Shown piece after piece: positions 1 to 64,000 of a stretch of DNA of 64,000 bases. The DNA comes from an uncultured Bacteroidota bacterium (GTDB taxonomy: Bacteria > Bacteroidota > Bacteroidia > Flavobacteriales > Flavobacteriaceae). Location: assembly GCA_902614065.1 (NCBI GenBank), contig CACMJT010000003.1, positions 1-64,000 on the forward strand. The letters run 5' to 3'. A program made the translations under genes and the position numbers. The number at the start of each line of letters is the position of its first letter. Position 1 is the first letter of the stretch. Under the pieces are notes generated by a model. It was given only the letters and a program-made list of their open reading frames with translations, ran no database searches and was not told the origin of the DNA.

Positions 1-2
1 AT

Positions 3-218
3 AATTCCAGCTCTGAAATGATCACAAGTCAAAAACTTGAACACCCTGTTTATAAAAACTCGTTGTCTAAAATAAAAGCTCTTGAATCTTGGAATTGGGT
101 GACGCCTGAATATTCTTTTGTTGTTGATGGTAATAAAAAGATTATGAAAATTGAGATTGATCCTACTAAAAGATTGGCTGATGTAAACAGTGCTGACAAT
201 TCAATTTCTTTTGAATGA
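3..218 (+). CDS. C-terminal end of a probable M1 family metallopeptidase (partial)
   Basis: The reading frame is open from the window edge and ends in TGA at 216-218, so only the last 71 or so residues are visible. The catalytic part lies outside the window. The tail contains Lys-Ile-Glu-Ile-Asp-Pro followed by Arg-Leu-Ala-Asp-Val-Asn, which I recall from the C-terminus of flavobacterial M1 zinc aminopeptidases. These genes commonly sit directly upstream of rnpA in Flavobacteriia. The stop codon overlaps the rnpA start (ATGA), so the two are translationally coupled. The family call rests on a short tail and gene order and is tentative; the frame itself is clear. Confidence 0.6.
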   Translation, partial: NSSSEMITSQKLEHPVYKNSLSKIKALESWNWVTPEYSFVVDGNKKIMKIEIDPTKRLADVNSADNSISFE

Positions 219-544
219 AAATAAAGCCGATTAAAGACAAAAAAAAAATTGATATCATTTTTGAAAAGGGAACTCTGTTAAGAGGGAAAGGCATTTCAAT
301 AAAACTCTACAACTTCAATGACAATAGCTTGTGTTATGGTTTGGCTATTCCAAAAAAAAACATCCCATTGGCAAATAAAAGGAACCTAATTAAGCGAAGG
401 CTAAGAGCTATTATTTCAAAAACCTCATTTCCTGAGCTTAATGTTGGTGTTTCTTTTTTTATTATTTATAATTCGAAGAGGGTCTTAAGCTCATTGGAAA
501 TTGAAAATGACTTTAAAAAAACTAAAGCGCTTTTAAGTAAATAG
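215..544 (+). CDS. rnpA: Ribonuclease P protein component
   Basis: This is the small basic protein subunit of RNase P. It helps the catalytic RNA bind pre-tRNA and remove the 5' leader. The 109-residue length fits the family. The conserved basic block is visible around residues 50-60 (Asn-Leu-Ile-Lys-Arg-Arg-Leu-Arg), after a Pro-Lys-Lys-Asn stretch, and matches the RNR-type signature helix. The ATG overlaps the stop of the upstream gene by 4 bp. No rpmH lies next to it, unlike the common rpmH-rnpA pair, which is normal in Bacteroidota. The gene downstream on the plus strand has been replaced by the accessory island. Confidence 0.93.
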   Translation: MKIKPIKDKKKIDIIFEKGTLLRGKGISIKLYNFNDNSLCYGLAIPKKNIPLANKRNLIKRRLRAIISKTSFPELNVGVSFFIIYNSKRVLSSLEIENDFKKTKALLSK

Positions 545-617
545 GTTAATCCCAATTAAATTTAATGTGCTCACACTCTACGTAAGGTTAACTTAGTCCA
601 TCATTGAACCGAAGGTA

Positions 618-791
618 ATGTTAAAAGATTATGAAGTTGATGAGTTGTATGAAAAATGTGAAGGGATTAAAAAAGCAATCCAATTTGTAGAGGGAAGCAC
701 ACGTCAAGAAGTGTTACAAGGAATAGATAAACGACAACATAAAAATATATTTATGTTTAAATATATTATGTTAATTTTTCTCTATAAATGA
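618..791 (+). CDS. Possible small ORF or gene remnant (57 aa), function unknown
   Basis: An ORF of 57 codons starts at ATG 618 and stops at TGA 789. It is acidic and helical at the start (Leu-Lys-Asp-Tyr-Glu-Val-Asp-Glu-Leu-Tyr-Glu-Lys) and ends in a hydrophobic, Phe/Ile/Leu-rich tail. I do not recognise it. No convincing promoter is visible. It sits at the edge of the restriction-modification island, convergent with the McrC-like gene, so it may be a leftover of the gene that once followed rnpA. It may equally be non-coding. Confidence 0.25.
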   Translation: MLKDYEVDELYEKCEGIKKAIQFVEGSTRQEVLQGIDKRQHKNIFMFKYIMLIFLYK

Positions 792-821
792 TTCATTATT
801 GATAAACATGTTATCTATTAA

Positions 822-2192
822 TCAATGGTTACTAATTGATGCTAAAATGTTGTTAAGCTCTTTTTGCTCATCAATTTTTGAAAGAGAATTCTTTAAATTA
901 AAAGGTAGTACACTTAAGACAAGTTCACCTTCGTAAATAAAATCTTCAAGTGGTTTTTGAAAATCTGGATTGGAAGGGTAGAGCAATACAAGCCTAGGCT
1001 CTTTTGAAAGTCCATTCTTTAAATCATATTTTTTTCCATAAGCATATAGTTGATACATGTCAGATTGAGAAATATTATAGTTTTTTTTCTCCTTTGACAC
1101 ATCAAGCAATTTCCACTTTGTGTCAAATATTATTTGTTCATTATTAATCTCATTTGTAGCTACGATATCAGGCTTAAGTCTAAACTTATTCTTGTCTTTG
1201 TGATTAGATACCAAATAATATGATTTGTCTTGTGTTTTTATTTCATGGCCATCGGCATATGTTTTCATTAAGTGACCAACGTAATCCTCAAAAATTCTTT
1301 CCATAGGAAATAGGATAGCCATGTTCTTTGAGTTTCCGCTAAAGTTTGTGAATGATTTGTTCATTAAAAAAACTTCAGACCATGATATAGCTTGCTCGTA
1401 ATTTAAAAATAGGCGATTGCTACCGCTGACTTTTCTGAAATCCGACATAAAGTCCATTGATTCTTTTACTGGATCAAAATGATTCAATAATTGAAGAATA
1501 CTTGTCCTGTTGTAATGTGATTTTGAAATTCTATTCAGTTTTAATAACGTTGATTTAATCAATTGGTTATAAACCATATTATCAGAAAACTCATCATATG
1601 CACAAAAAAACTTCGCTTTATTTGAATGATTATGTTTTATGTTTAATGAATTTACAATCTTACCTTTCAGAAAGTTTAGATTTTCCTGCTTATCAACATA
1701 TTGAGATTTAAGACCGCCTCTTATTATTTTTTTTATCTCCTTTATGTAATTCTCAATAAATATTTCTAATAAAGGGAAGCTAGATGATGTTTTGAGGTGT
1801 GCTGAGCTGATGTTTAAAAATGGTGAATTCTTTAATTTACTTAACATCTTTAGAAATACCTTTTTGGTGTTAAGTAGTTCAGTATTGTAATCCTCATCAG
1901 AATAATTGAAAAATATTTTGGGTAAAATTTCCAAGGTTAAACCCCTTGAGGTTTCAATTACGCCAACATAGTTTTTTGTTTTAATTTGACGTTTTTTTCC
2001 TTTAGAATAGATTGAAAACATTCGATCTCCATCTTTCTTTTCTTCTTGATTTTGCATAATAAACTCAAGGAGGTCATTGAAAAGTTCTTTTGGCAGGTAG
2101 AGCTCCCTTAAAGATTTAAAAGATGGCTCTATGTCATAATGTTCTTTAGATCTGATAACACCATATTCTGATATTTCGTAATTTTTTCTCAC
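822..2192 (-). CDS. mcrC: McrC-like restriction nuclease subunit (LlaJI R2-type)
   Basis: This is the nuclease partner of an McrB-like GTPase. In characterised systems McrC docks on the AAA+ ring, stimulates GTP hydrolysis and cuts DNA. A PD-(D/E)xK core is visible: Lys-Pro-Asp with D342, then Phe-Asp-Thr-Lys with D357 and K359, followed by a Gln-x-Asp-Met-Tyr-Gln-Leu-x-Ala-Tyr motif near 375-384 that is typical of McrC. The length of 456 aa is usual. The start is GTG at 2190-2192, sharing one base with the stop of the upstream mcrB-like gene, so this is the last gene of the operon. The intact nuclease residues suggest an active enzyme. Confidence 0.9.
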   Translation of the reverse strand: MRKNYEISEYGVIRSKEHYDIEPSFKSLRELYLPKELFNDLLEFIMQNQEEKKDGDRMFSIYSKGKKRQIKTKNYVGVIETSRGLTLEILPKIFFNYSDEDYNTELLNTKKVFLKMLSKLKNSPFLNISSAHLKTSSSFPLLEIFIENYIKEIKKIIRGGLKSQYVDKQENLNFLKGKIVNSLNIKHNHSNKAKFFCAYDEFSDNMVYNQLIKSTLLKLNRISKSHYNRTSILQLLNHFDPVKESMDFMSDFRKVSGSNRLFLNYEQAISWSEVFLMNKSFTNFSGNSKNMAILFPMERIFEDYVGHLMKTYADGHEIKTQDKSYYLVSNHKDKNKFRLKPDIVATNEINNEQIIFDTKWKLLDVSKEKKNYNISQSDMYQLYAYGKKYDLKNGLSKEPRLVLLYPSNPDFQKPLEDFIYEGELVLSVLPFNLKNSLSKIDEQKELNNILASISNH

Positions 2193-5074
2193 TAATTCGA
2201 TTTCTTGGAATAAACAGATTTGAAAAGCTTGATTAGGTCTTCTGATTTCCCGTTAATACTGCCATCTTCGTTAGATCCCAGCAAAGCGTCATTCAATTGA
2301 AAAATGATTTTTTCGTCATAACCTTCTACTGCTTCTTCTTTACCAAATAGTGCTTTTTGTTGTGATGATTTTATGCTAAAGAACTTATTATCACTTTTAG
2401 ATTTCCAATCCTTATTATCACCAAGAACGAGTTGAATCTTTTCAAAGTCACCATAGAAATACTCGGTCAATAATGGGATAATCTCATTCTTAAATATTAA
2501 AGCTAAACCTTCAACTGTTTGATTGTCTTTTATTTTAAGAAAATAAGAATGACCAATTGTATGGTCTTTGTCAATTAAGAATTCTATTCTAGAGTTGATA
2601 GTTTCAAAAAGTAGTTTTACATCAACACCATCTATAGTTATCATCTGCCCAACCACCTTAGAATTAGGCAACATTTCTGTAAATGAAAACCTCCTCCTTA
2701 AAGCTGAATCAAGCAAGGCAATAGATTTATCAGCAGTATTCATTGTTCCTAGTATATAAAGGTTTTTTGGCACACCAAACCTTTTTTTACTATAAGGGAG
2801 TGTTACTTTTTTTGGATGCTCATCATTTTCAGCAAATAATCTTTTTGATGGTTCAATTAGTGTTATTAATTCACCAAATATTTTTGAGATATTGCCTCTG
2901 TTGATTTCATCAATTATTATAACATAATTGTTGTCTAGATCAAACTTTGCACGGTCTGAAAGCCTTCTAAAAACACCTTTTTCTAAAGAATAGGTTAATT
3001 CATTTTCACCATCTAAATTAGGCCGTATACCCTCAATAAATTCCTCATATGAATATGACTGATGAAATGTTATAAATTCAATCTGGCCTAACCCAACTCC
3101 AGTTTCATAGTTGATGTATTGACCAAATAAGCTTGGGTATTCAGACTGCCATTTATTCACGACTTCTTCGACTAAATTACTACCGGCCTCTGTTATCCGA
3201 TAATAATATCTATTAAACCTTTCTTCATGTATTTCTTCTACAAGATTTAAATCAACGAGGTTTTCAGCAACCCAACCAATCCATTTATAGTCCGAATTAC
3301 CTGTATTATTAACATCAAAATATCGCTCAACCAAATCTATTTCTTCCTCAGTTGTTGGCCTGGTTTCCCTATTTTGTTTGAACAAATCACCTTGAAGGCA
3401 CATATTTAAAGCACAAAATATTGTCTTTTCAAAAGCTGTAATATTTCTAGATGTTGGAGAAGCTTCTGTTAGAACTTTAATATATGAGCTTATTACTATT
3501 TCTGGCAGCCCTCTTTCTCTAGGCCAAGATAGTAAATCTGCAGCAGGTATAGCTTCTTCTTCTATATATGAACGTAAGTTGTTTTTAAGTTCTATTCCTG
3601 ATTCTGATAAGTGCATATCGAAACCTAATTGACCAGAAAAATCGTTATACCAATCACCCTCAATAAATCCAAATTCAGTTAGATATCTCATTCTTTGAGA
3701 CCAACCTGACCTTTTAAAACCTTCAATGTCTTTTAAATCTTCATGTAGAATGGTATTAGATGAGTCATACCTTGGGTCTAGAAAATACCCCCAAACAACC
3801 ATTGCTTTACTAAAATTACGGTAAATGCTATTAGCATTTAATTTGTTATAAATAGCTTCATCATATTCTGATCGAATATTTCGAACAATACGTTCAAATT
3901 TTTGTTCCAAATCTAAATTCTCACTATTTGAATTATTATTAATTATTTTCTCAGCTTCCGAAGAAATATTAAAAGTTTTCCCTGTACCAGGAGGTCCGTA
4001 AAAAATTTGATTTAAAGGTGTTTTCATATCTTTCATTTTTTTTGTTTCAGATTTTTTTTCTGAGACTATATTATTATCATTAAGCCATAGTTGACTTATA
4101 TTTTTAGAATAAAGTATTTTACAGTATATTAAAGTACGATTTTCTTCATTTTCAACATCAATTTCATAAGGTTCAAAAAAAGTGATTAAATCATTTACTA
4201 TACTATTAGGTTCGTAAGTTTTATGTAGTAGATTTATTGAAAACTTTTCACGATGTTTTTCACTGAGCATAGTGAGTTCGTTTTCTGGATTTTTTAGAAA
4301 ATTAATAGCATTTCTGATACTTGGTGTAAGTTGTCCTAAATCATTGTCTTCAATTTTATAATTGAGAAGTTTTTCTATCCAAGCATTCATTCTAACGCCA
4401 GCTTTTGCTATAGTTCGCTTGTCTTCATATTCATTATATATGTTCTTATTTGCAGCATGAACATCGCAATAACTAACTAACTGACCCACAATGGCAAGAA
4501 ACTTAAATTCTTTACTGTTTTTATTTAGAGCGTCAATAAACTTTGTAAATGTTGTATTTGATTCTTTGAACCTATCTAATAAAGAAATAATTTCATCGCT
4601 GGTTAAATCATTATGGTTTTCAAATTCGATTAGTTTATTTGTACCTTTTTGAAAGTTAAATGTTTCAAGTAAACATAATTTTTGAATTATCTCATTATTT
4701 AATTCTACTAAAATTTCGGGGATTAGATTAGGGTTAATTACATTCTTTATTTGATCATTCTTTTCATCAAATTTTCTTCCTAGTTCTGATTCAAAAATCT
4801 CTTTAGCTTTATTTATAACATTAACTTTTGCCCTTGAAGCAATAGTTATTTTTAATGCATCTTCAATTTGATTGTTTTCAATAATCATTTTGATTGCACT
4901 TACCCTGTTACTAAGGGTTGAAATGTTTTTCCATTTATCTTTATCGGTTATTATTGTTACAAGTTCATCTTTTGAAAGCTCCCCTTTTGTATATCTTTTT
5001 ATTTCAAAGAAATTATCTATAAAAAAATCTTTACCACAAGAAATTAAATCTCGTTTAAGTTTATCAATGCTCAT
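2192..5074 (-). CDS. mcrB: McrB-like AAA+ GTPase restriction subunit (LlaJI R1-type), with a large insertion in the motor domain
   Basis: This is the motor and DNA-recognition subunit of a GTP-dependent restriction enzyme. Residues 1-350 form an N-terminal region with no motif I recognise; in this family that part carries target recognition. The AAA+ domain follows: Walker A Gly-Pro-Pro-Gly-Thr-Gly-Lys-Thr at 360-367, Walker B Ile-Ile-Ile-Asp-Glu-Ile-Asn-Arg at about 719-726, the McrB signature Met-Asn-Thr-Ala-Asp at 778-782 and an Arg-Arg-Arg finger at 793-795. About 300 residues separate Walker A from the conserved Phe-His-Gln-Ser-Tyr block near 670, far more than in E. coli McrB. That insert looks like two winged-helix segments (about 455-500 and 595-640). 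The gene overlaps both neighbours (ATGA upstream, TAGTG downstream). Confidence 0.92.
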   Translation of the reverse strand: MSIDKLKRDLISCGKDFFIDNFFEIKRYTKGELSKDELVTIITDKDKWKNISTLSNRVSAIKMIIENNQIEDALKITIASRAKVNVINKAKEIFESELGRKFDEKNDQIKNVINPNLIPEILVELNNEIIQKLCLLETFNFQKGTNKLIEFENHNDLTSDEIISLLDRFKESNTTFTKFIDALNKNSKEFKFLAIVGQLVSYCDVHAANKNIYNEYEDKRTIAKAGVRMNAWIEKLLNYKIEDNDLGQLTPSIRNAINFLKNPENELTMLSEKHREKFSINLLHKTYEPNSIVNDLITFFEPYEIDVENEENRTLIYCKILYSKNISQLWLNDNNIVSEKKSETKKMKDMKTPLNQIFYGPPGTGKTFNISSEAEKIINNNSNSENLDLEQKFERIVRNIRSEYDEAIYNKLNANSIYRNFSKAMVVWGYFLDPRYDSSNTILHEDLKDIEGFKRSGWSQRMRYLTEFGFIEGDWYNDFSGQLGFDMHLSESGIELKNNLRSYIEEEAIPAADLLSWPRERGLPEIVISSYIKVLTEASPTSRNITAFEKTIFCALNMCLQGDLFKQNRETRPTTEEEIDLVERYFDVNNTGNSDYKWIGWVAENLVDLNLVEEIHEERFNRYYYRITEAGSNLVEEVVNKWQSEYPSLFGQYINYETGVGLGQIEFITFHQSYSYEEFIEGIRPNLDGENELTYSLEKGVFRRLSDRAKFDLDNNYVIIIDEINRGNISKIFGELITLIEPSKRLFAENDEHPKKVTLPYSKKRFGVPKNLYILGTMNTADKSIALLDSALRRRFSFTEMLPNSKVVGQMITIDGVDVKLLFETINSRIEFLIDKDHTIGHSYFLKIKDNQTVEGLALIFKNEIIPLLTEYFYGDFEKIQLVLGDNKDWKSKSDNKFFSIKSSQQKALFGKEEAVEGYDEKIIFQLNDALLGSNEDGSINGKSEDLIKLFKSVYSKKSN

Positions 5075-6111
5075 AAGTAAGTTTTAATTTTCTTAGCCAA
5101 TACATTTGCTAAAAGAGGAGGGACTGCATTCCCTATTTGTTTATATTGGCTCCCTTTAGTACCTAAAAACTCAAATGAATCTGGGAAGCTTTGAATACGC
5201 GCAGACTCTCTAGCAGTTGGTATTCTATTTGCTTCATAGTGGAAATAATTTCTATGCCCGGTATCGATAGTGTTAGAAGGTAGTTCACTATTCATCCTTT
5301 GAAAGGCTTTGTTATATTTTCTAATATTCCAATATTTGGGCGGTAAGGATTTGATATTTCCTCCATTTGGAACCATGGAGATTACATTTGTAGTTTGCTC
5401 GTTGTGAATGGTTACTTCATGGTTTTTCACAGTTTTTTTTCCATTCCGCATCAATTTCTGATACGCATTTTTTGAGGGTGAGCTATATTTTTGAATGTTA
5501 TCTTTGTTAGATTGGATAAGATCCATAATAGCTTCTTTGGTAGAAACTTTATAATCGAATTTTTCAGGGAATTCAAATTTACCCTCTAATAAGCCTACAA
5601 AAAAAACTCGTTGTCTATTTTGAGGCACACCATAATTTGAAGCGTTTAAAATTTTGTAAGAGACGTTGTATCCAATGCGTCCAAACCTTTCAATTATATC
5701 TTTTACAAAAGCACCTTTATTAGTTGACACTAATCCCCTTACATTTTCAATCAAAAAGAATTTGGGTCTTGCAACATTTACGGTCTTAAAAAACTCAAGA
5801 TATAAATGGTTTCTACTTTCGTTTATTTTTCCAATTTTTTCTGTTGTGTTGGATAGTCTTGCTGTGCTAAATCCTTGGCATGGAGGGCCTCCAATTATTC
5901 CGATAATTTTTTGTTTTTTTAAAATATCCGTAATTAATTCATCGTTGAATTTTGTAATATCCATTGTTATTCCAACCTTATCTTTTCTATTATGGTTATA
6001 GGTTTTGATAGCATCGTCCCAAAAATCAATTGCTACAACGGGTTCAAAACCATTCCATTCAAACCCCTGGCTTAATCCACCAACTCCAGAAAAGAGATCT
6101 ATTATTTTCAT
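5071..6111 (-). CDS. DNA (cytosine-5) methyltransferase, second of a tandem pair
   Basis: It transfers a methyl group from S-adenosylmethionine to C5 of cytosine in DNA. All main motifs are present: motif I Asp-Leu-Phe-Ser-Gly-Val-Gly-Gly at 5-12, the catalytic Pro-Cys-Gln-Gly loop at 77-80 (C78), Glu-Asn-Val at 122-124, the Gln-Asn-Arg-Gln-Arg block, and C-terminal Gln-Ile-Gly-Asn-Ala-Val-Pro-Pro. The length of 346 aa with a compact target-recognition region fits a restriction-modification enzyme. It overlaps the preceding methyltransferase and the mcrB-like gene by 4 bp each. Paired C5 methyltransferases usually modify the two strands of a non-palindromic site; that role is inferred here. 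Confidence 0.95.
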   Translation of the reverse strand: MKIIDLFSGVGGLSQGFEWNGFEPVVAIDFWDDAIKTYNHNRKDKVGITMDITKFNDELITDILKKQKIIGIIGGPPCQGFSTARLSNTTEKIGKINESRNHLYLEFFKTVNVARPKFFLIENVRGLVSTNKGAFVKDIIERFGRIGYNVSYKILNASNYGVPQNRQRVFFVGLLEGKFEFPEKFDYKVSTKEAIMDLIQSNKDNIQKYSSPSKNAYQKLMRNGKKTVKNHEVTIHNEQTTNVISMVPNGGNIKSLPPKYWNIRKYNKAFQRMNSELPSNTIDTGHRNYFHYEANRIPTARESARIQSFPDSFEFLGTKGSQYKQIGNAVPPLLANVLAKKIKTYL

Positions 6112-7169
6112 TTCTTATCTAAGTTTTTTTTTAATTCATCTGCTACTGCCTTTGCAAGTAAAGGGGGTACTGCATTGCCAATTTGACGATATTGACTTGT
6201 TCTACTTCCTTCCAAAATAAAATCGTCTTTGAAACTTTGTATTCTTGCTGCTTCTCTTACCGTTGGAATACGATTGTATAAAGGGTGAAAATAGTTGCTG
6301 TGTGCGTTACCAGTATCAATAGTAACTGAACAGGCTTGTTCATTTAGTCGTTTAAAAGCAGAAGAATGTCTATTGATTCTGTTGTTTGGAAAAAGTTCAG
6401 TTGGTATATCAGCCCAATTACCCCCTTGTGGTACATGACTTATTCTTTCTTGAGTTAACTGAGCAGGATATTTGATCTCATGGTTATAAATTTCCTGATT
6501 TTCTTTTCTCAAATATTTCAAATATTTATTTTTAGGTTTGGTCGCTAGTATATCCTTGGGGTTCTTGTCTAAATCATACAATTCACCAATTGCTTCTTTG
6601 ACGGTTACTTTTGATTTCTTGCTAAGCTGATCAAAATCAAAAGTTTCTTTGTAATCGTTTCTTATTGCTACAAAAAAAGCTCTAAGTCTATTTTGAGGGA
6701 CACCATAGTCCGAGGCATTGAGCACTTCACAATTCACAGTGTAACCTAAATCCTTGAGTAATTTTTCAATTCTATCTTTTGCAAACCCATTATCTCTAGT
6801 CAATATACCTCTTACATTTTCTATAACTACTGCTTTAGGTTTAAGTAATTCAACAAATCTTAAATACTCAAAAAATAGTTTATTCCTGGGGTCTTCATTT
6901 TCTTTTTGCCATCTGTTTGCAGAGGAAAACCCCTGACAAGGAGGACCGCCAACAATTACGTCAATTTTTTTGTTTCCAAAATCATTTAAAATTCTGTCAT
7001 CCTTATATTCCAATAAGCTTTCACAAATAGCTTTTGACTTGGGAAAGTTTTTCTGAAAAGTTTTTATTGAATCAGGATCAATATCAATGCCTCCAGCGAT
7101 CTTAAAACCAGCTAATTTAAATCCTAAACTGATGCCTCCACATCCAGAAAACAAGTCTAATACATTCAT
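6108..7169 (-). CDS. DNA (cytosine-5) methyltransferase, first of a tandem pair
   Basis: A full-length C5-cytosine methyltransferase of 353 aa. It has motif I Asp-Leu-Phe-Ser-Gly-Cys-Gly-Gly at 5-12, Pro-Cys-Gln-Gly at 77-80 with catalytic C78, Glu-Asn-Val at 117-119, Gln-Asn-Arg-Leu-Arg, and the final Gln-Ile-Gly-Asn-Ala-Val-Pro-Pro. It is clearly related to the downstream enzyme along its whole length, but the recognition region between about residues 190 and 290 differs, so the pair probably have different or complementary targets. It follows the small regulator with a 4-bp ATGA overlap and leads the structural part of the operon, so protection is made before the nuclease subunits. Confidence 0.95.
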   Translation of the reverse strand: MNVLDLFSGCGGISLGFKLAGFKIAGGIDIDPDSIKTFQKNFPKSKAICESLLEYKDDRILNDFGNKKIDVIVGGPPCQGFSSANRWQKENEDPRNKLFFEYLRFVELLKPKAVVIENVRGILTRDNGFAKDRIEKLLKDLGYTVNCEVLNASDYGVPQNRLRAFFVAIRNDYKETFDFDQLSKKSKVTVKEAIGELYDLDKNPKDILATKPKNKYLKYLRKENQEIYNHEIKYPAQLTQERISHVPQGGNWADIPTELFPNNRINRHSSAFKRLNEQACSVTIDTGNAHSNYFHPLYNRIPTVREAARIQSFKDDFILEGSRTSQYRQIGNAVPPLLAKAVADELKKNLDKK

Positions 7170-7366
7170 TTATTTATTTTTCTGTCTATCGGTAATGCCT
7201 TTGCATCAATATTTAATATTTCTGCAATCACATAGAGACATTCAATACTTGGTTGTTTCCGGTTTTGCACATAGCCGTTGACCATATTGTAGCTCTTGCC
7301 AAGCTTATCAGCGAGCCAAATTTGCTTAATTCCTTTCTCCTCTAAAACCTCTTTAATTCGGTTCAT
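7166..7366 (-). CDS. XRE-family helix-turn-helix regulator, restriction-modification controller (C) type
   Basis: A 66-residue DNA-binding protein made almost entirely of one Cro/C1-type helix-turn-helix (about residues 8-60; Lys-Gln-Ile-Trp-Leu-Ala-Asp-Lys-Leu-Gly as helix 2, then Met-Val-Asn-Gly-Tyr-Val-Gln-Asn-Arg). Small XRE proteins at the head of restriction-modification operons commonly delay or balance restriction. The ATG at 7364-7366 is preferred; an upstream TTG at 7390 would add 8 residues. It is the first gene of the operon and overlaps the first methyltransferase by 4 bp. A perfect inverted repeat 31 bp upstream is a likely operator for it. Confidence 0.88.
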   Translation of the reverse strand: MNRIKEVLEEKGIKQIWLADKLGKSYNMVNGYVQNRKQPSIECLYVIAEILNIDAKALPIDRKINK

Positions 7367-7397
7367 CTGGTTTAATTTTGTAGGAAACAATTTATAA

Positions 7398-7424
7398 AAA
7401 TTATCTCAATTATTGAGATAATTT
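7398..7424. promoter_or_regulatory. Perfect 13-bp inverted repeat: probable operator of the restriction-modification operon
   Basis: The half-site AAATTATCTCAAT is repeated in perfect inverse around a single central T at 7411. It lies 31 bp upstream of the regulator ATG, where the -33 region of the operon promoter would fall. A one-base centre argues against a transcription-terminator hairpin and for a dimeric protein site. The neighbouring XRE protein is the obvious candidate binder; this is inference. Confidence 0.7.
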
Positions 7425-7439
7425 ATGATTACTTAAACC

Positions 7440-7448
7440 TTATCCACA
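7440..7448 (+). promoter_or_regulatory. Single DnaA-box match (TTATCCACA)
   Basis: The nine bases are a perfect match to the DnaA box consensus TTATNCACA. I saw no second box nearby and no dnaA gene, so this is not evidence for an origin. A single match can occur by chance. Confidence 0.3.
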
Positions 7449-7737
7449 CAACACAATTGCTGGTGCAAAAAGGTTTTAGGAAGCCCTTCTCTAAATCGTG
7501 AAAATTTTGTTGATTTTCAAAAATATTTTTACAACCAAACTGTAGCTTAATGTTATGTTAGTTGTAAAAAAAGTTTTTTGTTGTTGTCGATAATTGGACT
7601 ACATTTACAAAGCATCAAGAACGCGAATGCGTACCAACCGACATCTCGTTGCACGGTGGTTTAGAATGCGGGGGTCCTCCCAAATTAACGAGAAATCCTA
7701 AATTCTCTTGTTGCGGTTTAATTTAAATTGTAATAAA
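7449..7737. other. Intergenic stretch with GC-richer, foldable segment; no gene recognised
   Basis: There is no ATG-started gene here. The part from about 7600 to 7720 is clearly richer in G and C than its surroundings and contains pairable segments: TCTCGTT at 7644-7650 with AACGAGA at 7687-7693, and ACCAACCG with CGGTGGT just around the first arm. One plus-strand frame is open from 7568 to 7723 without a start codon. It could be a structured RNA, a degraded gene or an island boundary. It does not fold as a tRNA by eye. Confidence 0.3.
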
Positions 7738-7866
7738 ATGAAAAAAAGAAAAATTCAAATAACCTTTTTTAAAAAAGAAAAGGCTGCTCAAAAACTGTTT
7801 AATATTGATAAAGAATCCCTCGAACTTTATATTGAAATGATGAGGGACAGATATGGCAAGGTTTAG
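7738..7866 (+). CDS. Small basic hypothetical protein (42 aa)
   Basis: A short ORF starting at ATG 7738, preceded by an A-rich stretch typical of weak Bacteroidota translation starts. It begins Met-Lys-Lys-Arg-Lys and then reads as an amphipathic helix with Lys/Glu alternation. Its 3' end overlaps the start of the next ORF by 14 bp in another frame. I do not recognise it. An overlapping pair of small genes beside a restriction-modification operon is compatible with a two-gene module, but nothing in the sequence proves it. Confidence 0.4.
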   Translation: MKKRKIQITFFKKEKAAQKLFNIDKESLELYIEMMRDRYGKV

Positions 7867-8056
7867 TGGTGAAGTTACTTTTCGAGTAAAATTTAAAGAC
7901 CTTGGGGTTCCTGTTGGTTTTGGAATGACGAATTCTATAATTTTTCACGAGTGCGCTACTCAGATATATGTAAGATCCGGGTGGTGTAAAATTGACAGAA
8001 AGATAAGAGACAAAAGGTTTGAGGTTGAGGTTGTTGACAAAAAAATAAATTGGTGA
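7853..8056 (+). CDS. Hypothetical protein (67 aa), unrecognised
   Basis: A 67-residue ORF from ATG 7853 to TGA 8056. Alternating hydrophobic and charged residues (Gly-Glu-Val-Thr-Phe-Arg-Val-Lys-Phe) suggest beta strands, and it has two Cys residues. No signal peptide or membrane segment is seen and no family is recognised. It starts inside the preceding 42-aa ORF, so the two would be translationally coupled. It ends 9 bp before the convergent CAP gene. It is probably part of the same accessory island as the restriction-modification operon. Confidence 0.45.
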   Translation: MARFSGEVTFRVKFKDLGVPVGFGMTNSIIFHECATQIYVRSGWCKIDRKIRDKRFEVEVVDKKINW

Positions 8057-8065
8057 TTTTTTTTG

Positions 8066-8596
8066 TCAATAAGGGTGTTCACCCATAAAGTTGCCAGCTG
8101 GGTAATATCTTGCAACAACATATACTTTACCAGATTTAGATTTTGAATATGCAATTCCAACTTTGGTTGTATTAGACCACACCATTTGAGTGTAGTGTCC
8201 TATTAAACTAAAGTTGTTTCTACTGTCTCCAATTTTAGCATATTTGAAATCTTTTTTTTCACTTAACCAAGAAACGGAGGCATCATCAAGGTGGTTTGTT
8301 TCATCAAAATAATATTTCTCATTATTTTCTTTAAAAACAAAATAGTATGATAGATATAGGTTCTCCCCTTGATTTAACTTTTCAAGATTGTTACTATGTT
8401 CAAATAAATCTTTAGTTGATAAATAGTCAGCATATTTTTGTGCATCTTTCTTAAGTTTTTCAGACCAAACTAATGGGGGTGACCCTACCTCTTCCCGAGC
8501 ATCGTTATGAACTTTAAGTGCTTTTTTTTCCTCTAGTGTTGGTTGAGAAAAGCACAAAAAAGGAAAGATTATTGTTATAAATAATACTTTTTTCAT
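8066..8596 (-). CDS. Secreted CAP (SCP/PR-1-like) domain protein
   Basis: A 176-aa protein with an N-terminal signal peptide (hydrophobic residues 4-17, probable cleavage after Cys-Phe-Ser-Gln). A CAP domain follows: His-Asn-Asp-Ala-Arg near residue 30, Gly-His-Tyr-Thr-Gln-Met-Val-Trp near 133-140, and a C-terminal Tyr-Tyr-Pro-Ala-Gly-Asn-Phe block. CAP proteins are secreted or periplasmic and of varied, mostly unproven function in bacteria. The ATG overlaps the stop of the upstream acetyltransferase gene by 4 bp, making it the last gene of an rpiB-acetyltransferase-CAP operon. Confidence 0.87.
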   Translation of the reverse strand: MKKVLFITIIFPFLCFSQPTLEEKKALKVHNDAREEVGSPPLVWSEKLKKDAQKYADYLSTKDLFEHSNNLEKLNQGENLYLSYYFVFKENNEKYYFDETNHLDDASVSWLSEKKDFKYAKIGDSRNNFSLIGHYTQMVWSNTTKVGIAYSKSKSGKVYVVARYYPAGNFMGEHPY

Positions 8597-9030
8597 TCAA
8601 AAAACATTGCTGTGTGTGCAATATTATCTTCAAGGTACTCTTCCCCTGTTGCTGTAAAGCCGTGAGAAGCATAAAACCTTTTCAAATATGATTGCGCAGA
8701 AATTTTAATAGGGCTTTCTTTTTTGTTTTTTAAATATTTTATTGATTCTTTAACCAGCACATGTCCATAACCTTTGCCTCTGTATTTTTTTTTAACAACC
8801 GTCCTGCCAAAAGAAGCTTCTTTGAAATACGTGTTTTTAGGAAAAATTCTAGTATACCCACAAAGAATACTGTTTTCATACAATAAAAGATGATCTGCTT
8901 CTGGGTCTCTTCCATCAACATCTTGAAAAGGGCATTCCTGCTCAACAATAAAAACTTCAGATCTCAAACTAAAAATGCTTTGAACCTCATTTATAGAAAG
9001 GTCGTCCCATTTTTTTATAAGTGTTTGCAT
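8593..9030 (-). CDS. elaA: GNAT-family N-acetyltransferase, ElaA-like
   Basis: A 145-aa single-domain acetyltransferase. The N-terminus (Leu-Arg-Ser-Glu-Val-Phe-Ile-Val-Glu-Gln, then Cys-Pro-Phe-Gln-Asp-Val-Asp-Gly-Arg-Asp) matches the ElaA family. The acetyl-CoA loop appears as Gly-Arg-Thr-Val-Val-Lys-Lys-Lys-Tyr-Arg-Gly-Lys-Gly-Tyr-Gly around residues 74-88. The C-terminus Phe-Tyr-Ala-Ser-His-Gly-Phe is typical of GNAT proteins. The substrate is unknown. It lies one base downstream of rpiB and overlaps the CAP gene, so the three are cotranscribed. Confidence 0.88.
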   Translation of the reverse strand: MQTLIKKWDDLSINEVQSIFSLRSEVFIVEQECPFQDVDGRDPEADHLLLYENSILCGYTRIFPKNTYFKEASFGRTVVKKKYRGKGYGHVLVKESIKYLKNKKESPIKISAQSYLKRFYASHGFTATGEEYLEDNIAHTAMFFE

Positions 9031-9031
9031 T

Positions 9032-9469
9032 TTAAGAGTTTTTTTTATTTATTTTATCAACTCTTCTTTCGTGTCTTCCTCCTTCAAATTCAGTGTTAAG
9101 AAATATTTCTACCATTTCAATGGCTTCTTTTTTTTCCAAAAACCTAGCGGGTAATGATAGAACATTTGCGTTGTTGTGCGATCTGGATAGTTTAGCTGTT
9201 TCTTTGTTCCAACACAAAGCTGATCTTACGCCTTTGTGTTTGTTTGCAGACATGCTAACCCCTATTCCGCTTCCACATATTATTATCCCTTTTAGGTTTT
9301 CGTTATTAGATATTTTCTCAGCCAAAGGGTGTGCAAAGTCTGGATAATCCACACTTTCTTCGGTGTCGCATCCTAAATTTATCACGCCATAACCTTTATT
9401 TTCTAAAACCTTTTTTATTTCATTTTTCAAAGATGTTCCTGCATGATCATTCGCTAATAATATGTTCAT
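9032..9469 (-). CDS. rpiB: Ribose-5-phosphate isomerase B
   Basis: It interconverts ribose 5-phosphate and ribulose 5-phosphate in the non-oxidative pentose phosphate pathway. The 145-aa length is standard. Diagnostic features are Asn-Asp-His-Ala-Gly at 7-11, the catalytic Cys65 in Cys-Gly-Ser-Gly-Ile-Gly, and His98 in His-Asn-Asn-Ala-Asn-Val. It opens the minus-strand operon rpiB-elaA-CAP and is divergent from rnr across a 342-bp AT-rich gap. The close relative LacB/RpiB of allose metabolism cannot be excluded, but no sugar operon is present. Confidence 0.93.
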   Translation of the reverse strand: MNILLANDHAGTSLKNEIKKVLENKGYGVINLGCDTEESVDYPDFAHPLAEKISNNENLKGIIICGSGIGVSMSANKHKGVRSALCWNKETAKLSRSHNNANVLSLPARFLEKKEAIEMVEIFLNTEFEGGRHERRVDKINKKNS

Positions 9470-9811
9470 AAGCCTATTACTAATTGTTTATAAGTTTGAT
9501 TGTTTTTGAAAACTCCTTTTTTATCATACTTTTTAAACAAATTTAATCTAATTATTGACATAATATTTTTTTTAATTTATCAACCTTAATTGTTTTAGTA
9601 TTCTTTTAATATCTTATCTAACTGATTGTAAATAAGTGTTTTTTGAATGAACTGTTTTGTTAAAAATCTATTGATAACTGCATCAAACTTGTATACTATT
9701 TTTTTTATAACACATATTAACAAACAATCATCATTATAAGATTAATGATTAATAAGAATTGTTGATTTTTATAAAAGTTCATCAATTAAGACATAATTTT
9801 ATAATCTCTTA
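9470..9811. other. AT-rich divergent intergenic region between rpiB and rnr
   Basis: It has 342 bp with very few G or C and no ORF of note. It must hold promoters for rpiB (minus) and rnr (plus). A minus-strand TAAATTTG element at 9538-9545 matches the Bacteroidota -7 consensus and would give rpiB a leader of about 60 bases. No clear plus-strand element near rnr was found. No DnaA boxes or iterons were seen, so I do not call it an origin. Confidence 0.5.
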
Positions 9812-11908
9812 ATGAACAAAATAGATCTTAATATTTTAGAAAAAAAAGTAGCTAGCCTTTTCTTTGGAAACAAGAAAAAATCATATAACATAAAACAAAT
9901 TAAGTTTTTTTTAAATGTTATGATTGACTCAATTTATATCAAAGATTTATTGAGAAATCTTTTTCTTAAAAAATGCATCAACATAAGCGAACACGATAAA
10001 TATAGCTTTAACAAAAGCTCAGTTTTTTTAGTTGGTATTATAGGAAAAAGAAAAGGTAAATTAATTGACTTACAATCATCTGTGGAGCTTGAGATTAGTA
10101 GAAAAGAAAGTGCAGGGTTTTTTGAAAATGATACTGTTTACTATTCAATTAACAAAAAAGGCAAAGTGAATATTTTATCAATAAAAAAAAGAGTAGATCA
10201 AAAGTTTGTTGGAGAGGTTGAAATTAATAAAAACATAAAAAGCGTTTTTATAAGAAAACAAAATGTGAGATTTATAATAGAAGACAGACAGGCAAAAAAA
10301 GAAGACTTGGTTGTTGTAAGACTAAAAGATTGGAGGTATGAAGATCCAGAGGGAGAGGTTTTAAAAGTTATTGGTAAATCATCTGACAGCGAGGCACAAA
10401 CGCATGCAATTTTAGAAGAGTTTTCTCTACCATATGTTTTTTCAGACAAGGTTGAGCAAGAAACAAACAGTATAAAAAAAGAATTAGATATAGAAAAGTA
10501 CAGGGAAGATCAAACAAGCAAACTAACATTTACAATTGATCCAGAAGACGCAAAAGATTTCGATGACGCACTTTCTTTTAAAAAACTAGAAGATTCAAGT
10601 ACTGAAGTGGGTGTTCATATTGCAGACGTATCTCATTATGTAAAAACAAAAACGGAATTAGATAAAGAAGCTTTTTATAGAGCAACAAGCGTTTATTTAG
10701 CCGACAGGGTTGTTCCTATGTTGCCAGAAAAACTATCTAACGATTTATGTTCGTTAAATCCTAGAGAGAAAAAGAATGTTTTTTCTGTTTTTTTTATTTT
10801 CAGTAAGAACTATAAAATTTCAAACATAAGGTTTTGCAAATCTCTTATTGTATCAGACGAAAGATTTTCCTACGAAGAAGCTCAACACATAATAGAAAGT
10901 AAAGAAAAAACCATACCTGCAGAAAAAACCATTTTAGGTAAAGAAAAAAAAGTAAATCAAACCCTTTTCGATTCAATAAAACAACTTTATTCAATATCCA
11001 AATCATTAAAAAAAGAAAGAGAAGAAAAAGGATCTATCTTTTTTAATAAAGAAGAAATAAGGTTTGATGTTGATAAAAAAGGAAACCCTATTGGATATAA
11101 AATAAAAAAACAAAAAGAAGCAAATTTTTTAATCGAAGAATTTATGTTGTTGGCTAATAAAGCTGTTGCTACAAAGATAAAAGATCATACGCGAACAGGT
11201 GTTTACCGTGTTCATGATTTGCCGGATGAAAAAAAACTTGTAGAAATAGATAGCTTTATTAAAAACTTAGGATATAACAACAGGCTGGTTAACGCGAAGA
11301 GTGTAAACAAAGAAATAAACAGCCTATTAAAATCATGTGAGGGCAAGCCAGAAAAAAACGTTATAGATATGATGGTGATCCGAGCAATGAGTAAAGCAAA
11401 ATACAGCTCTCAAAACATAGGTCATTTTGGATTAAAATTTGAAAACTATTCTCATTTTACATCGCCAATAAGAAGATACCCAGACTTAATGGTTCACAGA
11501 ATACTTTTTTCTATTTTAAAAAAGGAAAAGTTCCACGACAAAGATATTGAAGAAAAGTGCCTTCATTTCAGTCAAAGAGAAGAGTTAGCCACTAAAGCCG
11601 AAAGAGCCTCTATCAAATTAATGCAAGTTAAATATATGTCAGAACGGTTAAATGAAAAATTTACCGGCATTATTTCGGGTATAAACGAAAGAGGAGTTTT
11701 TGTAGAGATTACATCCAATAAGTGTGAAGGGTTTGTTAGAATGAAAGACATTCCAGATGATTATTTTGTTTATGACTTTAAAACAAACACACTAATAGGT
11801 CAAAACACCAAAGAAGAATACTGTCTAGGAGACAAAGTTCTTATAAGAGTTCAAAAAACAGACTTTGAAAAAAAACACATTGACTTTAAGATCATAAGCA
11901 AGTCATAA
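9812..11908 (+). CDS. rnr: Ribonuclease R (RNB-family 3'-5' exoribonuclease)
   Basis: A processive exoribonuclease that degrades structured RNA. Of its 698 aa, residues 1-225 hold a winged-helix/cold-shock N-terminal part. The RNB catalytic domain covers about 230-560, with the metal-binding cluster Ile-Asp-Pro-Glu-Asp-Ala-Lys-Asp-Phe-Asp-Asp at 242-252, and the Ser-Pro-Ile-Arg-Arg-Tyr-Pro-Asp-Leu block near 550. An S1 RNA-binding domain occupies about 615-695. It is followed after 20 bp by a LysE-type gene on the same strand. The protein is rich in Lys, reflecting the low GC. Confidence 0.96.
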   Translation: MNKIDLNILEKKVASLFFGNKKKSYNIKQIKFFLNVMIDSIYIKDLLRNLFLKKCINISEHDKYSFNKSSVFLVGIIGKRKGKLIDLQSSVELEISRKESAGFFENDTVYYSINKKGKVNILSIKKRVDQKFVGEVEINKNIKSVFIRKQNVRFIIEDRQAKKEDLVVVRLKDWRYEDPEGEVLKVIGKSSDSEAQTHAILEEFSLPYVFSDKVEQETNSIKKELDIEKYREDQTSKLTFTIDPEDAKDFDDALSFKKLEDSSTEVGVHIADVSHYVKTKTELDKEAFYRATSVYLADRVVPMLPEKLSNDLCSLNPREKKNVFSVFFIFSKNYKISNIRFCKSLIVSDERFSYEEAQHIIESKEKTIPAEKTILGKEKKVNQTLFDSIKQLYSISKSLKKEREEKGSIFFNKEEIRFDVDKKGNPIGYKIKKQKEANFLIEEFMLLANKAVATKIKDHTRTGVYRVHDLPDEKKLVEIDSFIKNLGYNNRLVNAKSVNKEINSLLKSCEGKPEKNVIDMMVIRAMSKAKYSSQNIGHFGLKFENYSHFTSPIRRYPDLMVHRILFSILKKEKFHDKDIEEKCLHFSQREELATKAERASIKLMQVKYMSERLNEKFTGIISGINERGVFVEITSNKCEGFVRMKDIPDDYFVYDFKTNTLIGQNTKEEYCLGDKVLIRVQKTDFEKKHIDFKIISKS

Positions 11909-11928
11909 TAAAATATTATTTTTAGCGA

Positions 11929-12573
11929 ATGCTAGATTTCTTACCTGCTATTCCATTAGGAATTCTTCTTTCTTTCTCATTTGGCCCATTGTTTTTTATT
12001 TTACTTGAAACAAGTATTTCAAAAGGAATCAAACAAGCTTTTTTTATCGACGTTGGTGTTGTTTTTTCTGACATAACGTTTTTTTCAATTGCTTATTTTG
12101 GAGCAAGCAAGATTATAACAGAAGAAAACCAACCAGCCCTCTTTGTGCTTGGAGGTGTTTTGTTGGCCTCTTATGGGGCGCTGTCTTTTTTTAAAACATA
12201 TCAAAAAAGAAAAAAACAACAAAAAGGCAAGGTGAAGATAATTGAAACCCCAAACCTTTTTTCACTTGCAATTAAAGGCTATTTGTTAAACATTATTAAT
12301 GTGGCTGTGTTGTTTTTTTGGACAGGCGTTCTTTTTGTAATCGGACCAAAGTTTGAGATGGACACAACAAAAATATGGTTGTTTTTTTTGGCAACAGTTT
12401 CAACCTATGTAGCTGTTAATCTTTGTAAGTATTATTTCGCTAGTAAGCTTAAAAGCAAACTAACAGACTCCATTCTTTACAAAATGAAGCAAGCTCTTAA
12501 TGTCTTTGTTTTTATTTGTGGGACATACTTGGTAATTGACGGATCAAGCTCGTCTTTAACGGAGATAATTTGA
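11929..12573 (+). CDS. LysE-family amino-acid/metabolite exporter
   Basis: A 214-aa inner-membrane protein with about six hydrophobic segments. The N-terminus (Ala-Ile-Pro-Leu-Gly-Ile-Leu-Leu-Ser-Phe-Ser-Phe-Gly-Pro) carries the LysE/RhtB-type small-residue and Pro motif. A charged loop (about residues 90-108, Lys/Gln/Arg-rich) separates the two halves. LysE proteins export amino acids or related metabolites; the substrate cannot be read here. It follows rnr by 20 bp. Its TGA stop shares its last base with the discriminator of the convergent tRNA-Cys. Confidence 0.85.
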   Translation: MLDFLPAIPLGILLSFSFGPLFFILLETSISKGIKQAFFIDVGVVFSDITFFSIAYFGASKIITEENQPALFVLGGVLLASYGALSFFKTYQKRKKQQKGKVKIIETPNLFSLAIKGYLLNIINVAVLFFWTGVLFVIGPKFEMDTTKIWLFFLATVSTYVAVNLCKYYFASKLKSKLTDSILYKMKQALNVFVFICGTYLVIDGSSSSLTEII

Positions 12574-12643
12574 GGCACCGAGCGGATTCGAACCGCTGTA
12601 CAAGCTTTTGCAGAGCTCTGCCTAGCCACTCGGCCACAGTGCC
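12573..12643 (-). tRNA. tRNA-Cys (anticodon GCA)
   Basis: Read on the minus strand it folds as a full cloverleaf: a 7-bp acceptor stem (GGCACTG with CGGTGCC, one G-U pair), a D arm, an anticodon stem GAGCT/AGCTT around the loop CTGCAAA (anticodon at 12609-12611), and a T arm with GGTTCGAATCC. The discriminator is U, as expected for tRNA-Cys. CCA is not encoded. The discriminator base overlaps the stop codon of the converging LysE-type gene. Confidence 0.95.
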
Positions 12644-12668
12644 TTTAGGGCTTCAAAAGTAACAATTT

Positions 12669-13025
12669 TTAAATATCTGACGAATTCAATACTACACATA
12701 CCGTTTCAACGTCTCCGTCAATTGGGGGGTTAATTTTTGTGACCGACACAATTACTGAGGAGACATACTCACACTCATTATGAATCCTCCTAATGATTCT
12801 TGCAGACACAGTTTCTATTAATTTAGACCTAATACCCATCTCTTCAACCACTATTTTTGTCACGTCAGAGTAATCAACGGTTTGAGAAAGATTATCAGTT
12901 TGTTGGGCGAGTTTATTTTTTACATCAACCTCAACATCAACACGATAATCCGAACCAATAAGCCCTTCCTCATCAAGACACCCGTGGTAAGAATATGTTT
13001 TTATGTTGTTTACACGAACCTTCAC
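12669..13025 (-). CDS. folB: Dihydroneopterin aldolase
   Basis: It converts 7,8-dihydroneopterin to 6-hydroxymethyl-dihydropterin in folate synthesis. The 118-aa length is typical. The Tyr-x-Tyr-His-Gly motif at 11-15, Asp-Tyr at 51-52 and the catalytic lysine in Thr-Lys-Ile-Asn-Pro-Pro (K97) match FolB. The start is GTG (13023-13025). A -7 element TATTTTTG on the minus strand ends only 4 bases before it, so the mRNA may be leaderless. It is divergent from glnS, with tRNA-Cys immediately downstream on the same strand. Confidence 0.93.
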   Translation of the reverse strand: MKVRVNNIKTYSYHGCLDEEGLIGSDYRVDVEVDVKNKLAQQTDNLSQTVDYSDVTKIVVEEMGIRSKLIETVSARIIRRIHNECEYVSSVIVSVTKINPPIDGDVETVCVVLNSSDI

Positions 13026-13029
13026 TTTT

Positions 13030-13037
13030 CAAAAATA
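13030..13037 (-). promoter_or_regulatory. folB promoter -7 element (TATTTTTG)
   Basis: It matches the Bacteroidota consensus TAnnTTTG on the minus strand and ends 4 bases upstream of the GTG start of folB. Transcription would start at or next to the start codon. No clear -33 TTG was seen. Confidence 0.55.
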
Positions 13038-13066
13038 TAAAATGAATTCCTCATTTATAAATTAAT

Positions 13067-13074
13067 TAACTTTG
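13067..13074 (+). promoter_or_regulatory. glnS promoter -7 element (TAACTTTG)
   Basis: It matches TAnnTTTG and ends 5 bases before the GTG start of glnS, predicting a leaderless or nearly leaderless transcript. It faces away from the folB element 30 bp to the left. Confidence 0.6.
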
Positions 13075-13079
13075 ATTCG

Positions 13080-14750
13080 GTGAATGATTCAAGAAATTTT
13101 ATCGAAATAATTATTGATCAAGACTTGCAAAACGGTCTAGATCCAGACAACCTCTGCTTCAGGTTTCCGCCCGAACCAAATGGCTTTCTTCATGTGGGAC
13201 ACGTCAAGGCAATTGTTTTAAATTTCGAATTAGCAAAAAAATACAGCGCCAAAATAAACCTCAGGTTTGATGATACCAACCCCGAAAATGAAGATCAAAA
13301 ATATATTGATGCGATAAAATCAGACGTAAATTGGCTTGGTTACAGTTGGGATGAAGAGCGTTATGCGTCTGATTATTTCCAACAACTGTATGAGTGGTCG
13401 CTAAAACTAATTAATGAGGACAAGGCATATGTAGATTCTCAAACATCTGAAGAAATTGCGGATCAAAAAGGAACACCAAAGGAGCCTGGAAAAAACAGCC
13501 CTTATAGAAACAGAACGATAGAAGAAAATACCACGCTCTTTAGGCAAATGAAAGAAGGAAAAGTAGAGCCCGGAAAACACGTTTTGCGAGCTAAAATTGA
13601 CATGTCTTCACCAAACATGCTCATGAGAGATCCAGTAATATATAGGGTTATAAATGCATATCACCCTAGAACAAAAAACGATTGGGTTATTTTTCCAATG
13701 TATGACTGGACACATGGTGAGTCAGACTATATCGAACAAATTTCTCACTCATTGTGTACGCTAGAATTTAAACCCCACAGAGAACTTTACGACTGGTTTT
13801 TAGATCAGGTTGTAGATTCAGAAAAAATAAGACCTAAACAAAGAGAATTTGCCCGCCTTAATTTAAGCCACACAATAACTTCGAAAAGAAAGCTTTTGTA
13901 TTTGGTGGAGAATAATATTGTTGATGGATGGGATGACCCAAGAATGCCAACCATATCGGGTTTAAGGAGAAGAGGCTATACCCCAGAATCCTTAAAGAGC
14001 TTTGTAAAGGCCGCAGGTGTTGCCAAAAGAGAAAATGTTATAGAAATGTCTCTTTTGGAGTTTTGTGTTAGAGAAGACCTAAACAAAAAGTGCAACAGAA
14101 TGATGGTTGTACAAAACCCTATTAAAATAACCATTACAAACCTTGAAGAGGGTCATGAAGAAACGCTTGTTGTAGAAAACAACCCTGAGGATCCGTCAGC
14201 AGGCAGCAGAGAGATGGTCTTTACTAAAACAGTTCTTATTGAGAGAGAAGACTTTAGCGACAACCCACCAAAGAAGTTTTTTAGGCTTTCACTTGGAAAT
14301 GAAGTCAGGCTTAAAGGCGCTTACATCATCAAAGCAAACAAAGTGATTTATAACAAAGAGGGTTTTGTTGATGAGGTGGAGTGCACTTATGACCCCAAAA
14401 GCAAAAGCGGCTCTGGCTCTGAGGAAAGTAAAAGAAAAGTAAAAGGAACCCTTCACTGGGTCTCTTCCACAAAAAACATTCACATTACGATTCGCGAGTA
14501 CGACCGTCTTTTTGAACACCCCTCACCCGGACAGTTTCCGCCGGAGGAGTTTTATAAGATACTCAACCCCAACTCAATGTCCGTTTCAACCGCTTACGCG
14601 GAGCTGGAAATGTCCAGGGCCAAAACAGGAGAATCATTCCAGTTTCAAAGAAAAGGGTATTACATTATGGACAAGGCTTCGTCTACGAAAAACATGATTT
14701 TCAACAAAACAGTTTCACTCAGAGACAACTGGAAAAAGCAAGCCAAATAG
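13080..14750 (+). CDS. glnS: Glutamine--tRNA ligase
   Basis: It charges tRNA-Gln with glutamine. At 556 aa it is the size of the E. coli enzyme. It shows the class I HIGH motif as Pro-Pro-Glu-Pro-Asn-Gly-Phe-Leu-His-Val-Gly-His near residues 30-41 and the KMSKS-like Thr-Ser-Lys-Arg-Lys-Leu near 262. The all-beta anticodon-binding half fills the C-terminus from about residue 340. The start is GTG at 13080; the nearby ATG at 13084 is out of frame and no other early in-frame ATG exists. Its presence means Gln-tRNA can be made directly in this organism. Confidence 0.97.
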   Translation: MNDSRNFIEIIIDQDLQNGLDPDNLCFRFPPEPNGFLHVGHVKAIVLNFELAKKYSAKINLRFDDTNPENEDQKYIDAIKSDVNWLGYSWDEERYASDYFQQLYEWSLKLINEDKAYVDSQTSEEIADQKGTPKEPGKNSPYRNRTIEENTTLFRQMKEGKVEPGKHVLRAKIDMSSPNMLMRDPVIYRVINAYHPRTKNDWVIFPMYDWTHGESDYIEQISHSLCTLEFKPHRELYDWFLDQVVDSEKIRPKQREFARLNLSHTITSKRKLLYLVENNIVDGWDDPRMPTISGLRRRGYTPESLKSFVKAAGVAKRENVIEMSLLEFCVREDLNKKCNRMMVVQNPIKITITNLEEGHEETLVVENNPEDPSAGSREMVFTKTVLIEREDFSDNPPKKFFRLSLGNEVRLKGAYIIKANKVIYNKEGFVDEVECTYDPKSKSGSGSEESKRKVKGTLHWVSSTKNIHITIREYDRLFEHPSPGQFPPEEFYKILNPNSMSVSTAYAELEMSRAKTGESFQFQRKGYYIMDKASSTKNMIFNKTVSLRDNWKKQAK

Positions 14751-14770
14751 AAAAAAGCAGTTTTTAAGAC

Positions 14771-15772
14771 TTACTCATCCGTAGATGAATCCATTGGTGT
14801 TTCGTCTTGTTTAGCCTCAGGTTTTTTTGGTTTCATACCAATTCCTAAAGTCTCTTTGGCTTTTTTTGCTTTTTTCATTTCCTCTCCAATCTGGTTGCTG
14901 GCAGTAAATGAAGCGACCATGTTGTTCAACATTTCTGATCCTGCTTGAGGAGAATTCGGCATTAATATAAGGTTGCTATTGCTTGCAGACCCTACCGACT
15001 GTAGTGTATCATAGTGTTGTGTAACAACAATAAGAGCAGACGCTTCTTGTGAGTTTATGTCCACTCCGTTTAACACCTTTACAGAATCTTCTAGACCGCG
15101 CGCAATTTCTCTTCTTTGGTCTGCAATACCCTGACCTTGAAGCCTTTTACTTTCTGCTTCTGCCTTTGCCCTTTCAACAATCAAAATTCTTTGAGCATCA
15201 CCCTCAAATTGTGCAGCAACCTTTTCTCTTTCCGAAGCATTAATTCTGTTCATAGAGTCTTTAACCTGAGCGTCTGGATCAATGTCTGTAACAAGAGTCT
15301 TAATTATGTCAAAACCATAATTTAGCATTGCGTCATTCAACTCAGCCTTAACAGCCACAGCCACGTCATCTTTCTTTTCAAAAACATCATCCAATATCAT
15401 TTTGGGAACTTCTGCCCTAACAACATCAAAAACATAAGACGTGATTTGGTCTTGGGGAAAATCAAGCTTATAAAAAGCGTCGTACACTTTGTCTTTTATG
15501 ACCTTGTATTGTACAGACACTTTGATTTTTACAAAAACATCATCTTTTGTTTTAGTTTCTACAACAACATCAAGCTGTTGGATTCTTAAACTGAGTCTTC
15601 CTGCGACATTGTCAACAAGCGGAATTTTAATTTGAAGTCCAGAGTGCCTAACGCTCAAAAACTTTCCAAACCTTTCAACAACTGCCGCTGATTGTTGCTT
15701 GACAATAAAAAAGGTTCCAAAGATTAGCGCTAATAGAGTAAGCAGTATAATTGGTGTAAGAAGATATCCCAT
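14771..15772 (-). CDS. SPFH/Band 7 (stomatin-like, QmcA/HflC-type) membrane protein
   Basis: A 333-aa protein with one N-terminal membrane helix (about residues 3-24), then an SPFH/Band 7 domain (Val-Val-Glu-Arg-Phe-Gly-Lys at 31-37 to about 190), and a long Ala/Glu/Lys-rich coiled-coil region (about 180-240) with Glu-Arg-Ala-Lys-Ala-Glu-Ala-Glu typical of the family. Such proteins form large membrane-anchored rings linked to membrane protein quality control. The tail is highly charged (Lys/Glu/Asp). It converges with glnS and stands alone. No nfeD-like partner is adjacent. Confidence 0.9.
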   Translation of the reverse strand: MGYLLTPIILLTLLALIFGTFFIVKQQSAAVVERFGKFLSVRHSGLQIKIPLVDNVAGRLSLRIQQLDVVVETKTKDDVFVKIKVSVQYKVIKDKVYDAFYKLDFPQDQITSYVFDVVRAEVPKMILDDVFEKKDDVAVAVKAELNDAMLNYGFDIIKTLVTDIDPDAQVKDSMNRINASEREKVAAQFEGDAQRILIVERAKAEAESKRLQGQGIADQRREIARGLEDSVKVLNGVDINSQEASALIVVTQHYDTLQSVGSASNSNLILMPNSPQAGSEMLNNMVASFTASNQIGEEMKKAKKAKETLGIGMKPKKPEAKQDETPMDSSTDE

Positions 15773-15832
15773 AGTTTTTTCTTTATAATTTACGAATTTT
15801 TCAGAAAAAAATAATTATGAATTTGTTATCAT

Positions 15833-17305
15833 TTATGCAATAACAGAATGAATTCTTTTCATGACCTCCTTTTTACCCAAAAACATCATTAGTTCGAACA
15901 AATCAGGCCCCTCCAATTTACCAACAAGACAAAGCCTCATGGCCCCCATTGACTTACCAAATCCAATTTTCGAACATTGAACAAGGTCTTCCTTTAGTTG
16001 AGATGCGCTTTCAAAACTCTTTTCAAGTAGATTGTAATAAGTTTTTAAAAAGCTCCTTGAATCATCGTTTAACAGTTTTTTTTCTAGAGCCAGTTCGGGC
16101 TCTTGAGCCTCAAACAAGTAGTTAAAATCAGTATCAATATTTGCTAATCTCTCAATTCGTGGCTTAATTAGATCAACAGCTTCTTTTGTGAGATTAAATT
16201 TCTTTCCCGAATTTATTGATGAAAACCTTTTAATAATTTCTTCTGAAGACATTTTTTGTATGTATTGTGAGTTGAGCCAAAGCAGCTTTTCAAAATCAAA
16301 TTTGGCCCCGCTTTTTCCTACTGACTTAATCTCAAACGAGCCCAACAGATCTGTTAAGGAATAAATCTCTTTATTGTCTTCTTTCGACCACCCCAACAAA
16401 GCCATGTAGTTTATTAAAGCCTCGGGCAAAACACCAAACTCTTTAAATCCTAGGTGTTTTTCATCACCGCTTCTCCATTCAAGCGGAAAGACTGGGTGTC
16501 CAAATTTTTCACCATCTCTTTTTGAAAGTTTGCCTTTTCCTGTAGGTTTTAATATTAACGGAATGTGCGCAAACACAGGAGGCTCCCACCCAAAAGCCTC
16601 ATACAAAAGCATGTGTAAAGGAAGCGAAGGCAACCACTCTTCACCCCTAATAACATGAGTTATTTTCATCATGTGGTCATCAACCACGTTTGCAAAATGA
16701 TAGGTTGGCATCTTATCAGACTTGTAGAGAACTTTGTCGTCAAGCTCTCTTGACGAAACCTCAATTTTACCACGGATTTCATCTTCAAAAACAACCATTT
16801 TGTTGTCCGGCATTTTAAACCGAACCACATATGGCACAGTTTTTAAAAGTTTTTCAACCTTTTTTTTGTCTAAAGACAACGAGTTTACAAGTTTTAGCCT
16901 GTTGTGCGCATTATAAATAAAAGTCTTTCCTTTTTTTTCATGATTTTTTCTGTGCATTTCTAAGTCCTCAGCCTTGTCGAAAGCGTAATACGCAGCTCCT
17001 TTTTCTACTAAAATTTCGATTTGTTTTTTATAAATATTCTTTCTCTGGCTTTGTTTGTACGGCCCGAAATCACCTCCTTTTGACGGTGATTCATCTGGGT
17101 TTAATCCACACCATCGTAAAGACTTCTCTATGTATTCATAACTACCACCAACCTCTCTCTTTTGGTCCGTGTCTTCAACCCTTAAAATAAAGGTTCCGTT
17201 ATTTTTCTTTGCGTGTAAATAATTGTAGAGAGCGGCTCTTAATCCACCAACATGTAAAGGCCCTGTAGGGCTTGGCGCAAACCTTACGCGAACACCTTCA
17301 GACAT
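15833..17305 (-). CDS. gltX: Glutamate--tRNA ligase
   Basis: It attaches glutamate to tRNA-Glu. It is a 490-aa class I synthetase with the HIGH-type signature Pro-Ser-Pro-Thr-Gly-Pro-Leu-His-Val-Gly-Gly at 11-21 and the KMSKS-type Lys-Leu-Ser-Lys-Arg-Asp-Gly at 259-265. The insertion around 110-150 (Lys-rich) is larger than in E. coli, as usual in Bacteroidota. The start codon shares one base with the stop of the upstream AlkB-like gene, so the two are one transcription unit. Confidence 0.96.
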   Translation of the reverse strand: MSEGVRVRFAPSPTGPLHVGGLRAALYNYLHAKKNNGTFILRVEDTDQKREVGGSYEYIEKSLRWCGLNPDESPSKGGDFGPYKQSQRKNIYKKQIEILVEKGAAYYAFDKAEDLEMHRKNHEKKGKTFIYNAHNRLKLVNSLSLDKKKVEKLLKTVPYVVRFKMPDNKMVVFEDEIRGKIEVSSRELDDKVLYKSDKMPTYHFANVVDDHMMKITHVIRGEEWLPSLPLHMLLYEAFGWEPPVFAHIPLILKPTGKGKLSKRDGEKFGHPVFPLEWRSGDEKHLGFKEFGVLPEALINYMALLGWSKEDNKEIYSLTDLLGSFEIKSVGKSGAKFDFEKLLWLNSQYIQKMSSEEIIKRFSSINSGKKFNLTKEAVDLIKPRIERLANIDTDFNYLFEAQEPELALEKKLLNDDSRSFLKTYYNLLEKSFESASQLKEDLVQCSKIGFGKSMGAMRLCLVGKLEGPDLFELMMFLGKKEVMKRIHSVIA

Positions 17306-18375
17306 TAGTCCTTTATTTTTTTCATTCTTTCTGGAACCCGCTTGTTCATTATTTTAAACCATAATGGAGGAACAAGGCTTAGAAGAATAGATGTTGGGTA
17401 GCCGTATGGAAGTTGCGGACTTTCATCATAACAGTCCAAAATTTGGTATTTTTTCGATGATTTATAATGGTGATCGCTGTGTCGTGTCAGTTCGTATAAA
17501 ACTATTCTGCCAATGCTGTGGTTGGAGTTCCAGGAATGACACGTTTGAACCCTTTCGTATCTACCAGATTCAGTTTTAATTCGCCTTAAACCATAGTGCT
17601 CTATGTAGTTTATAGTTTCAAGAAACAAAAAAGAGATTATACCTATACATATGCAAAAAATTAACGCCGCACCGCCAAAAACAAACCACACACCAAAGAG
17701 GTATAGAGACTGAATTACCAAATACCAAAGCATATCATTTTTAACTGAATAAAACGCTGATTTAGAGCGATTTAGCAGCTCTTTTTGTTTTACCCAAGCG
17801 TCTATGTATTGTTTTGTAACAGATGTAAACCAAAAACCGTAGACACTTTGTTTGTATCTTGCTGATGCCCCATCCTTTGGCGTACCGACATTTGTGTGGT
17901 GCCCAAAGTTATGCTCAATAAAGAAGTGCATGTAAAGACACGGCAGCAATAGTGTTTTGGATAAGGTTTTCTCAAATAAAGAAGATCTATGACCCAATTC
18001 ATGAGCAACATTTATTGCATTTGTTGCAAGCAGAACACCACCGGAAAGTGTAACTCCGATAATTTCAAAAACTGTGTAATTGTTGTTTGCTACTATGTAA
18101 AAACCCCAAAAAATCATAGAATAAACTATCGGAACATTCAAATAAAGCATTATGTCAAAAACTTTATTTACACCCCTGCTTTTTATGTCCTCCTCATTCA
18201 GGTTTACATTGTCTTCACCCACAATCAATTCCATTACAGGAATTACAACAAACGCATATATGACCGCAGAGTAAGTCAGAACTCCGTTAGACATGAACGA
18301 TATGACACACGCTAAAGGAATTGTGTAGGCCGCCAAGTATTTTAAGTCTTTCACATGGCAAATATATAAAATCAT
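17305..18375 (-). CDS. AlkB-like membrane di-iron fatty-acid desaturase/alkane hydroxylase family protein
   Basis: A 356-aa integral membrane protein with the eight-histidine signature of the alkane monooxygenase/desaturase superfamily: His-Glu-Leu-Gly-His at 125-129, His-Asn-Phe-Gly-His-His at 155-160 and His-Ser-Asp-His-His at 299-303. The AlkB-type Asn-Tyr-Ile-Glu-His-Tyr-Gly lies near 256-262 and Asn-Ser-Asn-His-Ser near 283. Several hydrophobic helices precede each box. It probably hydroxylates an alkyl chain; whether the substrate is n-alkane or a lipid is unknown, and no rubredoxin gene is adjacent. The ATG at 18375 is used; a GTG seven codons in is an alternative. It is coupled to gltX. 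Confidence 0.88.
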   Translation of the reverse strand: MILYICHVKDLKYLAAYTIPLACVISFMSNGVLTYSAVIYAFVVIPVMELIVGEDNVNLNEEDIKSRGVNKVFDIMLYLNVPIVYSMIFWGFYIVANNNYTVFEIIGVTLSGGVLLATNAINVAHELGHRSSLFEKTLSKTLLLPCLYMHFFIEHNFGHHTNVGTPKDGASARYKQSVYGFWFTSVTKQYIDAWVKQKELLNRSKSAFYSVKNDMLWYLVIQSLYLFGVWFVFGGAALIFCICIGIISFLFLETINYIEHYGLRRIKTESGRYERVQTCHSWNSNHSIGRIVLYELTRHSDHHYKSSKKYQILDCYDESPQLPYGYPTSILLSLVPPLWFKIMNKRVPERMKKIKD

Positions 18376-18405
18376 GCACCTTTTTTATAATATGCTGGGA
18401 CCTTA

Positions 18406-18413
18406 TATATTTG
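18406..18413 (+). promoter_or_regulatory. ybeY promoter -7 element (TATATTTG)
   Basis: A perfect TAnnTTTG match ending 13 bases before the ybeY ATG. It probably drives ybeY-mnmG. The -33 TTG is not evident. Confidence 0.55.
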
Positions 18414-18426
18414 CAGAAAATTTTAA

Positions 18427-18849
18427 ATGATTGATTTTGTTTACAATACAGATTTTCAGATTGAAAACCACAGAGTTTTTTCAAGGTGGCTTGTGGAAGT
18501 TGCTGCTGCTGAAAATTGTTTGATCCATGACCTGGTTTTTTTATTTGTGAGCGACCAAGAGCTCTTGACCATGAACAAAAAATACCTTAAACATAATTAT
18601 TTCACAGATGTTATCACTTTTGGGGAACTAGAAGATGATAAAATATCAGGCAACATTGCTATTAGTGTAGACAGGGTTTTAGACAACTCTAAAAGATATG
18701 GTGTTAGATTTGATGAAGAGCTTAAAAGAGTTATGGTTCATGGTTTGCTACACATTATTGGATATAATGATAAAACAAATAAAGAGAAACTAACTATGTC
18801 GCAAAAAGAAGCTGATGCGCTAAAGATGTTTCACGTGAAACAAGTTTAA
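18427..18849 (+). CDS. ybeY: YbeY endoribonuclease (rRNA maturation)
   Basis: A metal-dependent endoribonuclease needed for 16S rRNA 3'-end processing and ribosome quality control. The 140-aa length fits. The metal site reads His-Gly-Leu-Leu-His-Ile-Ile-Gly-Tyr-Asn-Asp at 105-115, so H105 and H109 are present. The third ligand, usually His in Gly-Tyr-Asp-His, is Asp here, a variation I believe is common in Bacteroidota. The last codons (Phe-His-Val-Lys-Gln) are encoded by a perfect parS-like palindrome. mnmG follows 1 bp after the stop. Confidence 0.93.
   Translation: MIDFVYNTDFQIENHRVFSRWLVEVAAAENCLIHDLVFLFVSDQELLTMNKKYLKHNYFTDVITFGELEDDKISGNIAISVDRVLDNSKRYGVRFDEELKRVMVHGLLHIIGYNDKTNKEKLTMSQKEADALKMFHVKQV
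18827..18842. promoter_or_regulatory. parS-like centromere site 1 (TGTTTCACGTGAAACA)
   Basis: A perfect 16-bp palindrome identical to the widely conserved ParB-binding parS sequence. It lies inside the 3' end of ybeY, 9 bp before mnmG. A second copy follows mnmG. ParB spreading from such sites loads SMC and segregates the origin region. Confidence 0.88.
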
Positions 18850-18850
18850 T

Positions 18851-20722
18851 ATGTTTAATGAAGAGTATGATATAATAGTGGTTGGCGCAGGTCACGCAGG
18901 AAGTGAGGCCGCCGCTGCCGCCGCAAACATGGGGTCCAAAACCCTGCTCATTACGATGAACCTACAAAACATTGCACAAATGTCCTGCAATCCAGCCATG
19001 GGCGGAATTGCGAAGGGTCAAATAATAAAAGAAATTGATGCACTTGGTGGTTATAGCGGAATTGTAACAGATTACTCAGCCATACAGTTCAAAATGTTGA
19101 ACAAGTCAAAGGGGCCAGCCGTGTGGAGCCCTCGTGCTCAGTCAGACAGAATGATGTTTTCCAAAAAATGGAGAGAATTGTTAGAGGACACTCCCAATTT
19201 AGATTTTTACCAAGACTCGGTTATTGGTTTAATTGTTGACAAGAAAACAATCAGAGGTGTTGTTACACAACTGGGCTTAAAGATTAAATCGAAAACAGTG
19301 ATATTAACCAACGGAACATTTCTTAATGGTTTAATCCATGTCGGAGAAAAACAATTTGGAGGAGGTAGGGTTGGTGAAAAAGCCTCGTTTGGAATTACCG
19401 AAAACTTAACTTCTTTGGGGTTTGTTTCTGGAAGAATGAAGACAGGCACACCGCCAAGGGTTGATGGAAGGACTCTTAATTATAACAAAATGGAAGAGCA
19501 ACCGGGTGACATCAATCCTGGAAAATTTTCTTATCTCCCTTCCTCGCCAACACTTTTAAAACAAAGAAGTTGTTACGTTACATATACCAACCCTAAAACC
19601 CATAATCTTCTAAGAAAGGGTTTTGATCGATCTCCAATGTTTAATGGAAGAATTCAAAGCATTGGGCCAAGATATTGTCCCTCTGTTGAAGATAAAATTA
19701 GCCGCTTCTCTGAAAAAGACAGACACCAAATATTTGTAGAGCCAGAAGGGTGGAACACTGTTGAGGTTTATGTCAACGGTTTCTCAACATCGTTGCCTGA
19801 AGAAGTTCAGTACAAAGCTTTAAAATCAGTTCCAGGCTTTGAAGATGTTAAATTTTTTAGACCTGGCTACGCCATTGAGTATGACTATTTCCCACCTACA
19901 CAACTTAAACACTCATTAGAAACTAAGCTTGTTGATGGCCTTTTCTTTGCGGGGCAAATAAATGGTACAACTGGATATGAGGAAGCTGCTTCGCAAGGCC
20001 TCATGGCAGGAATAAATGCCTCACTCAAGATTTCTAATAAAAATCCATTTGTTTTAAAAAGGAACGAAGCTTACATTGGAGTTTTAATTGACGACCTAAT
20101 CACTAAAGGAACTGAAGAACCTTACAGGATGTTTACATCAAGGGCCGAGTTTAGAATGCTTTTGCGGCAAGATAACGCAGACCTTCGTTTGACCGAATTG
20201 TCAAACAATATAGGTTTGGCATCAAACGATCGCCTATCCATTGTTTTGTCAAAAAAGAAAAAAACAGAACACATGATGTCTTTTATTAAAAACTTAAGCA
20301 TTAAGCCTGAGCAAATAAATGATATACTCATCAAAAAAGGCTCTTCTCCCATATCGCAGTCTATGAAGCTTTTTAAACTTTTTTCTAGACCTCAGATCGC
20401 ATTTAGTGATATATCATCAATTGAATCCGTTTCAAATTATATAATAGAGAATACTGTAAAAAGCGAAATTATAGAACAGGTAGAAATTCAGGTCAAATAT
20501 TCCGGTTATATTGAAAAAGAGAGTTCAAATGCAGAAAAATTAAATGCTTTAGAAAACATTTCTATACCAACAAACTTTGATTATTCCAGGTTAAAGTGTC
20601 TGTCGTCCGAAGCAAAGTCAAAATTAGACAAGATTAAACCCGTGTCCCTGTCTCAGGCATCTAGGATTAGTGGTGTCTCGCCCGCAGACATAAGCGCTAT
20701 GTTGGTTTTTATGGGTAGATAA
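18851..20722 (+). CDS. mnmG: tRNA uridine-5-carboxymethylaminomethyl modification enzyme MnmG (GidA)
   Basis: A FAD-dependent partner of MnmE that installs the cmnm5 group on wobble uridine 34. Its 623 aa fit the family. The dinucleotide-binding Gly-Ala-Gly-His-Ala-Gly-Ser-Glu-Ala lies at about 12-20, then Cys-Asn-Pro-Ala-Met-Gly-Gly-Ile-Ala-Lys-Gly near 46-56, and Gly-Thr-Phe-Leu-Asn-Gly near 155. The C-terminal helical domain ends with Gln-Ala-Ser-Arg-Ile-Ser-Gly-Val-Ser-Pro-Ala-Asp. It starts 1 bp after ybeY. Two parS-like sites flank it exactly, echoing the old gidA-parS association seen in many bacteria. Its partner mnmE lies 33 kb away at 53060. Confidence 0.97.
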   Translation: MFNEEYDIIVVGAGHAGSEAAAAAANMGSKTLLITMNLQNIAQMSCNPAMGGIAKGQIIKEIDALGGYSGIVTDYSAIQFKMLNKSKGPAVWSPRAQSDRMMFSKKWRELLEDTPNLDFYQDSVIGLIVDKKTIRGVVTQLGLKIKSKTVILTNGTFLNGLIHVGEKQFGGGRVGEKASFGITENLTSLGFVSGRMKTGTPPRVDGRTLNYNKMEEQPGDINPGKFSYLPSSPTLLKQRSCYVTYTNPKTHNLLRKGFDRSPMFNGRIQSIGPRYCPSVEDKISRFSEKDRHQIFVEPEGWNTVEVYVNGFSTSLPEEVQYKALKSVPGFEDVKFFRPGYAIEYDYFPPTQLKHSLETKLVDGLFFAGQINGTTGYEEAASQGLMAGINASLKISNKNPFVLKRNEAYIGVLIDDLITKGTEEPYRMFTSRAEFRMLLRQDNADLRLTELSNNIGLASNDRLSIVLSKKKKTEHMMSFIKNLSIKPEQINDILIKKGSSPISQSMKLFKLFSRPQIAFSDISSIESVSNYIIENTVKSEIIEQVEIQVKYSGYIEKESSNAEKLNALENISIPTNFDYSRLKCLSSEAKSKLDKIKPVSLSQASRISGVSPADISAMLVFMGR

Positions 20723-20723
20723 T

Positions 20724-20739
20724 TGTTCCACGTGAAACA
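20724..20739. promoter_or_regulatory. parS-like centromere site 2 (TGTTCCACGTGAAACA)
   Basis: A 16-bp parS sequence, the variant with one C making it slightly asymmetric (the Bacillus/Caulobacter-type consensus). It begins 2 bp after the mnmG stop and lies upstream of the next gene. Together with site 1 it brackets mnmG. Confidence 0.88.
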
Positions 20740-20749
20740 AAACTTAAAA

Positions 20750-21565
20750 ATGATAGTTAAAGACCATTTTTTGACAGGAGAAAGTTTTGAAATAAAAAAA
20801 GTTTCAAAAGGAGTACTCACCACCTTACCCAAAACAAACACCCGTGATCTAAGGCGTTATTATGATTCAAAGAATTACTACTCACACAGTAGCTCCAAAT
20901 CGGTTCTGTCTTCCCTTTATAATCTCTCCTCAAGATTTATGGTTTTCAGAAAAACAAAACTTGTGTCAAGATTATTAGGAGATAAAAACAAACTATTGGA
21001 CTTTGGTTGTGGAAGAGGCAAGTTTCTTTTGTCTGTAAAAAAAAGAGGTTTTGAGGTGTGCGGGGTGGAGCTTATACCGTCTGTTCAAAAAGAATTAATC
21101 GCTAAAAACATAAAGGTTTATGACAGACTTGAGTCTGTTTCAAAACCGGTTAATGCTATCACTTTTTGGCACTCACTGGAGCATATTAATGATATTAGCC
21201 AAACCTTAATTTTATCTAGAAAATACTTACGCGATAAAGGAATACTAATTGTGGCGCTGCCAAACTATGATTCTTTTGATTCAAAATATTATAAGACTTT
21301 TTGGGCCGCGTATGATGTGCCTAGACACAGGGTTCACTTTAATAAAAAAGGTATTTTACAAACCGTACAAAAACACGGTTTTAAACACTTGTCAACAAAA
21401 CCAATGATCTTAGATTCAATTTATGTTTCGATTCTGTCTGAAAAATACAAAGGAACTAGAATGTATTATTTATTTGGTTTTTTTATTGGTGTTCTTTCCA
21501 ACCTACTAGCTATGTTTTCTAAAGAATATAGCTCAAACATATTTATTTTTGAAAAAACGAACTAA
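20750..21565 (+). CDS. Class I SAM-dependent methyltransferase
   Basis: A 271-aa methyltransferase. The SAM-binding motif I is Leu-Asp-Phe-Gly-Cys-Gly-Arg-Gly-Lys-Phe (about residues 83-92). The post-I acidic residue is in Val-Glu-Leu, and a Trp-His-Ser-Leu-Glu-His motif near 144-149 is typical of UbiG/Methyltransf_23-like proteins. A hydrophobic segment near the C-terminus may touch the membrane. The ATG at 20750 is chosen; an upstream in-frame TTG would place the first codons inside the parS site. The substrate is unknown. Confidence 0.85.
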   Translation: MIVKDHFLTGESFEIKKVSKGVLTTLPKTNTRDLRRYYDSKNYYSHSSSKSVLSSLYNLSSRFMVFRKTKLVSRLLGDKNKLLDFGCGRGKFLLSVKKRGFEVCGVELIPSVQKELIAKNIKVYDRLESVSKPVNAITFWHSLEHINDISQTLILSRKYLRDKGILIVALPNYDSFDSKYYKTFWAAYDVPRHRVHFNKKGILQTVQKHGFKHLSTKPMILDSIYVSILSEKYKGTRMYYLFGFFIGVLSNLLAMFSKEYSSNIFIFEKTN

Positions 21566-21688
21566 TAGGCCTTTTGTGCTGTTTTTGTGACCCAACTAAA
21601 CCACAACCCTAAAAAACCCTTAATCGGTCTTAAACACAAAGTATACAAGTTTTTTAAATTACAAATTGTTGTAAATACAACAAAATGG

Positions 21689-21934
21689 TTAAAGGTTTTT
21701 AATCAATGAAAATAGATATCCGCAAAAACCAACCAAATTAAGTAAAGAAAGATTGTATTGTTTTGTTTTTTGTGTTTGAATTGTAATGAGGGCAAGACCA
21801 ATAAGCATCCCAACCTTTCCCTCATTTGAGTCAATAAAAAATGGTGAAATCATCATAAAAACAGTTCCTATGTATATTACAACATATTTATACAGTTTGC
21901 TGTTTTTATCTTTTTTGTTTTTTTTAACCTCCAT
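21689..21934 (-). CDS. Small membrane protein of unknown function (81 aa)
   Basis: It starts at ATG 21934 inside the end of the holB-like gene (11-bp overlap), so it is translationally coupled to it. The first 15 residues are Lys/Asn-rich, followed by two or three hydrophobic segments (Val-Val-Ile-Tyr-Ile-Gly-Thr-Val-Phe-Met-Met and Val-Gly-Met-Leu-Ile-Gly-Leu-Ala-Leu-Ile). It resembles the small two- to three-helix proteins often found downstream of replication genes in flavobacteria, but I do not recognise a named family. A non-ATG start 13 codons upstream is less likely. Confidence 0.6.
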   Translation of the reverse strand: MEVKKNKKDKNSKLYKYVVIYIGTVFMMISPFFIDSNEGKVGMLIGLALITIQTQKTKQYNLSLLNLVGFCGYLFSLIKNL

Positions 21935-22943
21935 GTATGAGTTTTGTTGTTTTAAAAGCAATGTCTGTGGCAATCATTGAAAGCTTCACATTTCTGCTCG
22001 ACTCGTAAATTGCGTTTTCAAATCCTGAACTTAATTCTTCTATGTTGTTCTTTGTGATAAACTTTGAAAATGCGTCAAAATTAAATTCTGTTGTTGGTTT
22101 AAATGATACAAGCTCTTCAATTTCCATGTTTTTTAAATAAGCCTGTCTTAAAAGCTCAATTGAAAATTTAAAAAAACCTTGGGCATCCTGCTTATCCATT
22201 TTAGCCACAATTCTGGACCAGTTTATAAGTTGAGCCAAGCTTTTAGAGTTTTTATTAGCCTGAAAAGCATTTCTCATGAGATCACTAAATAGGGCTTCAA
22301 ACTCATTGTTTTCTAGAGCTCCAGTTCTTTTTCTATTTATTCCACCGACACCAATAACCTGGCACCTTGAAACTATAGTTGGCAATAGTTTTCTAATATC
22401 TTCTGTCAATAATATGAAGACTGTTTCATGTCCAGGTTCTTCAATTGTTTTGAGCAACATATTAGATGCCTCTTCATTCATTTTGTCTGCCATCCAGAAA
22501 ATTATAATCCTAAAATTAGAATGAAAAGAAGAAACCGCTAATTTTTTGATTAAAGATCTTACAGAATCTATGTTTATTATTGGTTGTTTGTTCCCATATG
22601 AAATTGTCTCTTTCCACTTCGACAAAGACACCCTCATATTGTTTTTTAGCGCCATTTCAGACCAGGTTTTATAATGATAATCATAAAGATCCTTTTTTTT
22701 ATTGTTTGAGATTGGTATTGGAAAGACGATGTGTAAATCTGGATATGAAAGAGAGTGTAGGTCTTTTACAATCCTATTTTGGTTCACAGGATTTTGCTCA
22801 TTAGATAAAAGTAATTTTTTGGCAAACTCTAAAGACATTTCCAATTCAGAGTTTAACCCATCAGTCTCAAAAATTAATGCATTAGGAATTCTTTTGGACT
22901 CAACAATTCTCTCTAGTTCGTCGCTTATTTTTTTGATTTCCAT
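21924..22943 (-). CDS. holB: DNA polymerase III subunit delta' (HolB-like clamp-loader subunit)
   Basis: A clamp-loader subunit of the replicative polymerase. The 339-aa protein has the AAA+ fold features of delta': Met-Ala-Asp-Lys-Met-Asn-Glu-Glu-Ala-Ser-Asn-Met-Leu-Leu-Lys near 170-184, Glu-Glu-Pro, and the SRC motif in Val-Ser-Arg-Cys-Gln. The N-terminus (Pro-Asn-Ala-Leu-Ile-Phe) lacks a working P-loop, as expected for delta' rather than DnaX. It is the first gene of a minus-strand pair with the small membrane protein and is divergent from pgk. Confidence 0.87.
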   Translation of the reverse strand: MEIKKISDELERIVESKRIPNALIFETDGLNSELEMSLEFAKKLLLSNEQNPVNQNRIVKDLHSLSYPDLHIVFPIPISNNKKKDLYDYHYKTWSEMALKNNMRVSLSKWKETISYGNKQPIINIDSVRSLIKKLAVSSFHSNFRIIIFWMADKMNEEASNMLLKTIEEPGHETVFILLTEDIRKLLPTIVSRCQVIGVGGINRKRTGALENNEFEALFSDLMRNAFQANKNSKSLAQLINWSRIVAKMDKQDAQGFFKFSIELLRQAYLKNMEIEELVSFKPTTEFNFDAFSKFITKNNIEELSSGFENAIYESSRNVKLSMIATDIAFKTTKLIHGG

Positions 22944-22981
22944 TATCCACTAAATTTAATATTTAAAACTAACAAATAGCA

Positions 22982-22989
22982 TATATTTG
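22982..22989 (+). promoter_or_regulatory. pgk promoter -7 element (TATATTTG)
   Basis: A perfect TAnnTTTG match ending 8 bases before the pgk ATG, predicting a leader of only a few bases. No -33 TTG is clear at the normal spacing. Confidence 0.55.
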
Positions 22990-22997
22990 AAGCTATT

Positions 22998-24179
22998 ATG
23001 AGAACCATCGATGATTTTAATTTTAAAGAAAAAAAAGTGCTCATTAGGGTTGATTTTAACGTTCCTCTTGAAAAAGGAAGGGTTACTGATACAACAAGAA
23101 TTAAGTCTGCTGTTCCAACCATTTTAAAAATAATTAAGGATGGTGGAGCATGTATATTAATGAGTCACCTTGGGCGACCTAATGGTTTCGAAGATCAATT
23201 TTCATTGATTCAAATTAAATCAGAACTTGACAAGATTTTAAAAATAGAAACTAAATTTTGTACTGATTGTGTTGGACCAATGGCGGAGGACATGTCTCAA
23301 AAATTATTGATGGGTGAGGTTTTGTTGTTGGAAAACCTTCGTTTTTATAGTGAAGAAACCCAGGGTGATGAGAGGTTTTCCAAAAAGCTGTCCCAGCATG
23401 CAAGCTGCTACGTGAATGATGCTTTTGGAACAGCGCACAGAGCGCACGCTTCGACCACGGTTGTTGCAAAATATTTTGAAAACAAGTTTTTTGGAAAGCT
23501 ACTTGAAAAGGAAGTTCTTGCTTTAAAAAAAGTAATGAACAATGGAGCTTCTCCAATCCTTGCTGTTTTAGGGGGCTCGAAAATTTCATCAAAAATCCCG
23601 ATTATTGAAAATATAATTGACAAGGTCGACGACATAATAATCGGTGGCGGAATGTCATTCACGTTTATCAAAGCTTTAGGAGGAAAAATTGGATCATCAA
23701 TACACGAGGACTCAATGACAGAAAAAGCATTGAGTATTCTTGAGCTTGCAGAACAAAAAAACACAAAAATTCACTTACCTATTGATGTCGTTTGTGCAAA
23801 AGAATTTAAAGAAGGAGCAGAATCAAAAATATTTGCCATTGACTCTATACCCGACGAATATGAAGGCTTAGACTCAGGGCCTAAATCATTAGAAAATTTT
23901 AAAAAAATTATTATGTCCTCAAAAACCATTTTATGGAATGGTCCGGTTGGTGTTTTTGAACTTGAAAGCTTTTCCAAAGGAACCAAAGAAATAGGTAAAG
24001 CCATTTCAAAAAGCACGAAAAGTGGCGCTTTTTCATTGGTGGGTGGGGGAGACTCGGTTGCAGCCGTTAAGAAGTTTAAACTTGAAAATGAAGTAAGCTA
24101 TGTCTCAACTGGTGGCGGAGCAATGCTTGAAAGTTTAGAGGGCAAGATTTTACCAGGAATTGGTGCGCTTAAAAAATGA
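22998..24179 (+). CDS. pgk: Phosphoglycerate kinase
   Basis: It catalyses the ATP-forming step from 1,3-bisphosphoglycerate to 3-phosphoglycerate in glycolysis. The 393-aa length is typical. The substrate-binding signature Arg-Val-Asp-Phe-Asn-Val-Pro-Leu lies at 17-24, Ser-His-Leu-Gly-Arg-Pro at about 58-63, Asp-Ala-Phe-Gly-Thr-Ala-His-Arg-Ala-His-Ala near 137-147, and the nucleotide loop Gly-Gly-Gly-Asp-Ser-Val-Ala-Ala near 350. Its stop overlaps the start of the DUF4837 gene (ATGA). Confidence 0.97.
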   Translation: MRTIDDFNFKEKKVLIRVDFNVPLEKGRVTDTTRIKSAVPTILKIIKDGGACILMSHLGRPNGFEDQFSLIQIKSELDKILKIETKFCTDCVGPMAEDMSQKLLMGEVLLLENLRFYSEETQGDERFSKKLSQHASCYVNDAFGTAHRAHASTTVVAKYFENKFFGKLLEKEVLALKKVMNNGASPILAVLGGSKISSKIPIIENIIDKVDDIIIGGGMSFTFIKALGGKIGSSIHEDSMTEKALSILELAEQKNTKIHLPIDVVCAKEFKEGAESKIFAIDSIPDEYEGLDSGPKSLENFKKIIMSSKTILWNGPVGVFELESFSKGTKEIGKAISKSTKSGAFSLVGGGDSVAAVKKFKLENEVSYVSTGGGAMLESLEGKILPGIGALKK

Positions 24180-25153
24180 AAAAATACTTAGTTGTCATAT
24201 ATGTTGTTTTTTTTCTTCAATCTTGTGAGGACAATAAAGTTGTTTACAAACCAGAGTCATCTGCACGAATTAATTCAATAACAGTTGTAGTTGATAATGA
24301 CAGCTGGAACAACACAATTGGAGATAAAATAAGAAATTTATACGCAGATGAATATGAGGGGCTTCCACAAATAGAGGAAAGATTCACATTAAAACAAATG
24401 CCTTATGAAGCATTTAGTGGTTTTTCAAGATCAAGCCGCAACATTATATTTATTAATAAAAAATCTAACCCAGAATTCTTTTTCGAGGTTGATAAATATG
24501 CAAGACCACAAATATACCTCGAGATAAAAGGGAACAGTATAAAATCCATATTAGAGCAGATCGATAAATCCAAAAAAGAAGCAATCAATAAATTCACAAA
24601 TGGTGAGATTGAAGAAAGTAAAAGAAGAATTCTAAAATCCCCTTTAAAAGACACAAAGGCTATGGATGATTTTTTAATAAATATGAAAATGCCATCTGCG
24701 TATAGTTTATACAAAAAAGACAAAAACTTTATTTGGTATCAAAAACAAATTCAAAAAGGGCACTCTAACATAATTGTAACAAAACTTCCCAGCCAAAAAA
24801 ACATTTTTGAGTATAACATTCCAAACCTAATAAAGCTAAGAGATTCCATTGGTGAAGTTTTCTTGCCAGGTAGAAATCCAGAAAGTTTTATGATTAGTGA
24901 AAAAGAGTATTTGCCTTATCAAAAAAAGGTAAACTATTATGGAATAAAAATGCTTGAAACCCGAGGAACATGGGAGGTGAAAGGAGATTTTATGGGAGGC
25001 CCTTTTTTAAATTATCTGATTGAAGACAAATTAAATGATAGAGTTCTTTTTGTCGAAGGATTTGTGTTTGCACCATCAAAAAGAAAAAGGGATAATATTA
25101 TTGAATTAGAAGCAATTATTAAGTCATTAAAGCTTAAAAAAGAATTTAATTAG
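24176..25153 (+). CDS. DUF4837 family lipoprotein
   Basis: A 325-aa predicted lipoprotein: a short signal with the lipobox Leu-Gln-Ser-Cys at 14-17. The body resembles the DUF4837 family of Bacteroidota, with Ser-Trp-Asn-Asn near the start of the mature protein, Phe-Ser-Arg-Ser-Ser-Arg-Asn, and Arg-Gly-Thr-Trp-Glu followed by Met-Gly-Gly-Pro-Phe near residue 260. Its function is unknown; such lipoproteins sit in the envelope. It is translationally coupled to pgk, and its 3' end overlaps convergent tatA by 8 bp. Confidence 0.8.
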
Positions 25154-25331
25154 AATCGTCTTTGTTTTCTTCTTTTTCCTCTTCTTTGGTTGCTTTTTTA
25201 AATTCTTTTATTCCCTTGCCAAAACCGCCCATTAACTCAGGAATTTTCTTCCCGCCAAACAATAAGAGAACAACTAGTAGTATAATAATTATTTGCCAAG
25301 GTCCAATTGCATATAGTAAATATAAGTTCAT
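25146..25331 (-). CDS. tatA: Twin-arginine translocase subunit TatA/TatE
   Basis: A 61-aa pore subunit of the Tat folded-protein exporter. It has one N-terminal membrane helix ([12 protein letters not shown]), then the Phe-Gly-Gly-Lys-Lys-Ile-Pro-Glu-Leu hinge and an amphipathic helix with Gly-Lys-Gly-Ile-Lys-Glu-Phe-Lys-Lys. A Glu/Lys-rich tail follows. No tatC is adjacent. It converges with the DUF4837 gene with an 8-bp overlap and is divergent from the M23 peptidase gene. Confidence 0.93.
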
Positions 25332-25404
25332 ACTAGATATTTAGTGCTAATTTAAAAATAAAATTTACTCTTTCATTGATTGTAATGCAAAACTTACTGT
25401 TTGT

Positions 25405-25412
25405 TATATTTG
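25405..25412 (+). promoter_or_regulatory. M23 peptidase gene promoter -7 element (TATATTTG)
   Basis: A TAnnTTTG match ending 9 bases before the ATG at 25422. A TTG at 25380-25382, with a 22-base spacer, could serve as the -33 element. Confidence 0.6.
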
Positions 25413-25421
25413 TTGTTCTAG

Positions 25422-26276
25422 ATGGAAAATTCAAAAAAAAAGAGCACAAGAAAGAAGGATCCTAAAAATTACAGGCTAGTTATTCAGGAGGAAAAAACCT
25501 ATGAAGAAAAGTTTTCTCTCAAACTGTCTAGGTCCAACGTTTTTTTAATAGGCACATTTATCTCGTTAATTATTATATCAATCACAACTGTTATTATTTT
25601 TTTTACGCCTGTCCGCGAATATATCCCAGGCTATGACACAACAAAAATGAGAGTACAGGCAATTAACAACCTGGAAAAATTAGACTCTTTAATCAATCAA
25701 TTGTCTACAAACGAAAACTACCTTGAATCTGTTTTCAAAACAATAAATGGAGAAGAATACAAGAACATTTATACAAATGAGAGTCAACGGATTAGTGTAG
25801 ATCTTTCGGAGTTAGACATGAGCCTTAGAGCGGAGGATTCAATTCTTAGAAAAATTGTTGAAAGAGAAGACAAGTTTAACGTTATTGAGTCTGAAACTCA
25901 AAAACTTAATTTAGAAATGTCTCCACCTGTTAGAGGAATAATTATAGACTCATTCAACACATCTGCAAAACATTACGGGGTAGATATTGTTCTAAAAGAA
26001 CAAACTCCTGTAAAAGCCATCGCTGATGGAATAGTCCTACTCTCAGAATGGACAATGGATTCAGGACACACGGTCATTGTTTATCACAGAGATCAACTGA
26101 CCAGTGTTTACAAACACAACTATCTTTCAAAAGTTAAAACAGGAGATTACGTAAAACAGGGTCAAGTGGTTGCTCTTTCCGGAAATACCGGAGAACTAAC
26201 CAGTGGTCCTCACCTGCATTTTGAGCTATGGGATTCAAATGGCCCAATAAACCCTGAGGACTTTATTATTTTTTAA
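25422..26276 (+). CDS. M23 family murein endopeptidase, membrane-anchored
   Basis: A 284-aa protein with a Lys/Arg-rich cytoplasmic start, one membrane helix (about residues 43-65), a coiled-coil-like linker and a C-terminal LytM/M23 domain. The zinc site is complete: His-Tyr-Gly-Val-Asp near 185-189 and His-Leu-His-Phe near 266-269, with His in Tyr-Lys-His. It should cut peptidoglycan cross-links in the periplasm. It has its own promoter and is followed after 6 bp by the GH3-like gene. Confidence 0.92.
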   Translation: MENSKKKSTRKKDPKNYRLVIQEEKTYEEKFSLKLSRSNVFLIGTFISLIIISITTVIIFFTPVREYIPGYDTTKMRVQAINNLEKLDSLINQLSTNENYLESVFKTINGEEYKNIYTNESQRISVDLSELDMSLRAEDSILRKIVEREDKFNVIESETQKLNLEMSPPVRGIIIDSFNTSAKHYGVDIVLKEQTPVKAIADGIVLLSEWTMDSGHTVIVYHRDQLTSVYKHNYLSKVKTGDYVKQGQVVALSGNTGELTSGPHLHFELWDSNGPINPEDFIIF

Positions 26277-26282
26277 CAGCCT

Positions 26283-27794
26283 ATGATTAGTCTTATTGCA
26301 AAGATTGTAGCTCATCTTAGGGTTCATAAAATAAAAAAAACATATACAAAATCCAGTAAAATTCAAGAGGACATACTCAGCAGGTTGCTTAAAAAAGCGA
26401 TGAAGACAAAATTTGGAAAAGACCATGGTTTCAAGAAGATTTCAAATTATGATAATTTCAAAGAAAAGGTTCCAATCAGGGATTACGAATCCTTTAAACA
26501 TTATATAAATGACATCCAAAAGGGTCAAGAAAATATACTTTGGCCAGGCAAGCCCAAGTACTTGGCCAAAACATCAGGAACAACAAGCGGGGTTAAACTT
26601 ATTCCAATAACAAAAGAATCTTTGCCTTTTCATATAAATTCCTCAAGAGATGCAATACTTTTTTATATTAAACAAACTGGAGATAGCGGGTTTTTAAATG
26701 GTAAAAATATTTTTATTCAAGGCTCACCGGTGCTAAAACAATTGAATGGGATTTTCATAGGCAGACTCTCGGGAATCGTAGCCCATCATGTTCCAAAGTA
26801 TTTACAAGCCAGAAATCTACCTACAATGAAGACTAATTCAATAGATGATTGGGAGTCAAAAATTGACGCTATTTGTGAAGAGACATGCGATAAAGACTTA
26901 AGAGTAATCGGAGGAATACCATCATGGGTACAGATGTATTTGGAGAGGCTGTTGCATAACAAAAAAGAAAAAAAAGTAATTGACTTATTTAAGAACCTTT
27001 CGCTATTTGTATACGGTGGAGTAAATTTTGAGCCATACAAAAGAATTTTCTTAAAACTCATTGGTAGAAAAATTAATACAATTGAATATTATCCTGCATC
27101 AGAGGGTTTTTTTGCATACCAAAATGATCAGAATGACTCCTCACTTCTTTTGCAGTATAATTCTGAAATTTTTTATGAGTTTGTAGAGGCTGATCAGATT
27201 GAAAAAAAACATCCGAACCGATTGAATCTTTCACAGGTTGTGCTTAATAAAAATTACGTAATGATAATTTCGTCAAATGCAGGTTTATGGGCCTATAATA
27301 CGGGTGATACTGTTATGTTCAAATCACTTAATCCACCAAAAATAATTGTAACAGGAAGATATAAGCACTATATATCAGCGTTTGGAGAGCATGTTATTTC
27401 TTCTGAAGTAGAGCAAAGTATAAAGTTTGCAATTGCCGAAACCAAACTTGTGGTCAAAGAATTTACTGTAGCACCAATGATTGATGTTTCAAAACCGGAC
27501 TTGCCTCACCATGAGTGGTGGATTGAATTTGATAAAGGCACCAATCCTAGTGATAAATTTGCAGAAATTGTTGATTCTGAAATGAAGAATCAAAATATAT
27601 ATTACAAGGACTTGGTAGATGGAAAGGTTTTACAACCACTAAAGGTGGTTAATGTGCCAACAGGATTATTTAAGAAATACATGAAATCCTTAGGTAAATT
27701 AGGGGGCCAAAATAAAGTCCCAAGATTATCAAATAACAGAGATTTTGTTACAGGTTTAAATAAGTACATTAAAAAAACAGAATCTAAAAATTAA
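26283..27794 (+). CDS. GH3 auxin-responsive promoter family protein
   Basis: A 503-aa member of the ANL/GH3 adenylate-forming group. The phosphate loop Lys-Thr-Ser-Gly-Thr-Thr-Ser-Gly-Val-Lys lies near residues 95-104, Tyr-Tyr-Pro-Ala-Ser-Glu-Gly-Phe-Phe near 269-277, and Tyr-Asn-Thr-Gly-Asp-Thr-Val near 338-344. Plant GH3 enzymes join amino acids to acyl substrates; the bacterial substrates are unknown. This family is common in flavobacteria next to M23 peptidase and tatA genes, as here. Confidence 0.9.
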   Translation: MISLIAKIVAHLRVHKIKKTYTKSSKIQEDILSRLLKKAMKTKFGKDHGFKKISNYDNFKEKVPIRDYESFKHYINDIQKGQENILWPGKPKYLAKTSGTTSGVKLIPITKESLPFHINSSRDAILFYIKQTGDSGFLNGKNIFIQGSPVLKQLNGIFIGRLSGIVAHHVPKYLQARNLPTMKTNSIDDWESKIDAICEETCDKDLRVIGGIPSWVQMYLERLLHNKKEKKVIDLFKNLSLFVYGGVNFEPYKRIFLKLIGRKINTIEYYPASEGFFAYQNDQNDSSLLLQYNSEIFYEFVEADQIEKKHPNRLNLSQVVLNKNYVMIISSNAGLWAYNTGDTVMFKSLNPPKIIVTGRYKHYISAFGEHVISSEVEQSIKFAIAETKLVVKEFTVAPMIDVSKPDLPHHEWWIEFDKGTNPSDKFAEIVDSEMKNQNIYYKDLVDGKVLQPLKVVNVPTGLFKKYMKSLGKLGGQNKVPRLSNNRDFVTGLNKYIKKTESKN

Positions 27795-27810
27795 GCTTTA
27801 ATTTTAGTTT

Positions 27811-29079
27811 GTGAATATTTTAATCGTTGGTTCTGGAGCTAGAGAAAGTGCATTCATTTGGAAATTAAACCAATCTAAGAAAGGCATTAAATTATTCTCA
27901 ATAAACCCAAATGCTGGCGCAGCAGAATTTTCCACGCCCATATATACAGAAAAGGAGGATTTAGAATTAATCAAATCTAAAGTAGTTGAACATAAAATAG
28001 ATATGGTTTTAGTTGGCCCTGAAATTCCTTTGATTAACGGGATACAAGATTTTTTAAAAAATGATCCAAGCACTAAAAAAACATCAGTTATTGGACCCTC
28101 AAAGAAAGGCGCACAGTTGGAGGGAAGCAAAGATTTTGCTAAAAACTTTATGGCGAAATATAACATCCCCACAGCGAGTTATAAGTCATTTTCGCAGGCT
28201 GAAATTCAAGAGGGGTTAAAATATTTAGACACAATTAATTCACCTTATGTTTTAAAAGCTGACGGTCCTGCAGCTGGTAAAGGGGTGTTAATAATAGATG
28301 ACTTAGATGAAGCAAAGATTCAACTGGAGGACATGCTGCTTGGCAAGTTTGGAGAATCATCAAAGACTGTTGTTGTTGAGGAATTTCTTGACGGAATTGA
28401 AATGTCATGTTTTGTCTTATTTGATGGAAAAAATTACAAGGTTCTACCATATGCAAAGGATTACAAAAGAATAGGTGAAAACGACACGGGACTTAATACT
28501 GGTGGGATGGGCTCGGTTTCACCCGTGCCATTTCTTGATAATAAATTAAAGCAAAAAATTGAAAATAAAATTATAAAACCAACTGTTGAGGGAATTAAAA
28601 ATGAGAATATAGATTATAAAGGGTTTATTTTTATTGGCTTGATAAATGTTAAAAATGAGCCATACGTTATTGAATATAACGTTAGAATGGGAGACCCCGA
28701 AACACAAGTGGTCTTGTCAAGATTAAAAAATGATTTTGTAGATGTTTTAACTTGTTGCGAAAACCAAACCCTAGATAAGATAGACTTCCATTTTGACATG
28801 AAAACCTATACAAATGTTGTTTTAGCATCAGGGGGGTACCCAGAAAAATATGAAAAAGGAAAAAGAATAACAGGCCTTGATAATGTTTCCGAAAGTACCA
28901 TATTTCATGCCGGAACAATAAAAAAAGACAATAATATATATACCAATGGAGGAAGGGTGCTGTCAATTGTTTCATCTGCCCCTAAAATGAAGGAGGCACT
29001 AAGAAAATCATACAATACAATTTCTAAAATAGACTTTGAAGGCAAGACTTTTCGTAAAGATATTGGATTTGACCTATAA
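27811..29079 (+). CDS. purD: Phosphoribosylamine--glycine ligase
   Basis: It makes glycinamide ribonucleotide in purine synthesis. It is a 422-aa ATP-grasp enzyme: N-terminal Val-Gly-Ser-Gly-Ala-Arg-Glu, Val-Leu-Val-Gly-Pro-Glu-Ile-Pro-Leu near 67-75, ATP-grasp Lys-Ala-Asp-Gly-Pro-Ala-Ala-Gly-Lys-Gly-Val near 149-159, and Glu-Tyr-Asn-Val-Arg-Met-Gly-Asp-Pro-Glu near 288-297. The start is GTG at 27811. The 3' end overlaps the small convergent membrane-protein gene by 6 bp. Confidence 0.97.
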   Translation: MNILIVGSGARESAFIWKLNQSKKGIKLFSINPNAGAAEFSTPIYTEKEDLELIKSKVVEHKIDMVLVGPEIPLINGIQDFLKNDPSTKKTSVIGPSKKGAQLEGSKDFAKNFMAKYNIPTASYKSFSQAEIQEGLKYLDTINSPYVLKADGPAAGKGVLIIDDLDEAKIQLEDMLLGKFGESSKTVVVEEFLDGIEMSCFVLFDGKNYKVLPYAKDYKRIGENDTGLNTGGMGSVSPVPFLDNKLKQKIENKIIKPTVEGIKNENIDYKGFIFIGLINVKNEPYVIEYNVRMGDPETQVVLSRLKNDFVDVLTCCENQTLDKIDFHFDMKTYTNVVLASGGYPEKYEKGKRITGLDNVSESTIFHAGTIKKDNNIYTNGGRVLSIVSSAPKMKEALRKSYNTISKIDFEGKTFRKDIGFDL

Positions 29080-29304
29080 GAAAGAGTGGGCCGTCACATC
29101 TTTATTCTCTTCACCAGACTTATCAAACTTTAACAACTGGAGCGTCCAATAAATAAGAGCACCACTGATAACGAGTATGAGAGAAAAGTTGATAGCATTT
29201 TGAAAAAGCCAATTAGAGATCTCTAAACGAATAAAATCAAAAGGAATAAATAATACCTCTACGAACAGAAACTCAATTGCAGCAAATAAATCTTTAACTT
29301 CCAT
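29074..29304 (-). CDS. Small membrane protein (76 aa), conserved flavobacterial type
   Basis: It has a Phe/Leu/Ile-rich N-terminal half, one clear membrane helix (Phe-Ser-Leu-Ile-Leu-Val-Ile-Ser-Gly-Ala-Leu-Ile-Tyr-Trp, about 42-55) and a charged Asp/Lys/Glu tail. It resembles the short protein found beside purD in many flavobacteria (I believe the DUF6341 type, sometimes misnamed uracil phosphoribosyltransferase). Its function is unknown. It converges with purD with a 6-bp overlap. Confidence 0.7.
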   Translation of the reverse strand: MEVKDLFAAIEFLFVEVLFIPFDFIRLEISNWLFQNAINFSLILVISGALIYWTLQLLKFDKSGEENKDVTAHSFL

Positions 29305-29317
29305 AACAAATGCATTA

Positions 29318-29325
29318 CAAATTTA
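29318..29325 (-). promoter_or_regulatory. Minus-strand promoter -7 element (TAAATTTG) for the small membrane-protein gene
   Basis: It matches TAnnTTTG and ends 13 bases before the ATG at 29304. It lies only 3 bp from a plus-strand element of the same type, so the two promoters overlap. Confidence 0.5.
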
Positions 29326-29328
29326 ATC

Positions 29329-29336
29329 TAATTTTG
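29329..29336 (+). promoter_or_regulatory. Plus-strand promoter -7 element (TAATTTTG) for the DUF4254 gene
   Basis: It matches TAnnTTTG, 26 bases upstream of ATG 29363. It is back to back with the minus-strand element at 29318-29325. Confidence 0.5.
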
Positions 29337-29362
29337 TTTATTGTTTATATATTTAGTTATAA

Positions 29363-29974
29363 ATGTCAGTAAGTTCAACCTGTAATAAAGTATTTAAAAT
29401 AGCGATCGATGATTATCATAAGGTGAACTCTGTAGACGCAGAAAACAAAAACCCATTTAAAGACTCTTCATCACTTGAAAAAATTATTTATGATAAGTGT
29501 TGGATTGACACGGTTCAGTGGCATTTAGAAGACATCATCAGAAAACCAAACATTGAACCTCACAAGGCTTTAAAAATTAAAAGGAGGATCGATTCTAGCA
29601 ACCAAGAGAGGACTGACATGGTTGAAGAATTAGATGATTATTTTTTCAAAAAATTTTCGAATAAAAAACTTGAAAAAAACACAATTTTGAATACAGAAAC
29701 ACCAGCATGGGCTGTTGATCGGTTGTCTATTTTGTCTTTAAAAATATATCACATGAAAGAGGAAGCTGAAAGAGATTCTGCATCTGAAGATCATCGAAAA
29801 AAATGCTCAGTAAAACTAAATGTTTTAATGGAACAACAAGTAAACTTATCCACAGCAATAGATCAATTATTTGATAACATTTCAAATGGAAAAGTGAGAA
29901 TAGCAACTTACAAGCAAATGAAAATGTATAATGATGAATCTCTAAATCCAGAGCTTTACTCACAAAATGATTAA
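29363..29974 (+). CDS. DUF4254 domain-containing protein
   Basis: A 203-aa soluble, mostly helical protein. Asn-Pro-Phe near residue 30, Trp-His-Leu-Glu-Asp-Ile-Ile-Arg near 52-59, and Lys-Arg-Arg-Ile-Asp-Ser-Ser-Asn-Gln-Glu-Arg-Thr-Asp near 68-80 match the DUF4254 family of Bacteroidota. Its function is unknown. The stop overlaps the downstream glycosyltransferase start by 8 bp. That pairing with a GT9 enzyme suggests a role in lipopolysaccharide core or surface glycan work. Confidence 0.85.
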   Translation: MSVSSTCNKVFKIAIDDYHKVNSVDAENKNPFKDSSSLEKIIYDKCWIDTVQWHLEDIIRKPNIEPHKALKIKRRIDSSNQERTDMVEELDDYFFKKFSNKKLEKNTILNTETPAWAVDRLSILSLKIYHMKEEAERDSASEDHRKKCSVKLNVLMEQQVNLSTAIDQLFDNISNGKVRIATYKQMKMYNDESLNPELYSQND

Positions 29975-31001
29975 TGAAAAAAAAACATTAATTTTTAGAT
30001 TTTCATCAATGGGGGATGTCGTTATGACAATACCTGTTCTCAGATGTTTGGAGAAAAAGTATCCTAATGAAAAATTTATTTTTGTAACAAGAAAAAAGTT
30101 TGCTCCTTTTTTCACAGAATTTAACAACATTACATTTTTTGAGGCCGATTTTAAAAATAGACATAGAGGGTTTTTCGGGCTTTTAAGGTTATTTAGAGAT
30201 TTAAAAAAAACAAACCCAACTAAAGTTGCTGACCTTCATAACGTATTAAGAACTAGGGTCCTAAAACTTTTATTTCAACTATCATTTCATAATGTAGTTT
30301 CTGTTGATAAAAAACGAAATGAAAGAAAAGCTCTAACACGAAAAAAAAACAAAATATTCAAGCCACTAACTTCGGTTCATTTTAATTATCAAGAAGTGTT
30401 TAATAAGCTCGGGTATAACATTGATTTAACTAGAGACCACCGTTTCCCACCGTCTAAAAACTTTAGTTTAAATACTGATAAAGTTGAACTTAAGAATAGA
30501 AATATTATAGGTATTGCTCCCTTTGCCAAGTATTCAACAAAGATGTATCCTTTAGATTTGATGCAGAAAATAGTTGGTTTTCTAGATCAAAAGCATACGG
30601 TTTTTTTATTTGGATTTGGAAAATTTGAGATGGGTATAATTGAAAAGTGGTCCCAAGCATTTAAAAATGTTTATTCTTGTTCAAGTTTTGGTGGTTTTGA
30701 AAATGAGATTGCAATAATTTCAAATTTAGACTTGATGGTTTCAATGGATTCTGCCAATGGTCATATAGCATCCATTTACAACATACCTGTTATTACTATG
30801 TGGGGACTAACTCATCCCTACACTGGTTTCACAACTTTTAATTCAGACCCAGAAAACCAACTTTGTGTTGATAGAGAAAAGTATCCTTTGGTTCCAAATT
30901 CTATTTATGGCAACAAGGAACTTAAGGGTTATGAAGATGCAATGAGATCTATAAGCTATAATGAGGTTTTAGCAAGAGTTGAGACCAATTTAAATCACTA
31001 G
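29967..31001 (+). CDS. Glycosyltransferase family 9 (heptosyltransferase-like)
   Basis: A 344-aa cytoplasmic enzyme. Its N-terminus (Arg-Phe-Ser-Ser-Met-Gly-Asp-Val-Val-Met-Thr-Ile-Pro-Val) is the hallmark of ADP-heptose:LPS heptosyltransferases (GT9). The C-terminal half has Met-Asp-Ser-Ala-Asn-Gly-His-Ile-Ala near 253-261 and Trp-Gly-Leu-Thr-His-Pro, also family features. It likely adds a sugar to the lipopolysaccharide core. It is coupled to the DUF4254 gene and its 3' end overlaps the convergent ferredoxin gene by 4 bp. Confidence 0.9.
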   Translation: MINEKKTLIFRFSSMGDVVMTIPVLRCLEKKYPNEKFIFVTRKKFAPFFTEFNNITFFEADFKNRHRGFFGLLRLFRDLKKTNPTKVADLHNVLRTRVLKLLFQLSFHNVVSVDKKRNERKALTRKKNKIFKPLTSVHFNYQEVFNKLGYNIDLTRDHRFPPSKNFSLNTDKVELKNRNIIGIAPFAKYSTKMYPLDLMQKIVGFLDQKHTVFLFGFGKFEMGIIEKWSQAFKNVYSCSSFGGFENEIAIISNLDLMVSMDSANGHIASIYNIPVITMWGLTHPYTGFTTFNSDPENQLCVDREKYPLVPNSIYGNKELKGYEDAMRSISYNEVLARVETNLNH

Positions 31002-31285
31002 ACATCATCAAAATCTATTGTTATTTCACCACTTAATGGTTTTGAAATACAAGCAAGTACAAACCCTTCGTCTTGCTCTTCATCAGAAAGCGCATATTCA
31101 TCCTCCATTTGAGCCTTGCCTGATACAACCTTACAAATACAGGTTGTACAAATGCCACCTTGACATGAGTGTGGAGCATCAATTCCGTTTTCTAAAGCAC
31201 CATCTAAGATGGTTTTATCAGAATCCATTACAAACTCATGTTTTTCATCATCTAAAATTACTGTTACATTTGTAGTGTCTGCCAT
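30998..31285 (-). CDS. Plant-type [2Fe-2S] ferredoxin
   Basis: A 95-aa electron carrier. The iron-sulfur ligands are Cys41, Cys46 and Cys49 in Cys-x4-Cys-x2-Cys, plus Cys79; a fifth Cys at 51 is extra. The fold matches the ferredoxin domain of PaaE/phenylacetyl-CoA epoxidase reductases and stand-alone flavobacterial ferredoxins. Its redox partner is not adjacent. It is divergent from sprE/porW, with only 14 bp between the two start codons, so their promoters must lie in each other's coding region. Confidence 0.92.
   Translation of the reverse strand: MADTTNVTVILDDEKHEFVMDSDKTILDGALENGIDAPHSCQGGICTTCICKVVSGKAQMEDEYALSDEEQDEGFVLACISKPLSGEITIDFDDV
31265..31272 (+). promoter_or_regulatory. Possible sprE/porW promoter -7 element (TACATTTG) inside the ferredoxin gene
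   Basis: It matches TAnnTTTG 27 bases upstream of the sprE/porW ATG. It falls inside the first codons of the divergent ferredoxin gene because the gap is only 14 bp. Confidence 0.4.
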
Positions 31286-31299
31286 ATTCGTGCAATGAT

Positions 31300-33654
31300 A
31301 TGAAATATTTTAGAATTAATAAGATATATAAAAGACTTGGCCTTTTTTTCTTTACAGCACTAGTTATTTCATGCTCCTCAAAAAAAGAATCTTTTATTTC
31401 TTTAAAACCAATAAAAGCTAAATACAATATTTTATTTAATGGCAATCTTTTTCTTGATGAAGGAGTAAAAAAACTCGAAGATTTATACACAGAAAACTAT
31501 TGGGAAATTTTACCTCCAATTATGTTGAATAATGTATTGGAACTAGAATCCGACTATCCAACAAAAAACTTTACCAGATCTGAGGAAAAAGCAATAAAAG
31601 TGATTCAAAAATTTGGAAACGATAACAATTTAGATTCTGATTATATCAATGAGGCATATTTGCTATTAGGAAAGGCTAGATTTTATGACAAAAGGTTTAT
31701 TTCTTCATTACAAGCATTTAACTATATAACTAAACAAGAAAAAACATCTGAGGTCTGGTATGAAGCAAACTTTTGGAAAGCATTAATTAACTCTAATTTA
31801 GGACAGAAGAATTTAGCAAACGCAATAATTAACCAAGCAATAAATAATGAGTCAATTCCCAATGAAAACAAATCAAAACTATATTTGGCAAAAGGGGAGA
31901 TTAATTATTCCAACCAGGAATACGACTCTTTAATTTTGAACCTTAAAAAATCTATCAATTTTTCAAAAGATAAAAATCAAAATGCAAGATCAAATTTTAT
32001 ATTAGGACAAGTTTATATGCAAAAAGGATTGAAAGATTCTTCAAAAGTTTATTTTACAAAAACAATAAACCTCCACAAAAATAAATCATCAGGCTTGGTT
32101 GTCAATTCCAAGCTTTTTAATTTAAACCTCAACATAGAATCAAATGCAAAGGACTATTCAAAGCTAAGTTTAGATTTGAGAAGTTTCGGACAAGTTTCTA
32201 GAATAAACTTTTACAATGCAAAAAACCTACTGCAAATTAACGAAGATGATGAAGCAAAAAAACTATTAAAGCAGGCCATTAGAATTAACGAAAAAGATAA
32301 AAACCTGTTTATTAACGCATATAGTGAACTCTTTTTGAACGAATTAAAAAACAAAAATTATTTGAATTCTTCAAATTACCTAGACACACTGATAACATAT
32401 TACAACCCCAGCTCAAAGCAGTTTCTTGTGTTAAATGAACAAAGAAACAAATTAAATCTAATTTCAGATTTGGTTAAACAAAACAAAGAAATCGACTCAT
32501 TAATTTACATGAGCCAGTTTTCTGATGAAGAAATCAACATATTGCTAACAAATAAAGAAAATAAGTCCAATAACGTTAACGAACAGATCAAAGTATATTC
32601 AAACCAAAATCCTAGTTCATTTTATTTTGACAACAGTCTTGCTGTTCAGAATGGAAAAAGAATTTTTTTGATTAAATGGGGAAATCGATCTAATGTCGAT
32701 AATTGGAGAACCTACTCTGTTAGCACAATGAATACAGGCCTGCAGAATGAAATCAAACAAAATTTCGAAAAAGAATTAAAATCGTACAAAAACCTACCAA
32801 GATCAGCTGAAAAAAAAGATAGCCTACTAAATATTTCCAATGAAAATCTATCAAAGCTTGGTCTATATCTATATGAATACTTCGATGACAAAATAAGCTC
32901 TGAGGAGGCGCTATCAAAAGTTGAACTGAAAGGTAAAGTAGGTGAAAAGGAGTTTCTTCAAAGCAAATATTATTTATACCAAATATATTCGTCAAATGAA
33001 CTATATAATTCTGAAAAAGCTGTTCAGATCAAGAATTTTATCACATCTGAATACCCAAATTCTATATATGCTAATTTTCTCAGCAACCAAGAATTTGAGA
33101 TTTTATCTGAAAAGATTAAAGACTCTCTATTAAATAATGTAAAAGAAACAATTTCCTTAAACAAATATGTATTAGCAATGAATACAATTGACTCATTGAT
33201 TAATATATCAGCTAGCAGAGATTTTAGATTTAGCATGTATGAACAAAGGCTCAAGATATTTGGAAAGATTTACAAACCAAAAAAGTATTTGGAGGAATTA
33301 AAAAACATAAGTGTTTTATACCCTGAAAGAGCAGAGTATTTTTCTAAAAAAATCCAACACGTTGAGGGTATTGTAGAGAAAAAAAGGGTTTTGTATGATG
33401 ACAACCAGTATGTTTTGGTTTATAAGAGCACGGAGAATAGTGTAGTAGAGCTGCCAAATAAGTATGGTTTTGTTAAAGAACCATATGATAACAAGTCATA
33501 TCTCAACGTGAAATACGGCTTCCTTTCTAGGGCTGACGCCGAAAAGTTTGCCAACTCAATTACACAAAGCAAAAAACCATTGTCAAACAATAAATATTTT
33601 GTATTTTCGACGCCCCAGTATATTAATATGCTGATTTTTAAAACTTTAGATTAA
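31300..33654 (+). CDS. porW: PorW/SprE-like lipoprotein of the type IX secretion/gliding machinery
   Basis: A 784-aa periplasmic lipoprotein with the lipobox Val-Ile-Ser-Cys (Cys near residue 25). The N-terminus (Ala-Lys-Tyr-Asn-Ile-Leu-Phe-Asn-Gly-Asn, then Glu-Asn-Tyr-Trp-Glu-Ile-Leu-Pro) matches SprE/PorW, which connects periplasmic and outer-membrane parts of the type IX secretion system and is needed for gliding in Flavobacterium johnsoniae. A long central part is built of TPR-like helices (about 90-350). The protein is strongly Asn/Lys-rich. Its presence suggests, but does not prove, a complete T9SS elsewhere. Confidence 0.87.
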   Translation: MKYFRINKIYKRLGLFFFTALVISCSSKKESFISLKPIKAKYNILFNGNLFLDEGVKKLEDLYTENYWEILPPIMLNNVLELESDYPTKNFTRSEEKAIKVIQKFGNDNNLDSDYINEAYLLLGKARFYDKRFISSLQAFNYITKQEKTSEVWYEANFWKALINSNLGQKNLANAIINQAINNESIPNENKSKLYLAKGEINYSNQEYDSLILNLKKSINFSKDKNQNARSNFILGQVYMQKGLKDSSKVYFTKTINLHKNKSSGLVVNSKLFNLNLNIESNAKDYSKLSLDLRSFGQVSRINFYNAKNLLQINEDDEAKKLLKQAIRINEKDKNLFINAYSELFLNELKNKNYLNSSNYLDTLITYYNPSSKQFLVLNEQRNKLNLISDLVKQNKEIDSLIYMSQFSDEEINILLTNKENKSNNVNEQIKVYSNQNPSSFYFDNSLAVQNGKRIFLIKWGNRSNVDNWRTYSVSTMNTGLQNEIKQNFEKELKSYKNLPRSAEKKDSLLNISNENLSKLGLYLYEYFDDKISSEEALSKVELKGKVGEKEFLQSKYYLYQIYSSNELYNSEKAVQIKNFITSEYPNSIYANFLSNQEFEILSEKIKDSLLNNVKETISLNKYVLAMNTIDSLINISASRDFRFSMYEQRLKIFGKIYKPKKYLEELKNISVLYPERAEYFSKKIQHVEGIVEKKRVLYDDNQYVLVYKSTENSVVELPNKYGFVKEPYDNKSYLNVKYGFLSRADAEKFANSITQSKKPLSNNKYFVFSTPQYINMLIFKTLD

Positions 33655-33669
33655 ACTAAAAATTAGATT

Positions 33670-34074
33670 ATGGCAGAAAATAAATTTTTTTCATCACCTT
33701 CGGTCGATATTATTGAATCATCAACAAAAATTATTGGAGACATTTTCTCTGAAGCAGATTTTAGAATTGATGGTGTCGTTGAGGGAAATATCACTACAAC
33801 TGGAAAAATTGTTGTTGGAAAATCTGGCAAAATCAACGGTAAAATCAATTGTTCAAATGCTGATGTTTCGGGCTCAATTTCAGGTAAGATTGAAGTTAAT
33901 GAAGTACTCTCGTTAATGTCAGAATCTCTAATCCAGGGCGATATTATAACAGGAAAACTTTCTGTTGAAGAAGGTGCTCAAGTAGAAGCCTCAATATCCA
34001 TGAAATCGGGTAAGCAACTCAAAGCTGTTGAAGGCAAAACCGAAAACAAAACACAGTCTGAAAAAACAGCCTAA
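33670..34074 (+). CDS. Bactofilin (polymer-forming cytoskeletal protein)
   Basis: A 134-aa protein with the bactofilin beta-helix: repeating short strands (Ile-Ile-Gly-Asp-Ile, Val-Val-Glu-Gly-Asn-Ile, Lys-Ile-Val-Val-Gly-Lys-Ser-Gly-Lys-Ile-Asn-Gly, Ile-Gln-Gly-Asp-Ile) across residues 20-115, with short flexible ends. Bactofilins polymerise without nucleotides and organise envelope growth. It follows sprE/porW by 15 bp and precedes atpZ with an out-of-frame overlap, a gene order I recall from other Bacteroidota. Confidence 0.92.
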   Translation: MAENKFFSSPSVDIIESSTKIIGDIFSEADFRIDGVVEGNITTTGKIVVGKSGKINGKINCSNADVSGSISGKIEVNEVLSLMSESLIQGDIITGKLSVEEGAQVEASISMKSGKQLKAVEGKTENKTQSEKTA

Positions 34075-34261
34075 TCCTTTATTAGTTTTTGCTGTAATTA
34101 GTTTTGAAATGGGAATTATCATGTTTCTGTTTTCAAGACTTGGAAAGTGGCTAGATTCAGAGTACAATTTTGACAAGTTATTCACTTTTTCGCTCACATT
34201 TTTGGGCTTTATTTTGGCTTTTTATATTGTTTATAAACAAGTAAATAAACTTCATAAATAG
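34028..34261 (+). CDS. atpZ: AtpZ/AtpI-family F0 assembly protein
   Basis: A 77-aa membrane protein with two helices (about residues 18-40 and 50-70) joined by Leu-Gly-Lys-Trp-Leu-Asp, typical of AtpZ/AtpI proteins that help assemble or couple ATP synthase. The frame overlaps the bactofilin 3' end by 47 bp in another frame. The start is most likely TTG at 34028, because the only internal ATG (residue 28) would cut the first helix in half. The exact start is uncertain. Confidence 0.75.
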   Translation: MKAKPKTKHSLKKQPNPLLVFAVISFEMGIIMFLFSRLGKWLDSEYNFDKLFTFSLTFLGFILAFYIVYKQVNKLHK

Positions 34262-34284
34262 CTTTATTTTTTAACTAATTGTTC

Positions 34285-34292
34285 TAACTTTG
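34285..34292 (+). promoter_or_regulatory. atpB promoter -7 element (TAACTTTG)
   Basis: It matches TAnnTTTG 28 bases upstream of the atpB ATG and probably drives atpB-E-F-H-A-G. The -33 element is not clear. Confidence 0.5.
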
Positions 34293-34320
34293 CAGGCATA
34301 TATTTTACAGAAAACCTGGA

Positions 34321-35406
34321 ATGTTTTTTTCAAAAAAATTTCTCTTTGTTACTCTATTTTCATTATTTGCTTTTTGTACTGCCTTCTCAGCAGAGACTTT
34401 TGACAAAAAGAAAGACAAAAAAACAGATATTAAAAAATACATCACCCATCACCTAAAAGATTCTCATAGTTTTTATTTAACATCATACACTAAAGATGAC
34501 GGCAAAAAGGTTTACATAGAGCTCCCATTGCCTGTTATCTTGTATGACAATGGGTTTAAGTTTTTTATCTCCTCTGAGTTTAAACACGGTAAAGAGGTTG
34601 TTGCTGACAATGAAAGTTTTTATAGAATGAATTATGATAACAACAAAATCTATAAAACAAATATCCAGGGGGATATAATAAAAGACGAAAACGGTAAAAT
34701 CCTAAATGAAAAACCTTTAGATTTCTCAATTACAAAAAATATTGTAACCATATTTCTTGTTTCTTTTTTGATGTTGTTTTTATTTAACTCACTTGCAAGA
34801 TCATATTCAAGAAATAATGGAATTGCCGATGGAGTCGGTAGGTTTTTGGAACCAATAATTTTATACGTTAGGGATGAAATTGCAATACCAGGAATAGGAC
34901 AAAAAAAATACAAAAACTACATGAGCTATCTTTTAACTGTATTTTTCTTTATTTGGTTTTTGAATATGTTGGGCTTAACCCCATTAGGCGTTAATGTTAC
35001 TGGAAATATAGCGGTAACATTTTCGTTGGCATTATTGACTTTTTTACTTACTAACTTAACAGCTAATAAAAACTACTGGGGTCATATTTTTTGGATGCCA
35101 GGCGTACCAATACCACTAAAAATTATATTGGCGCCAATCGAATTTTTGGGCTTATTTATAAAGCCTTTTTCACTACTAATACGTTTATATGCAAATATTC
35201 AAGCAGGACATATTGTGCTGTACAGTTTAATAGGATTGATGTTTGTCTTTCAAAATTGGGTCGGAAGCAGTTTGTCTTTCCTGCTTGCGTTTTTTATATC
35301 AATCATTGAGATTTTAGTAGCGTTATTACAAGCGTACATTTTCACCATGCTATCCGCGCTATATTTTGGATTTGCTGTTGAGGAACATGGTGAAACTGAA
35401 CATTAA
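34321..35406 (+). CDS. atpB: ATP synthase F0 subunit a
   Basis: The membrane stator subunit that forms the proton half-channels. The 361-aa length is long because Bacteroidota versions carry a signal peptide (residues 1-23) and a periplasmic domain (about 24-140) before the membrane part. The essential Arg lies in Ser-Leu-Leu-Ile-Arg-Leu-Tyr-Ala-Asn-Ile-Gln-Ala-Gly-His near residue 290. It heads the atpBEFHAG cluster. Confidence 0.96.
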   Translation: MFFSKKFLFVTLFSLFAFCTAFSAETFDKKKDKKTDIKKYITHHLKDSHSFYLTSYTKDDGKKVYIELPLPVILYDNGFKFFISSEFKHGKEVVADNESFYRMNYDNNKIYKTNIQGDIIKDENGKILNEKPLDFSITKNIVTIFLVSFLMLFLFNSLARSYSRNNGIADGVGRFLEPIILYVRDEIAIPGIGQKKYKNYMSYLLTVFFFIWFLNMLGLTPLGVNVTGNIAVTFSLALLTFLLTNLTANKNYWGHIFWMPGVPIPLKIILAPIEFLGLFIKPFSLLIRLYANIQAGHIVLYSLIGLMFVFQNWVGSSLSFLLAFFISIIEILVALLQAYIFTMLSALYFGFAVEEHGETEH

Positions 35407-35421
35407 TATGAATAAATTTAA

Positions 35422-35628
<207 letters not shown>

Positions 35629-35644
35629 TAAGTTTTAGCTTTTT

Positions 35645-36145
35645 ATGGAAAAATTAATTGAAGAATTCTCAATTGGTCTGTTTTTTTGGCAAACCGTAAT
35701 CTTTTTATTGTTAATCTGGTTATTAAAAAAATATGCTTGGACACCTATCTTAAATACAATTAATGACAGAGAACAAGGCATAAAAAATGCCTTAGAGTCT
35801 GCTGAAAAAGCAAGAGAGGAAATAAAGACATTAAAGGCAAGCAACGACAAGGTGCTTAAAGAAGCAAAAATTGAACGAGATAATATTTTAAAGGAAGCTA
35901 ACAATCTTAAAAAGTCAATTTTGGAAGAAGCTAAAACTGAAGCTAAAACTGAAGCTCAGAAAATCATCGATAATGCCAATGATTCTATCAAAAATGAAAA
36001 AGAAGCTGCCGTTTCAGAAATTAAAAAGCAAGTGGCTACACTTTCAATTGAAATTGCTGAAAAGCTTATAAAAGAAAAGCTTTCAGACGATGATAAACAA
36101 ATGAAGATCGTTAAGGAATTAATAAAAGACGTCAAGCTTAAATGA
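35645..36145 (+). CDS. atpF: ATP synthase F0 subunit b
   Basis: The peripheral stalk subunit: one N-terminal membrane helix (about residues 8-28), then the conserved Trp-Thr-Pro-Ile start of a long charged coiled coil rich in Ala, Glu and Lys. The 166-aa length is standard. A short direct repeat (Ala-Lys-Thr-Glu twice) is visible near residues 97-104. It overlaps atpH by 4 bp. Confidence 0.95.
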   Translation: MEKLIEEFSIGLFFWQTVIFLLLIWLLKKYAWTPILNTINDREQGIKNALESAEKAREEIKTLKASNDKVLKEAKIERDNILKEANNLKKSILEEAKTEAKTEAQKIIDNANDSIKNEKEAAVSEIKKQVATLSIEIAEKLIKEKLSDDDKQMKIVKELIKDVKLK

Positions 36146-36687
36146 TAAATACAAGAGCTGCAAATAGATATGCAAAAGCTTTTTTGAGCATTACAAAATC
36201 AGAAGATGATTTGATGACAATGTTTAAAGATATGAGCTCAGTAAAAAAAGCTTTTGAACAGTCACAGGAGTTAAAACTATTTATTGATTCAAAGGTTATA
36301 AAAGATACTGACAAAGTAGAAACACTAAAAAAGGTGTTCCCTGATTTATCAGATTACTCAACAAATCTGCTTGATCATATCATGAATAGTGGGCGTATTG
36401 ATTTGTTCGATGATGTGGCTAAATGTTTTGTTGAACTTTATAATGAAAAAATGGGCAACCAAAATGTTATTTTGATTTCCGCGTCTAAGCTGTCACATGA
36501 CATACTTACAGAAATCAAATCCAAAGTAAAATCGTTAACATCCAAAACCGTTTATCTAACCAACAAAGTAGATAAAAACCTTATTGGAGGTTTTATACTT
36601 AAAGTCGGGGACAAGCAATATGATGCTAGCTTTAAACAACAATTGAAGAATTTAGAGCATGAGTTTTTCAATATTTCAATACAATAA
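36142..36687 (+). CDS. atpH: ATP synthase F1 subunit delta
   Basis: The subunit that links the peripheral stalk to the top of F1. Its 181 aa fit the family, with the N-terminal Ala-x-Arg-Tyr-Ala-Lys-Ala signature at 8-14 and the C-terminal Gly-Gly-Phe-Ile-Leu-Lys-Val-Gly-Asp block near 150-158. It overlaps atpF and is followed 3 bp later by atpA. Confidence 0.95.
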   Translation: MINTRAANRYAKAFLSITKSEDDLMTMFKDMSSVKKAFEQSQELKLFIDSKVIKDTDKVETLKKVFPDLSDYSTNLLDHIMNSGRIDLFDDVAKCFVELYNEKMGNQNVILISASKLSHDILTEIKSKVKSLTSKTVYLTNKVDKNLIGGFILKVGDKQYDASFKQQLKNLEHEFFNISIQ

Positions 36688-36690
36688 ATT

Positions 36691-38268
36691 ATGGCAGATA
36701 TAAAACCAGCTGAAATATCAGCAATTATAAAAAAACAATTAACAGGATCTGATCTAGGACCTTCACTTTCAGAAGTAGGAACTGTTTTACAGGTAGGAGA
36801 TGGAATAGCCAGAGTTTATGGCCTTTCAAATGTGCAATACGGAGAATTAGTGAAATTTGAAAATAGTATGGAGGGGATTGTCCTAAATCTTGAAGAAGAC
36901 AATGTAGGCGTAGTGCTATTGGGTCCATCCAAGGACGTAAAAGAGGGAGATACTGTAAAAAGAACTGAACGAATTGCCTCAATTAATGTTGGCGACGGGG
37001 TTGTTGGAAGAGTAGTTAATACCCTTGGTGAACCAATTGATGGTAAAGGTAAAATTAAAGGCAAAATGTATGAGATGCCTTTAGAAAGAAAAGCTCCGGG
37101 CGTAATATACAGACAACCAGTTAATGAGCCTTTGCAAACAGGAATAAAATCGATTGATGCAATGATTCCTGTTGGAAGAGGCCAAAGAGAGTTAGTGATT
37201 GGAGATAGGCAAACGGGTAAGACAACCGTTTGTATTGATACAATAATTAATCAAAAAGAATTTTTTGACGCTGGAGAGCCCGTGTATTGTATTTATGTTG
37301 CAATTGGTCAAAAAGCCTCTACCGTTGCTGGAATAGCTAAAACCCTTGAAGAAAAAGGAGCACTATCTTATACAACCATAGTAGCTGCAAATGCTTCTGA
37401 TCCAGCTCCTATGCAAGTATACGCTCCCTTCGCTGGAGCTGCAATTGGAGAGTATTTTAGAGATACAGGAAGACCTGCACTAATTATTTATGATGACTTA
37501 TCAAAGCAAGCTGTCGCATATCGAGAAGTTTCACTTCTTTTGAGAAGACCACCAGGTCGTGAAGCATACCCTGGAGATGTTTTCTATTTACACTCAAGAC
37601 TGTTAGAGAGATCAGCAAAAGTTATCAATGATGATGGTATTGCAAAAAAAATGAATGACCTTCCCGACAGCTTAAAACCAGTAGTTAAAGGAGGCGGTTC
37701 ATTAACTGCTTTACCAATTATTGAAACACAAGCCGGAGATGTATCAGCTTATATACCTACTAACGTTATTTCAATTACAGATGGACAAATTTTTCTTGAA
37801 TCAGATCTTTTTAATTCTGGAGTTCGACCTGCAATTAATGTTGGAATCTCGGTTTCAAGAGTTGGTGGATCCGCTCAGATCAAATCAATGAAGAAAGTTG
37901 CAGGTACTTTAAAACTTGATCAAGCCCAATTTAGAGAATTACAAGCGTTTGCAAAATTCGGATCTGATTTAGATCCTGTAACATTAGGTGTAATTGAAAA
38001 AGGAAAAAGAAATGTTGAAATTTTAAAGCAAGCACAAAATGATCCGTTTACTGTCGAAGATCAGGTAGCTATTATATATTTAGGCTCAAAAAATCTTTTA
38101 AAATCAGTTCCTGTTGATAAAATTAAAGAGTTCGAAAAAAAGTTTTTGGATTTAATGAATTTAAAACACAGAAAAACATTGGATACAATTAAACAAGGTA
38201 AGCTTACAGATGATGTTTTATCCACTTTAGAAAGTGTGGCTGCAGATCTAGCATCCTCTTATGAATAA
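36691..38268 (+). CDS. atpA: ATP synthase F1 subunit alpha
   Basis: The non-catalytic nucleotide-binding subunit of F1. It has 525 aa with Walker A Gly-Asp-Arg-Gln-Thr-Gly-Lys-Thr at 171-178, Tyr-Val-Ala-Ile-Gly-Gln-Lys near 203-209, and the alpha-subunit signature [11 protein letters not shown] near 342-352. The catalytic beta subunit gene atpD is not in the cluster. Confidence 0.98.
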
Positions 38269-38273
38269 TTGAT

Positions 38274-39134
38274 ATGCCAAATTTAAAAGAAATAAGAAAT
38301 CGAATTTCGTCGGTAACTTCAACGATGAAAATTACCAGTGCAATGAAAATGGTTTCAGCTGCGAAACTAAAAAAAGCACAGGATGCAGTTACTGCGATGA
38401 GGCCTTATTCTGAAAAATTAGGAGAACTAATGTCAAGCTTTTATGAAATAATTTCAACTTCCAGTGTATCCCAATTATCAGAGAAAAGGGATATTAAAAA
38501 TGTTCTTTTAATTCCAATTTGCTCAAACAAAGGGCTTTGTGGTGCATTTAATTCTAATGTTATCAAAAAAGCGATTTCTCTGAAAAATGAACCTGATTTT
38601 TCTAAGGCGAAGTTTAGTTTTTTGATCATTGGTAAAAAAGCTAATGACATAATTTCTAAAACTGAAAATGTAATATCAAACCACAGTGATATTTTTGAAA
38701 ACATTAATTATGATGACACAGCATCTGCGGTAGATAGTATAATAGAATTATTTTCAAATGGTAAATTTGATCATGTAGAGCTCATTTACAATACCTTTAA
38801 AAACGCAGCTAATCAAACTACTATCACCGAGCAATTTCTACCCATATCTAAACCTGAAGGCACTGAGGCTCTGTCTGACTATATTTTTGAACCCTCTATG
38901 GAGAAAATTGTCTCAGATTTGGTTCCCAAGTCTCTAAAAATTCAACTATACAAAGCAATTAGGGACTCATTTGCTGGTGAACATGGTGCAAGAATGACAG
39001 CAATGCATAAAGCGACAGATAATGCAAGTGAGTTAAAAAGCGAGTTGGTTTTGACATATAACAAGGCAAGACAAGCTGCTATTACTAATGAAATTCTTGA
39101 AATCGTTTCCGGAGCTGAAGCGCTGAACGGTTGA
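38274..39134 (+). CDS. atpG: ATP synthase F1 subunit gamma
   Basis: The central rotor shaft: 286 aa, with the N-terminal helix Ile-Arg-Asn-Arg-Ile-Ser-Ser-Val-x-Ser-Thr-Met-Lys-Ile-Thr-Ser-Ala-Met-Lys-Met near 7-26 and the C-terminal helix Ala-Arg-Gln-Ala-Ala-Ile-Thr-Asn-Glu-Ile. The atp run ends here. atpD and atpC are absent, as usual for Bacteroidota, where they lie elsewhere. The stop overlaps dut by 4 bp. Confidence 0.97.
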   Translation: MPNLKEIRNRISSVTSTMKITSAMKMVSAAKLKKAQDAVTAMRPYSEKLGELMSSFYEIISTSSVSQLSEKRDIKNVLLIPICSNKGLCGAFNSNVIKKAISLKNEPDFSKAKFSFLIIGKKANDIISKTENVISNHSDIFENINYDDTASAVDSIIELFSNGKFDHVELIYNTFKNAANQTTITEQFLPISKPEGTEALSDYIFEPSMEKIVSDLVPKSLKIQLYKAIRDSFAGEHGARMTAMHKATDNASELKSELVLTYNKARQAAITNEILEIVSGAEALNG

Positions 39135-39568
39135 TGAAAATCAGGATCACTAACAAGTCTAATAATCAAAACCCCTCCTATCAAACAATCGGATCTTCAG
39201 GCATGGATCTTAGGGCATTTATACCAACTTCAATTATATTGCCTCCGGGCGAGAGAGTTCTAGTTCCTACAGGTTTATATTTAGAAATCCCAGAAAAGTA
39301 TGAAGCTCAGGTTCGTCCAAGAAGTGGCCTTGCACTAAAAAAAGGTATCACAGTTTTAAATTCACCTGGAACAATTGATGCAGATTATCGAGGTGAGATA
39401 GGTGTTATTCTGTATAATTCATCTAAAGAATCTTATGAAATAAAACCATCTGAAAGAATTGCACAACTTGTTTTTGCAAGAATAGTAAAAGTCAATTTTG
39501 AAAATTCATCAGGACTTGACGAAACAGAAAGATCGTCAAGTGGGTTTGGTAGTACGGGTACTAATTGA
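39131..39568 (+). CDS. dut: dUTP diphosphatase
   Basis: It hydrolyses dUTP to dUMP, keeping uracil out of DNA and supplying thymidylate synthesis. The 145-aa trimeric enzyme shows its motifs: Gly-Ser-Ser-Gly-Met-Asp-Leu-Arg, Arg-Pro-Arg-Ser-Gly-Leu-Ala, Gly-Thr-Ile-Asp-Ala-Asp-Tyr-Arg-Gly, Arg-Ile-Ala-Gln-Leu, and the C-terminal Arg-Ser-Ser-Ser-Gly-Phe-Gly-Ser-Thr-Gly. The ATG overlaps the atpG stop. Confidence 0.97.
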   Translation: MMKIRITNKSNNQNPSYQTIGSSGMDLRAFIPTSIILPPGERVLVPTGLYLEIPEKYEAQVRPRSGLALKKGITVLNSPGTIDADYRGEIGVILYNSSKESYEIKPSERIAQLVFARIVKVNFENSSGLDETERSSSGFGSTGTN

Positions 39569-39596
39569 TATATTGAAAAATTCGAATTTTTGAAAA

Positions 39597-40793
39597 TTGA
39601 TAAAAATAATTTCACATTTTTTATTATTCTTTTTTTGCAATTTAATTTTTTCACAATCCTCAAAAATTAAACAGCTTGAAAGTCAAAGGTTATTAGTTAA
39701 AAAGGAAATAGAAAATATTAACTCTTTATTATTTGATAATTCTAAAACAACTAAAATCGCTTACAATGATTTAGAAAATATATCAATAAAAATCGAAAAA
39801 AATGAGGAGTTGATTAAGTTAACCAATCAACAGATTAATCTTGTTACGTCGGAAATAGAAAAAAAAAATGATTCAATCGATTTACTTGAACTTGAAATAG
39901 AAAAGGTAAGAGGCCAGTACGCATCAATGATTATGAATTCTTATAAAAGTAAACTTAAAGAATCAAGGTTAATGTTTTTGCTATCGTCTGAAGATTTTTT
40001 ACAAGCAATGAAACGCTCTAGATATATTAATCAATTTTCCCAAGACAGAAAAAGAGTATCTGAAAAAATCTCAAACTCTATTATTTTATTGGAACAAAAG
40101 ATTGAGGATTTAAATTTATTGAAGGTTCAAAAAAATAAACTACTAAATCAGAACCAGGAAAATAGAAGCAAGTTAAAAGTTGAGGAAAAATCAAAAGAAA
40201 GACTAATAACCGGACTTAAACGAAAAGAGAGGGCTTATAAAAAACAAATAGATGAAAAACAAAAAATTTCAAAAAACTTAGACAAAGAAATTGATCGTTT
40301 AATAAAAGAGGCGATTAGAAAATCAAACAACGAATCAAACAACAATATATTTAAATTAACCCCAGAAGCAAGGGCACTTTCTGAAAAGTTCAGCGCAAAT
40401 AAAGGGAATTTACCATGGCCAGTTGAAAGAGGCGCAATAATTCAAAAGTTTGGATTACAACCACATCCAGTTGTTAGAACAACAAAAATTCAAAGCAACG
40501 GCTTAGTTATTGCTACTACTAAAGATGCTGAAATCAGAGCAGTTTTTAATGGTGTTGTATTATCAATTTTAAAATTTAAAGGAAGTAATATAACCATATT
40601 GGTACAGCACGGAAGTTATATTACAGCTTATAAAAACATTGCAGAAGTTTATGTTGAAAAAGGCGAAAGTATTTCAGCTTTACAAAAAATAGGTAAAGTA
40701 TTTAATCCAAAAGATGGTTCTAAATCAACAATACAGTTTAGCATCTTTAATAACACAAAAGCTATAGATCCTTACATCTGGATAGTTAAATAA
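39597..40793 (+). CDS. EnvC-like murein hydrolase activator with degenerate LytM domain
   Basis: A 398-aa secreted protein: a signal peptide (about residues 1-20), then a long coiled coil (about 22-250) and a C-terminal LytM-like domain. The zinc ligands of active M23 enzymes are not conserved: where His-x-His should be, it reads Gln-Phe-Ser-Ile-Phe, and the first His-x3-Asp is missing. This fits EnvC/NlpD-type proteins that activate amidases instead of cutting peptidoglycan. The start is TTG at 39597, the only start that keeps the signal peptide. It is followed 1 bp later by uvrA. Confidence 0.87.
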   Translation: MIKIISHFLLFFFCNLIFSQSSKIKQLESQRLLVKKEIENINSLLFDNSKTTKIAYNDLENISIKIEKNEELIKLTNQQINLVTSEIEKKNDSIDLLELEIEKVRGQYASMIMNSYKSKLKESRLMFLLSSEDFLQAMKRSRYINQFSQDRKRVSEKISNSIILLEQKIEDLNLLKVQKNKLLNQNQENRSKLKVEEKSKERLITGLKRKERAYKKQIDEKQKISKNLDKEIDRLIKEAIRKSNNESNNNIFKLTPEARALSEKFSANKGNLPWPVERGAIIQKFGLQPHPVVRTTKIQSNGLVIATTKDAEIRAVFNGVVLSILKFKGSNITILVQHGSYITAYKNIAEVYVEKGESISALQKIGKVFNPKDGSKSTIQFSIFNNTKAIDPYIWIVK

Positions 40794-40794
40794 A

Positions 40795-43572
40795 ATGGCA
40801 GCTAAAACAAAACAAAAAAGTGAAGAAATAATCATTGAAGGTGCAGAAATGCATAATCTAAAAAATATAAGTTTAAAAATTCCAAAAAAACAATTAATCG
40901 TTATTACGGGACTATCCGGTTCCGGCAAATCAAGTTTAGCATTCGATACAATATTTGCTGAAGGCCAAAGAAGATTCATTGAAAGCTTATCATCTTATGC
41001 AAGACAATTCCTTGGTAAAATTAAAAAACCGAAAGTAAAAAAAATACAAGGCTTGTCACCTGCAATCGCAATTGAACAAAAAGTAAACAATTCAAATCCA
41101 AGATCAACAGTTGGTACAAGTTCAGAAATTTATGACTACATAAAGCTTTTATACTCAAGGATTGGCAAAACATACAGTCCAATTACGGGAAAAGAGGTTG
41201 TTAAAGAAAATGTTAATACAGTTATTAATTATATAAATACTTTTGATGAGGGAGATAAGTTTTTAGTAATGACAAAACTTGTTTGCCCAAAAAATATTGA
41301 TTTACAACAATATCTAAAGTTATTTTTAGATGAGGGTTATGCTCGTATTGAATCAAACGGAACTATTTATCAAATCGAAGAGTTTGATTTTAAAAGTAAC
41401 GAAAATCTCTTTCTGGTTGTTGACAGGTCAATTTATAAAAAGGATAAAGACTATTTAGATAGAATTACGGATTCTATTGAAAATGCATTTTATCAAGGAA
41501 ACGATGAAATGTATGTAAAAAGCTTAAAAGACAACAAGTACAAATTATTTTCAAAAAAATTTGAACAAGATGGCATAAAGTTCCTAAAGCCTACAGAACA
41601 CTTGTTTAGTTTTAACAATCCCTATGGAGCGTGCAGCAATTGTAATGGGTATGGTGATATAATGGGAATTGATCCTGAACTTGTAATTCCAAACACTGGT
41701 CTTTCAGTCTATGAAGAATGTATAGCTCCCTGGAGAGGACAGAAACTGAGCAAGTACAAAGACCTGCTTGTAAACAACTCCCAGAAATTTAATTTTCCAA
41801 TACACAGACCTTATTTTAAATTAACCGAGATTGAGAAAAAATTAATCTGGGAGGGCAATGAACACTTTAAAGGCATCAATTTCTTCTTTTCTAAGCTTGA
41901 AAAAAAAATGTATAAAATTCAAAATAGAGTTATGCTTTCTCGCTATAGAGGAAGAGCAAAATGCAACGAATGTAATGGTACTAGACTTCGTAAAGAGGCA
42001 GATTATGTAAAAATAAATGGCTCATCAATTTCTGACTTGGTAAATCTGCCTATTGAAAATGTTTTGGATTTTTTCAATAAAATTAAATTATCAGATAGTG
42101 AATTAAAAAAATGTAATAGAGTCATAACAGAAATTAAAAACAGGTTATCATTTTTATGCAAAGTAGGATTACCTTATTTGACATTAAACAGAAAATCAAA
42201 TACACTTTCTGGAGGAGAAACTCAAAGAATAAATATTGCAACTTCAATTGGTAGTGCACTGGTTGGTTCAATATATGTTTTAGATGAACCTAGTGTTGGT
42301 CTTCATCCCGAGGATACAAGTAAATTAATTTCTATACTACAAAATTTAAGATCCTTAGGAAACACTGTTATAATTGTGGAGCACGATGAAGATATTATTA
42401 GGTCCGCGGATCAAATTATAGACCTCGGCCCAGGTGCAGGAATTCTGGGCGGAGAAATTGTTGCACAGGGCTGCCTAAAACAAATTCTAAATTCTAACAC
42501 AATTACCACAAAGTATCTCAAAAACCAATACGAGATAAATGTTCCATCAAAAAGAAGAATAAGTAGCAAAAGAATCGAGCTAAAAGGATGTCGAGAAAAT
42601 AATTTAAAAAATTTAAACGTGAACTTTCCTTTGAACTCTTTAGTGAGCGTCACAGGAATTTCTGGAAGTGGAAAAACTACATTAGTAAAAAAAATATTGT
42701 ACCCTGCCTTACTTCAATCAAAAGGGGTATATACAACCAAGCCTGGACAATTCTCATCCATTGCAGGAAACATTGAAGATATTGATTCAATTGAGTTTAT
42801 AGATCAAAACCCAATTGGTCAATCTTCAAGATCGAATCCAGTAACATACATAAAAGCATATGATGATATTCGAAATCTGTTTGCTAAACAATCTACATCA
42901 AAACAATTTTCATTCAAGCCAAAACATTTTTCATTTAATGTTGATGGTGGAAGATGTGATGAGTGCAAAGGGGAGGGTACAATCAAAGTAGAAATGCAAT
43001 TTATGGCTGACATCAACTTACTTTGTGAAACTTGTAAAGGAAAAAGATTTAAAAAAAATGTTTTACAAGTAACGTATATGAATAAAAATATTGATGATAT
43101 TTTAAAAATGACAATTGATGAAGGATATAATTTTTTTATTGAGAACGGTCAAAATAAAATTGCGAACAAACTTAAAGCCCTGATTGATGTAGGTATGGGT
43201 TATGTAAACCTTGGACAGTCTTCATCAACTTTGAGTGGAGGTGAAGCACAAAGAATTAAACTCGCTTCTTTTATTTTAAAGGGGCAGTCAGCGGACAAGA
43301 CACTTTTTATTTTTGATGAGCCAACTACTGGCCTTCATTTTCATGATATTAAAAAGCTACTAAACTCATTCAATCATTTAATAAATTATGGTCATTCAAT
43401 AATTGTGGTAGAACACAATATAGAATTGATCAAATCATCGGATTATATTATAGACCTAGGTCCTTTTGGTGGAGCTAATGGTGGAGAATTAGTTTTTGAA
43501 GGATCACCAGAAGAATTGGTTAAAAACAAAAAATCTTTACTTACTAATTTTTTGAAACCCAAGCTTCGATAA
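40795..43572 (+). CDS. uvrA: Excinuclease ABC subunit A
   Basis: The damage-sensing ATPase of nucleotide excision repair. It has 925 aa with two ABC modules: Walker A Gly-Leu-Ser-Gly-Ser-Gly-Lys-Ser at 39-46 and Gly-Ile-Ser-Gly-Ser-Gly-Lys-Thr near 618-625, and signature Leu-Ser-Gly-Gly-Glu in both. Three Cys-x2-Cys pairs are visible near 280, 400 and 720; the last is the DNA-contacting zinc finger. Its last 36 bp overlap the convergent flippase gene. Confidence 0.98.
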   Translation: MAAKTKQKSEEIIIEGAEMHNLKNISLKIPKKQLIVITGLSGSGKSSLAFDTIFAEGQRRFIESLSSYARQFLGKIKKPKVKKIQGLSPAIAIEQKVNNSNPRSTVGTSSEIYDYIKLLYSRIGKTYSPITGKEVVKENVNTVINYINTFDEGDKFLVMTKLVCPKNIDLQQYLKLFLDEGYARIESNGTIYQIEEFDFKSNENLFLVVDRSIYKKDKDYLDRITDSIENAFYQGNDEMYVKSLKDNKYKLFSKKFEQDGIKFLKPTEHLFSFNNPYGACSNCNGYGDIMGIDPELVIPNTGLSVYEECIAPWRGQKLSKYKDLLVNNSQKFNFPIHRPYFKLTEIEKKLIWEGNEHFKGINFFFSKLEKKMYKIQNRVMLSRYRGRAKCNECNGTRLRKEADYVKINGSSISDLVNLPIENVLDFFNKIKLSDSELKKCNRVITEIKNRLSFLCKVGLPYLTLNRKSNTLSGGETQRINIATSIGSALVGSIYVLDEPSVGLHPEDTSKLISILQNLRSLGNTVIIVEHDEDIIRSADQIIDLGPGAGILGGEIVAQGCLKQILNSNTITTKYLKNQYEINVPSKRRISSKRIELKGCRENNLKNLNVNFPLNSLVSVTGISGSGKTTLVKKILYPALLQSKGVYTTKPGQFSSIAGNIEDIDSIEFIDQNPIGQSSRSNPVTYIKAYDDIRNLFAKQSTSKQFSFKPKHFSFNVDGGRCDECKGEGTIKVEMQFMADINLLCETCKGKRFKKNVLQVTYMNKNIDDILKMTIDEGYNFFIENGQNKIANKLKALIDVGMGYVNLGQSSSTLSGGEAQRIKLASFILKGQSADKTLFIFDEPTTGLHFHDIKKLLNSFNHLINYGHSIIVVEHNIELIKSSDYIIDLGPFGGANGGELVFEGSPEELVKNKKSLLTNFLKPKLR

Positions 43573-45018
43573 GGTTTTTTTTATAAATGTGTTTATTTCA
43601 CTAGAAATCCTCATTTGATAAATTAACAATATATAACCAACAGATACCGGAAGAGATTTAGCAATTATTTCAATTAGGTAATTGTCTCCAAATTCAAGAG
43701 GACGAACCAAGAAAAAAAGAAATAAAATAAGAATAAATACTTTAAAAGTATTGTAAGAATAAGGCACAATATTCAGTTTGTATTTTAAATAAATAATCTT
43801 GCAAAAAGTAAAAAAAGATATGACAATTAAAGTAGATAAGGCAGCCCCATTTATACTGTATAAGTCAATCAATTTATCATTAAGTATATAAACCGACACA
43901 GCCATCAAAATTGAAAATGGCAGGGTTATTTTATAAAATTTTGCAGTAGCAAGAATTGCAGGTCCACATCCGAAACTCATTAAAATTAACTTACTTATTG
44001 ATATAATTAAAACAACAGAGATAGCTGTTGAATATGAAGAATCTAAGATTAAATTATAAAATGGTTCAACACTTAGATTTATTAGTAAGAAAAACAATCC
44101 AGAAACTACTAGAAGATTAAGTGAACTCTTTTTATAGAGATTCTCAAGTTCTTTTTTATCATTTTCGTTTAATGCTTTTGCAACAAGGGGGTTTACAATT
44201 TGAAACATAGCTCTACCCGGAATTTCAACAACAGTAGCAATAAAAACAGCTACAGCATAAAAAGCCGTCTGTGAGATCATTTCTTTTTGAGGGATCATGA
44301 ACTTATCAATATCTATCAATATACTCGCGGCTGAACCTGCCAAGAAAATAAATAAGGAATAAGTTAAAATTTCTGCTATATTTTTTGGGATAGAAAAATA
44401 AAAGTTTGGAAGATACAAATAGAAAGAATAGAGCATCATAATTAGTAATCTCAAGTAATAAAATCCGGTAAGCCACCAAATAAAGTTCTCTTTTGTGACG
44501 TATCCAAGATAAACCAAGCTAAGCAGTACCAATATTGAAACTCTAGGAAATATTTCTTTCAAAAAATTTCCAAATACGGATTTTAATTGAACCCTAGCCC
44601 AGGAATAGAAAACTTCAAAATAGGAGGTTGCAAAAGCTACCAAGAATATAACCCACACATAAGAATCAATTATTGGGTTTTGAATTGAAAGGAAATTTCC
44701 AATTGTATCATGAAACTGCACTACTAGTAAAGAAATAGGTATGATAGTAAGGATTGGAATAAAAATAACTGAGGACATAAAAATGTCTTTTTCTTTTTTG
44801 CTTTTATAAGATGAAAAATATTTTATTATCGTATGCTGACTTCCAAACGAAACTAGTGGCATTAGAAGATTTGATGTTGCCAGTAGAAAAACAACTAGAC
44901 CGTAATATTGAGCTTTAAGAAAAGCTGGATAAAAGAATAGAGTGTTAAAACCTCCAATTATGATTGCAACAATAATTATGACAATGTTTTTATAAGATTG
45001 GTTAAATACAATTCCCAT
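43537..45018 (-). CDS. Polysaccharide flippase (Wzx-type, MATE/MVF fold)
   Basis: A 493-aa inner-membrane protein with about 12-14 hydrophobic helices spread along its length, typical of oligosaccharide flippases that turn lipid-linked glycan units to the periplasm. The N-terminal part has Ser-Phe-Gly-Ser-Gln-His-Thr-Ile-Ile-Lys-Tyr-Phe, a pattern of this superfamily. It is the last gene of the minus-strand glycan cluster and its 3' end overlaps uvrA by 36 bp. No wzy polymerase is adjacent. Confidence 0.87.
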   Translation of the reverse strand: MGIVFNQSYKNIVIIIVAIIIGGFNTLFFYPAFLKAQYYGLVVFLLATSNLLMPLVSFGSQHTIIKYFSSYKSKKEKDIFMSSVIFIPILTIIPISLLVVQFHDTIGNFLSIQNPIIDSYVWVIFLVAFATSYFEVFYSWARVQLKSVFGNFLKEIFPRVSILVLLSLVYLGYVTKENFIWWLTGFYYLRLLIMMLYSFYLYLPNFYFSIPKNIAEILTYSLFIFLAGSAASILIDIDKFMIPQKEMISQTAFYAVAVFIATVVEIPGRAMFQIVNPLVAKALNENDKKELENLYKKSSLNLLVVSGLFFLLINLSVEPFYNLILDSSYSTAISVVLIISISKLILMSFGCGPAILATAKFYKITLPFSILMAVSVYILNDKLIDLYSINGAALSTLIVISFFTFCKIIYLKYKLNIVPYSYNTFKVFILILFLFFLVRPLEFGDNYLIEIIAKSLPVSVGYILLIYQMRISSEINTFIKKTLSKLGFQKISK

Positions 45019-45020
45019 TT

Positions 45021-46292
45021 TTATAATGTTGTAATTATTTTTTCTATTCTCTTTGCAATATTACTAGACATATATTTGGCAACAGGTTTTTTCTTTACTG
45101 ATTTTCCCTCCAAATAACTTTTAAAGCTTTCATAAATATAATTTTTTAAATCATGATAATTGTCATAGCCGAATGACTTACCAGATTGTGTTTCAATTAT
45201 AATGTTTTCAAGATCGCTCCCTTCATTACTTATTCCTAGAATTTTCTTCCCAGATGACAGATAGTGAAAAAACTTTCCAGGAATTATATCATTGCAATCT
45301 TTCATATTCACAGAACAAACAACCAAAATCTCTGAAATTTCAATTTCTTTGTCTAATTCATTTTTAGATATTGGACTTATAATTTGTCTTTTTTTAATCT
45401 TTTTAAACTCTTCAGAGTTATATACATAAGGGTTTATATTTCCAATCAAGACTATTTCAACGAGTTTTTCGAAATTTTCATCGGAGTTAATAAGATCCGC
45501 CAATACAGACCACAGATTTTTTGGGTTTTGTATGGGTTTCATTGCCCCAGCGTATAGAATTCTAAATTTTTTATAGGGTTTGCCTGATAGATTAGTGTCA
45601 AAACCACTGGGTATATAAAAACATTGATTATTGATTTTAAAAAATTCATCATTTAAGCTTTTTGCAGTTGTAAAAACTGCATCAGCATTTTTTAAAATTA
45701 TTTTTTCTTCTCTGGCATGTTTTTTTTGTGTGGATTCAAGTTGATTCAATAATTTATTTTGAAAAAAATTAGACCAAGGATCTCTAAAGTCTGAAACCCA
45801 TTTTATATGAATATCTCTTTTTAGTTTTAGGCCGACCTGATGCATTGAATGAGGAGGACCTGTTGTGACAAGATAATTTAAATTATTTTCTAAATAGTAA
45901 TTTTTTATGTACCTGTAAGCAGGCCCAACTAAAAAACGTCTTGCATCTGGGAAGAAAAATAATTCGCGAATTATAGATGATGTAAGTGTACTACTGTCGT
46001 GTTTAAAGGCTGTTCCATCGGAATATGTTTTGAATTTTGATTTGTAACTAAACATACTTTTTAAAAACCTTGACGGTTCAAATCCTTTTATCCGATTTAC
46101 TTTTATTGCCGGATTTACCTCCTTTTCAATTTCTTTATCAATCACATCATACGGGGGTTTTTTAAATGTAAATACGTGAACTTCCCAACCTAATTCTGCG
46201 AGATGATTTGAAAACCTTAACCACCTTTGAACACCTGATCCACCCGATGGGGGCCAATAGTAAGTCAGTATTCCAATGGATTTTCTATTCAT
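45021..46292 (-). CDS. Glycosyltransferase (GT4-like)
   Basis: It starts at ATG 46292 (423 aa), overlapping the upstream glycosyltransferase by 8 bp; an upstream in-frame non-ATG start would add ten residues. The N-terminus (Ile-Leu-Thr-Tyr-Tyr-Trp-Pro-Pro-Ser-Gly-Gly-Ser-Gly-Val-Gln-Arg) matches GT4 enzymes of surface polysaccharide synthesis. The C-terminal half has a Rossmann-like domain with Leu-Tyr-Ala-Gly-Ala-Met-Lys-Pro near 243. It sits 2 bp before the flippase gene. The sugar specificity is unknown. Confidence 0.87.
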   Translation of the reverse strand: MNRKSIGILTYYWPPSGGSGVQRWLRFSNHLAELGWEVHVFTFKKPPYDVIDKEIEKEVNPAIKVNRIKGFEPSRFLKSMFSYKSKFKTYSDGTAFKHDSSTLTSSIIRELFFFPDARRFLVGPAYRYIKNYYLENNLNYLVTTGPPHSMHQVGLKLKRDIHIKWVSDFRDPWSNFFQNKLLNQLESTQKKHAREEKIILKNADAVFTTAKSLNDEFFKINNQCFYIPSGFDTNLSGKPYKKFRILYAGAMKPIQNPKNLWSVLADLINSDENFEKLVEIVLIGNINPYVYNSEEFKKIKKRQIISPISKNELDKEIEISEILVVCSVNMKDCNDIIPGKFFHYLSSGKKILGISNEGSDLENIIIETQSGKSFGYDNYHDLKNYIYESFKSYLEGKSVKKKPVAKYMSSNIAKRIEKIITTL

Positions 46293-47463
46293 AAATTGAT
46301 ACAATTTCTTTTGAGATAACACTATTGTTCAATTTCTTAATTGCACTTAAACAGTTTGTTTTTAACAAATTATATTCCCTTTTATCGTTGAAAACTGAAA
46401 GAACATTTTTTTCAAAATCTTTCGAGTTTCGTTCCTCAAAAACTTTACCGCATTTATAATTGGATATTAGTTCTGATTGTGCTGTAGAATTGCTACAAAT
46501 GACAGGAACACCAAAGGAAATATATTGAAAAAGTTTATTTGCATAAGTTGTATCATGGTGAATATTTCGATGCAAGGGTGAAATTCCCAAATGAGCTATC
46601 ATGAGGTATTTATAAAGTTCGTTTTCTTTCTTCCAACCCATAAAATCAACAAAATTTGAGAGCTTTAGTTTTTCAACCTTTGACTTTAGTTTTTTATCAA
46701 ATGAACTTTGACCAATAATTACCAATTTAATATTCAAGATTTTGTCTTTTAGCAATGGTAAAGCATCTATAACAGTTTCTAGACCCCTTCTTTCTGATGT
46801 GTTGCCAATGTATAGCAAAACAAATTTTTTTGAATAATCAGCACTTATTTTTTGATCAATATTTTTATTTAAGTAGAAACTTTTTTTTACTGTGTTGGGG
46901 TAAACGACAATTTTCTTTGCATTTATCATACACCTTTTCAATAGTTCTTTTTTAGCTTCTTTTGTTACTGTAATTACTTTATGAGCTTTTTTAATAAATT
47001 TTTCTTCGGCAATTTTCCAACTATTTGGATTAATTAACAACTTTCCAAAAAATGAATTTACATGCTTATAGTGTTTCATTATTTCAGGTCGATTTTCATG
47101 TAGATCTAAAGTAAATTGCAAGCCTAATTCGTCGCAAATTTGAATTGCTGCTCCAGCAATTTGTATATCATGAATATGTAAACAATCTGTTGGATTCTTT
47201 TTTACAAAATGTCTTATTTTTTTTGCCATGTTCATGTTGTAGAATGGTAAATCGTTTGCAAGAGCTGAACTTTTATAAACCAATTTGGAGCAGAAATATC
47301 TTCTAATATTTATTCCATCATAAACTTCTTCCTTTAAAAAATTTTGTTTGTAAGAAAGACAAAATAAAAAAATTTCGTGCCCATGTTTTATTAATTCATC
47401 ACATTCATTTGAGACCCTGGCATCATCAGGAAATGGGGCGTCTAAAATCATTCCTATCCTCAT
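46285..47463 (-). CDS. Glycosyltransferase family 4 protein
   Basis: A 392-aa GT-B enzyme: N-terminal acceptor domain (Asp-Asp-Ala-Arg-Val-Ser-Asn-Glu near 15-22), then the donor domain with Leu-Leu-Tyr-Ile-Gly-Asn-Thr-Ser-Glu-Arg-Arg-Gly near 215-226 and Gly-Val-Pro-Val-Ile-Cys-Ser-Asn near 335-342. A His-Asp-Ile-Gln motif near 100 is shared with GT4 members that act on lipid-linked glycans. It lies between a methyltransferase gene (3 bp gap) and the other glycosyltransferase. Confidence 0.88.
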   Translation of the reverse strand: MRIGMILDAPFPDDARVSNECDELIKHGHEIFLFCLSYKQNFLKEEVYDGINIRRYFCSKLVYKSSALANDLPFYNMNMAKKIRHFVKKNPTDCLHIHDIQIAGAAIQICDELGLQFTLDLHENRPEIMKHYKHVNSFFGKLLINPNSWKIAEEKFIKKAHKVITVTKEAKKELLKRCMINAKKIVVYPNTVKKSFYLNKNIDQKISADYSKKFVLLYIGNTSERRGLETVIDALPLLKDKILNIKLVIIGQSSFDKKLKSKVEKLKLSNFVDFMGWKKENELYKYLMIAHLGISPLHRNIHHDTTYANKLFQYISFGVPVICSNSTAQSELISNYKCGKVFEERNSKDFEKNVLSVFNDKREYNLLKTNCLSAIKKLNNSVISKEIVSIYE

Positions 47464-47466
47464 GGT

Positions 47467-48027
47467 TTATAAATTCAAAACCCCTTTATAATAATTATCA
47501 AAATCCTCCTGTATTCTCTCCGCGTATACAGCATAGTATCTGTTTGTAAAGAGTCTTAAAAAAGGTCTAAATCCAATTTTATTAGTAGGGCTTTTCCAAA
47601 ACTCTTTTTTCATTATTTTCCATCCTGATTTTTCTAAAAGCCAATCAAACTGCCAGGCTTCGAACTCATGATAATGACGATCCCTTTCATCATCTTTATT
47701 TCTGTATGCGTTTGCAAACCATAGCTTTAAAGGAACTGTCAAAAAAATCCTCTTGGCGTTTATGTTCTTTAACAATGAATACGGCGATACTAAGTGTTCA
47801 ATAATCTCAAATCCTGTCACTAAATCTACATCACTGGGAATATCAAGTATCGGGTTTGTGTCAAAGTCCTGCCCACTTGTATTGTACACCTTATAATTGT
47901 TTTTTTCCATAATATTAGAAAATGGATTCCTAATGCCTAAATCAAAAATAACTGAAGGTGAAGGGCATACCTCATTCAACATTTTTAAAGTCTTATTGTA
48001 TCGGTTGACAGGAGTTTTAGCGTACAT
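47467..48027 (-). CDS. Class I SAM-dependent methyltransferase of the glycan cluster
   Basis: A short (186 aa) methyltransferase-like protein. Motif I is weak (Val-Ile-Phe-Asp-Leu-Gly-Ile-Arg-Asn near 28-36, lacking the usual Gly-x-Gly). Thr-Gly-Phe-Glu-Ile-Ile-Glu-His near 71-78 is typical of Methyltransf_11/23 folds, so the family call is good but activity is less sure. It overlaps the YfhO-like gene by 11 bp. It may modify a sugar or be a structural relative. Confidence 0.75.
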   Translation of the reverse strand: MYAKTPVNRYNKTLKMLNEVCPSPSVIFDLGIRNPFSNIMEKNNYKVYNTSGQDFDTNPILDIPSDVDLVTGFEIIEHLVSPYSLLKNINAKRIFLTVPLKLWFANAYRNKDDERDRHYHEFEAWQFDWLLEKSGWKIMKKEFWKSPTNKIGFRPFLRLFTNRYYAVYAERIQEDFDNYYKGVLNL

Positions 48028-50422
48028 TTTTGATTAGATTTTTAAAGTAAAAAAAAACTAAAATCAGCAATAAAATATTTGAGCTTGCCATTAACAATGT
48101 GCCTGTTTTAATTACGTTAGGCTCAAAAGTAAATACAATTTCATGTTCTCCCTTCTCAACTTCCAATCCACGAAGTAGATAGTTTACTTTATGATGGTCT
48201 GTAATCTCACCATTAATTTTTGCCACCCATCCGTTTTTGTAAAAAGCCTCGGAAAACACAATAAATCCAGTATCATTTGAAAAAACCTTATACGTTATTT
48301 GATTTGCTCTTTTATCTAAAATTTCAATGTAATTCTTAGAACTATCACTATACGTCTTATTATTTAAATCACTACTCAAACACGTTTTATTATAATCTAA
48401 ACTTGACAAACCAAGAAGTTCTTGATTGGAGTCTGTTACTTTTTGTACTTCATCAACAAACCATGCGCTACCCATAACATTTTCATTGATTTTTAGTTCG
48501 ATATTTCCACTTTCATTTAAATCAATTATATACTTTACGTTTAGCATGTCTAGAACACGCAAATTATTTTTTAAAAGGTAGAAGTCATAGATGTCCTGCA
48601 TTCTTTTGGGCTTTGCAGCGTGATAGCCTGAAATTGAATTATGAAAAAAAGAAGTTCTTCCATTTACAAATCCACGAAAGCTTTCATATACCCTAAAGTC
48701 GGATTTGTCATTCAAAATTTTTTTATCAATATCATTCAACGAGAAAGGTGTTTTAACAATAGAAGCATTAGTAAAGTTGTCATCATTCACGTAATTTTTA
48801 TTAAAAGACCATAAATCAACCAAAACAATTATTGTTAGGACAGGGATTATGTATTTCCTAGATAAGTAGTTTTTTTTGACTGCAAAAATTGAAACAAAAA
48901 GAACAGAAACAATAAATATCGAACGCATTACATCCGCCCGGAATATCGATTTTCTTTCATTTACAATCATTTCAAGAATTTCAGGATATGCTCCAAAAAC
49001 TTCCCTTTCGGATTGAAATTTAAAAATTGATTCACCAAATATTAAAAGTAAAAACAGGGTTGTCAAAAAAATCAATGATGGATAAATAATCTTTTTGTGG
49101 CTCAATGTCTTTTGACGTTGCCCCTCAAATATTTTGTATAATCCAAGCGCAGCAATCAAGGGAATTATAAGTTCGATTATTACTTGTATTGATGATACGG
49201 CCCGAAACTTATCATAGAAAGGAAAATAGTCAATCATTAAGTCTGTTAATGCAGAAAAGTTTTTGCCCCATGATAATAATAATGCGAAAATCAAAGACGG
49301 AAAAACCCATCTCAAAGTTTTCTTGTCTAAATAAAAAAGAGATATAATGAATAAATAAAATACACTTATCCCTATATATGCAGGTGCAGCAACGATGGGT
49401 TGATCTCCCCAGTATAACCTAGCATTTTGATAGATTAAGCTTGCTGATTGAGGATCGTAATTGGATAAGCTTTTGAAAAAATCTGTGTCCTTTCCAATAA
49501 GATCAGAACTTCCTCCCCCCATAAATCTAGGAATAATAAGATTTAGGCTTTCAATTTTTCCGTAGCTGTATTCTGTTATGTATTCTTTACTGAGACCATC
49601 AAGATCAACTTTCTCACTACCATCGGAATTAATGCTGATTTCAGAATTTCCTCTGGTGCTAAATTCTGAGTATTCTTTTGTCGCCATTATAGATGAAGAG
49701 TTTAAAAGAATTGCAATTAATACAGATGATGAGAACGCTCCTGTTTTTACAAACTTGCTTTTTAAATTATCACCTTTTTCAAATAAAGTTGATATGATCA
49801 AAATAAGGCCCATAAGCATCATGAAGTAGTAAGTCATTTGGTAATGGTTGGCGTTTATTTGAAGTCCAAGACCAACAGAACAAATAATAATACCACTCAG
49901 AGTTCGATTATTTAGGATTTTGAAAAACCCAGCCAAAGCCAATGGAGTATAACCAATTGCCAGGGCTTTTGTGTTGTGACCAACACCAAGAATAATAATT
50001 AGGTATGTGGAAAAGGCAAAAGCAATGGATCCAAAAAAAGCATAATCACTTCTAACTTTCATGCTCTTTAATAAAAGGAAAAAAGACAGTAGGTATACAA
50101 AAAGATAATCAGCAGGTCTTGGCAGAAAACGAATTATTTTGTCAACCTTATCCAAAACATCAAATGGATATTTTACAGCCACTTGATAAGTAGGCATTCC
50201 TAAAAAAGCATTATCCAGCCAATAAGGTTCCTCATCAAAATTATCTCTATGTTCAACAATTTGACGAGACATCCCTGAAAACTGATCAATATCCGATTGC
50301 TTTATTTTTTTTCCTGAAAGAAGTGGATTAAAGTAAATAAGAGAGATTATACAAAAAGAGAAAATGATTAAAATATCAACAATAAGCCTTCTATTTAAAT
50401 AACCCTTAATCAATTTCCTCAT
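48017..50422 (-). CDS. YfhO-like multispanning membrane protein (GT-C fold)
   Basis: An 801-aa protein with about a dozen membrane helices in the first 540 residues and a C-terminal soluble region (about 540-770) before a last helix. Residues such as Asp-Gln-Phe in the first loop, and Val-Phe-Ser-Glu-Ala-Phe-Tyr-Lys-Asn-Gly-Trp near 720, match the YfhO family, which in Gram-positives glycosylates lipoteichoic acid. In Bacteroidota the substrate is unknown. It overlaps the DUF4834 gene upstream by 17 bp. Confidence 0.87.
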   Translation of the reverse strand: MRKLIKGYLNRRLIVDILIIFSFCIISLIYFNPLLSGKKIKQSDIDQFSGMSRQIVEHRDNFDEEPYWLDNAFLGMPTYQVAVKYPFDVLDKVDKIIRFLPRPADYLFVYLLSFFLLLKSMKVRSDYAFFGSIAFAFSTYLIIILGVGHNTKALAIGYTPLALAGFFKILNNRTLSGIIICSVGLGLQINANHYQMTYYFMMLMGLILIISTLFEKGDNLKSKFVKTGAFSSSVLIAILLNSSSIMATKEYSEFSTRGNSEISINSDGSEKVDLDGLSKEYITEYSYGKIESLNLIIPRFMGGGSSDLIGKDTDFFKSLSNYDPQSASLIYQNARLYWGDQPIVAAPAYIGISVFYLFIISLFYLDKKTLRWVFPSLIFALLLSWGKNFSALTDLMIDYFPFYDKFRAVSSIQVIIELIIPLIAALGLYKIFEGQRQKTLSHKKIIYPSLIFLTTLFLLLIFGESIFKFQSEREVFGAYPEILEMIVNERKSIFRADVMRSIFIVSVLFVSIFAVKKNYLSRKYIIPVLTIIVLVDLWSFNKNYVNDDNFTNASIVKTPFSLNDIDKKILNDKSDFRVYESFRGFVNGRTSFFHNSISGYHAAKPKRMQDIYDFYLLKNNLRVLDMLNVKYIIDLNESGNIELKINENVMGSAWFVDEVQKVTDSNQELLGLSSLDYNKTCLSSDLNNKTYSDSSKNYIEILDKRANQITYKVFSNDTGFIVFSEAFYKNGWVAKINGEITDHHKVNYLLRGLEVEKGEHEIVFTFEPNVIKTGTLLMASSNILLLILVFFYFKNLIKNVR

Positions 50423-50603
50423 ATTCTATATATTCACCAACCTTTTTATTTGATTTCATTTTGAAATCATCTTTTTTAGGTGTTTGTTTTTTTTGAAATT
50501 TTTCAAATTGTTTTCTTATCATATACCTTATAATGTACGGAGCCAGTCTTTTTAATATATAGCTGAAGATTACGATAAATAAAAAAATATAAATAAAAAG
50601 CAT
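50406..50603 (-). CDS. DUF4834 family small membrane protein
   Basis: A 65-aa protein starting at ATG 50603: one N-terminal membrane helix (Leu-Phe-Ile-Tyr-Ile-Phe-Leu-Phe-Ile-Val-Ile-Phe), then a basic Lys/Arg-rich helix and an acidic end (Gly-Glu-Tyr-Ile-Glu-Tyr-Glu-Glu-Ile-Asp), the pattern of DUF4834 proteins. Its function is unknown. It opens the minus-strand glycan operon and overlaps the YfhO-like gene by 17 bp. Confidence 0.75.
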   Translation of the reverse strand: MLFIYIFLFIVIFSYILKRLAPYIIRYMIRKQFEKFQKKQTPKKDDFKMKSNKKVGEYIEYEEID

Positions 50604-50661
50604 ACCCTTTTCATCAAAAATACAATTAATCAAATGAATTAGTTAATTGCATATTTCAATT

Positions 50662-50669
50662 TATCTTTG
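50662..50669 (+). promoter_or_regulatory. Promoter -7 element (TATCTTTG) for the outer-membrane protein gene
   Basis: It matches TAnnTTTG and ends 18 bases before the ATG at 50688. Its position rules against the in-frame TTG at 50667, which would lie upstream of the transcript start. Confidence 0.6.
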
Positions 50670-50687
50670 AATTATATTTATTGTATT

Positions 50688-51935
50688 ATGTTAATTATTA
50701 GATGTTTCCTTTTTTTCTTCCTTATCTCGTTTAGTGTAACTGCACAGTATACAGAAACAATAAATTCAAATAGACCTGGAACTTCACATGGGGCTTTTGC
50801 AATTGGTTGGAATGTCCTTCAGGTTGAGACAGGCGTCTCAAGTTACAGTATGGAGCATAAAAATTTAAACAACTCTAAAATTGATGGACTTAATTTTAAC
50901 TATTTGTTTAGATACGGATTGTTAAACGATAAGCTTGAGGTGTTTCTTGAAGGCTCAATTTTATCCAGAAATATTTTTGACAATAATTATCAAAATAATT
51001 ATTCGACAGAATTCAGTGAAACACTGATTGGAGAACAAACTATAGGGTTTAAATATCTTGTTTTTGATCCTTTCAAAAATAAAAAATGGCATGGTGAAAA
51101 TTTCTATAGCTGGAAAGCAGGTAGGGTTATAAAACTAACAGATTTTATCCCTGCTCTATCTGTGATTTTGGGGTCGGCATTTAATTTTGATGATAAGATT
51201 AATTATAATGATCAGTTTTTTGAAATGAAAAAGACGGCACACCCTGACTTATTTAATCAGAATGTCACTAGGATTAGAGAGTTTAATCATCCAATTCAAA
51301 ATATTTCACCATTTGTCGGGATTGCCACCCAAAACCATTTCAAAGGAAGATGGGTTGTGGTAAATAATATCTTTTATGAGTTAGCGTTCAAAAACCCCAC
51401 ATTTCCTGACTTTCTTCCAAAGTCAGCCAATTACAACACTCTAAATTATCTTTTCACAATAACACATAATTTAAGAAATCCTAATTGGAGTGTATTCGGT
51501 GAGTTTCAGACTTTTAAAAATGGCGCCTATTCTGATGAGCTCTTTAAGTTTGGAGCAGCCCATCTCATATCCAAAGATATACAAGCAGATTTAAATATTG
51601 GCGGCAGTTTAAAAAACACACCAAGTCTAATTTATTTTAGTCTCGGCTTTTCAAAAAGATTCGACTGGCACATTGACATTACAGATGTTGAGCTAAAGCA
51701 GATGAAAGAATTCAAGAAAAATCAAAAAATTCAGCGAAAAGCAGAAAAAGATTCTGAGAAACAAGCAAGAAAAAGTGAAAGAAAAGGAAAAACTATTTTA
51801 GATTTTTTTAAAAGAGGAGAGGTTTCAGAAAAGAAAAAAGTAAGAAAAGAGTTGAAAGATTTAAAGAAGGAATCGAAGAAACTAGACAAAGAAACCAAAC
51901 GCCAAAATAGAGCTGATAGAAAGAAAAATAAATGA
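50688..51935 (+). CDS. Probable outer-membrane beta-barrel (MetA phenol-degradation/transporter-like)
   Basis: A 415-aa protein with a signal peptide (residues 1-19, ending Val-Thr-Ala-Gln). The mature start (Asn-Ser-Asn-Arg-Pro-Gly-Thr-Ser, then Gln-Val-Glu-Thr-Gly) resembles the outer-membrane 'MetA pathway/transporter' family of Bacteroidota. Alternating beta-strand patterns follow to about residue 340, and then a very basic Lys/Arg/Glu tail of about 70 residues. That tail is unusual for a barrel and suggests a periplasmic or nucleic-acid-like interaction; this is inference. The function is unknown. Confidence 0.65.
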   Translation: MLIIRCFLFFFLISFSVTAQYTETINSNRPGTSHGAFAIGWNVLQVETGVSSYSMEHKNLNNSKIDGLNFNYLFRYGLLNDKLEVFLEGSILSRNIFDNNYQNNYSTEFSETLIGEQTIGFKYLVFDPFKNKKWHGENFYSWKAGRVIKLTDFIPALSVILGSAFNFDDKINYNDQFFEMKKTAHPDLFNQNVTRIREFNHPIQNISPFVGIATQNHFKGRWVVVNNIFYELAFKNPTFPDFLPKSANYNTLNYLFTITHNLRNPNWSVFGEFQTFKNGAYSDELFKFGAAHLISKDIQADLNIGGSLKNTPSLIYFSLGFSKRFDWHIDITDVELKQMKEFKKNQKIQRKAEKDSEKQARKSERKGKTILDFFKRGEVSEKKKVRKELKDLKKESKKLDKETKRQNRADRKKNK

Positions 51936-53059
51936 TAGAAATAGTAAAAGTCGAGAATAAAGAACAAGAAAAAGAGTTTGTGATGTTCCCTTTCGCTTTA
52001 TACAAGGGTTGTGATTATTGGGTTCCACCCATCATTTCGGAAGAACTAGAATCGATGGATAAAGAAAAAAACCCTGTCTTTGAAAATGCTGAGGCGGAAT
52101 TTTATATTGCTAAAAAAGATGGTGTTACGGTTGGAAGAATTGCAGCAATGGTCAATTGGGTCGAAATTGAAGAGCAAAAGAAAAATAAATTAAGGTTTGG
52201 TTGGTACGATACCATTGATGATTTAGAGGTCAGTAAAAAGCTTCTTGAATCCGTTATAGAGTTTGGTAAAAAAAGAAAGCTTGAATTTGTTGATGGACCT
52301 GTTGGATTTTCAAATATGGATAAAGCGGGACTATTGATTGAGGGATATGAAGAGCTAAATACGATGATTACTTGGTATCATTATCCATATCAAAAAGAGC
52401 ACCTAAAAAAACTTGGATTTAGTAAGCTTGCAGAATGGGTTGAGTATAAAATCAAAATTTTTTCTGCTGAGGATGCGCCTGAAAAAGTAAAAAAATTCTC
52501 AAAAATAATTCAGCAAAGGTATGAGCTCAAGGTTCTAAATTTTAAATCAAGAAAGGAGATTGTTCCTTACGTCGACAAGATGTTTGAGTTATTGAATGTT
52601 ACTTACTCAAATCTACAGACATATGTTACCATTAAGCAATATCAAATCGATTTCTACAAAGAAAAATTTATTAAATATATTCACCCAGACTTTATCAAGT
52701 GTTGTTTGGATAAGGACGACAATTTAATCGCTTTCTTAATTACAATGCCTTCATTCTCCAGAGCATTAAAAAAAATTAATGGTAAAATGGGCTTGATGGG
52801 GTATTTGCGTCTTTTTAAAGCCCAACATTTTAATGACAGGGTATCGCTTTATTTAATTGGGGTTGACCCTAAATACCAAAGTAAAGGTGTAACAGCTGTT
52901 ATTTTTAACGAGTTACAAAATACTTTTAATAAAAGAGGAATAGTTGAAGTTGAAACAAATCCTGAACTTGTTGAAAACAAAGCAATTCAGGCATTTTGGA
53001 AAAACTATCAAAGCACATTACATAAAAGGAGAGCGACATTTACGAAAAAGCTAAAATAA
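51932..53059 (+). CDS. GNAT-superfamily N-acetyltransferase-like protein
   Basis: A 375-aa protein with two GNAT-like halves. Residues 1-160 hold Phe-Ala-Leu-Tyr-Lys and Val-Gly-Arg-Ile-Ala-Ala near 72-77. The second half has Leu-Ile-Gly-Val-Asp-Pro-Lys-Tyr-Gln-Ser-Lys-Gly-Val near 306-318, an acetyl-CoA loop. It resembles the YghO-type proteins found in many Bacteroidota. The substrate is unknown. It overlaps the outer-membrane gene by 4 bp and directly precedes mnmE. Confidence 0.77.
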   Translation: MIEIVKVENKEQEKEFVMFPFALYKGCDYWVPPIISEELESMDKEKNPVFENAEAEFYIAKKDGVTVGRIAAMVNWVEIEEQKKNKLRFGWYDTIDDLEVSKKLLESVIEFGKKRKLEFVDGPVGFSNMDKAGLLIEGYEELNTMITWYHYPYQKEHLKKLGFSKLAEWVEYKIKIFSAEDAPEKVKKFSKIIQQRYELKVLNFKSRKEIVPYVDKMFELLNVTYSNLQTYVTIKQYQIDFYKEKFIKYIHPDFIKCCLDKDDNLIAFLITMPSFSRALKKINGKMGLMGYLRLFKAQHFNDRVSLYLIGVDPKYQSKGVTAVIFNELQNTFNKRGIVEVETNPELVENKAIQAFWKNYQSTLHKRRATFTKKLK

Positions 53060-54454
53060 ATGGATTTTAAAGATGATATCGTTGCTATATCCTCACCCAG
53101 TGGCATGGGGGCAATTTCCTTGATTCGAGTAAGTGGGGAAAAAGCATTGGAAAAAGTCAATCCTTTTTTTAAATCTAAAAGTGGAAAAAGTCTTTTAAAT
53201 ATTAAATCCCATTCAATGATATTTGGGGAGTTCATAAATGAAGATGAAGTGATTGATGAGGTGGTAGTTTCCTTTTTTGATAAAGACAAATCTTACACAG
53301 GCCAGCAGACAGTTGAAATTTCCTGTCATGGTTCTACATTTATTCAAAAGAAAATACTTCAAACATTGTTGGAAAAAGATATAAGACTTGCCAAACCTGG
53401 TGAGTTTACAATGAGATCATTTTTAAGTGGGAAAATAGACTTGACACAAGCGGAGGCCGTATCAGATCTTATTTATTCTGACTCGTCTTCAATGCATAAA
53501 ATTGCATTAAGTCAAATGAGAGGAGGATTTCAAAATGACTTAAAAGTTTTGAGAGAAGAATTGCTTCATTTTGTTTCAATGATAGAGCTTGAGCTAGACT
53601 TTGGTGAGGAAGATGTTGACTTTGCAAATAAAAGTGAACTAGAAAATCTCATTAAAAAAGTTAAGGAGAAAGTGGAAAATTTAAAAGAATCATTTAAGTA
53701 CGGAAATGCAATTAAAAATGGCGTTCCAGTTGCGATTGCTGGCAAACCAAATTCTGGAAAATCATCACTGCTAAACACCCTTCTAAATGAACAAAAAGCA
53801 ATTGTAAGCGACATTCCTGGTACAACTAGAGATGCGATAGAGGATGTAATTATTATTAACGGAATAAAGTATAGATTCATTGACACCGCGGGACTTCGAA
53901 AAACAAAAGATATCATTGAATCTAAAGGAATTGAAATAACAAAATCAAAAATATCCGAGGCATCTGTATTGCTTTATCTTTTTGATGTTAATGACACTAA
54001 TGGGGAAGAACTTATAAATGACTTAAATGAGTTTGCGCGACAGGATTTAAAAATTATCCTAATTAGAAATAAAGTAGACTTAGAGAATAATTCTAAAATT
54101 GATTTAAAAGCCCTTTTGAAAAAATCTAGCGAATTTGGGATTACTGAAATTGTTGAAATATCTGCTTTGGAAAAAAAATCTGTGTTGGGCTTAGTTAAAA
54201 AATTATCTTGTGCTTTTGAGTTAATAGAAACAGCCGGAAGTACAGTCGTTACAAACTTGAGACATTATGAATTTTTGTCACAGGCTTTAATATCATTAGT
54301 TGAAGTTGAAAAAGGTTTGGAAAATAACATTTCAGGAGATTTGTTGTCAATAGATTTAAGAAAAGCTATTGACTCAATTGGAGAAATTACTGGTCAAATA
54401 ACTAATGACGAGATGCTTGGAAATATATTCTCAAACTTTTGTATCGGAAAGTAA
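53060..54454 (+). CDS. mnmE: tRNA modification GTPase MnmE (TrmE)
   Basis: A GTPase that works with MnmG on wobble uridine 34 of tRNA. It has 464 aa: an N-terminal tetrahydrofolate-binding domain, then the G domain with Walker A Gly-Lys-Pro-Asn-Ser-Gly-Lys-Ser at 228-235, Asp-Ile-Pro-Gly-Thr-Thr-Arg-Asp at 251-258 and Asp-Thr-Ala-Gly at 275-278. The C-terminal Cys-Ile-Gly-Lys (C461), the family hallmark, is intact. It follows the GNAT-like gene without a gap. Confidence 0.97.
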   Translation: MDFKDDIVAISSPSGMGAISLIRVSGEKALEKVNPFFKSKSGKSLLNIKSHSMIFGEFINEDEVIDEVVVSFFDKDKSYTGQQTVEISCHGSTFIQKKILQTLLEKDIRLAKPGEFTMRSFLSGKIDLTQAEAVSDLIYSDSSSMHKIALSQMRGGFQNDLKVLREELLHFVSMIELELDFGEEDVDFANKSELENLIKKVKEKVENLKESFKYGNAIKNGVPVAIAGKPNSGKSSLLNTLLNEQKAIVSDIPGTTRDAIEDVIIINGIKYRFIDTAGLRKTKDIIESKGIEITKSKISEASVLLYLFDVNDTNGEELINDLNEFARQDLKIILIRNKVDLENNSKIDLKALLKKSSEFGITEIVEISALEKKSVLGLVKKLSCAFELIETAGSTVVTNLRHYEFLSQALISLVEVEKGLENNISGDLLSIDLRKAIDSIGEITGQITNDEMLGNIFSNFCIGK

Positions 54455-54455
54455 G

Positions 54456-54472
54456 TTATTGATTATCAATAA
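54456..54472. promoter_or_regulatory. 8-bp inverted repeat between mnmE and the GIY-YIG gene
   Basis: TTATTGAT and ATCAATAA flank a single T, a perfect inverted repeat with a one-base centre. It starts 1 bp after the mnmE stop. It could be an operator for the next gene or a weak stem at the mnmE 3' end; no U-run follows. Confidence 0.35.
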
Positions 54473-54518
54473 GTTATAAAAATATAATAATTTTTTTAAA
54501 TAATTGTAAATTGGAAGT

Positions 54519-55376
54519 ATGAAAACTGAAAGGTCTAATATTAACTATCCTTTGTGGAGAAAAAAAGTTGATTCATCAATGTGGGGGCACAATGTAACTA
54601 CAATTCCAAATTGGGCCTGTAAAATGTGGGATATTGATTCACTCTTTAGTGGTGTAACTTCTAAAAAAGATGAGGACTCTAAGATTACCATTAACTTAGG
54701 CAAAAAAAAATGGAGTGGTTGGGTTACAGTAGCTTCAAAAGGAAGAAAAACTCCAGCATATAGATTGTGGTTCGATGAGGATTTAACCCAAGAGCTAAAA
54801 CAAGTTTTTTTGATGAGTTATATGAGAGATATTGAGGATAATATTAGAGGCAAATACCCAACAAAAATTGAAGATGATATTCCTTTTTGGGAATTTTTAG
54901 ATATTGAATTTGATAGCTTAAATAAACAGTTCATTTTTGTTCCATATTATACACAGAAACCAACATTTCCAAACCTCTTTAATAGTATAGTTTCATCACC
55001 AAAACTAAAAGAAATTGATTCACTATTATCAGCAAAGGATTTCCCAAAAATTTATAAACAAGATTGGAGAAATATTAATGACTATCACACTGAAATTGGA
55101 GCAGATAATGTTATATATATGCTTATTAACAAAACAAACAAAGAGTTTTATGTAGGTGAGGCAAAAAACTTAATACAAAGATTTTCCTCCGGTAATTACG
55201 CTAAAAAATGGGAATTCTACAGATACGATAAATTACCGAATGAACTTGAAAGTTTTAGATTAGAAATAGAAAGAGCATTGATTAAGTGTTTTTCAACATT
55301 ATTAAATAACAATAAAAATATTGATACTATGCATATATCTAACTATACTTTAACAAACAGTAAAATTGACAAATAA
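54519..55376 (+). CDS. GIY-YIG nuclease-like domain protein
   Basis: A 285-aa protein. Residues 196-222 match the GIY-YIG fold: Val-Ile-Tyr-Met-Leu-Ile-Asn at 198-204, Phe-Tyr-Val-Gly-Glu-Ala at 210-215, and Arg221 following Leu-Ile-Gln. An acidic stretch near 246-251 could supply the metal-binding Glu. The first 190 residues, rich in Trp, Asp and Lys, are an unrecognised domain that may recognise DNA. It is not a UvrC homologue. It stands at the start of the accessory stretch. The function as a nuclease is inferred from motif only. Confidence 0.7.
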   Translation: MKTERSNINYPLWRKKVDSSMWGHNVTTIPNWACKMWDIDSLFSGVTSKKDEDSKITINLGKKKWSGWVTVASKGRKTPAYRLWFDEDLTQELKQVFLMSYMRDIEDNIRGKYPTKIEDDIPFWEFLDIEFDSLNKQFIFVPYYTQKPTFPNLFNSIVSSPKLKEIDSLLSAKDFPKIYKQDWRNINDYHTEIGADNVIYMLINKTNKEFYVGEAKNLIQRFSSGNYAKKWEFYRYDKLPNELESFRLEIERALIKCFSTLLNNNKNIDTMHISNYTLTNSKIDK

Positions 55377-55385
55377 AATAACACT

Positions 55386-56843
55386 ATGAAAAAACTAATT
55401 TTACTGTTACTAGCTTTTCTGTTTAGTTGCTCAAGTCTTGACAGTTACAATATATATATCGATTCGAACGAGGGTGATGATAAGAATTCAGGAAAATCCA
55501 AAAAAAATGCCTGGGCGACATTAGTTAATTTAGACAAAACAAAACTAAAACCAGGCACAACAATACATTTAAAGGCGGACTCTGAATTTAAGGGTTTTAT
55601 TGAGATTAATGATAGTGGAATAGCGGGTAATCCAATCATTTTAAAGTCATACGGAAATGGTAAAAAACCAATTATAAATGGAAATGGAGAAAAAAAATAT
55701 ACGATTCTTTTAAATAATGTTGAGCAAATTATTATTGATGGAATTGAAATTACAAATAAAGGAACTCAAAGATTAGAAGCAAGAACTGGACTTACTATAC
55801 TTGCAGAAAATTCGGGGAATTTAAACAATATAATAATCCAAAACATGGTCATTCGTGATGTTAATGGCAGCCTAGTGAAAAGTGATGGAGGGGGTTCTGC
55901 TATATTAATCAGAAAGTTTGGAGAAAAAATTAAATCTAGAATAAACGGCTTACAAATTTTAAATAATCACATCTATAGAACCGAAAGAAACGCAATAAAT
56001 TTTAGAGCATCAGCTAATCGGGATAAATGGTATCCAAATCTTAATGTAATAGTAAAAAATAATCTAATTGAAAAAGTACCCGGAGATGGTATCGTGATTT
56101 TTGGTTGTGATGGTGCAATCGTAGAACACAATACATTAAGAGATTTCCCAGATATACTGCCTGATTCCGAAGCTGCTGCTGGCATCTGGCCTTTCAGTTC
56201 TGATAATACCATCATTCAGTTCAATGAAGTAAGTGGTCACAAAGCCAAGTGGGATGCTCAAGGCTATGATTCAGACTGGAATTCAGTAGGTACCATTATT
56301 CAAAACAATTATAGTCACGATAACTATGGAGGATTTGTTCTTGTCTGTAATGCTGGGGCATCATATGGTGAGAAAATAAATGTAGGTACAGTTAACACAA
56401 TTATAAGAAATAATTTGAGTATTAATGATGGTATTAGACCGTACCCAACAAGTAGAAGAGGAGTCTTTTCACCAACGTTTCACATAACTGGTCCGGTTGA
56501 AAACACCTACATACATGATAATATAATTATAATCCCAAAAAAAAATCCAAATGTTGATAATACCATAGTTAGAATTGATAATTGGGGTGGGCCGTGGCCA
56601 ACGAAAACAACTTTTGAGAACAACGAATTTTATATCGAGGGTGATATGAAAAATCAACTTCGGGAAAGAAAAAATATTGAATTTATTGGAAATATTTTTT
56701 CAAAAGAACTTGTAGAAACCGAAATGGATTACTCAAAGAACCCAATTTCAAAAATTGAAAATATAGATATTGAACTCATGAAAAATAAATTTTTACAAGA
56801 GAATAACATTTATCCAAAAAAAAATCTTCATAACTCAAAATGA
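55386..56843 (+). CDS. Secreted right-handed parallel beta-helix lipoprotein (polysaccharide lyase-like)
   Basis: A 485-aa protein with a lipoprotein signal (Phe-Leu-Phe-Ser-Cys near 15). The mature N-terminus (Ile-Tyr-Ile-Asp-Ser-Asn-Glu-Gly-Asp-Asp-Lys-Asn-Ser-Gly) and repeated short Asn/Ile strands (Ile-Ile-Asn-Gly, Ile-Ile-Asp-Gly, Ile-Val-Glu-His-Asn-Thr) form a parallel beta-helix of the pectate-lyase type. Many such flavobacterial proteins act on algal or other polysaccharides, but the catalytic residues cannot be assigned. It is coupled to a tiny membrane protein gene by a 4-bp overlap. Confidence 0.8.
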   Translation: MKKLILLLLAFLFSCSSLDSYNIYIDSNEGDDKNSGKSKKNAWATLVNLDKTKLKPGTTIHLKADSEFKGFIEINDSGIAGNPIILKSYGNGKKPIINGNGEKKYTILLNNVEQIIIDGIEITNKGTQRLEARTGLTILAENSGNLNNIIIQNMVIRDVNGSLVKSDGGGSAILIRKFGEKIKSRINGLQILNNHIYRTERNAINFRASANRDKWYPNLNVIVKNNLIEKVPGDGIVIFGCDGAIVEHNTLRDFPDILPDSEAAAGIWPFSSDNTIIQFNEVSGHKAKWDAQGYDSDWNSVGTIIQNNYSHDNYGGFVLVCNAGASYGEKINVGTVNTIIRNNLSINDGIRPYPTSRRGVFSPTFHITGPVENTYIHDNIIIIPKKNPNVDNTIVRIDNWGGPWPTKTTFENNEFYIEGDMKNQLRERKNIEFIGNIFSKELVETEMDYSKNPISKIENIDIELMKNKFLQENNIYPKKNLHNSK

Positions 56844-56998
56844 AAAAATACAATTTACTAATAGCAGGATTTAATGGCGCTGCTATTTACTTAATCCTGC
56901 ATTATGGAGGAACCAGTAAATGGATTATTCTAAGTCTATTTACAGGTTCGGAGCTTTTATTATGGTATTTTTTTGTTAGAAATAATAAAAAATCATAA
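56840..56998 (+). CDS. Small membrane peptide (52 aa)
   Basis: It starts in an ATGA overlap with the beta-helix gene, a sign of real translation. Two hydrophobic segments (Leu-Leu-Ile-Ala-Gly-Phe-Asn-Gly-Ala-Ala-Ile-Tyr-Leu-Ile and Ile-Ile-Leu-Ser-Leu-Phe) predict a double-pass membrane peptide with a basic tail. No family is recognised. Confidence 0.55.
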   Translation: MKKYNLLIAGFNGAAIYLILHYGGTSKWIILSLFTGSELLLWYFFVRNNKKS

Positions 56999-57011
56999 CT
57001 AAAAAGCACAC

Positions 57012-57025
57012 ATCTGAAAACAGAT
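57012..57025. terminator. Weak bidirectional stem-loop between the small membrane gene and cspA
   Basis: ATCTG and CAGAT flank AAAA; the stem is only 5 bp. The 14-bp spacing and the A/T-rich flanks on both sides fit a weak terminator for these convergent genes, but no perfect U-run follows. Confidence 0.3.
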
Positions 57026-57065
57026 TAAAACTTTACTAAGTATTTAGGTAAGATATTTTTGTGGA

Positions 57066-57257
57066 TTAAGCTAATGTAACGTTAACGGCAGCCGGTCCTT
57101 TTCTTCCTTCACCCTCTTCATAATTCACTTTATCTCCTTCTTTAATTGTTATTCCGTCTAAAGCCGTAGAATGTACAAACATGTCCTCTCCGGTCTCGTC
57201 GTTTGTAATAAAACCAAAACCTTTAGATACATTAAAAAATTTTACAGTTCCTGTCAT
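57066..57257 (-). CDS. cspA: Cold-shock domain protein (CspA family)
   Basis: A 63-aa RNA-binding protein. The RNP1 motif is Lys-Gly-Phe-Gly-Phe-Ile at 12-17 and RNP2 Asp-Met-Phe-Val-His near 25-29, with Gly-Pro-Ala-Ala near the C-terminus. Such proteins melt mRNA structure at low temperature. Its own -7 element (TAGGTTTG) lies at 57274-57281 on the minus strand. Confidence 0.96.
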   Translation of the reverse strand: MTGTVKFFNVSKGFGFITNDETGEDMFVHSTALDGITIKEGDKVNYEEGEGRKGPAAVNVTLA

Positions 57258-57273
57258 TTAAAAATAATTTCTT

Positions 57274-57281
57274 CAAACCTA
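57274..57281 (-). promoter_or_regulatory. cspA promoter -7 element (TAGGTTTG)
   Basis: It matches TAnnTTTG on the minus strand, 16 bases upstream of the cspA ATG. That gives a short leader, unlike the long regulatory leader of E. coli cspA. Confidence 0.55.
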
Positions 57282-57332
57282 TGTTTTAATTTTAAATAAT
57301 GTTTACTTTATTTCAATTATTTTAGATAAAAG

Positions 57333-57767
57333 ATGAAAAAAATTGAAAAACTTATATATTCCGTGAAGTTTTTGCCTCAGGCACTGTACTTTGGATCATC
57401 AGCTCTAATTCTTCTAATTATAATTTTTGATATTGAATTTATTCCAATAATTCCTGTATTTGTTATTTTCTTATACATGACTTATTTAGCAATAAAAAAT
57501 TATAAAAAAAGTGAATCTAGTGAGAAGGATAAATTAGAAAAACTGATTTATTCCGTTAAATATTTACCACAGATATTATACTTTTCTTCACTTGGATGGG
57601 TAGCCTATACAATTTATTATGATATATATTTTGATGAATCAGTTACAATTTTTGGACTTGAATGGGATTCGCCGTTTGGGGAAATATTTTTCCTATGGTT
57701 TCTCTATATCACCCACTTGGCAATAAAAAACTACAAATCGAAAAATGAATACGGGGGTAAAAAATAA
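57333..57767 (+). CDS. Membrane protein with an internal tandem duplication (144 aa)
   Basis: Residues 1-68 and 69-138 are two copies of one unit: each begins Lys/Leu-Glu-Lys-Leu-Ile-Tyr-Ser-Val-Lys-Phe/Tyr-Leu-Pro-Gln, has hydrophobic segments, and ends Leu-Ala-Ile-Lys-Asn-Tyr-Lys. A short Ser/Glu/Lys linker joins them. The copies have drifted in the middle but kept the ends. The likely topology is four membrane helices. It resembles no family I know. Confidence 0.6.
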   Translation: MKKIEKLIYSVKFLPQALYFGSSALILLIIIFDIEFIPIIPVFVIFLYMTYLAIKNYKKSESSEKDKLEKLIYSVKYLPQILYFSSLGWVAYTIYYDIYFDESVTIFGLEWDSPFGEIFFLWFLYITHLAIKNYKSKNEYGGKK

Positions 57768-57836
57768 GATAATTAAAAGGGTTGAGCATGTTTATTGCGT
57801 CTTCTTTAGGTATATTTAACAAATAAATTAAACAAT

Positions 57837-57968
57837 ATGTCAAGTAAATTTTTTGGAAATCGAACGGATAAACACCAACCCAAAAAAAAGGGAGTAAAGC
57901 AAAACTTCAGTAATAAGAATAACAAATCAAAGTCTTCGGGTGTCAGAAAAGTTGGCAGGGGAGGCTAA
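57837..57968 (+). CDS. Small, very basic protein (43 aa)
   Basis: An ORF from ATG 57837 rich in Lys, Arg, Gly, Asn and Ser, with Val-Arg-Lys-Val-Gly-Arg-Gly-Gly at the C-terminus. Its length and charge suggest a ribosome- or nucleic-acid-associated peptide, similar in style to small basic ribosomal proteins such as bTHX, but it is not that protein. The start Ser-Ser-Lys-Phe-Phe-Gly-Asn looks like a conserved flavobacterial small protein I cannot name. Confidence 0.45.
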   Translation: MSSKFFGNRTDKHQPKKKGVKQNFSNKNNKSKSSGVRKVGRGG

Positions 57969-58100
57969 TATCTTGAATCTAGGTCTTAAAAGCGAAAAGG
58001 CTTAAAAGAGAGCCAACCATAGCAATCAATCAAGCATTTTCATTTAGGAAGCACGAATGTATAATAAAAATTACAACTGATCATTAAAAATTAACCTAAA

Positions 58101-58439
58101 ATGAAAAAAATCATATACATATTTGCGTTTTCAATATTGTTTCAAAGTTGTTTTAGTTATAAGACAGTAGAATATAACAATATAGATACTGAAAAAAAGC
58201 AAACTCTTAGAATTCAGAAAGACGATAGAACAAAAATTAAAGGAAAGCTAGTATCTAAAGATGATAACAAAATTATCATTAGTAAAAGTGGTGAGAATCA
58301 AACAGTGATGCAAGAAAATATTGAAGAGATTCGTGTAAAAAAATTCTCTATCATCAGAACTGCTGTTGGAGCGGCTGGGACCTATGCTGCAGCATTAGTT
58401 ATTGGGGCTGTAGTTTTTTTAGCTCTTCTTGCATCTTAA
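58101..58439 (+). CDS. Small lipoprotein with C-terminal hydrophobic segment
   Basis: A 112-aa predicted lipoprotein with lipobox Phe-Gln-Ser-Cys near 14-17. Its middle is charged (Lys/Asp-rich), with repeated short strands such as Lys-Ile-Lys-Gly-Lys-Leu-Val, and Ile-Ile-Ile-Ser-Lys. It ends in a hydrophobic segment of Ala/Gly/Val/Leu (about 89-110). Its function is unknown. It lies 6 bp upstream of the SMP-30-like gene and may be cotranscribed. Confidence 0.65.
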   Translation: MKKIIYIFAFSILFQSCFSYKTVEYNNIDTEKKQTLRIQKDDRTKIKGKLVSKDDNKIIISKSGENQTVMQENIEEIRVKKFSIIRTAVGAAGTYAAALVIGAVVFLALLAS

Positions 58440-58445
58440 ATTTTT

Positions 58446-59423
58446 ATGAAAAAATTAAAGTTAATTTTTATACTGATTCCATATATTTTATTAAGTCAGG
58501 AAGTTACCAATAGTGATATCACTGTTTTTGATGAATCTGTTTTATCGATCATCAATAAAAATGCAAAAATTGAGATCTTAGCAGATAGCTTTATTGTTGC
58601 AGAAGGCCCACTATGGGACTCTAGCGAAAACAGATTGATTTTTACTGACGTAAGACAAAATAAAATTTTCACATGGGATGAAAACAATGGTGTCAGGGAA
58701 TATATATCGCCAAGCGGATCAACAGGATATGCTCCATCATTTAGTGATGGCGGAATAGGCGCAAATGGATTGGCTTTTGATGAAAATGGAAATATTATTT
58801 TATGCCAACATGGTGACAGAAGACTTGCGTTTATACCTAATATTCAAAATAAAAATCCAAAATTCACAACTATAGTAGATAATTTTGAAGGCAAAAGATT
58901 TAATAGCCCCAATGATTTAACGATTAGTAAAAGTGGAGATATATATTTTACAGATCCTCCTTATGGATTCAAAAACTTTAGTGACAAATACAGAGAAATA
59001 AATTTTAACGGCGTTTATAAATATTCTAAGGACGGAGAAGTTTTTTTAATTTCTAGCAATATGTCTAGACCTAATGGAATCGCTTTGTCACTGGATGAAA
59101 AATACATTTATGTAAATAATTCTGATCCTAAAAATGATCCTAAAATATTGAGATTTAAAACAAGTAATTTTGAAGAAAAACTTTTCTTTGATGGAACAGA
59201 ACTTAGCAAAAAATACCCTGGTGGATTTGATGGATTAAAGGTGCATAGTAGTGGAAATATTTTTACAACTGGCCCAAATGGTGTTTTAATAATATCAACA
59301 ACGGGCGAACTATTGGCTATGATAAATTATGGCAAAAAAATTACTAATTGTAATTTTGACAATAAAGAGGAGTATTTGTATGTCACTGGGTTTGATGACA
59401 TTTCAAGAATTAAACTTAAATGA
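58446..59423 (+). CDS. Secreted SMP-30/gluconolactonase-like protein
   Basis: A 325-aa protein with a signal peptide and a six-bladed beta-propeller of the SMP-30/LRE-like family: Val-Ala-Glu-Gly-Pro-Leu-Trp-Asp near 52-59 (metal-binding Glu), Gly-Ala-Asn-Gly-Leu-Ala-Phe-Asp near 104-111, Asn-Ser-Pro-Asn-Asp-Leu near 153-158, Tyr-Phe-Thr-Asp-Pro-Pro-Tyr near 168-174. Such enzymes are lactonases that open sugar lactones. It has an ATGA overlap with the next small ORF. Confidence 0.88.
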   Translation: MKKLKLIFILIPYILLSQEVTNSDITVFDESVLSIINKNAKIEILADSFIVAEGPLWDSSENRLIFTDVRQNKIFTWDENNGVREYISPSGSTGYAPSFSDGGIGANGLAFDENGNIILCQHGDRRLAFIPNIQNKNPKFTTIVDNFEGKRFNSPNDLTISKSGDIYFTDPPYGFKNFSDKYREINFNGVYKYSKDGEVFLISSNMSRPNGIALSLDEKYIYVNNSDPKNDPKILRFKTSNFEEKLFFDGTELSKKYPGGFDGLKVHSSGNIFTTGPNGVLIISTTGELLAMINYGKKITNCNFDNKEEYLYVTGFDDISRIKLK

Positions 59424-59500
59424 AAAAAATATTAATTTTTTTAGCAGTAGCAATTGATATTGTTTTGATCATTTGGCTTATTAAGTATTTTTCAAATTGA
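59420..59500 (+). CDS. Single-helix membrane peptide (26 aa)
   Basis: It has an ATGA overlap with the gluconolactonase gene. It is almost entirely hydrophobic between Lys-Lys at the start and Lys-Tyr-Phe-Ser-Asn at the end, a single membrane helix. It is coupled by overlap, so translation is plausible, but it could be a chance ORF. Confidence 0.4.
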   Translation: MKKILIFLAVAIDIVLIIWLIKYFSN

Positions 59501-59532
59501 AGCTATCTACAGTATCTATAAATAATTATTAA

Positions 59533-60081
59533 ATGAAAAATTTAATTTTAAACATAATTTTATTGATTTCAATATCCATGCATAGCCAAAGTATTGACTT
59601 ACTAAACCCCGAAAAAAATATCGGTTTAGATAATTGGAATATTGTTAATGACGATGTCATGGGGGGAATATCAACTTCATACCTTTCCGTTAGTGATGAA
59701 AAAAACTTAATATTTAACGGGAACCTTTCACTGGAAAATAATGGAGGATTTGCGTCATCTCGATTGGGGTTAAAAAAAAATATATTGACAGGCGTTAAGT
59801 CTCTTGTAATTAGAATTAAAGGAGATGGCAATTCCTATAAGCTTAGACTCAGTCAAGACAACAGACGAGCATCATATTCAGCCAATTTTAAATCATTCAA
59901 TGATAAGTGGGTTGAGGTTAATATACCAATTGAGGACTTTATTGCGACATGGCGCGGATATACATATACTGATTATCCGTCTATACAAACTGACAGAATA
60001 ATTTCCTTAGGATTACAAATTTCAGACAAACAAGAAGGTAAGTTCAAGTTGGAAATTGATTATATCAAAGCAATATTATAA
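59533..60081 (+). CDS. CIA30 family protein, secreted
   Basis: A 182-aa protein with a signal peptide (about 1-18). The mature part has Trp-Asn-Ile-Val-Asn-Asp-Asp-Val-Met-Gly-Gly near 34-44, Gly-Gly-Phe-Ala-Ser near 73-77, and Trp-Arg-Gly-Tyr near 140. These match the CIA30 fold, a beta-sandwich related to carbohydrate-binding modules. In bacteria its role is unproven. It has a 1-bp gap to the next ORF. Confidence 0.82.
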   Translation: MKNLILNIILLISISMHSQSIDLLNPEKNIGLDNWNIVNDDVMGGISTSYLSVSDEKNLIFNGNLSLENNGGFASSRLGLKKNILTGVKSLVIRIKGDGNSYKLRLSQDNRRASYSANFKSFNDKWVEVNIPIEDFIATWRGYTYTDYPSIQTDRIISLGLQISDKQEGKFKLEIDYIKAIL

Positions 60082-60082
60082 A

Positions 60083-60292
60083 ATGAAAAAACATAAATTT
60101 TTAATTATATCAATTTTAACTTTTATTTTATTTATCGTTTTCTTTTCTGAATATAATGCCAATGAAACAAAAAAAATATTAGATGCTGAACTAATTAAAG
60201 CTGAGGAGAAATTAAGAATTGCAAAAGAAAAAAATCAGCAAAAAGACTCAACATCAATTGACATTGATTCAACTTTTAATAATATTGATTAA
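60083..60292 (+). CDS. Small membrane-anchored protein with charged tail (69 aa)
   Basis: It starts at ATG 60083, 1 bp after the CIA30 gene. It has one N-terminal hydrophobic helix (Phe-Leu-Ile-Ile-Ser-Ile-Leu-Thr-Phe-Ile-Leu-Phe-Ile-Val-Phe) followed by a Glu/Lys/Asp-rich coil with a Ser/Thr/Asp end. Its function is unknown. Confidence 0.55.
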   Translation: MKKHKFLIISILTFILFIVFFSEYNANETKKILDAELIKAEEKLRIAKEKNQQKDSTSIDIDSTFNNID

Positions 60293-60315
60293 CTTTAATT
60301 AATTACAGTTTTTAT

Positions 60316-61386
60316 TTGGAGATCTTAATTTTATACGCCTTTCTCACAATTTCTCTTTCTTTTTTATGTTCTATACTGGAGGCTGTCCTTTTGAGCGTAA
60401 ACCCAACGTTCATCAAGATTAAAATTAAGGAAGGAAAAAAATATGCTGAGAAACTACAAAGTTTAAAAAGTTCGATTGATGAGCCACTAATAATTATTCT
60501 CACACTCAATACCATTGCCCATACCGTTGGTTCAATTATGGTTGGTGTTCAAGCCAAAATTGCTTATTCAACCCTACAGATTGACAATAGTTATATGATT
60601 CTTGGCACTTCTGTTTCCGAAGAATTATTAGTAGGAATTATTTCAACAATAATGACTATTTTAATTCTTGTTCTTTCAGAAATAATTCCCAAAACAATTG
60701 GAGCAAACTATTGGGACAAATTGGCTCAACCAAGCACTATTATATTATCATCGATACTTCCAGTTTTTAAATACACTGGCTTGCTTTGGATTTTGCAGCT
60801 TTTTACAAGAATTGGTTTGGGAGAAAAGAGAGAGTCAATTTTTAAAAGAGAGGACATTTCAACAATTGCTGAAATTGCCGAGGAAGAGGGTGTAATTGAA
60901 GAAAAAGATTCACTGTTCATCAAGAATATTGTTAAACTTCAAAATGTTAAAGTGAAAGATATAATGACACCTTTTTCTGTAATGAAAATTGCAGATCAAA
61001 ACTCTACAATCACTGATTTTTACAACCAAAACAACAGTCTTGAATTTTCTAGAATACCAATATATTACCAGAACACAAATAAAATAAGCAGTTATGTTTT
61101 AAAGGACACCATTTTAGAAAAAATGATTCAAAAAAAAGGAAACCTCAAGCTTAATGATATAAAGCGAAAAATTATCAAGACAGATCACAACTCAAAAGTT
61201 CCAATTTTATTTGATAAGCTTCTAAGGGATAGGGAGCACTTGTCCTTGGTAATTGATAAACAAAAAAAAATTAAAGGTATAGTAACTCTAGAGGATATTA
61301 TAGAGACTGCCTTAGGGTTTGAAATCGTAGATGAAACCGATACTGTTGTAGATTTACAAGTACTCGCAAAACAACGAAAAAAATAA
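60316..61386 (+). CDS. CNNM/CorC-family membrane protein with CBS domains
   Basis: A 356-aa protein: an N-terminal DUF21/CNNM membrane domain (three or four helices in residues 1-170, with Ser-Glu-Ile-Ile-Pro-Lys-Thr-Ile-Gly-Ala near 121-130), then a CBS-domain pair (about 205-340) with Val-Lys-Asp-Ile-Met-Thr-Pro near 212-218 and Leu-Glu-Asp-Ile-Ile-Glu near 323-328. Members are linked to magnesium or other ion transport. The start is TTG at 60316, and the last CorC-HlyC domain is absent or very short. Confidence 0.85.
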   Translation: MEILILYAFLTISLSFLCSILEAVLLSVNPTFIKIKIKEGKKYAEKLQSLKSSIDEPLIIILTLNTIAHTVGSIMVGVQAKIAYSTLQIDNSYMILGTSVSEELLVGIISTIMTILILVLSEIIPKTIGANYWDKLAQPSTIILSSILPVFKYTGLLWILQLFTRIGLGEKRESIFKREDISTIAEIAEEEGVIEEKDSLFIKNIVKLQNVKVKDIMTPFSVMKIADQNSTITDFYNQNNSLEFSRIPIYYQNTNKISSYVLKDTILEKMIQKKGNLKLNDIKRKIIKTDHNSKVPILFDKLLRDREHLSLVIDKQKKIKGIVTLEDIIETALGFEIVDETDTVVDLQVLAKQRKK

Positions 61387-61422
61387 TAACACAATTTTTA
61401 ACTAAACTCAGTTTGCCCCTTG

Positions 61423-61440
61423 AAATTATATTTATAATTT
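61423..61440. promoter_or_regulatory. Inverted repeat overlapping the cobW-type promoter (AAATTAT-N4-ATAATTT)
   Basis: Two 7-bp arms around ATTT overlap the -7 element of the next gene. It resembles AT-rich Zur/Fur-type operators in shape. Given the metal GTPase downstream, a metal-responsive repressor site is plausible; this is inference. Confidence 0.45.
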
Positions 61441-61442
61441 TG
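61435..61442 (+). promoter_or_regulatory. Promoter (TTTG-N19-TAATTTTG) for the CobW-type GTPase
   Basis: The -7 element TAATTTTG at 61435-61442 and TTTG at 61412-61415 are spaced 19 bp, the canonical Bacteroidota layout and the best full promoter in the window. It gives a leader of about 6 bases. Confidence 0.7.
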
Positions 61443-61452
61443 CAAACGAGCT

Positions 61453-62655
61453 ATGAAAAAACTTCCTGTAACCGTGTTAAGCGGTTTTTTAGGGGCTGGT
61501 AAAACCACTCTCCTAAATCACATTTTGCATAATAAACAAGGATTAAAGGTTGCAGTTATTGTCAATGATATGAGCGAGGTTAACGTCGATGCTGATCTTG
61601 TAAAAAATGAAAATACATTATCCAGAACCGAAGAAAAATTGGTCGAAATGAGTAACGGATGTATTTGTTGTACACTAAGGGAGGATCTCATGGTAGAGGT
61701 CGAGAAGTTGGCAAAAGCTCAAAAATTTGATTACTTAATAATTGAAAGTACTGGCATATCTGAACCAGTTCCAGTTGCCCAAACTTTTAGTTTTGAAAGC
61801 GAAGATGGAAGTATTGACTTAAGCAGATTTAGTTATGTGGATACTATGGTTACAGTTGTGGATTCACTTAATTTTCTTAAAGACTTTTCAAGTCCTCAAT
61901 ACCTTAGAGATAGAAACTTGACGGATATTGAAGGAGATGAAAGGACTATTGTTAATTTACTAACGGATCAGGTAGAGTTTGCTAACATTATTCTATTAAA
62001 TAAAACCGACCTAGTTTCAGAATCAGATCTCAGAAATTTATATGATATTATTCACAAGTTAAATCCAGATGCTAAAATTATCCCAACAAACCACTCTAAG
62101 GTTAATCTAAGTGACGTTATTAATACAGGATTATTCGACTTTGAAAAAGCAGAATCATCGGCAGGTTGGATTAAAGAATTAGAAAACGAACATATCCCTG
62201 AAACAGAAGAATATGGGATTGGTTCATTTGTCTATCGAAGAAAAAAACCCTTTCACCCTGATAGATTTCTTAACTTTATTAAATATCAGTTCCCAAAAAA
62301 TATAATTAGAAGTAAAGGTTTATTTTGGATTGCATCTAGGGCTGATCAAGCTCTTGTCTGGAGCTCTGCAGGCGGATCAGTAAAGACAGATCCTGCTGGT
62401 GTTTGGTGGGACTCCATGCCATTTTCTGAAAGAATAAATTATGCAAATTTTGTCAATAACCAACAAATGATTGAGTCAGATTGGTGTTCGGATTTTGGAG
62501 ACAGGAAAATCGAACTGGTATTTATTGGCCAACAACTAGATGTTAATGCTATAACAACAAAACTGGATGAGTGTTTATTGAATGAGGAAGAGATAGTTGC
62601 ATGGAAAAATGAAGATCTTCATTTAATTGATAGTTGGCCAGTTTCTCATCAATAA
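61453..62655 (+). CDS. CobW/COG0523-type metallochaperone GTPase (ZigA/YeiR-like)
   Basis: A 400-aa GTPase that delivers zinc or another metal to target proteins. Walker A Gly-Phe-Leu-Gly-Ala-Gly-Lys-Thr-Thr at 11-19, the metal motif Cys-Ile-Cys-Cys at 70-73, and Glu-Ser-Thr-Gly-Ile-Ser-Glu-Pro at 98-105 are all present, and the C-terminal domain is full length. It has its own strong promoter with an inverted repeat on top of it. The likely role is survival of zinc limitation, with regulation by a Zur-like repressor. Confidence 0.9.
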
Positions 62656-62739
62656 TCAATTTAACATTAAATACACAGTATTTAAACTAAAATACAATAG
62701 AATTATATTCTGTATTTTATTCTTTATAAATTTATCCGC

Positions 62740-63000
62740 ATGAAAACTTCGATTGAAATAACCCTTATGCCACTAAATGATGATTACAAATCAATCATTA
62801 AAAAATTTATAATTTCTTTGCGAGAAAGTAATTTTCAAATCCTTGAAAATCCATTGAGCACTCAAATATTTGGTGAACTTGAACCCACTATGCTAATGCT
62901 CATAGAGAAAATTAATAATATTTTCTCAGCTTGTGATGGCATTATGGTCAATTTAAAAATTGTCAAAGGGAACAGGTATCATTATAAGCCTGATTTTTAG
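62740..63000 (+). CDS. Thiamine-binding (YkoF/MTH1187-like) small protein
   Basis: An 86-aa ferredoxin-like fold protein. Ser-Ile-Glu-Ile-Thr-Leu-Met-Pro-Leu at the start and Glu-Asn-Pro-Leu-Ser-Thr-Gln-Ile-Phe-Gly near 36-45 match the MTH1187/thiamine-binding family. Members bind thiamine or its pyrimidine moiety. It ends 1 bp before the ubiE gene. The role is inferred. Confidence 0.68.
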   Translation: MKTSIEITLMPLNDDYKSIIKKFIISLRESNFQILENPLSTQIFGELEPTMLMLIEKINNIFSACDGIMVNLKIVKGNRYHYKPDF

Positions 63001-63001
63001 G

Positions 63002-63688
63002 ATGAAAAATCAAATAAAAACAATGTTTAACTCCATTTATGAAGAGTATGATCTCATAAATAACCTCATCACTTTTGGTCTTCACAAAAATTGGAAAAAA
63101 CAAATTGTAGATATTTCTAGATCTTTAAATCCAAAAAGAATATTAGACGTGGCAACTGGCACTGCTGATATTGCTATAGCACTGACTAAAATCAAAAATT
63201 GTGAAATTATTGGGATGGATTTATCGTCCAATATGTTAGACATCGGGGATAAAAAAATCAAGGATTTAGGTCTTCAACAAAGTGTTATACTTGAGCTAGG
63301 AGATGTTGAAAATTTAAAGTATAATGATAATTATTTCGATGTTGTAACAGTAGGTTATGGCGTGCGAAATTTTGAGAACCTAAAAAAATCTTTGGATGAA
63401 ATCTACAGAGTTCTAAAGAAAAATGGAACCTTGATAATCTTAGAAACGTCAGTGCCAAAAAACAAAATCATCAAATTATTTTATAATTTTTTCACAAAAT
63501 TTTATGTAAAATTAATTGGCTTAATTCTGTCCAAAAACTTTGAAGCATATTCTTATTTACAGAAATCTGCATCAAATTTTCCCCACGGCCATGAGTTTAT
63601 AAATATTTTAAAAAACTCAAAATTTACAAACATATCACAGGATATAAAATTGTTTGGAGCTTCTACAATTTATGTGGCAAATAGATAG
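63002..63688 (+). CDS. menG: Demethylmenaquinone methyltransferase (UbiE/MenG)
   Basis: The last methylation step of menaquinone synthesis. It has 228 aa from ATG 63002; an upstream in-frame TTG would overlap the preceding gene. The family motif Phe-x3-Tyr-Glu-Glu-Tyr-Asp-x2-Asn is near the start, motif I Asp-Val-Ala-Thr-Gly-Thr-Ala-Asp near 46-53, and Tyr-Gly-Val-Arg-Asn-Phe-Glu-Asn near 119-126. Flavobacteria use menaquinone, so this is MenG in function. Confidence 0.95.
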   Translation: MKNQIKTMFNSIYEEYDLINNLITFGLHKNWKKQIVDISRSLNPKRILDVATGTADIAIALTKIKNCEIIGMDLSSNMLDIGDKKIKDLGLQQSVILELGDVENLKYNDNYFDVVTVGYGVRNFENLKKSLDEIYRVLKKNGTLIILETSVPKNKIIKLFYNFFTKFYVKLIGLILSKNFEAYSYLQKSASNFPHGHEFINILKNSKFTNISQDIKLFGASTIYVANR

Positions 63689-63738
63689 TATTTATTGGGC
63701 AAAATCATAAAACAAAATAAATTATGTAAATTAAAGTC

Positions 63739-64000
63739 ATGGAAAATTTATCTTTTGCATGTCAAATCATAGTAGCAGCCTCTGTTTTATACATATGGGT
63801 TTTTAGATACGACAATATTGTTGTTGAGTTTAAACATTATGGTTACTCAAATCTTTTAAGGAATTTTGTGGGAGCTTCTAAAATTTCGATTTCTGCCATT
63901 ATGTTAATGGGGATTTGGTTCAGTGATGTTCTTGTTTACGCGTCTTTATCAATGGCTTTTTTCATGTTGTGTGCACAAGCTTCTCATTTAAAAGTTAAAA
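63739..64000 (+). CDS. Membrane protein, partial (DoxX-like), cut by the window end
   Basis: The frame begins at ATG 63739 and runs off the window. It encodes a protein with several hydrophobic segments (Ile-Ile-Val-Ala-Ala-Ser-Val-Leu-Tyr near 9-17; Phe-Arg-Tyr-Asp-Asn near 21-25; Met-Leu-Met-Gly-Ile-Trp-Phe near 56-62). The pattern resembles DoxX-type small membrane proteins, but only 87 residues are seen. Confidence 0.6.
   Translation, partial: MENLSFACQIIVAASVLYIWVFRYDNIVVEFKHYGYSNLLRNFVGASKISISAIMLMGIWFSDVLVYASLSMAFFMLCAQASHLKVK

Follow-up and report, generated by a model that had tools for sequence, protein, structure and literature searches.

An McrBC-type GTPase and nuclease encoded in one operon with two C5-cytosine (m5C) methyltransferases raises the question of whether the pair attacks modified DNA or is instead the restriction arm of a system in which the methyltransferases protect the host. 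We address this question for an operon of a marine host, contained in a 64,000 nt stretch of DNA (the window, to which all coordinates refer), by comparing its genes with those of related loci and of known systems.

An Operon of Five Overlapping Genes

Five minus-strand genes occupy positions 822–7366, with overlaps between neighbors, from the first gene to the last, of 4, 4, 4, and 1 bp. The operon is headed by a Cro/C1-type, C-protein-like HTH regulator gene (7166–7366; 66 aa from its ATG; HTH_3, E 2.3e-8, 34 bits), followed by the C5-cytosine DNA methyltransferase genes M1 (6108–7169; 353 aa; PF00145, DNA_methylase, 263.6 bits) and M2 (5071–6111; 346 aa; PF00145, 253.1 bits), by R1, coding for a McrB-type AAA+ GTPase (2192–5074; 960 aa; AAA_5, nearest NCBIfam model McrB), and by R2, coding for a McrC-type PD-(D/E)xK nuclease (822–2192; 456 aa; GTG start; PF10117, McrBC, 290 bits, E 2.2e-86). 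The original prediction, made from the letters of the DNA, had listed these genes with overlaps of 1–4 bp, and ORFs, Pfam families and motifs all agree with it. Chance is not a satisfactory explanation for the operon, because all five genes recur in the same order at a second locus, L059, described below. No m5C gene other than M1 and M2 was found in the host assembly (1.36 Mb, 87% complete), and R2 is absent from all 22 other genomes of the host genus. We consider it likely that these genes form a complete restriction-modification (R-M) system, Type II-like and built on an McrBC chassis.

The operon is located between rnpA (215–544) and a GNAT-RpiB-RNase R block (8593–11908), and the content of this interval (545–8592) varies within the genus (loci L249–L257). 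The interval is empty, with only 163 bp, in the congener G412, and contains a type I R-M system and a GmrSD/Schlafen-type protein gene in G407. In G404 it is occupied by an m5C methyltransferase gene together with one for an NgoFVII-C protein, and in G402 by HATPase genes and an m5C/MTaX1 pair. Given this variation, the operon resembles a mobile element inserted into a variable defence site. The window also contains a gene for a CAP-domain (SCP-like) protein between the operon and the GNAT gene (8066–8596), with a relative in the corresponding position of G402 (L251). Additionally, a short plus-strand stretch that resembles coding sequence (around 600–790), possibly a gene remnant, lies in the segment between rnpA and the end of R2 (545–821).

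The Regulator and Its Operator-Like Palindrome

A perfect operator-like palindrome of 27 bp, AAATTATCTCAA-TAA-TTGAGATAATTT (7398–7424, unstranded), ends 31 bp before the ATG of the regulator gene; no other perfect palindrome in the 64-kb window has arms of at least 11 bp and a spacer of at most 8. A small HTH gene thus heads an R-M operon and is preceded, in its own putative promoter, by an operator-like palindrome, which is the arrangement of C-protein-type regulators. The core of the palindrome, CTCA-N5-TGAG, also occurs upstream of the regulator gene of L059, whose product is 86% identical, and upstream of a gene at locus L067 coding for a methyltransferase fused to an HTH, the N-terminus of which is 72% identical to the regulator.

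The regulator family (MNRIKEVLEEKGIKQ...) was found in 21 of 149 Bacteroidia genomes, its members immediately preceding genes of type I-like, m5C, HATPase-type and other kinds (L221–L231), as assigned from the N-termini of the downstream products by inspection and with one HMM. The family members that were read have a TATCTCA-N5-TGAGATA-like site, which lies 43–49 bp upstream in nearly all of them and 35 bp upstream in the window. Although the site had p-values below 0.02 in 9 of 13 loci, these values are optimistic because the consensus was drawn from the same loci, and the positional clustering of the sites is a stronger point than the p-values of individual loci. The dedicated regulator that had been predicted for this operon is there, and belongs to a family that is widespread on Bacteroidia defence operons, of which it is possibly a general regulator; together with the shared site, it points to one control element across many of these operons. 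We also considered RptR as the family of the regulator and rejected it, as it is a different family of small repressors with a 6-bp TAGCTA site, mainly from Gammaproteobacteria (PMC12255303).

Methyltransferases M1 and M2 and Their Recognition Site

M1 and M2 each contain motifs I (DLFSG.GG), IV (PPCQGF), VI (ENV), VIII (QNRxR), and X (GNAVPP), as expected for type II m5C methyltransferases, so that both are intact, as had been claimed. They are paralogues with 42% identity (BLASTP), and their target recognition domains (TRDs) can be aligned but clearly differ from each other. Conservation with related systems was not uniform along the proteins: the TRD regions of M1 and M2 are 95 and 97% identical, respectively, to those of L059 vs. 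86 and 88% elsewhere in the proteins, and 73 and 71% identical to those of locus L065 vs. 60 and 51% elsewhere. Since the TRDs are more conserved than the remainder, the systems from the window and L059 probably share one site, and the values for L065 also suggest a shared site. The nearest plasmid homologues of M1 and M2, with 42–49% identity, are the "Ma" methyltransferases from two-methyltransferase systems of the NgoFVII and BpuJI types, the latter also occurring in Bacteroidia (L215/L216). The NgoFVII site, GCSGC, is symmetric except for the central base, and that of BpuJI, CCCGT, is asymmetric. No 4- to 6-mer stood out as depleted in 1.09 Mb of host sequence, where GCSGC (1.31) and GACGC (0.94) were not depleted either; therefore, we do not propose a recognition site.

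Relatives Carrying the Same Methyltransferase Pair

Locus L059, from a Saprospiraceae MAG, reproduces the whole operon with its gene order unchanged, with identities of 86% for the HTH regulator, 88% for M1, 90% for M2, and 89% for R2. By comparison with L059, R1 is a mosaic, with 85% identity in residues 720–960, 60% in 120–335, 34% in an insert within the GTPase domain (385–655), and 31% in 1–120. Synonymous divergence between both loci is high throughout (dS about 0.65–1.7 for the genes other than R1), and dN is about 0.06 for M1, M2, and R2 vs. 0.71 for the R1 insert. The initial three quarters of R1 may have been swapped with those of a relative of the same specificity, or else may evolve fast. 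L065, from a SAR116 single-cell genome, has the same methyltransferase pair, with 64 and 55% overall identity and in divergent orientation, as well as R2 and an R1 that lacks the N-terminal domain and begins at the GTPase domain, insert included; no HTH gene was identified at this locus.

R2 Belongs to an McrC Subclade with Methyltransferase Pairs

The catalytic PD...DTK of R2 (residues 341–359; 1116–1172, minus strand) is invariant across McrC relatives, and the McrB-type GTPase of R1, with its NxxD motif, together with a PF10117 nuclease containing PD-D/ExK, place the two proteins in the McrBC family. We retrieved R2 relatives with a genome-wide scan, of which the best 80 were retained, and called tight methyltransferase pairs at their loci by HMM search. 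In trees built without BsuMI sequences, the METHYLTRANSFERASE-pair subclade of McrBC groups seven McrCs, including R2 from the window, with support of 98/95 and inside the McrC tree. Methyltransferase pairs adjoin six of these seven members (the window, L059, L065, L060, L061, and L067); the exception is L062, a stand-alone McrBC with a MrcB_N domain, of the methylcytosine-reader type. Five of the best 80 relatives (L059, L060, L061, L065, and L067) thus have a tight pair, and none was found by HMM search at the remaining loci, some of which have type I methyltransferases farther off; a single m5C gene occurs at L088, two genes upstream of R1. Most other R2 relatives are stand-alone McrBC systems, which in some cases contain a modified-base reader (EVE or MrcB_N); the EVE domain is carried by other Bacteroidota relatives such as L064. 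The pair label clusters on the R2 tree, with 0 of 500 label shuffles as low, and the pair may have arisen once (p-AU 0.208, a single origin not being rejected). As to the grouping with McrBC that the original prediction had named as a refutation, R1 and R2 do fall in McrBC proper, but within a subclade where methyltransferase pairs are the rule (six of seven members). R2 relatives were not found in viral contigs, and phage records yielded distant McrC matches only.

The partners of McrBC differ among subclade members, which have methyltransferase pairs of three kinds. The window and L059 combine the m5C pair with the HTH regulator, and L065 has the same pair; L067 has two m5C methyltransferases, the first of which (M1) carries the HTH as a fusion, whereas L060 and L061 contain two methyltransferases of the D12 class, which Pfam describes as N6-adenine-specific, with an S24-type regulator at L060. 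The R1 proteins from L060 and L067 (D12-class vs. m5C) are 62% identical from Walker A to the end, but their N-termini are unrelated, with an alignment score of 15 that equals the shuffled mean, and so are their methyltransferases; conversely, L060 and L061, which have the same methyltransferases, share an R1 N-terminus with 67% identity. These comparisons indicate that the recognition regions of R1 change together with the methyltransferases.

The searches also uncovered other McrBC-type loci. Several McrC relatives from Spirosoma and Larkinella have an intact PD-DxK and no adjacent McrB (L070, L097, L111, L114, L116, L135; Larkinella loci L072–L078, L123); most of them have, just downstream, a gene of ~438 aa that at L036 was identified as coding for a GntP permease. 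These loci are possibly split or domesticated McrBC systems. In L058, from a plasmid of Runella sp. SP2, McrB- and McrC-like genes are located inside a BREX cluster, between the methyltransferase gene and pglZ. Likewise, L219 (G194), from the family of the host, contains another McrB-like R-M candidate with an N6_N4-type and an m5C methyltransferase, a 613-aa AAA_5 protein, and two proteins of 559 and 502 aa without Pfam matches.

R1 Contains an McrB Motor and a Pair-Associated Insert

The GTPase motifs of R1 are intact, with Walker A as GPPGTGKT (360), Walker B (719), and NxxD as MNTAD (778). A phmmer search of the PDB with R1 retrieved McrB from T. gammatolerans (E 1e-55) and E. coli (E 1e-36), and structures of these two proteins (6ut5, 6hz4) were also the best Foldseek matches to the R1 model, which matched YdiS from BsuMI (9a5m) more weakly than McrB.

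The N-terminal region of R1 (residues 1–350; 4025–5074, minus strand) had no Pfam match and no PDB sequence match, and is all-helical in an AF2 model of low confidence. Residues 136–323 are common to the McrB proteins from L050 and L139, that from L050 being nested in a type I locus and having no m5C methyltransferases of its own. We found no site-reading domain of a known family in R1, where neither a DUF3578, YTH, or EVE reader nor any modified-base reader over the Pfam cut-off was detected. The lack of a known reader was rejected as proof of an R-M system and counts as weak evidence, because a recognised reader occurs in just 7–8 of 55 stand-alone relatives.

Between Walker A and the next core strand, R1 contains an insert of ~280 aa (residues 381–660; 3095–3934, minus strand), which is a candidate specificity module. 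Its AF2 model, built from three sequences, had a pLDDT of 75.9 and a pTM of 0.78, and predicts a tandem winged-helix-like fold; this likeness is suggestive only, because the best Foldseek matches, to the winged helices of MarR, PadR, and RTP, had E values of 0.1–0.5 and all hits were above 0.09. In PDB sequences the insert matched 4gl6 (E 0.008). Among the R1 proteins of the best 80 R2 relatives, the insert is present only in L059 and L065, and it therefore accompanies M1/M2-type methyltransferases in three of three cases, including the window, and no other type. A profile of the insert gave only marginal matches in 394 other Bacteroidia genomes and none in IMG/VR. Pairwise identity of the insert is 34–36% in all three pairings of the window, L059, and L065.

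A Predicted GTP-Driven R-M System and Its Alternatives

The pairing of an McrBC nuclease machinery with two methyltransferases and a regulator indicates that the operon most likely cuts unmethylated foreign DNA, and a predicted GTP-driven R-M system is the most economical reading of its gene content. In such a system, M1 and M2 would methylate cytosines in a fixed sequence of the host, most simply with one strand or half-site each, and the R1 ring would recognise the same sequence when unmethylated, through the GTPase insert and/or the N-terminal region. By analogy with its family, R1 would then translocate using GTP and bring R2 to cut the invading DNA. The regulator, like C proteins, could bind the palindrome in its own promoter, and thereby time, delay, or limit the expression of the operon.

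Some observations count against an R-M function: R1 yielded no site-reading domain from any known family, the insert is only 34% identical between the window and L059 in spite of TRDs with 95–97% identity, part of the R1 N-terminus is shared with L050, L062 falls inside the subclade, and no motif is clearly depleted in the host. The low identity of the insert would fit, however, a putative replacement of the first three quarters of R1 from a relative with the same specificity. The occurrence of the N-terminal domain in an McrB nested in a type I locus and the MrcB_N reader of L062, along with the position of R1 and R2 in McrBC proper, would also agree with an ordinary Type IV McrBC that is merely cotranscribed with an m5C pair and targets modified DNA of foreign origin. 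We nevertheless find this quite improbable, since the M1-M2-R1-R2 unit is kept in L059, methyltransferase pairs are present in six of seven subclade members and the insert co-occurs with one methyltransferase type in three of three loci; besides, with two active m5C methyltransferases next to it, a nuclease that cuts m5C-containing DNA would put its own genome at risk, except if it had a different target. It is similarly unlikely, although slightly less so, that specificity resides in the methyltransferases and that these recruit R1-R2 as a nuclease module, in a complex like those of types I and III. This would account for the strongly kept TRDs next to R1 non-motor regions that are 31–60% identical between the window and L059, and for an R1 devoid of any N-terminal domain in L065, but LlaJI R1 alone binds its site specifically (PMC1459862), the R1 N-terminus varies with the methyltransferase type, and the insert tracks M1/M2.

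Within the R-M reading, the original prediction assigned one methyltransferase to each strand of an asymmetric site, which is a putative assignment. The two enzymes might otherwise share a single palindromic site, as in BsuMI, or recognise a different site each, as could be expected from paralogues with alignable TRDs whose nearest plasmid homologues come from both NgoFVII-type and BpuJI-type systems. We regard this as rather unlikely, although a good deal more plausible than the two alternatives above, because the TRDs of M1 and M2 clearly differ and L059 and L065 conserve each of them separately, which is expected for two distinct strands or half-sites.

How McrBC chooses between methylated and unmethylated DNA is poorly understood. 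As a tentative extension of the R-M reading, which we hold with less confidence than the R-M reading itself, McrBC could be an interchangeable motor-nuclease chassis that has been re-coupled, within one nuclease clade, to m5C or D12-class pairs with exchange of R1 recognition modules, the insert being a new site-reading module. If so, one machine could serve either as a modification-dependent enzyme or as a methyl-protected one, and a winged-helix-like insert in the R1 ring would be viable even without the N-terminal domain, as in L065. The nucleases of the subclade are about 43–89% identical, and the chemistry of the methyltransferases and the recognition region of R1 vary among its members; relatives this close, plus the MrcB_N relative without methyltransferases, make the switch testable by domain exchange, and in L065 a role of the GTPase insert as specificity module can be tested directly.

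Comparison with Known Systems

The original prediction saw the operon as LlaJI-like, and the organisation is indeed the same: in LlaJI, for which we used the sequences from a plasmid of Lactococcus strain DRC3 (L206), a single operon contains two m5C methyltransferase genes and, after them, those for an McrB-like R1 and a PD-D/ExK R2. LlaJI, from Lactococcus plasmid pNP40, restricts unmethylated DNA, although it was inactive in vitro (PMC1459862). Membership in the LlaJI family did not stand, and we consider it very improbable. LlaJI R2 belongs to RE_LlaJI (PF09563), whereas R2 from the window belongs to McrBC (PF10117) and at E ≤ 1 matches neither PF09563 nor, by BLASTP, LlaJI R2; the motor of R1 is closer to E. 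coli McrB (39% identity) than to LlaJI R1 (29%), and M1 and M2 are just 26–29% identical to the LlaJI methyltransferases. As R2 family, R1 motor, and methyltransferase identities all point elsewhere, the operon is not LlaJI by descent. An H. pylori homologue of LlaJI R1 was reported to have a B3-type N-terminus (PMC7680126); none was recognised by Pfam or PDB sequence searches in R1 from the window, the N-terminus of which is modelled as helical at low confidence. LlaJI also lacks a separate regulator gene, its transcription reportedly being under the control of its methyltransferases (PMC11779793), whereas the window operon has one.

BsuMI, from B. subtilis, and LlaI are likewise R-M systems with an McrB-like subunit. 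Two methyltransferases serve one palindrome in BsuMI. The restriction cassettes of both systems consist of three ORFs, with a short McrB-like subunit (PMC1459862). Systems of the NgoFVII and BpuJI types, as in p275D, the Acinetobacter plasmid pANC7914.1 and L215/L216 from Bacteroidia, also have two methyltransferases, and p275D an HTH gene as well, but their nucleases are unrelated (PLD or BpuJI/NOV_C) and they lack McrBC.

The stand-alone Type IV McrBC systems from E. coli and T. gammatolerans belong to the same families as the R1 motor and R2. Type IV systems have a modified-base reader and no cognate methyltransferase; in contrast, the window operon contains two methyltransferases and a regulator. 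In the sections consulted, the census of Bell et al. (2024) describes methyltransferase association across every branch of the McrB tree, and considers that insertions in the McrB GTPase domain likely encode specificity domains (PMC11090510). McrBC-like R-M systems such as LlaJI and BsuMI (PMC1459862) and methyltransferase-associated McrBC in general (PMC11090510) are thus already known. The operon type from the window, the exchange of pairs, and the linkage between insert and methyltransferases are not described in those sections of the census (PMC11090510). Judged against the sections consulted, what appears to be additional is a subclade of McrC proper with several kinds of methyltransferase pairs, an insert tied to one of these pairs, and a regulator with a shared operator-like site.
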